From NCBI GenBank assembly GCA_031278225.1, contig JAITKT010000182.1:1-35018 (forward strand): DNA of 35,018 bases, read 5' to 3'. Positions within the stretch are counted from its first letter, which is position 1. Each line of letters opens with the position of its first letter. Made by a program: the position numbers and the translations under genes. The notes beneath the pieces are model-generated. The model was not told the DNA's origin and searched no databases. It was given only the letters and a program-made list of their open reading frames with translations. The stretch is from Deltaproteobacteria bacterium. GTDB taxonomy: Bacteria > Desulfobacterota > Desulfarculia > Adiutricales > Adiutricaceae. This document shows positions 1 through 35,018 of this stretch, in pieces.

Positions 1-2139
1 GACAAGTACCGTTTTCTTTTGTTCGAAAACAAGAGGGAGGTCGAACTCGTCTGGAACGGAAAGACGAACGAGGTTTTCGACCGCGCGTTGCCCTTTCGAA
101 TCGTCGAACGAGTCGGCGGGCCGGAACCGGGGTGGACGAACAAGTTGATTTCGGGAGACAACAAACCGATTCTTTCCTCTTTGAAAAACGGCCCCCTGCG
201 CGAGGAAGTGGAAAGAGTGGGGGGAATCAAGCTCATCAGCGCGGATCCTCCTTTCGACGTCGGGTCGGATTATCGGATCAACATAGAAATCGGCGACGAA
301 AAAAGCGCCGAACATCCGAACGTCATGGAGGAAACGGCTTACAGGGACACGTGGGGCAAAGGCGCCGATTCTTTTCTTTCGATGATTCACGAAAGATTGA
401 TTTTGATGAGGGAGCTTTTGGCGGAAGATGGAAGCATCTACGTGCACTGCGATTGGAGGGTCAATTATCTGCTCCGCTCGATCATGAACGAAATATTTTC
501 CGAAGATTGTTTCGTGAATGAAATAATTTGGCGAAGAAAGCAATCCCAAGCGTGGTCGTCGAATCAATTCGGAGTCACGAACGACACCATCTTGCTCTAT
601 TCCAAGGCGAACAAACACGTTTTCAACGCGTCGCGCACGAGGGACGACGAAAACACCAAAAAATACGTGAGGGAGAGATTCATTCACGCGGACGAAAACA
701 ATCGGAGGTACATGAAGTCCCCGCTGGTGAATCCCCTGAACAGACCCAACCTGAGATACGTTTTCCGAGGAATCAATCCCCCCAAAAACGGTTGGCTGTA
801 TTCCAAGGAAAGAATGGAACGGATGCATTCGAACAACGAACTCGTCATGCCGAAGAATCCCGATTCGAGGATATACAGAAAAATTTACGAAGACGATTAC
901 AAGGGTCAGATGGTTCAGAACGTTTGGACGGACATTCCCATCGTGAACCCGATGGCCTCGGAAAGAGTGAATTATCCGACTCAAAAGCCCGAGGCGCTTC
1001 TCAGGCGGATAATCGAAACGTCGTCAAACGAGGGCGATTTGGTGGCGGATTTCTTTTGCGGATCGGGCACGACGGCCGTCGTTGCCGAAAAATTGAAGAG
1101 AAAATGGATTTTAGCGGACATCGGAAAGTTCGCGACGCACGTCACCAAAAAACGTCTTTTCGCGGTTCGGGGGGAATTGGAAAAAGAAAATGTTCCGTGC
1201 CGTCCGTTCGAAGTCCTGACCCTTGAAACCTTGGGGTCGGCGTTTCTCGCTGCGGTCAACCCGGAGCCCGGAAAGGACGCGGCGACGGGGAAAGGAAAGG
1301 CCCGGGAATCGGCCTCGCGGGAATCGATCCTCAAAGCTTACGGAGCCGAACCCGCGAGCGGTTTTAAGACCTTGGACGGTAAAAAACGCGACAGGCTTGT
1401 CGCGGTCCGCGCGTCCAATCTTCCCGCGACCCGCGGATTCATCCTGGGAGCGCTCGCGGAATGCTTTCGGCGCGGCGCGACGGGCCTTGACGTCCTCGCT
1501 TTCGAATTCGAAACGGAAACGTTACCGGAAGTCCTCGGGGAAGCCAAAGCCAAAGGAATCGACTTGGCCTTCAAACGCGTTCCTTCGGAAGTCTTTGACA
1601 AACGGCATTCGGAAAACAATCGGATTGTCTTTCCCCATCTCGCTTTATTGGAGGCGCGGCCACTCTTCAAAGACAACATGGTCGCGGTGGAACTCACGAA
1701 TTACATGGTTCTTTCCGCGCGAGGCGATTCGGACGACGGGGAAACGGGCCCGAAACCCGGAAGCCGCGAGATAATCGTTCGCGGCGGGAACCTCGTGAAA
1801 CTCTCCCGCGACAAGAACGGTCGCGCGAAAGCTCCCGTCATTCTCACGAGGAAATGGAGCGACTGGATTGATTATTGGGCGGTCGATTTTGATTGCGAAA
1901 ACACCATGGACCCCGCTTGCGCGGAAGATCCCGAGACGGGCGGGATAAAAAACCCGACCGCGGCTTATGTTTTCAAAAACCAATGGCGGACTTTCAGGAC
2001 CCCCAAAAACAGAACTCTGGAACTCGCGAGCGAATACCGGTCATTTGACGCGGCCGGCGGAACGAGAAAAATGGCCGTGAAAGTCGTTGACGTGCTCGGG
2101 AACGAAACCGCGCGAGTCATTGACGTCAAATTGGGATAA
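1..2139 (+). CDS. Type III-like site-specific DNA methyltransferase (5' end cut by the window)
   Basis: Transfers a methyl group from S-adenosylmethionine to adenine N6 (or cytosine N4) in DNA. The frame is open from base 1 with no stop, so the TTG at 19 is probably internal and the true start lies upstream. Numbering from that TTG, the catalytic motif DPPF is at residues 76-79 and the cofactor motif FCGSGTT at 346-352. This order, catalytic motif before cofactor motif, is that of beta-class enzymes such as type III Mod subunits. Residues about 1-390 are the methyltransferase. The C-terminal 310 residues contain no domain I can name, but end in a beta-rich stretch typical of this Mod-like group. 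In such systems the usual partner is a DEAD/DEAH helicase-nuclease; none is seen downstream, so it may lie upstream of the window. The next gene on the right, a C5-methyltransferase, is convergent. Family is confident; specificity is unknown. Confidence 0.93.
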   Translation, partial: DKYRFLLFENKREVELVWNGKTNEVFDRALPFRIVERVGGPEPGWTNKLISGDNKPILSSLKNGPLREEVERVGGIKLISADPPFDVGSDYRINIEIGDEKSAEHPNVMEETAYRDTWGKGADSFLSMIHERLILMRELLAEDGSIYVHCDWRVNYLLRSIMNEIFSEDCFVNEIIWRRKQSQAWSSNQFGVTNDTILLYSKANKHVFNASRTRDDENTKKYVRERFIHADENNRRYMKSPLVNPLNRPNLRYVFRGINPPKNGWLYSKERMERMHSNNELVMPKNPDSRIYRKIYEDDYKGQMVQNVWTDIPIVNPMASERVNYPTQKPEALLRRIIETSSNEGDLVADFFCGSGTTAVVAEKLKRKWILADIGKFATHVTKKRLFAVRGELEKENVPCRPFEVLTLETLGSAFLAAVNPEPGKDAATGKGKARESASRESILKAYGAEPASGFKTLDGKKRDRLVAVRASNLPATRGFILGALAECFRRGATGLDVLAFEFETETLPEVLGEAKAKGIDLAFKRVPSEVFDKRHSENNRIVFPHLALLEARPLFKDNMVAVELTNYMVLSARGDSDDGETGPKPGSREIIVRGGNLVKLSRDKNGRAKAPVILTRKWSDWIDYWAVDFDCENTMDPACAEDPETGGIKNPTAAYVFKNQWRTFRTPKNRTLELASEYRSFDAAGGTRKMAVKVVDVLGNETARVIDVKLG

Positions 2140-2586
2140 AAAAAAACGCCGACGATGTTCGGAATCGCGCGGTCCCGGGTTTTTCCGGGGCGCGGTTTGG
2201 GATTTTTACAAGTCCGGCCAATCCGTTTAATTCGCGTTGATGGGACATCGGGGGATCGGTCTCAAGGGGACTCGATTTTTTTGCGGCCGCGCCTTCAAAG
2301 CATTGTGACGAATAACCCCGTTTCGCTGGGGAAATCCGCGTCAAAAGTTCAGTCGAAAGCGGCCGCGAGGAAGATTGGCAAACGTTTTTCGAAAAACCCG
2401 GTTCCCGTCCGCGTTTTGCCGCGGGTGACGGACGCGACGACGTTACGCGTAGGAATAATCAAATCGGGTTTGTCATTCGGATTCCGTCGCCGGGTCGTCA
2501 TTCGAATCGGTGTTTGATTGATTCGCGCCTGACTTCGTTTTCCCGATCGGCCATTTTTTTCGACATCATGCCGCGCGGAATCATAT
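2140..2586. other. Gene-free stretch between convergent methyltransferase genes
   Basis: There are 447 bases between two convergent stop codons. No frame here resembles a protein, and I see no strong hairpin followed by a T run, so the terminators of the two genes are not evident. A 120-codon open frame on the plus strand is arginine-rich and looks like a by-product of low stop frequency. Confidence 0.6.
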
Positions 2587-3729
2587 TCACGCGGTGTCGA
2601 ACATCAGACCCCGTTTCGCGGGAAAGAAAAGATTTTGAACCAGGATCCCAGCCACTTCGTTGACCATGGGAACGACCACGCTGTTTCCAAACTGTCGATA
2701 CGCTTGGCAGTCACTCACGGGAATCTTGAAATCATCGTCAAAACCCATGAGCCTCGCGCATTCTCTTGGCGTGAGCCGTCTTGGTGTCTTGTCTTCGCCT
2801 TGGTCGACGAGAATTTCGGACCCGTCTTTGTAATACCTCGCGGACAGGGTTCTGGCTATGTCATCGGGGGAAACAAGACCATAACCGAAACCGTTCCCGG
2901 CTTTGCGATGCTTTTCGGCGTATTGTCGCAGATAGTTCCAGAGTTTGGGCGTAAGGGTGTATTTCCGGTTGATCTCGGCTTTGGGGCCGATTGTGTAGGG
3001 ATTTTCTTCCTTTTCCGTTCCATCCTGCGGATGAAGCACGGAGGACAGCCTTACGCCGCCTTTCGCCGGCAAGACCAGATCTTCGAAGGGATCGCCAGAC
3101 ATATTGTCCCTGAAACCAAGAATGAAAATCCTCTCCCTGTGTTGAGGGACAAAGTGTTGGCCGTCGATGATTCTGTGATAAATCCGGTATTTCAGTTCAT
3201 TGCGCAAGACATTCGAGATGATTTCAAAAGTGTTTCCATGATTGTGTGAAATAAGATTTTTCACGTTTTCCAATAAAAAAGCGCGAGGTTTTTTCGCCGC
3301 GATAATCCTTGCCACGTCAAAAAAAAGCGTGCCTTGCGTGACGCATTCAAACCCATGCGGACGACCAAGAGCGTTTTTCTTGGAAACCCCGGCCAAACTG
3401 AAAGGCTGACAGGGAAAACCCGCCAGGAGTATGTCATGTTCCGGTATGTCCCCGGCGTCAATTTTGGTAATGTCCCCATGAATTTGGCGGTCTTTGGCGT
3501 CGGAAAAATTGGCGCGATAGGTTTGTTGACAAAAGGGATTGTATTCGGAAGAAAACACGCATTCGCCCCCGAGCCTGTCGAATCCGACGCGCAATCCGCC
3601 AATGCCGGCAAAAAGGTCAATGAAAGTGAAAGGGGGAAATTTATCGCGCATGACGGTACCTTGCGAAATTCGTAAACGGACGGCATCGGCGACGTAATCG
3701 GAAGGCGGGGGGAGTTGATTTCCCTTCAC
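2587..3729 (-). CDS. dcm: DNA (cytosine-5)-methyltransferase, Dcm-like
   Basis: Methylates C5 of cytosine in duplex DNA using S-adenosylmethionine. At 380 aa it is complete. The C5-methyltransferase motifs appear in order: motif [11 protein letters not shown] (36-45), motif [10 protein letters not shown] with catalytic Cys107, motif VI ENV (154-156), motif VIII QHRER (196-200), and the C-terminal block from [14 protein letters not shown] to QFGNSVVVP. The target-recognition region (about 255-310, including GNGFGYG and [14 protein letters not shown]) closely resembles what I recall of E. coli Dcm, so a CCWGG-like or CCNGG-like target is inferred. It is somewhat shorter than E. coli Dcm. No Vsr repair endonuclease or cognate restriction enzyme is in the window. 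A near-consensus promoter and a palindrome lie about 130 bp upstream, suggesting its own regulated transcription. It could be an orphan (solitary) methyltransferase or part of a split restriction system. Confidence 0.96.
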
Positions 3730-3856
3730 CCGCCGGCGCGGACGCTTACTCCGACGGACCGGGCGATTTGTTCTCGCGCGAGTGTGATTCTCGTTTGTTG
3801 CGGGAGTTCGGTCGGGTCATTGTCGGCCGCGGATTGCTCCGGACGGGAATGATTAA

Positions 3857-3869
3857 GGACATTATGTCC
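3857..3869. promoter_or_regulatory. Palindromic operator candidate over the -10 box
   Basis: GGACAT-T-ATGTCC is a perfect 6+6 palindrome covering the -10 element of the methyltransferase promoter. It sits inside a looser larger symmetry (GATTAA at 3851 and TTAATC at 3873). A bound protein here would block RNA polymerase. Autoregulation or control by an unlinked regulator is inference. Confidence 0.4.
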
Positions 3870-3888
3870 GCTTTTAATCCGTTGTCAA
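3861..3888 (-). promoter_or_regulatory. Sigma70-like promoter of the C5-methyltransferase gene
   Basis: On the minus strand, a perfect -35 box TTGACA (3888-3883) is followed after 16 bases by CATAAT (3866-3861), five of six matches to the -10 consensus. Transcription would begin near 3853, about 124 bases before the ATG. This is one of the best promoter matches in the window. Confidence 0.6.
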
Positions 3889-4172
3889 GGGTTGCCCGGT
3901 CCATTGACCGGAACGGAGACGAACCGGAAACCTTCCATTTTCCGATGTCTTTTCGCGGAAACCCCTCCCCTTTTGTCCGAGGGGGCCCCCGAAATCCGTC
4001 AAAAACACATCCGAAAATCCGCCGGCGGGAGTTTTGGTTCAAAAGGAGTCGCGACCCGGTCAACGGATTCGCCGACCGCTTTCTTCCTTGAAACGCGGAA
4101 AATTGACCGGATCGCTTGAATCGCGAAGGGCCGCGGCTCAAAACGCTTTCGTCTTTGTCTCGACGTTTCCGG

Positions 4173-5468
4173 TCATGATTTCTCTTCTTCGATGGCCTTT
4201 ATTATTTTTTCGGCGACGAGTTTATCTTTGAATTTTATTTCCTCGGGCCACGTTAATCCCAAGCCGTTCAAGATCTTAAGCGTTTCCGGTTTTGGTACCC
4301 CGGGCTTTATTTTTGTGGGAAAAATTTTCGCGCTCACGCGACCGAACTTGGAGAACAGCTTATCGAAAGACCCGGGGACGTCAAACAACATATCGTCAAA
4401 AATCGTGTTTATCTTCATAATCATGAACGTAAAAATTATGTTTCCCCTGATTTCCGCGGCGGTAAACGGATACGACGGTAAAGATTCCTCCGGCGGTTCA
4501 TCCGCTCCGAACGCGAGATTCCAGGTTGGTTCCGGATGAGACATAATCAATATATGGTTTGTCGGGTGTCTGTCGGTGGATATCACCACCGTGAAATCAG
4601 TCTCCGAAGTTTTGTCGCCATTCGCGTCTTTGGCCAATATCAGCCACGCGTGTGTTTTTTTGTCAAACATGGAAATCGTTGTTTTTTTGGAATATAAAAT
4701 CATGTCGTCGAGGAGTTTCCGATTTTTTGCCGATTCCAGAGCTTTCCCGTTCAGTTTGAAGAGTTCGCGGCTCGTCTCTCCGTCCGGCGGGAGTTTGACG
4801 ATGAACGGAATTTCCCGCTCATACAACGTTTTTATTATGTTTTCCCGGAAATGTCCCGTGTTCGAAATGACGCAATCAATCTCGATTCCGCGCGCTTCCG
4901 TTTCTTCAAAGGTGTTTTCCGCGGTGGCGACGTCAATCAAGTCTCCGGACACGAATTTCACGAAAACCGGAGTTTTATTCGAGTCGTCGAAAAAATTAAA
5001 CATTCCCGTTCCGTATCCGGTTTTTTCGGGGCGGCCGCTCGTTTTCGGCAAGGGTTTTTCGAAGTCTTCGTTTGTCATGGTCTCATCGATCAACGTCACG
5101 CTTTTGACGCCGCTTCGCGAGGCGAAATCCAAATTGGCTTCGTAAAAGCGTCGGCATGTTTCCTCGGCTCCCAATTCGAGAAACAATTCGGAAATGTCGT
5201 CGGAATCCAATTTGGCGTCGGGACGCGTGACGCGAAAATAGGATTCGGCCCAAAATTCGGACGAAGTGTCGGACCCCTTCTGATTCCGGATTGTCACGAG
5301 CCACATGTAAGCGATGAATGTAATCAACGTGTCGATGTTGACGTTTTCGGGCATGGACGTCTTGATGACTTCGTCATACCCGGATTTTTTCAATAATTCT
5401 TCGAACAACCACCCGTTTCCGAAGTTGATCGTCAGTTTTTCCTTTTCCCCGGAAACTCTCGGAGCCAT
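4173..5468 (-). CDS. Transposase-derived protein, IS4/IS1634-like, probably catalytically inactive
   Basis: A 431-aa intact frame with a strong ribosome-binding site (AAGGAGG, 10 bases before the ATG). Its core follows IS4-type DDE transposases: an LIDE segment (Asp128) where the first catalytic Asp is expected, the GDLID segment (175-179) where these enzymes have GNxxD, then SNTGHF (202-207) where they have the DRGF/DRGY motif, so the second Asp appears replaced by Asn203. The usual YxxRxxIExFF block carrying the catalytic Glu is not recognisable before the conserved-looking EIRGNIIFTF helix (339-348). I see no terminal inverted repeats or target duplications around it. An undamaged frame with apparently missing catalytic residues suggests domestication or a very recent inactive copy. 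Family assignment is moderately sure; loss of activity is inferred from motif alignment by eye. Confidence 0.7.
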   Translation of the reverse strand: MAPRVSGEKEKLTINFGNGWLFEELLKKSGYDEVIKTSMPENVNIDTLITFIAYMWLVTIRNQKGSDTSSEFWAESYFRVTRPDAKLDSDDISELFLELGAEETCRRFYEANLDFASRSGVKSVTLIDETMTNEDFEKPLPKTSGRPEKTGYGTGMFNFFDDSNKTPVFVKFVSGDLIDVATAENTFEETEARGIEIDCVISNTGHFRENIIKTLYEREIPFIVKLPPDGETSRELFKLNGKALESAKNRKLLDDMILYSKKTTISMFDKKTHAWLILAKDANGDKTSETDFTVVISTDRHPTNHILIMSHPEPTWNLAFGADEPPEESLPSYPFTAAEIRGNIIFTFMIMKINTIFDDMLFDVPGSFDKLFSKFGRVSAKIFPTKIKPGVPKPETLKILNGLGLTWPEEIKFKDKLVAEKIIKAIEEEKS

Positions 5469-5751
5469 TTCTTCTAAACCTCCTTCGACGTCGAAACTAA
5501 AATGCTTTTTATTTTGGGAGATAAAATTTTTTTTGAAAGTTTAACCAAATAGAAAAAGCCGGCGGGTTGAAAAACGCGCGAAACCAGAACCGGGCGTTCG
5601 CGGAAACCTTTTTCGGTCATCGCCGGTCTTTGGCGCGATTTTCGGGACCCGCGCGTCCTCGAATTCCATGATGAACGAAACCTTCGCCGGGCAGCCGCGT
5701 CCCGCGCGTCCCGCCTCGGGTTCGTCCGGTTCGTCCAAAAAGCCTTTGTCC

Positions 5752-7065
5752 TCAGACCGCGAGAAAGTCCTCGACCCTTATGACTTTGGGTTCCGCGGTC
5801 AGGGTGTCGAGTCCCCGGGCTTCGACCAGGGCCGCGGTCAGTTCTTTTTCGGGGGTCGCGTGGGTCAGGATGACCAAAAACACGGAGCCGGTTTCGGGGT
5901 TCACGCCCTTCTGGATGACCTGGGCGATGCTTATGTCATGCTTCGCCAAGACCCCGCTCAGGGCAGAGAGGACCCCTGGGCGATCGTGCACGCTGAACCT
6001 CAGGTAATAGCTGGAGCGGATGTCCCCCGCGGGTTTCACGGCCTCGTCCTTGAGGTTTTGCCATCCGAGGGAGGGCTTGGTCGGGGGCGAGTCGCTGTGG
6101 GCGATGCGGGCGATTTCTATGATGTCCCCCACCACGGCCGAGGCGGTGGGAAGCATGCCGGCCCCGGCCCCGGAGAGGAATATGTCCCCGCAGGCGTGAC
6201 CGCGGACCATGACTGCGTTCATGACCCCCGACACCCCCGCCAAAAGGTGGTCCCGGGGGAGGAGGGCCGGGGCAAGGAGAAACTCCAGACGACCGTCACC
6301 CGGGTTCAAGTTGCTCACCGCCAAAAGTTTTATCACGTAACCCAGGGCGCGGGCAAACTTGAAGTCCAGGGCCTCGAGGCCGGTTATGCCTTCGACGCGG
6401 ATGTCCCCGAGACCCGGAAGCACGCCGTAGGCGAGGGCGGTGAGAAGGACGAGCTTGTGGGCGGCGTCGGTCCCCTCCACGTCCGCGGCGGGGTCGGCCT
6501 CGGCGTAGCCCAGCTTTTGGGCCTCCCCGAGGGCGTCCGCGAAGGAGGTCCCCTCCTGGGCCATGCTCGTCAGGATGTAATTGGTCGTGCCGTTCAGGAT
6601 GCCGAAGACGCTCTGGATCCGGTTCGCGGCGAGGCCTTCCTTCAGGGTGCGGATGACGGGAATGGCCCCCGCCACGGCGGCCTCGAAGAAGATTTCCTTT
6701 TTGTTTTGCAGGGCCGTCTCGAAGATCTCCCTCCCGTGGGTGGCGAGGAGGGCCTTGTTGGCGGTGACCACGTGCTGCCCGGACCGGAGGGCCTTCAAAA
6801 CGAAAGAGCGGGCCGGCTCTATTCCCCCCATGACTTCGACCACCACGGGGATGTCGGGGTTTCCGACCACCTCGTCGGGATTCGTCGTGAGGAGACCCGG
6901 AGGGGGCGTGAAGGCCCTGTGTTTCTCCGGGTCGCGCACGACCGCCTTGGAGAGTTTCAGGGACCATCCGATCTTCTGACTGAGAAGGGAGTCCTCGAGG
7001 GAAATGATTTTGGCGACGCCCGCCCCCACGGTTCCGTAACCCAACAAGCCCACGTTTGTCTGCAT
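5752..7065 (-). CDS. hom: Homoserine dehydrogenase with ACT domain
   Basis: Reduces L-aspartate 4-semialdehyde to L-homoserine with NAD(P)H, the branch point toward threonine and methionine. The 437-aa protein is full length for the monofunctional type. Visible features are the N-terminal nucleotide-binding loop GYGTVGAG (9-16), TANKALLA around 102-109, the signature GILNGTTNYIL, and the substrate segment EADPAADVEGTDAAHK. The last 75 residues (SSYYLRFSVHDRPGVLSALS onward) form an ACT domain, which in this family mediates feedback inhibition by threonine. The ATG has an AGAGGT ribosome-binding site 4 bases upstream. It lies 94 bases downstream of the alpha/beta hydrolase gene on the same strand, with only a weak hairpin between, so co-transcription is possible. 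No thrB, thrC or aspartokinase is adjacent. Confidence 0.97.
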   Translation of the reverse strand: MQTNVGLLGYGTVGAGVAKIISLEDSLLSQKIGWSLKLSKAVVRDPEKHRAFTPPPGLLTTNPDEVVGNPDIPVVVEVMGGIEPARSFVLKALRSGQHVVTANKALLATHGREIFETALQNKKEIFFEAAVAGAIPVIRTLKEGLAANRIQSVFGILNGTTNYILTSMAQEGTSFADALGEAQKLGYAEADPAADVEGTDAAHKLVLLTALAYGVLPGLGDIRVEGITGLEALDFKFARALGYVIKLLAVSNLNPGDGRLEFLLAPALLPRDHLLAGVSGVMNAVMVRGHACGDIFLSGAGAGMLPTASAVVGDIIEIARIAHSDSPPTKPSLGWQNLKDEAVKPAGDIRSSYYLRFSVHDRPGVLSALSGVLAKHDISIAQVIQKGVNPETGSVFLVILTHATPEKELTAALVEARGLDTLTAEPKVIRVEDFLAV

Positions 7066-7143
7066 CTTTACCTCTTCGAAGCGCGAATTGTTTTTTTGTT
7101 TTTTTGCGACGCCGCGGCGCCGGGAAAGGCCGCGAAAAAGCCC

Positions 7144-7159
7144 GGGGGGAAATCCCCCC
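7144..7159 (-). terminator. Hairpin just after the hydrolase stop codon
   Basis: A perfect 6-bp G:C stem (GGGGGG, ATTT loop, CCCCCC on the minus strand) starts right after the TGA of the hydrolase gene and is followed by GGGC and five Ts. It may be a weak intrinsic terminator that attenuates read-through into hom. Confidence 0.4.
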
Positions 7160-8386
7160 TCACCTCAAAAAGTCGCAGATCGGGGCGAAGATCTTCCGGA
7201 AAGACTCGTCGACCGCGGCCGCGTTCTTGGGGCTCCCCGCGGGGAAGGGGTCCTCGTGGCGGTAGGGATAGGGGAGGTCCGACACGATCACGGGGATCTT
7301 CAGATCCCTCTTGGTGCCCTGGAGGGTGTTGATGACCTCGTAGGGAGGCACCACCTCGTCGTTGGCGAGGGCGACGGCGAGGACGCGATCCGCCATGCCG
7401 GCGAATTTTTCTTCCCTGTAGGCCCTGTCGAGTCTGTAGTTCAGAAGGGACCTGAAGTTCCTCCCGAAGGGGAGCTCGTCGTTCATGAGGTAGTCGTTTA
7501 AGGCCGGGTCGGTCTTGAAGTGGCTCTCCAGGTGTTCCACCAGGAAGGAATACAGAAGCACGTCCGCCTCGGAGTCCAGGATGAACTTGGAGACCGGGGA
7601 GAGCCTGTTGAAGACCGGTCCCCCGCAGAAGGTCACGAATTTCGCGCGGTCGTACATGCCCCGGTCGTTGGTCATCATGATGATCTCGCCGAGGAAGGTG
7701 CCTATGGAATAGGTGAAAAAGTTGACCGAGGCCCCCTTCCGGATTCCGGGGTGCTCCCCGTTCAAAAGACGCGCCATGAGGAGATTCACGTCGAAATAGG
7801 ACTGCAGTCCCGACCAGAAGAACCTCGCGGGGTTCGCCGACAAGCGGACGCTTATCGCGGCGTTGGAGAGGGTCGAGTGGATCACGGCGGGACAGAGTTT
7901 TTTTCGGAGCGTACTCATGGCCTTCATGAGACGGGAGTCGTTCCAGAGGTCCGGGGAGCGGTTCATGTGGAAGGCTATGGGGAAGAGTATCACGGCCCTC
8001 CCCGTTTCCGTCGCCATGTGGGAGGCCCAGGGGAGGTATTTGGTCCAGTGCCTCTCGTTGAAACCGTGGATGACGATGAGGGCACCGTCGGTTTCTTCCC
8101 GATCCCCGGGCATGATCACGTGGTACCTGAAATTCCCGTTCTCCGCGATTTCATGGTCCGGGGTCATGCTTATGGAGTTCATGACCCGCCCGATTTCCCT
8201 GTCTTCGGGGTCCAGGTTCTCCGCGGGCACGGGCACGAGCCCGTTGGAGGCGTGCGCGAGGATCCCCGTCGCTTCCGAGCGAAAGTCGAAATTGCGAATC
8301 CTTTGCCCCGTCAAGGGAAGCTCCGTGAGGTCCGGTTCGTAGCTCACGTTGTCCTTGAGGTATTTGTGGAGATCGGCGAACAACAT
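7160..8386 (-). CDS. Alpha/beta-hydrolase-fold protein of unknown substrate
   Basis: A 408-aa protein with the features of a serine hydrolase. IVIHGF (104-109) supplies the HG oxyanion-hole motif, TYSIGT (225-230) places a nucleophile at Ser227, ANDE (341-344) offers Asp343 as the acid, and PYRHEDP (374-380) offers His377. The roughly 85 residues before the hydrolase core have no known match. I chose the ATG at 8386. The frame stays open to a TTG at 8512, but that extension is low-complexity and basic and has no ribosome-binding site. No signal peptide is visible, so it is probably cytoplasmic. It may belong to a DUF6051-like family, from memory only. The substrate cannot be inferred from the neighbours (lipoprotein upstream, hom downstream). 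Confidence 0.75.
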   Translation of the reverse strand: MLFADLHKYLKDNVSYEPDLTELPLTGQRIRNFDFRSEATGILAHASNGLVPVPAENLDPEDREIGRVMNSISMTPDHEIAENGNFRYHVIMPGDREETDGALIVIHGFNERHWTKYLPWASHMATETGRAVILFPIAFHMNRSPDLWNDSRLMKAMSTLRKKLCPAVIHSTLSNAAISVRLSANPARFFWSGLQSYFDVNLLMARLLNGEHPGIRKGASVNFFTYSIGTFLGEIIMMTNDRGMYDRAKFVTFCGGPVFNRLSPVSKFILDSEADVLLYSFLVEHLESHFKTDPALNDYLMNDELPFGRNFRSLLNYRLDRAYREEKFAGMADRVLAVALANDEVVPPYEVINTLQGTKRDLKIPVIVSDLPYPYRHEDPFPAGSPKNAAAVDESFRKIFAPICDFLR

Positions 8387-8982
8387 TTCGGGTTTCTTCT
8401 TTCCGCTTCGCGGCGCGTCCCCCGGGAAGGGATCGGCGCGCGGGCCTTTGTTTTTCGGCTTTGGACGATGGTCGGTTTTTCTTTGGTTTTCGGCGGGCCC
8501 GCCCGGGGACAATTTTAAACGGCGCGGACCGAACGGGTCATTATACGCCTTTTTTCAAGGGCGCGTTCGCTCGAAAAATCGCGGAAAGCGGGTAAAATAC
8601 GGACCTTTCGGCGGTTTCCCCGGGATTGCGTCTTTGGTTTTACGGTAATCTCGCGTTTGTTTATCCGGGGCTTTACGAAAAAGGGTTTAAAAAGCTCCGT
8701 CGCCGGGCGCGAAGGGAATCGTCCGCGGCGGGAGATGACGGAAAAATCCCCCCGAAAACCCCGGGGAAAAACCATGAATTTCGGCGTCGCGGGCGAACCC
8801 CCCGGGGGAGGGTTTTCGAAAACGACGCCGTCTTCGGAGCCAAAAAAAATTTTTCGCGTCCGCGACGGCGGGTTTTTCCGAGGGTTCAATCGCTTCGGGC
8901 GTTTCGAGCGTTTAGGGCGTTTCTCGGGACGGGCGGGGCGAAAAAAAGGGGAGAGGCGAAAAAGGCGAAAAAAGCGCGTGAC
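8387..8982. other. Gene-poor stretch with one promoter and a 9-bp repeat
   Basis: Nearly 600 bases separate the hydrolase start from the lipoprotein stop. They hold a candidate -10 box (8540-8545) and three 9-bp GCGTTT-containing units at 8899-8925. A long plus-strand open frame crosses it but is arginine/lysine-rich, lacks a ribosome-binding site and runs opposite the lipoprotein gene, so I do not accept it. Confidence 0.6.
8540..8545 (-). promoter_or_regulatory. Perfect -10 box for the hydrolase gene
   Basis: TATAAT on the minus strand would start transcription near 8533, about 147 bases before the ATG at 8386. No good -35 box is found at 16-18 bases. A TTGAAA lies only 7 bases upstream, too close to serve. 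Confidence 0.4.
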
Positions 8983-9639
8983 TCAAGGCAAGAAAAGGTT
9001 CAGGTATGCCGGCTCCCCGTCGGGTTCCCTGTTCAGGCCCCGGTACAAGGGGTCGGCGTAACGGGCGAAGGACAAAGAGTCGTCCACTTCCCACTCGAAG
9101 GTCTCGTATTCGTTGAGGTCCATGCTCAGCCACAGGGTGGCGGGGTAGTCTATGATGAGGTCCCCCGCTTTCAGGGCGTTTTCGTCGTAGCGGGAGACGG
9201 GGCCGTAGACCACCTCGACGGCTCCGTTCTCGTCGGTCACGGCCGTTCCCCCGGCGGGGATCAAAACTTTGGCGGGAGCGCTCACCCGGACGACCACTTC
9301 CCTGTTCGCGAGGGGAGCGAAGTCGGACTCCCTTTCGAAGACCAGAAGGAGTTTCCTCTCGGGAAACACGGGGGGGCTTTCCAAGCGGCCGCTCTCCGGA
9401 CGGTCGGGGGCGCAGCCCGCGAGAAACGAAAACGCGAGGAGAAGGGCCAATGACAAGGACGGGGAAGGGAACCGGAGAACGCGGGGAAAAAGGGCCCCCC
9501 GCGCGCGCTTTTCGTCGTCGCGGGGCGAGGGCCCGGGAAGTTTCCCGTCGCGGCGCCCCTTTTCGCCGGAAGGGGCCGGGTCCCCGGGGAGGCCGACGGA
9601 AACGTCCCGGTCTTTCGATTCTTCCTTTCCCCGTCTCAC
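8983..9639 (-). CDS. Predicted lipoprotein translationally coupled to RNase E/G
   Basis: A 218-aa frame with a hydrophobic segment (about 59-75) ending in LAGC, a canonical lipobox with the lipidated Cys at 76, followed by a 142-residue globular part rich in beta-type sequence. The N-terminal 50 residues before the hydrophobic core are unusually long and charged for a lipoprotein signal. However, no ATG, GTG or TTG lies closer to the signal core except two TTGs within it, and the GTG start overlaps the RNase E/G stop codon (GTGA), which argues for coupled translation. No known family is recognised in the mature part. It is expected to be anchored in the inner or outer membrane facing the periplasm. 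Function unknown. Confidence 0.7.
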   Translation of the reverse strand: MRRGKEESKDRDVSVGLPGDPAPSGEKGRRDGKLPGPSPRDDEKRARGALFPRVLRFPSPSLSLALLLAFSFLAGCAPDRPESGRLESPPVFPERKLLLVFERESDFAPLANREVVVRVSAPAKVLIPAGGTAVTDENGAVEVVYGPVSRYDENALKAGDLIIDYPATLWLSMDLNEYETFEWEVDDSLSFARYADPLYRGLNREPDGEPAYLNLFLP

Positions 9640-11327
9640 TCGTTGAAGATCCTCACGGCCTTGCCGGCGCCCCGGAAGGGCCTCTTGGGTCTCTTGTGGG
9701 CTTTTTCGAATTTTCCCTTGCCGTTGGCGCCGCCGGCTTTCTGGGGGGCGGGAACGGGAACGGGGGCCGGGGCGGGGTGGAAGACGTGGTTTTCCTCGGG
9801 TTCCTCGGGGGATCTCACGATCTGGCCGGGTTTGGGGTTTTGGACCTCCTGGGATTTCTTTTCCGTGGAGATCTCGGAGTAACTCGGCGGGTAGGTCACG
9901 TCCCCGGAGAGGAGGATCTTGGCCTTGTGGCGTTCCTCCAAACGGAGAAGGTCCGCCCTCTTGTGGTTCAGGAGGTAGTTCGCGACGTCCTGGTTGAGTT
10001 TGGCGGTCAGGGACCCCAGGCCCCCCTTGATGGAGAGGAGTTGGGTGGCCTGCCTCAGGAAGGCGATGGCCGCGGACTCGGAGGTGAAGACCTGACCCTT
10101 GCCCTTGCAGTGGGGGCAGGTGGTGTAGATGCCGGCCTCGATGGGGGGCCGGAGTTTCTGACGGGTCAGCTCCAAAAGCCCGAACTTGGAGATGGACGCG
10201 AAGTCCATCTTGGCCTTGTCGTCCTTGGAGGCTTCCCTCAGTTTTCTTTCCACTTCCCTGCGGTGTCTTTCGTCCCTCATGTCGATGAAGTCAATGACGA
10301 CCACGCCCCCGAGGTCCCGGAGCCTGAGCTGCCTCGCCACTTCCTCCGCCGCTTCCATGTTGGTGTTGAAGGCGGTGTCCTCCAGGTTTTCCTCCCTCGT
10401 GCCCTTTCCGGAGTTCACGTCTATGGAGACCAGGGCCTCGGTGGGGGTTATGACTATGGACCCCCCGCCCCGGAGTCTCACCTGGGCCTGATGGATGGTT
10501 TCGAGCTGCTGCTCCAGCTGGTGACGGGCGAAGATGGGTCTTTTTTCGAGGTGGAGCCGCACCTTGGACTGCTGACCGGGGGCTATGACCTTGATGTAGT
10601 CCAGGACCTTCTTGTAGGTCTCGGTCTCGTCCACCAGAATCTCGGAGCAGTCGGGGGTGTAATGGTCCCTCAAAATTTTAATGGCGAGGTCGTGTTCCCG
10701 GTAGACCAGTCCCGGGGAATTCGCGGTGAGGGCCTGTTTCCGGATGTCTTCCCAGAGGTTGTAGACCTGGTACAGGTCCTCGGCCAGCTCTTCCTTGGTT
10801 CTGTTTTCCGCGACCGTGCGCACGATGTAGCCGCAGCCCTCCGGAACCGGAAGGGTCTCGGCTATGGCCTTGAGTCTCGCGCGCTCCCTGTCGGCCATGA
10901 TCTTTCTCGAGACCCCCACGCTCGTTCTTCCCGGCGTCAAAACCACGAACCTTCCCGCGAGGGAGATGTAGGTGGTGAGGGCCGCCCCCTTGATGAGGCT
11001 GGGCTCCTTGGTCACCTGGACCAGGATCGGCTGATTCTTCAGAAGGGCGCGCTTGATGTCCAAGCCTTGGGAGTTGTGGCCTTTCTCCTGGTAGTATTCC
11101 GGATGGATGTCCGTGGCCTGCAGGAAACCGTTCCTGTCGGATCCGAAATTGACGAACACGGCCTGGAGCGAGGGTTCGATGTTGTTTATCTGGCCTTTGT
11201 AAATGTTATTGAGGCTGAGCTGCCTCTGGGCGGTGTCGGTGTAATATTCCTGGAGCACGCCCTTGTGATCCAGCATCGCCACGCGACACTCCTCGGGGTC
11301 AACGGCGTTTATGAGAATTTTGTCCAC
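9636..11327 (-). CDS. rng: Ribonuclease E/G family endoribonuclease
   Basis: Single-strand-specific, 5'-end-sensitive endoribonuclease acting in rRNA maturation and mRNA decay. The 563-aa protein contains an S1-type RNA-binding region (about 35-125), catalytic Asp303 (SIDVNSGK) and Asp346 (DFIDM), and the zinc-link CPHC (404-407). These positions coincide with those known in E. coli RNase E. The GTG start at 11327 is supported by AGGAGA just upstream; the frame is open further upstream, but that part is arginine/proline-rich and non-homologous. After about residue 490 there is a short tail with a proline-alanine run and a basic patch, far shorter than the degradosome scaffold of E. coli RNase E, so the protein is closer to RNase G in size. 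Its stop overlaps the lipoprotein start. Confidence 0.95.
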   Translation of the reverse strand: MDKILINAVDPEECRVAMLDHKGVLQEYYTDTAQRQLSLNNIYKGQINNIEPSLQAVFVNFGSDRNGFLQATDIHPEYYQEKGHNSQGLDIKRALLKNQPILVQVTKEPSLIKGAALTTYISLAGRFVVLTPGRTSVGVSRKIMADRERARLKAIAETLPVPEGCGYIVRTVAENRTKEELAEDLYQVYNLWEDIRKQALTANSPGLVYREHDLAIKILRDHYTPDCSEILVDETETYKKVLDYIKVIAPGQQSKVRLHLEKRPIFARHQLEQQLETIHQAQVRLRGGGSIVITPTEALVSIDVNSGKGTREENLEDTAFNTNMEAAEEVARQLRLRDLGGVVVIDFIDMRDERHRREVERKLREASKDDKAKMDFASISKFGLLELTRQKLRPPIEAGIYTTCPHCKGKGQVFTSESAAIAFLRQATQLLSIKGGLGSLTAKLNQDVANYLLNHKRADLLRLEERHKAKILLSGDVTYPPSYSEISTEKKSQEVQNPKPGQIVRSPEEPEENHVFHPAPAPVPVPAPQKAGGANGKGKFEKAHKRPKRPFRGAGKAVRIFNE

Positions 11328-11771
11328 TGTTTCTCCTGTGAAACACGGTGTTTTTTCGTCCCGCGCGGGGGCCCCGGAATCGCTCCGGGACCGCGCGGTC
11401 CGGGGATTTTCGAAGGTCCCCGGGCCGGGGGATCGTTTGGGGTGTTTTGGATCCGCCCCGGCCCGCGCCTTCCTTCGGGTTTTTCCCCGTCGTCGGGACG
11501 CGGCCGGGCGCGAAATGTCCAAGCGGTCTTTTTTTTCGGGCCGTCCGTCCGGGTTTTTTCGTTTCCCCGGCGGGAACCCTTTCTCTCTCTTTCCGGCCGT
11601 CGCGGCCGGTTGATTTCTTCGGCTGTCGGCGTCGCCGCTGGTCCCTCCGGTTTTGGCCGGGGGGACCGGGCGTCCCGCTTTCGGGCGGGGATTTGGAAAT
11701 TCATGGGGTCCCCCGAAAATTTGTCCCCGAAAATTCGGAGAAAAAAGACGATTTGAAAAAATCGTCCGGGG

Positions 11772-11831
11772 GGACGGGTCCGGATGTTTCCGGACGGGTC
11801 AGGACGGGTCCGGACGGGTCCGGATGACGTT
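11772..11831. repeat. 10-bp tandem array, six units
   Basis: Units begin at 11772, 11782, 11792, 11802, 11812 and 11822. Four are GGACGGGTCC or a one-base variant, and the second and last are diverged (GGATGTTTCC, GGATGACGTT). The spacing is exactly 10 bases. Confidence 0.8.
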
Positions 11832-11888
11832 CGGGGTCCCCGAAAAACCAATGGGGAGGGCGGACCCGCGATTGCGGACGAGCGATCC

Positions 11889-11927
11889 GGTCGCGGGAGT
11901 CGGTCGCGGGGGTCGGTCGCGGGCGGC
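11889..11927. repeat. 13-bp tandem array, three units
   Basis: GGTCGCGGGAGTC, GGTCGCGGGGGTC and GGTCGCGGGCGGC follow each other directly. Confidence 0.75.
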
Positions 11928-12042
11928 GCGGTTTTTTTCGGGAAAACCCCCGGAAATCAATGACCGCGACGAACGCGAACGGGGCGGCGGCGGTTTTCGG
12001 CCGGGGTTCGGACTTGAAAAAGTCCGGGACCCCGGGAGTTTT

Positions 12043-12081
12043 CCCCCGAAAAAAATTCGTCCCCGTTTTTCGGGGGTTTTT
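12043..12081 (+). terminator. Terminator-like hairpin on the plus strand
   Basis: CCCCCGAAAAA (12043-12053) pairs perfectly with TTTTTCGGGGG (12066-12076), and five Ts follow. In shape it is an intrinsic terminator for plus-strand transcription, yet no plus-strand gene lies to its left. On the minus strand the stem lacks a T run. It may stop antisense transcription, or be fortuitous. Confidence 0.4.
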
Positions 12082-12116
12082 CCTTCGGGGATCCGGATCC
12101 GCCAAGGCATCGGCAC

Positions 12117-12152
12117 GCTTCGGGGCCCGCTTCGGGGTCCGCTTCGGGGTCC
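12117..12152. repeat. 12-bp tandem array, three units
   Basis: CGCTTCGGGGCC followed by two copies of CGCTTCGGGGTC, without spacers. Confidence 0.75.
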
Positions 12153-12247
12153 GCCGCGCGGCCGGCGTCGGGACCCGAAGGAAAAGCCCCGGGGGCCGCC
12201 CGGAAAGGCCCGGGAAGCCCCGAAAAGGGCGCGAGTCCCCCCGCGGG

Positions 12248-12259
12248 CATTTTATCACA
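12248..12259 (-). promoter_or_regulatory. Extended -10 promoter motif TGTGATAAAATG
   Basis: On the minus strand this 12-mer includes an extended -10 element (TG-A-TAAAAT) and overlaps the stop codon of the activase gene. It could start a transcript of the RNase-lipoprotein pair with a leader of about 910 bases. The same 12-mer, with changes at two positions only, occurs at 17267-17278 and 17550-17561. Confidence 0.4.
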
Positions 12260-15200
12260 TTCGCGGGTGAAGTTTGGGATTTTTGAAATTCGCCACCTGA
12301 TACATGAAGGCCTCCAGGCGGGCCTGGGTGTTGGTTTGGCTTTGGCCGTCAAAGGCGAGGTTCAAGAGGGGGAGTCCCCCGGCCTCTTTTCTGAAGCGGG
12401 TGGAAAGGCCTCCCACGACCATTCCGGGCATGCAGGTGAAGGGCATGATGTTCACGAGGCCGCTCGCCCCGCGGCGGTAGAATTCCAGTCCCTTTCCGAG
12501 GGAGAGAATGGCCTCTCCCTGAAAGGCCCTGTCCAAAAAGATTTCCCCCAGTTCCACGACCTCCCGCACCGGGGGTTCCTTGGCGCCGTCGGGGAAGAAG
12601 CCCTTGAAGGTCGCGGCGATTTTGTCGTACTCCCTGGCCTGATACATGAGGGTGAGTCTTGTTTTCACGCGTTTTTTGAAGTCGCCCGCCCTCCGGGCCC
12701 TCATGTTGTTGACCATGCCCGTGTAAAAGATCCATTCCGTGAAGGGCGGGATCCGGCACTCGGCGCCAAGGGCCTCGAGGCGCCTTATGACGTTTTCGTT
12801 CGCGAAATCGTTGGAACGCACGTAGATCTCCCCCACGAGGCCCACCGAGGGTTTCGGGGGGGTCTCGTTTTCCGGGAGAAGGACGTCCAGGAAATTGTCC
12901 CTGGCCTTGGTCATGGCGGCCAGAAGACTCTTGAAGTTTCCGAACTCCAGGGCGGTCTCGAGGGATTGGAGGGCGTCCTCGCGGACCTCGTCCGCGAGGC
13001 CGGGTCTCTTTTCCCGGGGCCTCGCGCGGAGAAGGGCCTTTTGGAGGACGTCGACCGCGGAAAGACCGTCCCAGATGTTTTTGACGAGATTGGTTCCCCT
13101 CGCGGCCCCGGCCTCGCCCAAAGCGTCGTACATGCCCCCGGTCTGGTCGAGGCTCAGGACTTCCAGGTCCCGGAGCCCGATTCTTTTCAAGATCAGGGAA
13201 AGATAGCGGCCGTATTGCCCGAAGCGGCAGGGCCCGTTGGAGGAGGGCATGAAGAAGGCCGACCTCTCGGGGTCGAAGTCCTTGTCTTCCGTGAGTTTCA
13301 AAAAATCCCCCACGGTCAGGATCAGGGGATAGCATTCCTTCCCGGAGGTCTGGGACCTTCCGAGTTCTATTGTTCTCGAGTCCGAGGGGGGCATGGCCAC
13401 CGCGGGAAGGCCCGCGGCCCTCAAAGCCGCGGTCACGGTCCTCGTGTGGTCGCACATGGGGGGCACGTAGACGGTCTGTCCCCTCTTGGGGCCCCTCGAG
13501 ATCTTCGGGCGGGAGACGGCCTTGCCGCCGTTTTCCCCCGCGCGGCCCCTGGCCTTTCTCGCGGCCAGCGAATCCAGGAAGGCCTCGAGCCTCGTCACGG
13601 CCCCCACGTCCGAGGAGTGCTCGTCTATTTCTATCTCGAGGAAGGGCTTGTCCCCGAGGGTGTTGCGGAAGAAATGGAGGATGAAGGAATCGGGCCCGCA
13701 GCCGAAGTTGGAGATGTAGAGGGCCTCGAGGCGGGGATTTCTCGCGATTATCTCCGCCGCGGTGGTTATCTTCTGGCCGTATCTCCAGTAGTGGTTGAAG
13801 GGCTCCTCGCCCACGTTTTCCAGGGGGAGAAAGTCCATGGGAAGGGCGAGTATCCCCAAATCCGCCATCTTCTCGTTGAGACGGAGATTCAGGCCCGGGT
13901 CGAAGGAGTTGTAGGGTCTTCCCACGACCACCATGGCCATGTCCCCTTCCCCGAGATTGTTCAAGACCTCCCGGCCCTTGGCGAGAAGGGAATCCCCGAA
14001 GTTTTTCTGGGCCTCTTTGGCCTTTCTCAAGGCTCCCGGAACCTCGGAAGCCTTGGCCCCGAGCTTTTTCGCGATCTCGGCGAGGGATTTCGCGAGGGAT
14101 TTTTCCCCTTCCCCGAAGAAGACCGGGCCCCTCACCAAAAAGGGGGGCGAGAGGTCCAGGGCCGCGGGGGCCGTGAAGGCGAGAGATTGGGAGTAGGGGC
14201 AGGCGGCGTTGTCCGGGGCCTTCGCGGAACCGTTCGCGGCCGGGTTTCCCCCGGTTTTTCCGTTGCCTTTCCCGTTGCCTTTGCCGTTCCCTTTCCCGTC
14301 GGGGGTTTCGCCCCTCGCGAAGTCCAGGGGGAAATCGCTCGCCTGGCCGTTCACCGGGGCGGATTCGGGCATGTTCACGAGGGAGGGGAGAAAGACGCGG
14401 TCCACCTTTTTGTCGATGAGGTCGAGGATGTGGCCGTGGGCGGATTTCACGGGGAAACAGAACTCGCCCTCGGTCCTCTCGCAGCCCTTGTGGATGACGC
14501 TCTTGTTGGTCGGGGAGGACCAGACGGGCTCGAAGCCGAGTTCCGAGAGAAAGACCGAGAAGAAGGGACCCAGTTCGGCGAAAAACATGCTGCGGACGAG
14601 TCCCACCCTCTTTTTGAAGGGGCGCTTGCCCCGGCCTTTCCCGTAAGGGGAGTCGGCAAGTTCCGGGGCCTCGAAACACCTCTCGAAACGGTATTTGAAG
14701 AGGTCCGGGTGCCTCCGGGGGGGGGTTTTCCTTCCCGAGAGTTCCTCGTAGCGGTCGCAGCGGGAGCCGTAGTAGTAGGGGGCGCCCCCCGCGACCGACA
14801 CCACCCTTATCTCGCAGCGGTTCGCGCAGTGCCGGCACTCGAAACTCTTCACGGAATATTCCCTGCGGGAAAGGTCATAGCCAGCGAAGGAGCTCTCCTT
14901 CCAGGTCCTTCTGTCCCGGGCTATCAGGGCCGCTCCCACGGCTCCGGTCACGTCCGCGTTGTCGGGGACGGTCACGGGTCTTCCGAGGCGGCTCTCGAAG
15001 GCCGCCGCGACCCCCTCGTTGAAACTGGTGCCCCCCTGGAAGAAGACGTTTTCCCCGACCTTTCTCGTTTCCACGACCCTCCCGAGGTAGTTCGCGACTA
15101 TCCCGTGGCAGAGGCCCGCGGTCAGATCCCTGACGTTCACGCCGTTCTGCTGGTGGTGGACGAGATCGGACTCCATGAAAACCGTGCAGCGTTCCCCGAG

Positions 15201-16712
15201 GTGGACCGGGGCCTCCGAGGACAGGGCCGTTTCCCCGAACTCCCCGATGATGTCGAGGCCCAGCTTGTCGGCCTGCTCCTCCAAAAAGGAGCCGGTTCCG
15301 GCCGCGCAGGCTTTGTTCATCATGAAATCGATTATCACGCCGTCCTTGAGGGAGATGTACTTGGAGTCCTGGCCCCCTATCTCGAAGATGGTGTCCACGG
15401 TGGGGTCTATTCCCACCGCCGCGGTGGCCTGGGCCGTGATTTCGTTCACGGTCATGTCCGCGCCGATGAAATCCTGGGAGAGATACCTCCCCGAGCCCGT
15501 GGTCGCCACCCCCAGGACCCTCGTCTTGAGTTTCGCCTCTTCGGGAAGTTCGGAAAAACCCTTGGCTATGGCCTCGAGGGGCCGCCCCGCGGTGGGAAGG
15601 TACTGGCGGCTCACGAGGGTCCCGTCCTCCCCCACGAGGGCGATGTTGGTGGAAACCGAGCCCACGTCCACGCCCACGTAGACCGGAAGGGGATTCTTTT
15701 CGTCAATCTTCGACCAGTCGAAGACGCTCGCCCCGGGTTTGGTCTTTCTTCCGACGAGGGGCTTCTGACGCCTCGGGGGCTCGTGGGGGGAGAGGAGCCA
15801 TTCCCTGAGTTTCGCGAGGTCCATGGCCCTCGCGGGAACCGTCGCGGACCCGGCCGCGCGGTTTCGGGCCCCGGCGAGGTCTTCCCTCGAGGCCAGGGCG
15901 GCCCCCAGGGCCCCGAAGACGAAGCTCGTCTCGGGTATGACCAAGGTCGTTTCGTCGAGTTCGAGGATCTCCCGCAAAGCCCTCGCGAGACCGGGGTTCG
16001 CGGCCACCCCGCCCGTGAAGAGGACCGGGGGTTTTAAGGCCCTTCCCCGGGCGAGCCCGCTTTTGAGTGACCTCGCCATGGCGAGGCACAGGCCGTAGAT
16101 GATCTCGTAGTCCGGGGTCGCGGACTGCTGGAGATGGATCATGTCGCTCTTGGCGAAGACGCTGCAGCGCCCCGCGACCCTCGGGGGCACCTCGCTCTTG
16201 AGGGCGAGGGTCGCGAAGGTTTCTATGTCGTAGCCCAGCCTGTGGGCCTGCTGGTCCAGAAAGGAACCCGTTCCCGCGGCGCAGAGGGCGTTCATCGCGA
16301 AGTCGGCGAGGGTCAGTTCGTCCCCCTCCTCTTTGAACCACAGGAGTTTCGTGTCTTCGCCCCCGATGTCGATTAAGGAGCTCGGGGAAAGCCCGTGATT
16401 TTTGGCCGCGACCGTGAGGCTCGTGACCTCGCCCATGGCGGTCCCCCCCAGAAGGGGGGCGAGAATCCCCGAACCGTTTCCCGTCACCCTGGGGGCGAGT
16501 ATTTCGGCCCCCGGATATTTCCCGACGAGTTCGGAGAGGGCCTTTTCCGTCGTCGGAAAGGGCCTCCCCTGGTGGCGGAGGTAAGCGCTTTCGACGAGAT
16601 TTCCGAACGCGTCGACCAGGGCCAGTTTGACGCTCACGGAACCCACGTCGATTCCCGGAAAATATTTGAAATCCGACGGTTTCCCGTCGGGCGGGATGTT
16701 GTTTTCGGTCAT
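12255..16712 (-). CDS. Giant double-activase, 2-hydroxyacyl-CoA dehydratase-type protein
   Basis: A 1485-aa iron-sulfur ATPase of the BadF/BcrA/HgdC superfamily. Two ASKHA activase domains lie in tandem, at about 20-285 and 345-600. Each has a phosphate loop GxDVGSVS, a CAAGTGSFL motif and a later Cys (RCSVF, RCTVF); in HgdC-type activases these two Cys bind the [4Fe-4S] cluster shared by a dimer. A Cys-rich segment (CxxCxxxC near 635) and a DUF2229-like region follow. The rest resembles the dehydratase component itself, with conserved Cys in FGCGPDSF, GKECYP, SNGPCRFGQYG and FTCMPGM. A GKGN repeat forms a flexible linker near 820-840. Characterised relatives use ATP to inject an electron for alpha-hydroxyacyl-CoA dehydration, but these giant fused forms have no established substrate. 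The ATG at 16712 is preferred over a GTG five codons upstream because AAGAGG would overlap that GTG. No CoA-transferase or dehydrogenase is adjacent. Confidence 0.92.
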   Translation of the reverse strand: MTENNIPPDGKPSDFKYFPGIDVGSVSVKLALVDAFGNLVESAYLRHQGRPFPTTEKALSELVGKYPGAEILAPRVTGNGSGILAPLLGGTAMGEVTSLTVAAKNHGLSPSSLIDIGGEDTKLLWFKEEGDELTLADFAMNALCAAGTGSFLDQQAHRLGYDIETFATLALKSEVPPRVAGRCSVFAKSDMIHLQQSATPDYEIIYGLCLAMARSLKSGLARGRALKPPVLFTGGVAANPGLARALREILELDETTLVIPETSFVFGALGAALASREDLAGARNRAAGSATVPARAMDLAKLREWLLSPHEPPRRQKPLVGRKTKPGASVFDWSKIDEKNPLPVYVGVDVGSVSTNIALVGEDGTLVSRQYLPTAGRPLEAIAKGFSELPEEAKLKTRVLGVATTGSGRYLSQDFIGADMTVNEITAQATAAVGIDPTVDTIFEIGGQDSKYISLKDGVIIDFMMNKACAAGTGSFLEEQADKLGLDIIGEFGETALSSEAPVHLGERCTVFMESDLVHHQQNGVNVRDLTAGLCHGIVANYLGRVVETRKVGENVFFQGGTSFNEGVAAAFESRLGRPVTVPDNADVTGAVGAALIARDRRTWKESSFAGYDLSRREYSVKSFECRHCANRCEIRVVSVAGGAPYYYGSRCDRYEELSGRKTPPRRHPDLFKYRFERCFEAPELADSPYGKGRGKRPFKKRVGLVRSMFFAELGPFFSVFLSELGFEPVWSSPTNKSVIHKGCERTEGEFCFPVKSAHGHILDLIDKKVDRVFLPSLVNMPESAPVNGQASDFPLDFARGETPDGKGNGKGNGKGNGKTGGNPAANGSAKAPDNAACPYSQSLAFTAPAALDLSPPFLVRGPVFFGEGEKSLAKSLAEIAKKLGAKASEVPGALRKAKEAQKNFGDSLLAKGREVLNNLGEGDMAMVVVGRPYNSFDPGLNLRLNEKMADLGILALPMDFLPLENVGEEPFNHYWRYGQKITTAAEIIARNPRLEALYISNFGCGPDSFILHFFRNTLGDKPFLEIEIDEHSSDVGAVTRLEAFLDSLAARKARGRAGENGGKAVSRPKISRGPKRGQTVYVPPMCDHTRTVTAALRAAGLPAVAMPPSDSRTIELGRSQTSGKECYPLILTVGDFLKLTEDKDFDPERSAFFMPSSNGPCRFGQYGRYLSLILKRIGLRDLEVLSLDQTGGMYDALGEAGAARGTNLVKNIWDGLSAVDVLQKALLRARPREKRPGLADEVREDALQSLETALEFGNFKSLLAAMTKARDNFLDVLLPENETPPKPSVGLVGEIYVRSNDFANENVIRRLEALGAECRIPPFTEWIFYTGMVNNMRARRAGDFKKRVKTRLTLMYQAREYDKIAATFKGFFPDGAKEPPVREVVELGEIFLDRAFQGEAILSLGKGLEFYRRGASGLVNIMPFTCMPGMVVGGLSTRFRKEAGGLPLLNLAFDGQSQTNTQARLEAFMYQVANFKNPKLHPRM

Positions 16713-17266
16713 TTTGAAAAAGAACACCTCTTGAATCGCGCGTCAATCGCTCGTGAATCGTTTGTCCCGGGCCGCGTTTCGAAAGAATCCCCGGAACCCC
16801 CCGAGGGGGGGGATTCGAACGGATGCCGTTTCGAAAAGGGTCGCGCGCCCTCCGCGGTTTCACGGGCGGGCGGGCCCGGACGGGTATTTTCGTGTTTTGG
16901 TTTTCGTCGTTTTCGGGACGGGCCCCGGGTTCGTCGTCAAAGTTCCGGGGGGACGGAGGCCCGAAAAAAGGCGGGGGAAGCCGGAAAGTGCCTCCGGGCT
17001 CCCCCCCGCCGCGCGTTCGCGCTCGCTTTCGCGGGGGAGCCGGGGCGGAACGGGGGGCCCTCGGGGGGACGGCCGGGTTTCCGGAATATGGCGCGCGCCC
17101 CCGGATGCCCTCGAACGAATCGGTTCATTCGGGTCGCGGGAATTTCGGGGCGGTACGGCAAACCGCGTCCGGTCGGTTCCGGACGCCTCGTTCGGCGGAT
17201 TCGGATTTCGGGTGTTTCCAATGACGCGGTTTGGACGGGAAGGGGTTTCTCCCCCCTCACCCCGGC

Positions 17267-17278
17267 CATTTTACCACA
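17267..17278 (-). promoter_or_regulatory. Extended -10 promoter motif facing the activase gene
   Basis: TGTGGTAAAATG on the minus strand, containing TG-G-TAAAAT. A TTGCCT lies 19 bases upstream as a poor -35 box. Predicted start is near 17261. Confidence 0.45.
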
Positions 17279-17549
17279 AGAAAAGCCGATTAAGGCAAAG
17301 AATCCCCGTTTCGGCCCGGGGAAAGGCTCCCGGTCGCGCGGGCGTCGGGGTTTCCGCGAGCCGGGGGGACGGTTTTTTCATTGAATCCGGGGCATCGCGA
17401 CCCCGTTTTTCATTTGGCGAAAGCCCGCCGCGCGGGGGAAACGTCGGGGTTCCCGATCGTTTCCGATCCCTTTCCCTTTCCGGTTCGGAACCCGCCCCGG
17501 CGGCCCCCGCGGGGGGTCCCTTCTTTTCGGGAAGAAGGGCCGTCGCTTT

Positions 17550-17561
17550 TGTGGTAACATG
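17550..17561 (+). promoter_or_regulatory. Extended -10 promoter motif for leuD
   Basis: TGTGGTAACATG on the plus strand with TG-G-TAACAT as extended -10. No -35 match is seen at 16-18 bases. Transcription would start near 17567, about 55 bases before the leuD ATG. Confidence 0.45.
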
Positions 17562-17621
17562 ACGGGACTTGACCGGGGTCAACGACCCCTCGGACCCGCG
17601 TCACGGAAAGAGAGCCTCGAA

Positions 17622-18245
17622 ATGGAAGCCTTCAAAACCTTCAAAGCCAGGGCGGCTTATCTGAACAGACCCAACATCGACACCGATTTGATAATCCCCA
17701 AGCAGTTCCTGAAGAGCATAAAAAGGGAGGGCTTCGGGGCGAATCTCTTCAACGATTTGAGATTCGACGAAAACGGCCGCGACAACCCCGATTTCATCCT
17801 GAACAAACCCCGCTACGAGGGCGCGGGCTTCTTGGCCGCCGGGGAAAACTTCGGATGCGGATCCAGCCGCGAGCACGCGACCTGGGCCCTCCTCGATTAC
17901 GGCTTCAGGGCCATAATAGCCCCGAGCTTCGGGGACATTTTCAGAAACAACAGCTCCAAGGTGGGGCTCCTTTTGATACAGCTCCCCGCGGACGAGGTCG
18001 CGGGGCTTTGCGCGAGGATCGAGGAGAACGACGGTTACGAGCTGGAAGCGAACGTCGAGACGCAAAAACTCTCGGACTCGCGGGGGTGGGTCATTTCCTT
18101 CGAGATCGACCCCTACGTCAAAAAAATGTTAATGGGCGGTCAGGACCAGATAACCCTCACCCTCGCGGAATCCGCGGGCGAGATCGAGGCCTACGAGAAG
18201 TCTCACGCCAAGGCCTGGCAGGCCGCGCTTCCGAAACCGGCCTGA
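17622..18245 (+). CDS. leuD: 3-isopropylmalate dehydratase small subunit
   Basis: With LeuC forms isopropylmalate isomerase, which interconverts 2- and 3-isopropylmalate in leucine synthesis. The 207-aa length and the motifs NIDTDLIIPKQFLK (18-31) and NFGCGSSREHA (76-86) mark the bacterial swivel-domain subunit of E. coli type. I chose the ATG at 17622, preceded by AGAG; the frame is open upstream to 17559, but that extension has no homology. LeuC, which carries the iron-sulfur cluster, is not adjacent and not in the window, which is unusual since leuC and leuD are normally side by side. An alternative is a small subunit for a related aconitase-family isomerase (for example 2,3-dimethylmalate or citramalate-pathway use), but sequence alone favours LeuD. 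Confidence 0.93.
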   Translation: MEAFKTFKARAAYLNRPNIDTDLIIPKQFLKSIKREGFGANLFNDLRFDENGRDNPDFILNKPRYEGAGFLAAGENFGCGSSREHATWALLDYGFRAIIAPSFGDIFRNNSSKVGLLLIQLPADEVAGLCARIEENDGYELEANVETQKLSDSRGWVISFEIDPYVKKMLMGGQDQITLTLAESAGEIEAYEKSHAKAWQAALPKPA

Positions 18246-18347
18246 GCCGGCTCCGAAGGCCGGGGGCGGTCGCGGATAAAAAAATTATTTCGCGGTTTCG
18301 CGGAAAACGCCGACGTTTCCGCCGGGGTTTCAAAAAATAAAAAAAAC

Positions 18348-18394
18348 GAAGGGGAGCCGCGGGCGTTCGCTTAACGACCGCGAATCCCCTTTTT
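18348..18394. terminator. Bidirectional intrinsic terminator between leuD and thiE
   Basis: AAGGGGA (18349-18355) pairs with TCCCCTT (18385-18391), and the inner GCGG pairs with CCGC. Ts follow on the right (18390-18394), and an A-rich tract lies on the left, giving a T run on the minus strand. It therefore fits both leuD and the convergent thiE transcript. Confidence 0.7.
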
Positions 18395-18444
18395 CATTTC
18401 GCGGGAAAGGCCCCGTCGCGCGCGGCGCCCCGGGTTGACGACAA

Positions 18445-19077
18445 TCAAACGCAACCGCTCAAGATTTTTTCGGCCGCGGCCCCGGGGTTTTCCGCCCCGG
18501 CCAAGGCCGATATGAGGGCGAGCCCGTTGAAACCGCGGGCCCAGGCCAGATGGGCGTTGGAGGTCGTTATCCCCCCTATGCCCGCGGTCGGCCACGTCAG
18601 GGCGACGATGGACGTGATGGTTTCCGGGGAGAGGACCGTCGCCTCCGGCTTGGAGGGGGAGGGGAAGAGGGCCCCCACCCCGAGGTAGTCGGCCCCGGCC
18701 AGGATGGCGGCCTTGCCGGACGCGGCGCTGGACGCGGAGTATCCGATGATCATGCTCTTGGGGAGAATCCTCGCGGCGTCCGCGACCGGCATGTCCCCTT
18801 CTCCCAGGTGGACGCCGTCGGCGTCGCAGGCGAGGGCTATGTCCGGCCTGTCGTTCACGAGAAAGAGTTTCCCGCGGGCCGCGGCGAGGGCCTTCAACTC
18901 TTTCGCGAGTTTCAGGAGTTCCCCGTCGGGAAGGGTTTTGTCCCGGAGCTGGAGGGCGGTGACCCCGCCGTCGAAGGCGAGGGCCGCCAGTTCCGCGGGG
19001 GCGCGGGGGGCGGAGTCGGCGGGGCCGACCACCAGGGTGAGTCTTATTTTGGGGTAAAGGGCTTTTTTGCGAAGCAC
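18445..19077 (-). CDS. thiE: Thiamine-phosphate synthase
   Basis: Joins HMP pyrophosphate and hydroxyethylthiazole phosphate to form thiamine monophosphate in the cytoplasm. The 210-aa TIM-barrel protein shows the family motifs LQLRDKTLPDGEL, LFLVNDRPDIALACDADGVHLGE (the diphosphate and metal-binding region), IIGYSASS and DYLGVGALFPSPSK. The GTG start has a good AAGGAGA site 6 bases upstream. It follows the thiD-thiM fusion on the same strand after 81 bases and should share its TPP-controlled transcript. ThiE completes the salvage route whose two kinases are supplied by the upstream gene. A bidirectional terminator lies downstream. Confidence 0.97.
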   Translation of the reverse strand: MLRKKALYPKIRLTLVVGPADSAPRAPAELAALAFDGGVTALQLRDKTLPDGELLKLAKELKALAAARGKLFLVNDRPDIALACDADGVHLGEGDMPVADAARILPKSMIIGYSASSAASGKAAILAGADYLGVGALFPSPSKPEATVLSPETITSIVALTWPTAGIGGITTSNAHLAWARGFNGLALISALAGAENPGAAAEKILSGCV

Positions 19078-19158
19078 GGGGCTCTCCTTGGGTTTTTCCC
19101 GGGTTTTTCGGTTTCGGGCGTTTTTTTCGTCGGCGTCTTTCGGCGCCCGCGGGCACCC

Positions 19159-21030
19159 TCAACGGATGAGGGACAGGGCGTCGTGGAGCCTCGCTTTCAG
19201 CTCCCCCAGGGCCCCGGGCGGGGAAAGGGCCTTTTCCGCCCTCTCTCCCGCGAGTTTCAAAAAACTCATGGCCGAAGCCGCGGCGTCCAGGGGGTTTTGG
19301 GGCCGGGCCCCGACGAAGGCCCCGACGACGGCGGACAAAACACACCCCGTGCCGGTGAGTTTGGTCATGAGGGGAGAGCCCCCTTTGAGAAAGATGACCT
19401 CTTTCGCGTTCGCGACGACGTCGGTCTCGCCCGTCGCGCCTATCACGGCGCCCGTGGTTTTCGCGAGGGTTTTGGCCGTTTCCGCGAGTTCCCCGAGGTT
19501 TTGGGCGGAGTCCGAGTCCACTCCCTTTTGCCTTTGACCCAGGGTTCCCGCGAGGGCCAGGATCTCCTGGGAGTTTCCCCTGATGACCGCGGGTTTCGCG
19601 ATTTCCGCGAGCCACAGGGCGGCCTTTTTCCTGACGGAGGTGGCCCCGACCCCCGCGGGATCGAGAATCACGGGGATCTTCCGGGCGCGGGCGATTTCCG
19701 CCGCCTTTTTCATTGACGCGAGTGTTTCGTCGTTCAAGGTCCCGATGTTCAACACGACGCCCGCCGCGAAGGCCGCGATTTCGCCCGCGTCTTCCGGGGA
19801 CAGGCTCATGACCGGGGAAGCCCCGATCGCGAGAAGGGCGTTCGCGCAATCCGCGACCGTCACGAAATTGGTGAGGCACAGGATCAGGGGGGATTTTTCC
19901 CTCACCTTCCCGAGGTTTTCGGCGAAGGGATGACTCGTGAGGAAAGGGGGCGCGAAGGCCCGGGAGAGGTGTTTCCCCCGCCATCCGCCCCACCCGCCGC
20001 CGGGTCCGCCTCCGCGCGCGCCGCGTCCGCCGGGGAAAGACGCCCTGTGAGCGGGGGCGCCCGGGACGCCTTCGGGGAACGAGGGGATCGCGGTTTCGGG
20101 AGTCTCGTCGCGGATTGGAATCGCTTTCGCGGCTTCGGCCGGGGCTTCGGCGGACGCCGCTGGGCCGGTGGCGCGGTTTTCCGGGAGGGAGTAGCCGTAA
20201 AAACCGTGGAAGTGGTGGAGGGGTCCGCGGCCTTTCCCCAGGGGGAGTCCTTCCCTCATGGCGGAGTGGACGTAGGATTTGGCCGCGAGCGTCGCGTCCT
20301 TCAAGGGGAGTCCCAGGGCGAGACAGGCGGCGATGGCCGAGGACAAGGTGCAACCGGTCCCGTGGTCGGACGTCGCGTTCAGTCTGGGGGAGGTGAGGAA
20401 GGAAAGGGTTCCGTCCCCTTCGAGGAGGATGTCCACCGCCTCGGACCCGGAAAGATGGCCCCCCTTCAAAAGAACGGCCCCGGGATTGTGGGTTTTCATG
20501 AGCCTTTCGGCCGCGGCCGTCGCCCCCGCGACGTCGGAAAAGGGAAAGCCCGAGAGTCTCGCGGCCTCGCGGGCGTTGGGCGTGACGAGGGTCGAGAGGC
20601 GGAAGAGATCTTTCAAGGCCGAGACGGCTTCGTCCCCCAAAAACGCGTGACCCGAGGCGCTCACCATGACCGGGTCCACCACCACCGGAACCTTCGGAAC
20701 GCCGTTGGCCTCGAGGTCTTTAAGAAATTCGACGACGGCGAGGGTGTTTCGGGCGTTTCCGATGAGACCGATCTTCACGGCGTCGACCTTGAAGTCCGAG
20801 AAGATCGCCCACAGTTGGGCGGTCACCAGATCCGGGGACACGGACTCCGAGGCCGCGACCTCCGTCGTGTTCTGGGCGGTGACGGAGGACAGGCAGCAAA
20901 GCCCGTACGCCCCGAAGGCGGCGAAGGTCTTGAGGTCGGCTTGGATTCCCGCCCCGCCCCCGCTGTCGGAAGAGGCTATCGTGAGCGCCGTCTTGAGCGG
21001 CAAGGGGTCGCGATGAAAAAAACGTGACAT
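19159..21030 (-). CDS. thiDM: ThiD-ThiM fusion: HMP(-P) kinase and hydroxyethylthiazole kinase
   Basis: A 623-aa bifunctional enzyme for thiamine salvage. The N-terminal ~270 residues are ThiD, which phosphorylates hydroxymethylpyrimidine twice: [20 protein letters not shown] near 15-35, [11 protein letters not shown], and the anion-hole loop [10 protein letters not shown]. The C-terminal ~250 residues are ThiM, which phosphorylates hydroxyethylthiazole: [28 protein letters not shown], and [11 protein letters not shown] with the catalytic Cys. A roughly 95-residue linker rich in Ala, Gly and Pro joins them. ThiE is encoded next, so all salvage steps to thiamine phosphate are in one operon. 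The ATG is 7 bases after GAGGGAG, which is itself the likely target of the upstream TPP riboswitch. Fusions of thi genes are known in bacteria; this pairing is less common than ThiD-ThiE. Confidence 0.95.
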
Positions 21031-21036
21031 GTGTTT

Positions 21037-21059
21037 GCTCCCTCGGGCGATCGGGAGCC
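21037..21059 (-). promoter_or_regulatory. Expression platform: Shine-Dalgarno sequester hairpin
   Basis: GCTCCC (within 21053-21058) can pair with GGGAGC (21037-21042), which contains the ribosome-binding site. The same GGCTCCC segment (21053-21059) can instead pair with GGGAGCC at 21083-21089, the 3' strand of aptamer stem P1. The two pairings exclude each other, as expected of a translational riboswitch. Confidence 0.6.
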
Positions 21060-21080
21060 GGGGACGTCTTTTCGTCCCGT

Positions 21081-21169
21081 GAGGCTCCCTACGCCAGCAT
21101 TGTCTGGATCAGGTAATGGAGGTCGCGCGCGCCAGGCGCGCCTTTCAGCCTCGAAGGCTCCCTCGCCCC
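21081..21169 (-). ncRNA. TPP riboswitch (THI element) aptamer
   Basis: Binds thiamine pyrophosphate in the leader of thiDM-thiE. On the minus strand the conserved core ACCTGATCCAGACAATGC, then TGGCGTAGGGA, is unmistakable; the pyrimidine-sensing arm has GGCTGAAA where most have CTGAGA. Stems can be drawn: P1 GGGGC (21165-21169) with GCCTC (21081-21085), P2 GAGG with CCTC, P3 GCC-TTCGA-GGC, and P5 CCAG with CTGG. A GC-rich extra hairpin enlarges the arm next to P3. Confidence 0.93.
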
Positions 21170-21535
21170 GGTGGCGTTTTTCCCGAGCCCTTTGCCCGTC
21201 GGGGACCCGGTCGGGATCCGTTCGGGATCCGACGGGAACGCGGGTCGCCGGGTTTTTTTCAAAAAAACGCCCTCGCGTGTGTTTGATTTTCAAAAGCGGA
21301 ATTTTTTTTCTTCGCGAACACCTCTTTTCGGTCCGGTCCCGCCGAAAACGGCGCGCTTCGGCGGACGCCGGGAAAGTCGCGCGAAAAATATTTTCGCGTT
21401 TTCGGAAAAACGTCAAAAATTTTTTTTCGGGGAAAGCTGTCTTTTAAAATACCGGTTTAAATCTTTTTTCGCGGGTCCTCCGGATTCCTTTGGTCCGGAT
21501 CGTTCGGATGGCCGGGAGCCGGGGGGGGAGGCCCG
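21170..21535. other. Leader and promoter region of the thiamine operon
   Basis: No gene is visible in these 366 bases. They hold the promoter candidate at 21387-21416 and the 5' leader in front of the TPP aptamer; the rest is GC-rich with short poly-T/poly-A tracts. The left neighbour on the minus strand ends at 21536. Confidence 0.55.
21387..21416 (-). promoter_or_regulatory. Promoter candidate of the thiamine operon
   Basis: TTGACG (21416-21411), an 18-base spacer, then AATATT (21392-21387) on the minus strand. It would place the start near 21380, about 210 bases before the TPP aptamer. Confidence 0.4.
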
Positions 21536-22747
21536 TCAGTTCTTGTCTTCCGCGTCGGCGTCGTTTTCGGGGCAGTCCTCGAGGTCTTGGTCCAGTTCCG
21601 GGCTTTCTTCGGCGTCGAAGATTTCGGCGGGGTCGTCGTTTTTCGGGTCGTCCGCCTTCCCTTCGGCCGCTTTCCCTTCGGCCGCTTTCCGTTCGTTCGC
21701 GGTCTCGGCGCCCAGTTGGGAGGCGGGGGGCGTTTTTTTGGCGGGGAGCCTCGAGTCCGGGATGACGTCCTCGTCGTCTATGAGCCAGGGGTCCCTGAAA
21801 CAGGCGATGTTCCGGCCCATCTGCTTCGCGTCGTAGAGGGCGAGGTCGGCCCTTCTTATGAAGTTCTGGAGGGTTTCCCCGGGGCGGTATATGGTGAAGC
21901 CCACGCTTATGGTGATCCGGAGCTTGTCGGTCCCGAAGTCGTGGGAGGCTATCCTCGAGCGGAGCTTTTCCGCGAGCTTCTGGGACTGCTCGGTGTTGGT
22001 GTCCGGGGCTATGACCGTGAACTCGTCGCCCCCGTAGCGGGCGGGAAAGTCGTTCTTGCGGAGGGAGGCCTTCAGGACCTCGGCCACCTGGATCAGTATG
22101 GAGTCACCCGCGAGGTGGCCCAGGGTGTCGTTCACGTTTTTGAAGTGGTCCACGTCGATGATGAAGAGGGCCATGGTGGGGGAGTAGTTCCTGAACTTCT
22201 CGACCTGCTCTTGGAGTATGTCCATGAAACTGCCCTTGTTGTAGAGCTTGGTCATGGCGTCGAAGAGGGCCTTTTTCTTGAAGGAGTTCAGGGCCGTGGA
22301 GATCTTCCGCCTCTCCATGAGCTCGTGGCGGGCCTTTCTCAAAATGCGGAGACGCTCGGCGTACTCCTCGTGGATGACCTGGATGCTCATGACCTGCTCG
22401 TCCTTGAGCTGCCAGGCCCTGGCTATCAGGGGGATCTCCTCGGAGGAGGAGTGGTCGGTTTCCAGCCAGATCCCGGAGTTGATGCGCTCCCCGGGCTTGG
22501 GGGAACGCTCGAAGAACTCCTCGGCGTCCAGAAGGAAGTATTCGAGCATGAAGGAATGTTCCCAGGGGTTGTCGAGGCGCCCGTCATCCCCGGTGAAGAT
22601 CTTTTTGTAAAAGGACGGGACGAGGCCGCAGAATTCGTAGCTCCTCGGGCCCGTGCGCTTGAGGAGGGCGTATTCCAGGAAATTCAAAAACTCCAGTCCC
22701 AAGGCCCCGTCGAAATCGCTGAGAGCGGGAGGGGTGTTTTCGGTCAC
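21536..22747 (-). CDS. Diguanylate cyclase with a novel N-terminal sensor-like module
   Basis: A 403-aa protein predicted to make c-di-GMP from two GTP. The GGDEF domain spans about 162-317 with an intact active site GGDEF (239-243), metal-binding Asp in IIDVDHFKNVND, and an inhibitory I-site RKND (230-233) exactly five residues upstream, so product feedback is expected. The N-terminal 125 residues (GLVPSFYKKIF, FMLEYFLLDAEEFFE, INSGIWLETD) are a separate domain followed by a short coiled coil; from memory this resembles modules preceding histidine kinases in cyanobacterial clusters with Rab-like GTPases. The tail (340-403) is acidic with AAEGK repeats. There is no membrane segment. The GTG start overlaps the GTPase stop (GTGA); the frame is open further upstream, but there it overlaps the GTPase gene and is not coding. 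Coupled translation suggests a GTPase effector, which is inference. Confidence 0.93.
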   Translation of the reverse strand: MTENTPPALSDFDGALGLEFLNFLEYALLKRTGPRSYEFCGLVPSFYKKIFTGDDGRLDNPWEHSFMLEYFLLDAEEFFERSPKPGERINSGIWLETDHSSSEEIPLIARAWQLKDEQVMSIQVIHEEYAERLRILRKARHELMERRKISTALNSFKKKALFDAMTKLYNKGSFMDILQEQVEKFRNYSPTMALFIIDVDHFKNVNDTLGHLAGDSILIQVAEVLKASLRKNDFPARYGGDEFTVIAPDTNTEQSQKLAEKLRSRIASHDFGTDKLRITISVGFTIYRPGETLQNFIRRADLALYDAKQMGRNIACFRDPWLIDDEDVIPDSRLPAKKTPPASQLGAETANERKAAEGKAAEGKADDPKNDDPAEIFDAEESPELDQDLEDCPENDADAEDKN

Positions 22748-23256
22748 GTTTTCTCCAACATGTCCAAGGTGAGGTCCCGAAAGGTTTGTTCCACGTTCAG
22801 ACCCGTCTTGGCGCTTGTTTTGACGATCTTGATTCCCTTGGATTCCAGGGAACTCAGAACCTTGTCCGACACTTCCCACTCGGGTTCGAGGTCGCACTTG
22901 TTTATCAAAAAATAGCCCGGCACCCCCCGGTCCAGGATCTTCAGGGCCTCGTTCCGGAGCTTCAGGGCCACGGACAGGGTCTCCCCCCTGGTGCCGTCCA
23001 CGACGAAGAGGAGGCCGTGGGCGCCCCTCAGGTAAGAGAGATTCACGGTCGAGTAATTGTCCTGGCCCTCCATGTCCCACAGGACCAGGGACACGCCTCC
23101 CTCTTCCTCCCGGTCCTCCCTTATGACCTTCTTGGAGATTTTGACTCCCACGGTGGAGAGGTAGTTGTCGGAAAAAATGGAGTTGACGAACTGCCTCACC
23201 AATGCCGTTTTGCCCACGCAGAAGGCCCCCAGCATGCATATCTTTTTGTTAATCAT
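22744..23256 (-). CDS. Ras/Rab-like small GTPase
   Basis: A 170-aa single-domain GTPase with every G motif of eukaryotic-like small GTPases: P-loop GAFCVGKT (10-17), switch I Thr35 in YLSTVGV, switch II WDMEGQ with Asp61, Gly64 and the catalytic Gln65, NKCD (119-122) for guanine recognition, and SAK (148-150). There is no C-terminal prenylation motif and no membrane segment, so localisation must come from partners. Prokaryotic members (the MglA/Rup groups) control polarity or unknown processes, usually with a roadblock-fold partner. Here the roadblock-like domain is in the upstream OmpA protein and a diguanylate cyclase is translationally coupled downstream. The ribosome site GGAGGA is rather far (about 14 bases) from the ATG. 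The intact Gln means intrinsic hydrolysis is possible. Confidence 0.95.
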   Translation of the reverse strand: MINKKICMLGAFCVGKTALVRQFVNSIFSDNYLSTVGVKISKKVIREDREEEGGVSLVLWDMEGQDNYSTVNLSYLRGAHGLLFVVDGTRGETLSVALKLRNEALKILDRGVPGYFLINKCDLEPEWEVSDKVLSSLESKGIKIVKTSAKTGLNVEQTFRDLTLDMLEKT

Positions 23257-23591
23257 CGTAGGTGTTCGCGTCCTCCGCGCGACAAAGCCGGTTTTCGGGC
23301 CCCCGGCCTCCCGATCGGGGCGTTCCGGGGAGGGCCGTCGCGGCCGTGACGCGCCCGCGTTCGGGTTTTTGGCCGATTGTCCGGTTTTTCCCTCCCCCTT
23401 CGCGCGCGAAGCGGCGAATCCGGAAAAGGCGAAAAATCAGAAAAAAAGTATAAAACACTGACCGGCTTTTGAAAAGCCCCCCGAACGGGGCCCGCGGGGC
23501 CGGGCGCGTGAAGACGCGGGGGACCGCCCGCCTCCCGGGGGTCTTTCCCCGGCCGGGGCATGAAAAGGCGCGGCCGTCCGGGCCCGTTTCC
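23257..23591. other. Intergenic region with an internal promoter
   Basis: These 335 bases separate the OmpA-roadblock gene from the GTPase gene. They contain a promoter candidate and palindrome (23447-23478) and otherwise only GC-rich sequence without a gene. Confidence 0.55.
23447..23478 (-). promoter_or_regulatory. Internal promoter and palindrome upstream of the GTPase gene
   Basis: TTTTCA (23475-23470), 17 bases, then TATACT (23452-23447) on the minus strand. The -35 box lies inside a palindrome, GGCTTTT-G-AAAAGCC (23464-23478). The GTPase-cyclase pair could thus be transcribed apart from the OmpA gene, with a start near 23440. The palindrome could also act as a weak stem after the OmpA gene. 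Confidence 0.45.
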
Positions 23592-26500
23592 CTACTCCGG
23601 CGGCCCGGGGATTTCCCCGGTGGACGCGTCCCCCACGTCGAGGCCCAGGATCTTCGCCGCGTTGGCCCCGGCGCCCTCCACGAAGACGCGCAGTTCTATC
23701 CTGCGGCTGTCGAGGTCCTCCACGGGCTTGTCCGCCCCGGGGTCGTTTTTGGAAAACTCCGAGCCCATGGCGAAGTTGCGGATGGTCATGTAGGAGCCCC
23801 GGGCGTAGAGAAGGGCCGCCACGGTCTTGGTTCTTTCGAGGGAGAGCTCGTAGTTGCGCATGGGTTGGCCCGTGGCGTCCGTGTGCCCGTAGATGGCGAG
23901 GGAGATCGTGACCTGCAGGCGCGGGGCCAGGTCCTCGAGTTCCTTCAATTTGTCCATGGCCTCGGCGAGTTTCCCCGCGTCCTCCGGGATGGGTTCGGCT
24001 TTCCCCAAGGGGAAGCGTATGTTGGCGTCGTTAATCTCCCGGACGAGGGCGATCATCTTCGCGATGTCCTCGTTGTGGACCCCCGAGGTGTCCACGGACT
24101 TCACCCCCGCGACGGAGGTCGATTTGTTCAGGGTCGAGACGAGCCAGCCCAAGGGCGCGTCGCCTTTCAAGGAAATGACCCCTGTCGCGTCGTCGAAAAC
24201 GACTTCCATGGTCCCGGGGGGAGCGAGGATGTTCGCGATCCTTTGGCGCACCAAGGGGCCGTCCATGGACACGAAGGGTTTGACCACGAGCCGGAAGGCG
24301 CTTTCGCGGACGTCGCCCGCTTCCGTGAGCACCGCCGCGGGGTCCTCGGCCAGCTCGTCCTTGAGGCAGACCACCTCGTAAAGACCGTCGCCGATTTCGG
24401 TGACCCTCCCCACGGCCAGTCCCGGCCTGTCGTTCAAGCGCTCTATGGCCGCGTTCACCTTTTTTTCGAAGGAGGCCCTGGCCCTCGTTCGAAAATCCGC
24501 TCTTTCCTCGGCCCTTCTCTCCTCGACCGCCCCGTTTTCCGCGATAAGTTTGTCGTCGTAAATTTTAAGACCCAAAAGGGCCAAAAGAATCAAAACGATT
24601 GTCGCGGGGATCATCCTCACGAGGAAGGGAAGTTTCCGGGGCTTTTCCTCGTACTGGGCCACCAGGAAGGGCTGGAAGAAGGCCCTGTTCTTTTTGAAGG
24701 GGGCGGGGTCCCCGGAGAAATTGTCGAGGTCGTCCGCGGAGTTCACCACCATGAGCTCCAGGGCGTCCTGGAGGTCCTGCTTCAGGGAGGCCGGGGGATT
24801 TCCCCTGACCACGCAGGCCATGAAGACCTTTTCCGTTCTCTGGAGGAAGATGGTCCTCTCCCCGAACCTCAGATTGTCCAGATGCTCGTTTTTGCCCACC
24901 GAGAAGCTGTCCCTTATGAAGTCCCGGATGGCGGTGAACATCGCCGCGACGAGTTCGGCGTCCCTGCTTTCGCCCCCCTCGTAGACGAGGTGGTCGAGGA
25001 TGAGACCCGACTCGGCGTGGATGAGGTAAATTTCCTCCACGTGATAGAGAAGCGTGTGGAGAAGGACTATCTCGCTGAAGGGCTTGTGCACCCTCCAGGC
25101 CTCGAGCCTCCACTTCGCGCCCTTCAGGGAAAAGCTCGTCTCCAGCATGCTGTTGAAAGATTGGAGCATGCTGGTGAAGGTGTCGGAGATGGACCTTCTT
25201 ATCGCGGGACCTATGACCGGGAAGATCTGGTTCGCGAGGGTCTCGGGGTTTCTCCTGACCGAGGAACTGAAGATCTTTTCCACGGTCGGGGCCAGGACCG
25301 TGTTGAGTTTGTCGTCCTTGCGGCTCCTCACGAGGAGGGCCTCGGTTATGACGCCCGCGATCCTCTGGGCCAGGGCCTGGGGGTCGTCGATGATGTCGGT
25401 GAGCCTGTCGAGCTGTTTCAGCTCCCTTTCGAAGAAGAGACTCCGGAGCTTTCCCATTTCGCTGGAGGGGTCGGGTCGGGGAGGCAGAAGGTCGGCGTCG
25501 GTTTCTTCCGAGCCGCCTTCGGCGCCGCGGTCAATGGCTCCTCCGTCGGTCCCCGCGAAGGTTTCGTCGACCGTTCCCGCGAAGATTTCGTCGCCGGTTC
25601 CTTCCGGGGAAGCCCCGTCCCCGAACGCGCGTTCCGGCGCCTTGTCCGCGGAAAGGTACGCGAAACCGGTTCCGAAGCCCTCGCCGAAGCCCGCGTCGAA
25701 AGCCGCTCCGAAGCCCGCGGCGGGGGTTTCCGGGGAGGTTCGGGTTTTCGGCGTTTCTTCCGGGTCGTCCGCGAGTTCGAAGTCTTCCCCGAGGTCCTCG
25801 GAACTTAAGCTTATCGCCTCGTGACGTTCGGGGTCGTCGCTTTTCCGGGGCGGTTTATCCGCCGCGTCCCCCGGATCCGCGCTCTCCGAAAAAGCGACCG
25901 GGGTTTCGTCGTCGGAAGGCGATTCGTCGTCGGGCGGGGCGAGGTCGTCGAAGGCGTGGTCGAAAACCACCGCGTCGTCCAAGGGAATCGCGGGGTCCTC
26001 CCCGCGGGCGTCCGCCGTTTTCCCGGGGGCCGTTTCGGGCGTTTCGGGGGCCCGCGGGACGCGTTTGTCCGAGACCGCGAGTTCCGCCAGTTCCGGAAAG
26101 AAGGAATCCAGCTCCGAGAGGAAGCTCTCCTCGAAGTTTTTCTTGGCGGTTTCCCTCGCGTTCGCGGTTTCTCCCGCGTCGGACGCGCCTTTTTCCCCCG
26201 GGTTCATTCCCGGGTCGATTCCCGGGTCGATTTCCGTGTCGTTCGCGTTTCGGGGAGACGCGCCCGAATCCGGGGCGGTCGAAATCGGGTCGGAAATCGG
26301 GCCGGAATCGGGGCTCGAATCCGGGTCGGTTTTGGGAAAATTCGCGAAAGGGGCGTCGTCGGGGGTGTCTTCGGGAGTGTGGTCGGGAGTGTCGTCCGGA
26401 GTGTTTTCGGGAGTGTGGTCGGGAGTGTCGTCGGTGGTCGCGCGGGAGTCGGAAAGGTCATCGGGGAAGAGGGAAGGGAAGACGGAGGGGTCGTCCGAAG

Positions 26501-26615
26501 GGCCCGGGGCGGGGACGTTCCCGCCCGGGTCCCCGCCGGGGGCGGGGTTCGGGGGAGGTCCCTGCTCGGAACCCCCGATTTTTTTCTTTTTGGAAAAAAA
26601 TGAGAATAAACCCAT
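23592..26615 (-). CDS. Trans-envelope protein: roadblock-like cytoplasmic domain, one membrane span, OmpA domain
   Basis: A 1007-aa protein of clear layout. Residues 1-380 are a long acidic, low-complexity region with tandem tetrapeptides TP(D/E)x (64-87) and DPG repeats. Residues about 390-645 form a conserved helical and alpha/beta part; 512-625 (LLHTLLYHVEEIYLIHAESGLIL onward) looks like a roadblock/LC7 fold, the fold of MglB-type GTPase regulators. One membrane span lies at 664-684. The periplasmic part (about 700-1000) has two BON-like stretches and an OmpA C-terminal domain (865-980, with YGHTDATGQ and SRRIEL) that in this family binds peptidoglycan. It thus links the cell wall to the cytoplasm. 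The small GTPase follows downstream, so I infer that the roadblock part contacts it. The ATG has GAGGA 11 bases upstream. I recall a similar architecture beside Rab-like GTPases in cyanobacteria; its function is not established. Confidence 0.88.
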   Translation of the reverse strand: MGLFSFFSKKKKIGGSEQGPPPNPAPGGDPGGNVPAPGPSDDPSVFPSLFPDDLSDSRATTDDTPDHTPENTPDDTPDHTPEDTPDDAPFANFPKTDPDSSPDSGPISDPISTAPDSGASPRNANDTEIDPGIDPGMNPGEKGASDAGETANARETAKKNFEESFLSELDSFFPELAELAVSDKRVPRAPETPETAPGKTADARGEDPAIPLDDAVVFDHAFDDLAPPDDESPSDDETPVAFSESADPGDAADKPPRKSDDPERHEAISLSSEDLGEDFELADDPEETPKTRTSPETPAAGFGAAFDAGFGEGFGTGFAYLSADKAPERAFGDGASPEGTGDEIFAGTVDETFAGTDGGAIDRGAEGGSEETDADLLPPRPDPSSEMGKLRSLFFERELKQLDRLTDIIDDPQALAQRIAGVITEALLVRSRKDDKLNTVLAPTVEKIFSSSVRRNPETLANQIFPVIGPAIRRSISDTFTSMLQSFNSMLETSFSLKGAKWRLEAWRVHKPFSEIVLLHTLLYHVEEIYLIHAESGLILDHLVYEGGESRDAELVAAMFTAIRDFIRDSFSVGKNEHLDNLRFGERTIFLQRTEKVFMACVVRGNPPASLKQDLQDALELMVVNSADDLDNFSGDPAPFKKNRAFFQPFLVAQYEEKPRKLPFLVRMIPATIVLILLALLGLKIYDDKLIAENGAVEERRAEERADFRTRARASFEKKVNAAIERLNDRPGLAVGRVTEIGDGLYEVVCLKDELAEDPAAVLTEAGDVRESAFRLVVKPFVSMDGPLVRQRIANILAPPGTMEVVFDDATGVISLKGDAPLGWLVSTLNKSTSVAGVKSVDTSGVHNEDIAKMIALVREINDANIRFPLGKAEPIPEDAGKLAEAMDKLKELEDLAPRLQVTISLAIYGHTDATGQPMRNYELSLERTKTVAALLYARGSYMTIRNFAMGSEFSKNDPGADKPVEDLDSRRIELRVFVEGAGANAAKILGLDVGDASTGEIPGPPE
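26355..26432. repeat. 12-bp coding tandem repeat in the OmpA-protein gene
   Basis: About six degenerate 12-bp units encode successive TP(D/E)x tetrapeptides in the acidic region. A second patch near 26206-26235 repeats a 12-bp DPG-coding unit three times. Being in frame (12 = 4 codons), changes in copy number would alter length without a frameshift. Confidence 0.7.
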
Positions 26616-26763
26616 GTCCGTTCGTGTTCCTCAGCGCGCGACGGTCCCGTCCCCCGGGGCGCCCGCGGCGGGTTTCCGGGACCGGGAGTCCCGGGGGACG
26701 GGGGGAAAGGGTCCCGAAAGGGTCCGGATTCCCCGGCCGGCCTTTCGGGCCGCGGCCGTTTTT

Positions 26764-27618
26764 TCAGTATCCGCCCTGGCCGTCGTTTCCGCGGTTTTGG
26801 TCGTCGTAACCCCGGTTTTGGTCTTCGGGGTTTTGGTCTTCGGGGTTTTGGTTTTCCCCTTCCGGGGCGTTTTCGCCTTCCCGGTTTTCGTTTTCGCCGG
26901 AATCGCTCTCGTAAACGTCCTTGGCCTCTTCCTCGACGTCGTCCATGTCGAGGTTCCAGGGTTTGGAGAGGTTGGCCACGGTGTCGGTGAACATGGTGGA
27001 AAGGGCGGTGCGGTATACCATGTCGGAGCGGATCTGGGAGGAGGTCTTTCCGATGATGGCCACGAGCTCGGCGTATTTCTCGTCAATCTTGTCCGAGAGG
27101 CTCGTCGTTTCCCGCATGAGGAGATCCCTTATCGCCCTTTCGGTCTGGTCGAGGTTCCGGGAGATGATGCCCGCCTTTCTCTCGAAGTTTTCGTTGGCGT
27201 TCCGGAGCTCGGTCGAGAGGCGGGAGTCGGATTCCTGGCGTTCCCGGTTCTCGCGGGCGATGCCGTCCCGGAACTCGTTTTTGAGGTTTTCCCCCTGGTT
27301 CTCCCTTTCCCTCGCCTCCGCCCCGAGAGCTTCCTGGCGGTCCTTTTCCTCGTTTTTGAGGGAGTTTTCCCGCTCTTCCTTCTCCTCGGCGAGCTTGTTG
27401 AACATGGCCCCGATTTCGCTTTTCATGTGGTTTTCGAGGGAGTCCAGGCGGCTTCTCAAGGATTCCCTGACTTCGTTGATTTCCCTCAGGAAGCGCTCTT
27501 CCTGTCTCCGGAAGCGGGTTTCCATGTCTTTCAACTGAGCCCCGAAAAGGATTTCCCTCACCTGGGCCATGGGGGCGTCGGACTTGTCTAGACCCCCGCG
27601 GGGTAAATTTTTTGTCAT
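26764..27618 (-). CDS. Coiled-coil protein with acidic Asn/Gln/Asp-rich tail
   Basis: A 284-aa protein, first gene of the GTPase cluster. Residues about 17-60 (REILFGAQLKDMETRF onward) begin a long heptad-type coiled coil running to about 190, with many Arg, Glu and Lys. A short hydrophobic-helical stretch follows (YRTALSTMFTDTVANLSKP), then an acidic disordered tail with NPEDQ and NRG repeats (a 15-bp DNA repeat near 26814-26853). There is no signal peptide or membrane segment. The start is secured by GGAGGT nine bases before the ATG. A start at Met17 is possible but less well supported. The start 'MAQVREILFG' and the overall pattern resemble coiled-coil proteins I remember beside OmpA-GTPase pairs in other bacteria, which suggests a scaffold role. 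This is inference. Confidence 0.85.
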   Translation of the reverse strand: MTKNLPRGGLDKSDAPMAQVREILFGAQLKDMETRFRRQEERFLREINEVRESLRSRLDSLENHMKSEIGAMFNKLAEEKEERENSLKNEEKDRQEALGAEARERENQGENLKNEFRDGIARENRERQESDSRLSTELRNANENFERKAGIISRNLDQTERAIRDLLMRETTSLSDKIDEKYAELVAIIGKTSSQIRSDMVYRTALSTMFTDTVANLSKPWNLDMDDVEEEAKDVYESDSGENENREGENAPEGENQNPEDQNPEDQNRGYDDQNRGNDGQGGY

Positions 27619-27920
27619 CGTGAAAAGACCTCCGAAAGGGACCGGGGAGCATTCCGGCCAAAGAAAACTTTATGTCTTCGAAACAAAGAACGGGCGTGAA
27701 TTCGGGTGGCGCGGCCCCCGTCGCGGCGGCGCGGGTTTTCGGGGGAACGCGCGCGGGAAGTGGGGATTCGGGGCGGGCGGCGCCAATCGAAGCCTTCCCC
27801 GGGGAAACCCGGGTGGAATCCGGACCCGTTTTTCGGCCAACGCCCGCCGAGTCCGTTTCGTTTGACGCCTTTCAAGGAATGTTCGGGGGATATCGGGGCA
27901 AAAACGATCGGACGGAGCGC

Positions 27921-27957
27921 ATGTGTGTAATATACACCATAAACGCTCGGGAATAAA
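27921..27957 (-). promoter_or_regulatory. Promoter of the GTPase cluster
   Basis: TTTATT (27957-27952), a 17-base spacer, then TATATT (27934-27929; five of six to consensus) on the minus strand. The palindrome GTGTA-ATA-TACAC covers the -10 box. The predicted start, near 27922, leaves a leader of about 300 bases. Confidence 0.5.
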
Positions 27958-27964
27958 TTAAACG

Positions 27965-28027
27965 AGAAAGAAAAACAAATATTTTTCACAAAATGTTTGT
28001 TTAAACAATATTTGAGATTTTCTTTCT
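27965..28027. repeat. AT-rich inverted repeat upstream of the GTPase-cluster promoter
   Basis: Left arm AGAAAGAAAAACAAATATT (27965-27983) is the reverse complement of the right arm at 28007-28027 apart from a 2-base insertion. The 23-base centre contains ACAAA-ATG-TTTGT and the 8-bp palindrome GTTTAAAC. It stands out by being almost free of G and C in a GC-rich region. Confidence 0.75.
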
Positions 28028-28738
28028 TTATTCGGGCCCGACACTTCATTTTCCAAAAAGACGAGACCAAAAACCCGCGCGAAACTTGACGTTTCGAGAG
28101 AACGGCGAATTTTTATGACCTGAAAATCGGGAAGTGCCCGCGAGTCCCGTCTTTTGACCGGATCCGCCCGTCGCGGGACAAAGCTTCGGGAAACCCCGCG
28201 TGAAGCGGCGCGGTCCCCAAAACTTTCAGGTATCTTAATCCAAACCGCGTCGCATTTCCATAAAAAAACAAGGGGCGGGGGTTCGGGGGCCCGGGGAGCG
28301 CGCGAGAGATGTCGCGGTCAAAACGCCCGGGCCGCGAGATGAAGTGGTGGCTTCGGGGGAGAGCGAGTCCGTCCGCGATTCGGTTTTGACGCGCCCGCGC
28401 CCGCGCCACCCCGGGGATTTCGAAATCGACGCCGCTCGCCCGTCGACGGGCGTCGAAACCGGTCCCGGCCTCCCGCTCCCCCTTTCCCCGGGGAACCGGG
28501 CTTCCGGGAACGGACCTCCGGAGAGCGCGGTCGCGGGCTTTCGGGAGACCCGCCGGGGGGAACGGAAACCCCTTCGGGTTTCGGGGCGGGGTTTTGGGGG
28601 CGAAGATCCCCCGGATTCTCGCGTTTCGCGGCTTTGGCGGGGTTTTCGCGAGAAATCGCGCCGTTATCCGGAAACTTTCCGGGCGGGGCGGCGGGCGGGC
28701 AAGGGAAGGTCGGGCGGCGCGCCGCGACGGGGGGGGCG

Positions 28739-28798
28739 AAACGACGTCAAACGGCGCCAAACGGAGTTAAACCGTACGAAACGTGGCGAAACGGTTTG
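28739..28798. repeat. Phased 10-bp array, six AAAC units
   Basis: AAAC recurs at 28739, 28749, 28759, 28769, 28779 and 28789; most units begin AAACG and the other six bases vary. The last units also form a 7-bp inverted repeat (AAACCGT with ACGGTTT). Confidence 0.75.
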
Positions 28799-29417
28799 AT
28801 TCGAGGGGAAAGACCCGGAAGGCGGGGAGGGGAAGCTTGAGGCAAGGGGGCGAAGCCGGGTCCGGGGAAGGGGAGGGAAGACGAAGGGGGTGCTTCCCGC
28901 GGCGAAACGGGCCGCCGGGGCCTAGAAAAGCCGGGGGAAACCCGAAAATGGCGCGGAAGAAACGGAAAAGCCGAAGAACGGACCGGGCGGAGCGCGTCGC
29001 TGGGGGCGTTTCGGAGAGGCCCGCGAGGGACGCGGGGAAAAAAGGAGGTGACCGGAAAACGTTCCGAACGGTTTTTGACCTCCGGGAAAACCCGAATTCA
29101 CAATCCGGAAGGGACGCGCGCGGCCGGGCCGACGTCCCTTCGGGTTGTCCCCCGAATGCCCCGGGGATTCGCGAAATACCCGAAAGGAAGTTCGATTCCG
29201 GCCGGGCGGCGGTTTTTCCCGTGAATTTTATTCGTTCGTTTCCGGAAGCGAATCCTTCGCGGGTCGGTTTCGCGTCTCCGTTTTTCTTTGTTTTCCCTTG
29301 GTTTCCGGGGGCGGTCGCCGAAGCGGCCATCCCCGGGGAAAAATTTTTCGCGAGCGTTCGGTTTTTTCGGAAAAGACGGGGCCCGCGGGGGAATCGATTC
29401 GCGGGACGGGGAGTCGC

Positions 29418-31691
29418 TCAAACCCCCAGCACCTCCTCGGAGAGGTCTTTTTCCATCTTCGCGAGACCCTCTTCCAGGTCCGGGCCGTACTCGTCGCTCA
29501 TGCCAAAAAGTTTTTCCGCCATGGCCTGGGCCTTGGCCACGCGGACGAGGTCCCCGGGGAGTTTCACGAAATCGAACTTGGGCCAGCCGGACTGTTTGAG
29601 GCCCAGGTCTTCCCCGGGTCCCCTGAGCTTAAGGTCCAGCTCCGCGAGTTCGTAGCCGTTTTTTCCGCTCTTGAGGGCGTCGAAGCGGGCCCTGGCGTTG
29701 TCGGAGGGTTCCTCCGAGTGGGCCAAAAGAATCAGGGTGGCTTTTCCCCCGCCCCTCCCGACCCTGCCCCTCAGCTGGTGCAGCTGGGCGAGCCCCATGT
29801 TTTCGGCGCCTTCTATCAGCATGACGTTCGCCCCGGGTACGTCCACCCCGACCTCCACCATGGTCGTGGACAAGAGGACGCGGAGGGAGCGGTTCCTGAA
29901 GTTTTCCATGACGGCCGCGCGGTCTTTTTTGTTTTGTTTTCCGTGGATGATCCCGTACGCGACGCCCGGGGCCGCGGCGAGGAGTTTCTTCTCCATCTCG
30001 GCGATGGAGGGCCCTTTCCCCGAGGGGGCTAGTCCCCGCTCCGCGAAGGGGAGGGAAAGGTCGTGCTCCCCGGAGGCGCCGGGGGCGGCCTCCCGCGACT
30101 TGTTCTTTTCTTCCCTTTCCCTTTCTTTTTCCTTGTCTTCCTCGTCGTAGGCGGGAGGGGATTCCTCCTCGCCTTTCCCGATGCGGGGACTCACGAGGAA
30201 GCCTTGTTCCCCCGAACTCACGAGCTTCGCGAAGAGCCCGTAGGCTTCGGCGGCCTCCCCGGAGTCGAAGACCCTGGTGTCCGGGACCGTCCTTCCCGGA
30301 AGGGTTCCCATGATGGAGACCACGTCCATGTCTCCGTACAGGACCGAGGCGAGGGACCTGGGAATGGGGGTGGCGGACATGCTCACGAGGTCCAGTTTGG
30401 GGTTCCGCTCCCTCAAACAAAGTCTCTGCTTCACCCCGAAGCGGTGCTGTTCGTCCAGGACGGCCAGGGCGAGGTCCCCGAAAACGACCTTTTGGGAGAA
30501 GGCCGCCTGGGTGCTCACGAGGAGCGGGAGGGTTCCGTTTTCGAGCCCTTCCAAAATCTTCTTTTTTTCCGCGGCCGGCGTGGAGCCGGTCAGAAGCGCC
30601 ATGTCGATCCCCAAACTTTTCGCGCGGGGGGCGAGAAAGTCCGCGTGCTGTTTCGCCAGAAGTTCCGTGGGAGCGACGATGGCCCCCTGTCTTCCGGTCC
30701 CCGCCGCGCGGAACAAAAGGGTCGCGACCACGGCCGTCTTCCCGCAGCCGACTTCCCCCTGCAGGAGAATGTTCGCGGGGTGAGGTTCGGAAAAGGCCTT
30801 TTTCAATTCCCCCGTTACCCTTTTCTGCTCGTCTGTGAGTTCAAAGGGAAGGGCCTTGACGAAGGCGTTTCCGAGGTCGGATTCGGGGGGGATCGGCTTC
30901 CTTTCGACCTCGATCTTAAGCGTTTTGGCCCTGACCCTCATGTTGAGGAGTCTCCAGAACATGAGCTCGTGGAGTCCCAGGGTCCTGAAGGCGTGGGTCT
31001 GTCTGGGGTGGGGTATGACCCCCCCGGGGACCGCGGGGGGCTCGTGAATCGTCCTCAAAAAATCCGAGGGGTCCCTTATCTTTTCCGAGCGCAGGAAGGC
31101 GTCGGGAAGGACGCGGGGGAGCTTTCCGGGGCAAGAGCGCAGGAGTTTTTCGATGAGGGTTTTTCTTTGGGCTGGGGAGAGTGTCCTTATGGTCCCGTAC
31201 ACGGGAAAGACCCCCAAAACGGATTCGGGGTCCGCGCGGGTGATGTCCCAGAACTCCGGATGGAAGATGTTGGGCTCGAAGTTCCCGTCCCGGGTCTCCT
31301 TGAAAGAGGAGACGAGGCCGTGGACGGCGTATTTCCCCCATGCCCGGATGAGTCTCGCGATGTGGTTGATGCCGTGGAAGAACCACAGACGGCCTGTGGC
31401 CCCCCTCCCGGAGGTGTCCTCAATCCTTGCGATGAGGCAGTCTCTCCCCGATTGGGTCACCGTTGTCCTTATTTCGGTCACCACCCCCTTGAAGAATATG
31501 ATTTCCCCCTCCGCGGCGGAGGAGAGGGGTTTGTATTCCCTTCTGTCCTGATACCGCAGCGGGGGAATGCGGAGGAGATCCCCCGAAAGACAAAGACCCC
31601 TCTTCCCGAAGGCGGCGATTTGCGCCGGAGTCAAACGGGTGAGCCGGTTTAAGGGCGTCGTGAAGAAAGGATGTCGCGGCCAGGGGATCAT
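29418..31691 (-). CDS. recG: ATP-dependent DNA helicase RecG
   Basis: Remodels stalled forks, branched DNA and R-loops, driving fork regression in recombination and repair. The 757-aa protein has an N-terminal wedge/OB region (RIEDTSGRGATGRLWFF, SSFKETRDGNFEPNIFHPEFW), Walker A GEVGCGKT, helicase motif II DEQH (RecG hallmark), SATPIPRSLA, and the C-terminal block VEVGVDVPGAN, QLHQLRGRVGRG. It is longer than typical RecG because of a charged Glu/Lys-rich, low-complexity insert of about 55 residues between helicase lobe motifs (around EEDKEKEREREEKNK). The ATG at 31691 is chosen because the promoter TATAAT lies at 31779-31784; the frame is open to 32102, but that part is Phe/Arg-rich and begins upstream of the promoter. 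Monocistronic by appearance. Confidence 0.96.
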   Translation of the reverse strand: MIPWPRHPFFTTPLNRLTRLTPAQIAAFGKRGLCLSGDLLRIPPLRYQDRREYKPLSSAAEGEIIFFKGVVTEIRTTVTQSGRDCLIARIEDTSGRGATGRLWFFHGINHIARLIRAWGKYAVHGLVSSFKETRDGNFEPNIFHPEFWDITRADPESVLGVFPVYGTIRTLSPAQRKTLIEKLLRSCPGKLPRVLPDAFLRSEKIRDPSDFLRTIHEPPAVPGGVIPHPRQTHAFRTLGLHELMFWRLLNMRVRAKTLKIEVERKPIPPESDLGNAFVKALPFELTDEQKRVTGELKKAFSEPHPANILLQGEVGCGKTAVVATLLFRAAGTGRQGAIVAPTELLAKQHADFLAPRAKSLGIDMALLTGSTPAAEKKKILEGLENGTLPLLVSTQAAFSQKVVFGDLALAVLDEQHRFGVKQRLCLRERNPKLDLVSMSATPIPRSLASVLYGDMDVVSIMGTLPGRTVPDTRVFDSGEAAEAYGLFAKLVSSGEQGFLVSPRIGKGEEESPPAYDEEDKEKEREREEKNKSREAAPGASGEHDLSLPFAERGLAPSGKGPSIAEMEKKLLAAAPGVAYGIIHGKQNKKDRAAVMENFRNRSLRVLLSTTMVEVGVDVPGANVMLIEGAENMGLAQLHQLRGRVGRGGGKATLILLAHSEEPSDNARARFDALKSGKNGYELAELDLKLRGPGEDLGLKQSGWPKFDFVKLPGDLVRVAKAQAMAEKLFGMSDEYGPDLEEGLAKMEKDLSEEVLGV

Positions 31692-31778
31692 GAAGGGAAA
31701 CTCCCGTCGGGGGATGATTCGTCTATGGCTTCCCTGGAAGTCCGGGCGCCCGGAAACCAAGGAAAAAGAACGGTAAGG

Positions 31779-31807
31779 ATTATAGTTCGCGAAAAAAAGA
31801 TAAGCAA
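31779..31807 (-). promoter_or_regulatory. recG promoter
   Basis: TTGCTT (31807-31802), a 17-base spacer, then a perfect TATAAT (31784-31779) on the minus strand. Transcription would start near 31772, leaving an 80-base leader. Confidence 0.6.
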
Positions 31808-32201
31808 GGGACGAACGGAGGAAAAGAGAGCGGGTGGCGGAACGAAAGCGGGAAGAAAACGGGGAAAGCGAAAAACGAAGGCGGGAAAAAAGGAAAAAAA
31901 ACGGGACGCCGACGGCGGAGTCGGAAAAAAAAAACGGAAAAACGAGGGCGGGGAAAAAGAGACCGCGCGCGTCTTTTTTGGTTTTCCGTTCGGAAGAACG
32001 TCGCGGGTCGCGCGAAAAGCCGGCCGGGAAAAAGCCGGACGGGAGGGCCCGCGACCGCCCGGGAATCTTTTTTTGAAAACCGCGTCCGCAAAAAAAAGAC
32101 ACCGGGAATTTTCGCGTCGAAAACGGGAAATTTTGTTTTTCGGAAATTCTTCGTTCGCGAAGGGGGCCGTCGCTTCCGAATCCGCGAAACGGATGAGGTG
32201 G

Positions 32202-32310
32202 TCAAGCGGTGGCGTGGCGGTGGTCATGTGACGCTCAAATGCTTGGCTAACTCAGACAAAAAGCGGAGTGCTTGCTGTCTCCAAGCGATGTTCAAGCGGT
32301 GGCCCGGCGG
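32202..32310. repeat. 19-bp direct repeats flanking a foreign-looking patch
   Basis: TCAAGCGGTGGCGTGGCGG (32202-32220) and TCAAGCGGTGGCCCGGCGG (32292-32310) match at 17 of 19 bases. The 71 bases between are less GC-rich than their surroundings. Confidence 0.7.
32224..32298 (-). pseudogene. Possible C-terminal gene remnant (about 24 codons)
   Basis: The minus strand reads RLNIAWRQQALRFLSEL, then AKHLSVT and a TGA at 32224-32226. It looks like a helical protein end and uses codons rare in the neighbouring genes (TTA, GCA, ACA, CAT). There is no start or ribosome site. It could be the tail of a lost transposase or phage gene; I cannot name the family. Confidence 0.3.
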
Positions 32311-32334
32311 AAAAGCCCCCGAAAGGGACGGGGG
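32311..32334 (-). terminator. pbpC terminator
   Basis: On the minus strand CCCCCG (32334-32329) pairs with CGGGGG (32321-32316) across a 7-base loop, followed by C and four Ts. It lies 10 bases after the pbpC stop codon. Confidence 0.6.
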
Positions 32335-32343
32335 AATCCCCCC

Positions 32344-34794
32344 TTATTTCACCGTGTAGCGCGCGACCGCCCTTCTGGGGCGTCCTTCCGGGACGATTCC
32401 CACCAGTTCAAGGCTGTTTTCGCCTTTCTCGAGGGGGATGAGTTTGGAGGTCCTCGCGCGACCGTCGACTTTTTCCCGGCCCATTTCTTCCCCGTTCAGG
32501 ATCCAGACGAGTTCTTCCACTTCCGGGACGCTTTGGGCCAGGGCCTTTATCCTGTTGGAAGAGGGGGGGAGACCCGGGTCGGAGGCGTAGAGTTCGCCGT
32601 TTTGGGGGTTGATCAGGCGGAAACCCCCGGGTTGCCCGAGGGCGGGAATGGCGAAGACGCCGTCGGTCAGGTGGGCGTGGTCGCATTCCGGGGGGAGGGG
32701 ACGGGATTTGAGGAAGAAGTCCTCCCTGGAGTTGGGGCAGTCCGGGCCCGCGGGAAGACCGCTCACGGGGCAGACCCTGACCTTCGCGAGGCCGGGGGGA
32801 ATGACCCGCGGGGACGGGGGGCGGTTTTTGACCAAATAATCGGTCACCCGCCTCCAGAGTTCCCCGGCCCCGGAAACCCCCGAGACCTTCAGCATGGGTT
32901 TGTTGGGAAAGTTTCCGGCCCAGACCCCCACGACGAAGCGGTCCGTGTATCCCAGGCACCAGTTGTCCTTGAAATTGGAGCTGGTCCCCGTCTTGACCGA
33001 CGCGGGATAGTCCGTCGCGAGGATGCCGTTCGACCCGAAACCCGCGCTTCTCGCGTCGTCGTCGGCGAGGATGTCCCCTATGAGAAAGGCCACTTCCTCG
33101 GAAAAAACCCTCGTCCGGGTCGGTTTGGGGTTTAAGGCGGGGGCGGGGGGGTTGTCGGGACGTCCGTCCGCTTCGGGGGGCAGAAAGAGCCTCGGGCTTT
33201 GGAGCATCCCGCCGTCGGCGAGGCTCGCGTAGGCCGCGGTGAGGTCCAGGAGATTCACCTCCCCGGCCCCGAGGGAGATCCCAAGACCGTAGTGTTCGTG
33301 GTCGCGGTCGAGGGTGTCGAGGCCCAGTTCCCGGAGCTTGGCCAGGACCTTCCGCGGACCGACGGCGTTGGTAAGATTCACGGCGGGAATGTTTAAGGAA
33401 CTCGCGAGGGCCACCCGGGCCGAAATCGGGGCCCCGTGGGTGTCGCGGTAGTTCCGGGGGGAAAAGACCGAGTTCGCGCCCACGTAGTCAATCGCCGCGT
33501 CGCTCATCATGCCGGAGGGGTCGACGATGCCCTCCTCGAAACCCATGGCGTAGACGAAGGGTTTCAGGGCGGACCCCGGCTGCCGGGGGGCCAAGACCCC
33601 GTCTATCTGACCGTCCTCCGGATCATGAAAATCCCCGGACCCGATCCAGGCGAGGATCTCCCTTTCGGGGACGGTCATGACCACGACGCTCACCTGTTCC
33701 ATGCCCTTGTGCCCGAATTTCTCGACCGTCTCCCCGGCCATCTTTTCCAGTTCCAGCTGCAGGGAAAGGTCCAGGGTGGTTCTCAAAGTCCTCGGGCCCG
33801 AAACGGCGCCAGAAACCGCTCCCGTCCCCGTCCCGATACCCCCGCCGTTCCCCCCGGGCCCGGAAAGATCCGCGAGGAGCTTTTTCGTCATGGTCGTGAA
33901 GTGGGGGGCGAATTGGGGGGGAGGCTCGGGAACGAGACCCAGGGGTTCCCCAATCGCCCTCTCGTGAAGTTCCGCGTTTATGGCCCCCGTTTTGAGCATT
34001 CTCCCCAGGACGAGGTTTCTCCTCGCGATGGCCTTGTCGGGGTTCCGGCGGGGATTGAAGGCCCCCGGGGCCGCGGGAAGGCCCGCCAAAAAGGCCGCCT
34101 CCGCGGGGCTCAGGAAGGCCGCGCTCTTTCCGAGATAGAATTTGGAGGCCGCCTCGAAGCCCAGGGTGAGGTCGCCCGTGGGGGCGAGATTCATGTAGCT
34201 CTCGAGGATCTCTTCCTTTCCCCTGTGCCTTTCTATCTTGAGCGCCCTCACGGTCTCGAGGGTCTTTCTCCCGAAGGTCCTGGGGCCGGGGGAAAGTCCC
34301 ATGGAGAGCCTCGCGAGCTGCATCGTTATGGTGGAACCCCCGGACACCACCCGGCCGCTCCTCAGATCGACCCACGCCGCCCTCGCCATGGCGATGGGGT
34401 CCACCCCCGCGTGGAGGTAAAACCTCTTGTCCTCGGCGGCAATCACCGCGGCCGTCAACAGCGGACTGAACTCAGCGAGTTTTTTCGGTTCTTTTCTGAT
34501 CGGTTCGGGGGCCAGGAGTTCCCGCAAGGGGAAACCGTTTCTGTCGGTGAGCTTCACCGGAAACCCGTCGTCCCGGAGAGTCGAAAGCGGGTCCTCCGCG
34601 AAGCCCAAAATAAGGTGCGTCCCGGCGCTGAGGAAGAAAAAGACGGTCAAAAGATCGAGCGAAAGCGAAAAAAGTTTTCGGGCCGCGCGCCGCGCCAAAG
34701 CCAAAGCGCGCCCGCCGCGCGACGAGCGGGGTACCGCGCCCTTCGCCGCCGCGCCCGCGACTTCCCGGTCGTTTCCCTTTTCGGACAATTTCAC
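32344..34794 (-). CDS. pbpC: Penicillin-binding protein 1C
   Basis: Bifunctional-type peptidoglycan enzyme of 816 aa. After a cytoplasmic basic stretch, one membrane anchor lies at about 41-64. The glycosyltransferase-51 domain has catalytic Glu121 (AAEDKRFYLHAGVD) and GGSTITMQLAR (152-162). The transpeptidase domain has the active-site SALK tetrad (Ser408, Lys411), SLN (466-468) and KTGTS (601-605). The last ~80 residues match the C-terminal beta domain of PBP1C proteins. In E. coli PBP1C binds penicillin poorly as a transpeptidase and works mainly as a glycosyltransferase. Its common neighbour, an alpha-2-macroglobulin gene, is not seen here. The start is a GTG with GGAGG five bases upstream. 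A Gly/Thr-rich low-complexity insert at about 311-333 is unusual. Confidence 0.96.
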   Translation of the reverse strand: MKLSEKGNDREVAGAAAKGAVPRSSRGGRALALARRAARKLFSLSLDLLTVFFFLSAGTHLILGFAEDPLSTLRDDGFPVKLTDRNGFPLRELLAPEPIRKEPKKLAEFSPLLTAAVIAAEDKRFYLHAGVDPIAMARAAWVDLRSGRVVSGGSTITMQLARLSMGLSPGPRTFGRKTLETVRALKIERHRGKEEILESYMNLAPTGDLTLGFEAASKFYLGKSAAFLSPAEAAFLAGLPAAPGAFNPRRNPDKAIARRNLVLGRMLKTGAINAELHERAIGEPLGLVPEPPPQFAPHFTTMTKKLLADLSGPGGNGGGIGTGTGAVSGAVSGPRTLRTTLDLSLQLELEKMAGETVEKFGHKGMEQVSVVVMTVPEREILAWIGSGDFHDPEDGQIDGVLAPRQPGSALKPFVYAMGFEEGIVDPSGMMSDAAIDYVGANSVFSPRNYRDTHGAPISARVALASSLNIPAVNLTNAVGPRKVLAKLRELGLDTLDRDHEHYGLGISLGAGEVNLLDLTAAYASLADGGMLQSPRLFLPPEADGRPDNPPAPALNPKPTRTRVFSEEVAFLIGDILADDDARSAGFGSNGILATDYPASVKTGTSSNFKDNWCLGYTDRFVVGVWAGNFPNKPMLKVSGVSGAGELWRRVTDYLVKNRPPSPRVIPPGLAKVRVCPVSGLPAGPDCPNSREDFFLKSRPLPPECDHAHLTDGVFAIPALGQPGGFRLINPQNGELYASDPGLPPSSNRIKALAQSVPEVEELVWILNGEEMGREKVDGRARTSKLIPLEKGENSLELVGIVPEGRPRRAVARYTVK

Positions 34795-34937
34795 CCTCGC
34801 CTCCGGGCCGGATGTTTTTTTTCGGGTTTTCCGTTTTCGGTTTGTTTAGTTTTCGTTTTCGGAGTCGTCGGGCTCGCCGTCAATCGCGACCGACGGAATC
34901 CCGTCACCCGTCATCGCCGCCAAGGGTCTTCGCGGTC

Positions 34938-35018
34938 TCAGGACTTAACCGCCTTGGGGCATTGTATCAAAGCCAGGGTGTTGGGCGGGAGGCATTTCTT
35001 GACCATGTTTCCCAGGTA
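34938..35018 (-). CDS. C-terminal end of an unidentified gene (cut by window edge)
   Basis: The minus strand is open from the window edge for 26 codons (YLGNMVKKCLPPNTLAL, then IQCPKAVKS) to a TGA at 34938-34940. Composition looks like real protein rather than the arginine/proline-rich noise frames seen elsewhere. It would lie upstream of pbpC on the same strand, separated by 143 bases. Too short to assign to a family. Confidence 0.4.
   Translation of the reverse strand, partial: YLGNMVKKCLPPNTLALIQCPKAVKS

Follow-up and report, generated by a model that had tools for sequence, protein, structure and literature searches.

A gene on the reverse strand at positions 23,592 to 26,615 of a 35,018-nucleotide contig from a deltaproteobacterium (the whole of this stretch being referred to here as the window) is best explained as encoding the longin-fold, envelope-anchored member of a cassette built around a Group 1 Rup GTPase. 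The protein probably binds the small GTPase encoded beside it, regulating it or holding it in place, and would thereby control a c-di-GMP output. This reading builds on the architecture of the protein, on its conservation and on the coupling of its gene to those of the GTPase and the output protein, together with a longin fold predicted by structural modelling.

Architecture of the protein

In the ORF listing of the window the gene is a single uninterrupted frame of 1007 codons. The initial annotation had described one chain that crosses the membrane and carries an OmpA anchor, preceded by an acidic disordered region of about 380 residues, and this description is borne out in both respects. 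The parts of the protein, with the evidence for each in brackets, are as follows.

23592 to 26615, reverse strand: longin-transmembrane-OmpA protein of 1007 residues (ORF and homologues).
26580 to 26615, reverse strand: N-terminal MGLFSFFSKKKK motif, kept as MGFFSxFxxKK in the window's family (N-termini of relatives).
25464 to 26579, reverse strand: acidic, Pro/Gly-rich disordered region, residues 13-384 (composition and homologue comparison).
25101 to 25463, reverse strand: conserved segment made up entirely of helices, about residues 385-505, lying after the disordered region and ahead of the longin fold (alignment; AlphaFold2 helices at model positions 2-125).
24663 to 25079, reverse strand: domain predicted to adopt a longin fold, about residues 513-651, with the order (a)-b-b-a-b-b-b-a-a (AlphaFold2 models m076ef19eda12 and m2084a05c0bf0; Foldseek against the PDB).
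24567 to 24623, reverse strand: transmembrane helix, residues 665-683 (mean hydropathy 2.46 over 19 residues).
23661 to 23954, reverse strand: peptidoglycan-binding domain of OmpA type, about residues 888-985, which includes D913 and R928 (PF00691 match, motif position, homologues above the cut-off).

The N-terminal motif that precedes the disordered region may form an amphipathic, membrane-binding start to the protein. The disordered region itself (approximately 370 residues) has an acidic composition with abundant Pro, Gly and Ser; residues 15-384 contain 56 Asp, 34 Glu and 54 Pro, and the region ahead of the conserved domain is 23% acidic. It is long mainly in the window's family, extending over approximately 170-430 residues in the close relatives there and over 10-70 residues in most other homologues. 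Pfam matches to UBR4 (E about 0.001) that overlap the helical segment were dismissed as chance.

Residues 665-683 are the most strongly hydrophobic stretch of the 1007-residue protein and are flanked by basic residues on the N-terminal, cytoplasmic side. The PF00691 match to the window protein covers residues 888-940 and, at 24.5 bits, falls just below the Pfam cut-off of 27.2, whereas relatives of the same gene score above it (up to 54.6 bits in Nostoc). D913 and R928 show the canonical 15-residue spacing of the OmpA peptidoglycan-binding motif. That the protein is fixed in position, one of two suggestions made in the initial annotation, may fairly be inferred from this motif; nothing in the analysis supports the other, that it is directly mechanosensitive. 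In two zetaproteobacterial homologues (L066 and L120) the C-terminal part has no OmpA match; the anchor seems to vary among homologues.

The region between the disordered stretch and the membrane helix is not a chance stretch of sequence, since residues 385-655 are strongly conserved (about 37-81% identity) at no fewer than 80 loci in at least ten phyla, including Thermodesulfobacteriota, termite-gut 'Deltaproteobacteria', Cyanobacteriota, Acidobacteriota, Planctomycetota, Pseudomonadota, Campylobacterota and Chloroflexota. Relatives of the domain show 62-81% identity in most genomes of the window's family and 39-47% across its phylum. The closest named relatives among the matches listed are Candidatus Adiutrix and deltaproteobacterial MAGs, the latter being presumably of termite origin to judge from their isolate codes, and the source organism of the window therefore probably belongs to the same family. 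Replicons of Mesorhizobium and Rhizobium carry the domain as well, the Mesorhizobium gene being annotated as 'OmpA family protein' and its neighbour as 'Rab family GTPase'. A homologue belonging to a 'Gastranaerophilales' MAG (L063:5001-5837) has an in-frame stop within the longin-OmpA gene.

Coupling to a Rab-like GTPase and an output protein

Three further genes on the same strand make up the cassette in the window.

26764 to 27618, reverse strand: predicted coiled-coil cytoplasmic protein of 284 residues, upstream cassette member (a homologue precedes the longin-OmpA gene in 70 of the 76 loci that have at least 0.9 kb of upstream sequence; Pfam matches sub-threshold only).
22744 to 23256, reverse strand: Rab-like small GTPase (Rup type) of 170 residues, G3 motif DMEGQD (PF00071, E = 9.5e-28; PDB matches; G motifs).
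21536 to 22747, reverse strand: diguanylate cyclase output protein, with a cassette-specific N-terminal domain joined to GGDEF (PF00990, E = 3.9e-42; junction sequence; N-terminal domain profile).

The GTPase matches PF00071 at 97 bits, carries the motifs GxxxxGKT, DxxG, NKxD and TSAK, and has Rab1 proteins as its nearest solved structures (E 4e-23). No other small Ras-like GTPase was found in the genome of the window, which is 78% complete; a second match to the Ras profile there is weak and lies within a 625-residue frame. In 68 of the 74 loci that could be tested (67 identified by script and L093 by hand), drawn from about ten phyla, the longin-OmpA gene is followed downstream by a GTPase gene of the same orientation. 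The view of the protein as a GTPase regulator, put forward in the initial annotation, gains from this adjacency to a small Ras/Rab-like GTPase gene, although the probable partner is a Rab-like Rup protein and not MglA. At three loci (L072, L074 and L098) the longin-OmpA gene was seen with no Rup GTPase within the stretch retrieved.

The GTG start of the cyclase gene overlaps the stop of the GTPase gene by four bases (GTGA, 22744-22747), which suggests translational coupling. The cyclase has both the catalytic GGDEF motif and the RKND inhibitory site, and its N-terminal part is matched at 160.7 bits by the profile of a domain that is common to output proteins at 56 of the 74 loci. This domain contains an SGxW motif, matches no Pfam model, and is conserved while the effector half changes, being joined to GGDEF, histidine kinase, HD-GYP-type HD or SpoIIE phosphatase domains (L041-L118). 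By their sequences the output proteins follow an exchangeable-output design. In Mesorhizobium an adenylate/guanylate cyclase gene, the N-terminus of which is unmatched by the output-domain profile, takes the place of the output gene. Beside the cassette in the window, at 19159-21030, lies a fusion of phosphomethylpyrimidine kinase and hydroxyethylthiazole kinase (thiamine biosynthesis).

Relationship to the Group 1 Rup cassette

The neighbourhood of Group 1 Rup GTPases was described by Wuichet and Sogaard-Andersen in 2014 as comprising a coiled-coil protein, a protein in which an unknown domain precedes a transmembrane helix and an OmpA domain, and an output protein that has an N-terminal region of its own (PMC4316618). 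The fusion architecture is thus not new, having been set out in that study with the domain marked 'unknown'. The window has all of these elements adjacent to one another, including the small single-domain Rab/Ras-like GTPase, and the same cassette is present in Nostoc and Mesorhizobium, genera named in that paper. The window differs from the published description in one tested respect, in that the GTPase keeps its catalytic Gln. In addition, the output protein has Arg at a column that elsewhere holds Gln and is a candidate for the published one, and the longin-OmpA protein bears the acidic extension of approximately 370 residues. Group 1 GTPases were reported to lack the G3 catalytic Gln, but the Rup groups were drawn by tree, taxonomy and neighbourhood, with the loss of Gln only a reported characteristic (PMC4316618), and the window cassette is therefore filed as a Group 1 variant. 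What is new here is this variant GTPase and the assignment of a longin fold to the 'unknown' domain, for which no precedent was found in the open-access literature searched.

The actinobacterial conservons (CvnA-D) are similar in that a membrane protein, a GTPase, a GTPase partner related at the superfamily level and a signalling enzyme are encoded in one operon. In the conservons, however, the roadblock protein is separate, the membrane component is a histidine kinase and the GTPase belongs to MglA Group 2.

The catalytic glutamine

It has been proposed that the Gln missing from Group 1 Rup GTPases is supplied in trans by the N-terminal region of the output protein (PMC4316618). The G3 Gln that is kept in the window GTPase is found in 24 of 82 relatives, with Glu, Lys or Arg in most of the others. 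About 60 GTPase/output pairs, taken from the window and from L016-L118, were compared at a single column within a helix of the output domain, this column being the best candidate for the paper's invariant Gln although its match to the published column is not certain. All 25 GTPases with Glu at the position of Gln61 were paired with a Gln at this column, and GTPases with Gln, mostly from the window's family, were paired with Arg (21 of 23, the window among them). The pattern resembles the transfer of a catalytic residue from one protein to the other, and would match the idea of a Gln provided in trans.

The same pattern bears on a reading in which the N-terminal domain of the output protein is the GTPase-activating partner, contributing the catalytic Gln in trans in most lineages, and the longin domain acts elsewhere in the cycle. 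Against it, lineages in which the GTPase has Lys or Arg mostly lack both Gln residues, while one lineage has both. In a tree test the swap came down to about one deep split, with one or two independent pairs; the pattern is for that reason to be treated as a lead without statistical support. We regard this reading as tentative, with the balance somewhat against it, and as compatible with, rather than exclusive of, an anchored longin component that binds the GTPase.

Predicted fold of the conserved domain

Two AlphaFold2 models were made, their queries coming from different phyla and sharing about 43% identity. The first, of residues 385-687 of the window protein with an alignment of 79 sequences, was of moderate quality overall (pLDDT 72, mostly 80-90 in the core; pTM 0.47) and gave the order helix-b-b-a-b-b-b-a-a. 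The second, which covered the longin part of the homologue from Nostoc calcicola, reached pLDDT 84 and pTM 0.76. The longin order b-b-a-b-b-b-a-a was predicted in both. When the first model was compared with the PDB by Foldseek, all 24 matches at E <= 0.001 belonged to the longin/roadblock superfamily and included AP sigma subunits, Mon1-Ccz1 (1.0e-4), TRAPP and COPI zeta. The best match of the second was AP sigma (E 1.4e-5), with a chain of a TRAPP subcomplex (the Bet3-Trs33-Bet5-Trs23 entry) at 9.7e-5, Mon1-Ccz1 at 1.2e-4 and Fuzzy-Inturned at 1.7e-3; TM-scores against Sec22b were 0.60/0.75. The best 50 matches of each model were all of this superfamily. Modelling, which had been set beforehand as a test of the initial annotation, thus placed the region in the longin/roadblock superfamily and not in an unrelated fold. 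On the models, membership of the superfamily can be predicted with high confidence and membership of its longin branch with good confidence.

Several of the top matches are AP or COPI subunits. Arf1-GTP recruits the AP and COPI coats, which contain longins, without being regulated by them, and by analogy the domain could be a receptor and not a regulator, in which case GTP-bound Rup would dock on it and the wall anchor would do no more than set the place of the active switch and of the cyclase. The OmpA anchor suits such a landmark role. However, the coupling of the genes is equally compatible with a regulator, and the longins of Mon1-Ccz1 and TRAPP, also among the top matches, are parts of exchange factors. 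A purely receiving function is possible but on the unlikely side.

The initial annotation had called the domain 'Roadblock-like' and proposed a regulator of small GTPases, of the roadblock kind seen in MglB, fused to the OmpA anchor. The superfamily stands, being indicated by two models and by the PDB matches; the MglB branch is improbable. Longin and roadblock domains have a common core and are set apart by an extra helix, which is C-terminal or N-terminal respectively (PMC10933270, PMC3521125). The predicted fold has the additional C-terminal helix of longins; a short helix also stands ahead of strand 1, a feature that recalls the roadblock order a-b-b-a-b-b-b-a. MglB structures are among the matches of the second model, appearing from rank 22 (TM-scores 0.40/0.47), and are absent from the best 50 of the first; TM-scores are clearly higher for longins. 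Among 28 genomes with the longin-OmpA gene, the roadblock profile PF03259 never matches that gene, although 13 of these genomes have genuine roadblock proteins elsewhere; in the window's genome (78% complete) the profile finds no roadblock protein. Alignment of the conserved domain by hhalign against 16 of the genuine roadblock proteins gave a probability of 0.3%. Identity with MglB or roadblock proteins at the level of sequence is ruled out by the profile and hhalign results, and a GTPase-activating protein of MglB type is improbable. MglB resembles the window protein in its structural superfamily, its bacterial origin and its link to a small GTPase gene; it differs in belonging to another branch on both models and sequence and in being small and soluble, and its partner MglA lacks the Asp of DxxG.

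No significant sequence match to longin families was obtained in Pfam scans of 24 and of 79 members, with the family consensus (which has no Pfam match) or with a profile run against PDB sequences, and the fold claim consequently depends on the models. Fuz_longin_1 was matched in 5 of the 79 members with a best E of 0.006, a result that so many tests could yield by chance. Matches to PF19036 and PF19031 were sub-threshold and non-specific, and a genome-wide search with PF19036 did not recover the Fuz_longin_1 matches. As there is no secure sequence-profile match, the domain is termed 'longin-fold' and is not counted as a proven member of any named family of longins. This lack of sequence-level homology would also suit a coincidence of superfolds (a PAS- or profilin-like sandwich in a purely structural envelope protein), but such a coincidence is very improbable: the best 50 PDB matches of either model include no PAS, GAF or profilin structure, and the gene is consistently linked to that of a Rab-like GTPase.

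A model for the cassette

In the explanation that we favour, that of an envelope-anchored longin component of the Rup cassette, a cytoplasmic longin fold and its helical segment would be tied to the peptidoglycan by the membrane helix and the periplasmic OmpA domain. Small GTPases are known to use dimers of longin and roadblock domains as platforms (PMC10933270, PMC3521125). The longin domain would most likely bind the adjoining Rab-like GTPase, probably as a dimeric platform, and would either set its nucleotide state, as an exchange factor or activator, or hold it at fixed sites on the wall. The GTPase may then act on the N-terminal domain common to the output proteins; the output here is a diguanylate cyclase, and the result would therefore be control of c-di-GMP. 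Exchange, activation of hydrolysis and mere docking cannot be told apart from sequence.

The nearest eukaryotic parallels are the longin subunits of Rab exchange factors (Mon1-Ccz1, TRAPP Bet5/Trs23, Fuzzy-Inturned), which share with the window protein the predicted fold, a Rab-like GTPase partner and an association with membranes. The window protein is by contrast bacterial, has a single longin per chain, is covalently tied to membrane and cell wall, and has no detected sequence similarity to them. That the cassettes represent a widespread bacterial, operon-encoded Rab-longin pair, in which a longin regulator welded to the wall is homologous to the eukaryotic longin exchange factors that place Rabs on membranes, is doubtful.

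Implications

Platforms of the longin/roadblock type are generally attributed to archaea (PMC10933270). If the homology just described is true, the Rab-longin partnership would predate eukaryotes and would not be archaeal only. At the time the family was described in 2014 there was no experimentally characterised Rup GTPase. The predicted longin fold would give a bacterial Rab-like GTPase a partner of the longin kind, and would offer a first concrete, testable mechanism for the Rup GTPases, in cyanobacteria that can be cultured.

Follow-up and report, generated by a model that had tools for sequence, protein, structure and literature searches.

A single-copy AT-rich inverted repeat beside a candidate promoter of a small-GTPase gene cluster

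The described systems closest to an AT-rich inverted repeat beside a promoter are UP elements, HU/IHF-type sites and dyad operators of dimeric repressors. UP elements are not known to be inverted repeats; the core consensus for IHF is WATCAANNNNTTR. A literature search with the terms combined found no paper. The repeat analyzed here lies in a 35,018-nt stretch of DNA (the window; contig JAITKT010000182.1) from a deltaproteobacterium of the family Adiutricaceae. Because neither another copy nor a conserved counterpart was found, it is most probably a local promoter feature of an ordinary kind.

A previous reading of the letters alone (the sequence-only reading) had described a 63-bp inverted repeat with 19/21-base arms and almost no G or C, its centre containing two nested palindromes. 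An AT-rich, imperfect inverted repeat is indeed present at 27965-28027, its composition contrasting with that of the surrounding DNA (19% G+C vs 61% in the sampled genome). The description of its base content was overstated, however, since 12 of the 63 bases are G or C. In an ungapped alignment, 16 of the 21 positions of the 21-nt arms are complementary (76%), short of the proposed figure, which is approached once gaps are allowed: as read from the alignment, the 19-nt left arm then faces the 21-nt right arm through 18 pairs, with one mismatch and a 2-nt bulge. Both nested palindromes are real, the inner one (27973-28002) matching at 12 of 13 arm positions and the other, TTGTTTAAACAA, being perfect. 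A weaker outer extension of the dyad closes the stem across an 8-nt one-sided bulge. The view that the repeat is not a terminator was upheld: an intrinsic terminator, with its GC-rich stem and trailing T run, is excluded by the anatomy, and the three terminator-like sites detected all lie outside the repeat. An Rfam search of 27000-29800 returned no match up to E=1. Elsewhere in the same genome, a GC-rich contig carries a T run of about 40 bases (L047, 296-381).

Table 1. Coordinates of the repeat, the candidate promoter and the neighbouring gene cluster in the window.
Feature	Position	Strand	Remark
GGDEF domain protein, diguanylate cyclase family	21536-22744	-	
Ras-like small GTPase	22744-23256	-	
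Protein with OmpA-like C-terminal domain	23592-26615	-	match slightly below Pfam cut-off
First cluster gene, coiled-coil-like protein	26764-27618	-	weak ZapG-like match below Pfam cut-off
13-bp palindrome GTGTA-ATA-TACAC	27925-27937	.	overlaps candidate -10
Sigma70-like pair TTTATT-17-TATATT	27929-27957	-	best on cluster strand; weak
Inverted repeat	27965-28027, arms 27965-27983 and 28007-28027	.	
Outer dyad extension	27951-27957 with 28028-28034, spanning 27951-28034	.	minimum-energy DNA fold
Inner imperfect palindrome	27973-27985/27990-28002	.	13-bp arms 12/13, 4-bp centre
Perfect 12-bp palindrome	27997-28008	.	

The first gene of the neighbouring cluster, whose product appears in our own reading of its sequence to contain a coiled coil, was present in 34 of the 60 genomes searched, including the genome under study. 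At 13 loci that we examined, two of which (L023 and L026) share one contig, all 13 had the OmpA-like gene, 10 the GTPase gene and 9 the GGDEF gene, with some of the stretches ending before these genes. In two of the loci, L033 and L034, the sequence continues for more than 1 kb past the OmpA-like match without a GTPase match. The coiled-coil-like, OmpA-like, Ras-like GTPase and GGDEF genes (21536-27618) stay together as a cluster in related genomes. In the window, recG lies upstream of them in the same orientation. Among 33 relatives, for each of which up to 1.5 kb was examined, three also carry recG upstream on that strand; its distance from the gene is 459, 442 and 913 bp in these three, compared with about 1.8 kb in the window. 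This gap between recG and the cluster (27619-29417) is without a Pfam or Rfam match; four of its ORFs, searched for a hidden gene, matched no Pfam family.

We compared the repeat with shuffled sequences and with other AT-rich patches of the same genome. Of 10,000 dinucleotide-preserving shuffles, 25 reached the fold energy of the 63-mer; 26 of 10,000 dinucleotide shuffles reached that of the segment 27950-28040, and 7 of 6,000 shuffles the gapped inverted-repeat score of the repeat. Folded as RNA, the segment 27950-28040 gave a z-score of -2.87. The background sample consisted of 55 records including the window (351,836 readable bases, G+C 0.607) and contained 25 AT-rich patches, defined by at most 25% G+C over 60 bp, among which the repeat ranked first on both the fold z-score and the inverted-repeat score. 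The density of such patches is about 7 per 100 kb, which extrapolates to about 200 over 3.05 Mb. At a probability of 0.001-0.003 for each of these patches, a few tenths of such a dyad per genome are expected by chance, and the significance is therefore moderate: the repeat is more symmetric than chance and notable, yet at genome scale within chance. Its exact symmetry is specific to the lineage and may be partly fortuitous. That the whole dyad is a chance symmetry of AT-rich intergenic DNA, with no selected function, we regard as possible, though as the lesser prospect. Such an origin would suit the per-patch shuffle probability, the extrapolated number of patches and the single, unconserved state of the dyad described below; the clear margin by which the repeat tops the 25 sampled patches and the nesting of its palindromes within each other argue against it.

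We then considered the DNA between the repeat and the cluster. A sigma70 scan of the 480 bp upstream of the first gene, with weighted hexamers, ranked the pair TTTATT-17-TATATT highest, with the -35 hexamer at 27957-27952 and the -10 hexamer at 27934-27929. The repeat begins 8 bp away, and the 60 bp upstream of the candidate -35 are 80% A+T, against 47% across the region. The score of the pair was matched by 56 of 500 shuffles (11%), and the pair was not among the sites listed by a separate promoter consensus scan. The placement of the repeat directly upstream of a -35 box thus holds as a position next to a promoter-like site, but the box itself is a weak candidate.

The candidate -10 is overlapped by a further palindrome of 13 bp (Table 1), which is the single match in this genome to the pattern GTGTAWWWTACAC. 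Together with the two palindromes nested in the repeat (30 bp, imperfect, and 12 bp, perfect), which adjoin the candidate promoter, it would suit an operator at which a dimeric protein controlling the GTPase cluster occupies one nested palindrome or both and either blocks or assists RNA polymerase. We consider such an operator unlikely, as there is no second site in the assembly, the inner palindrome (with up to three mismatches) and GTGTAWWWTACAC occurring once each, and no counterpart of the inner palindrome upstream of the gene in relatives. Moreover, no regulator gene was identified beside the repeat. A more elaborate version, which we would call a long shot, is a lineage-specific composite operator: a dimer would bind the two nested palindromes and GTGTA-ATA-TACAC over the -10, switching the Ras-like GTPase/GGDEF cluster, and the 84-bp dyad might extrude as a cruciform.

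A genome-wide search for other copies, a check named beforehand, found the repeat to be single-copy in its assembly (3.05 Mb in 499 contigs, 78% complete). DNA queries of 201 and 81 bp returned only the locus itself and 14-base chance matches, and a pattern search allowing up to three mismatches found the inner palindrome once. We searched the same pattern in 40 genomes, including the one under study. Matches with three mismatches were present in 2 of the 39 relatives, once each and both elsewhere than upstream of the gene, while the backward control gave none. One of them (L106) lies in AT-rich sequence of noncoding or decayed appearance and the other (L107) just before what appears by eye to be a tRNA gene; both are taken as chance matches. 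In viral contigs, the inner palindrome had no exact match.

These searches bear on two earlier proposals for the repeat, a binding site for an AT-specific silencer and the scar of a small mobile element. The inverted-repeat form and the contrast in composition with the surroundings would agree with the scar or end of such an element, or with a silencer site, and we nevertheless rate this as the least probable of the readings considered. The scar finds no support, there being no second copy in the assembly, and the sequence around the repeat displays no clear target-site duplication by eye. For the silencer, the usual protein was not found: Histone_HNS (PF00816), the one silencer family searched, had no match in the 78%-complete assembly. 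The HU/IHF family, on the other hand, is represented by eight matches.

Conservation upstream of orthologous clusters, the test put forward in the sequence-only reading itself, was absent for the dyad, no counterpart being found in 33 related genomes. The same-genus relative (G001) has neither a dyad (z +0.91) nor a matching promoter pair upstream of the gene. In the most AT-rich upstream patch, the dyad z-score fell below -3 in a single relative of the 33 (L011, genus g2; z -3.74), where GC-rich inverted arms surround an AT-rich loop, unlike the dyad of the window; this stretch lies about 460-370 bp upstream of the orthologous gene. Values between -2.4 and -2.8 were obtained for L008, L019, L023 and L033. 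Patches with G+C no higher than 25% occur within 700 bp upstream in 19 of the 33 relatives, many of these regions being less GC-rich overall.

One related genus does have AT-rich DNA directly before a promoter-like site. In all six genomes of genus g7, TTGACA is found 157-209 bp before the orthologous gene (as part of the second-ranked pair in L013), and the 60 bp upstream of it are 68-85% A+T. In genera g2, g3, g5, g6 and g8, no AT-rich block lies directly at the best-scoring pair, before which A+T amounts to 12-57%.

We give about even chances to the reading of the repeat as part of a promoter upstream region rich in A+T that resembles an UP element, is bound by a protein of the HU/IHF type or by another dimeric protein, or both. 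It draws on the proximity of the best pair and the A+T enrichment before it, on the consistent arrangement in genus g7, on the presence of HU/IHF-family genes, and on a dyad that exceeds its shuffles and the 24 other patches. Counted against it are the weakness of the pair, the same-genus relative, the displacement of the UP-like AT tract described below and the five genera without an AT-rich block at their best pair. If the putative promoter is real, as we infer, it would transcribe the cluster leftwards, with the AT-rich stretch 27939-28038, to which the repeat belongs, directly upstream of it. Flexible, easily melted DNA at about -40 to -105 may then bind protein and affect expression, helping RNA polymerase either through contacts with its alpha subunit or through bending by an HU/IHF-family protein, and the dyad would offer a symmetric face usable by a dimer. 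The UP element or operator proposed earlier are both possible forms of such a site. If functional, the repeat would provide a handle on the control of a small-GTPase/OmpA-like/GGDEF cluster whose genes stay together across related genomes. Being of a common kind, found once and unconserved, the symmetry itself has little import beyond this genome.

Set beside the known systems, the repeat differs from a MITE-like mobile element in being single-copy in its assembly, and from an H-NS silencer site in that the 78%-complete assembly yielded no H-NS-family gene. It shares palindromes beside a promoter-like site with the dyad operators of dimeric repressors, but here no regulon, conservation or neighbouring regulator was identified. 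Like an UP element, it places A+T-rich sequence right before a -35-like box (80% A+T over 60 bp); here, however, the -35/-10 pair is weak and the AT tract is offset, lying by our own count about 7 bp from its usual place in the consensus. As for HU/IHF-type sites, no WATCAANNNNTTR core was seen by eye in the repeat; the likeness consists in upstream sequence rich in A+T, in a genome that carries HU/IHF-family genes.
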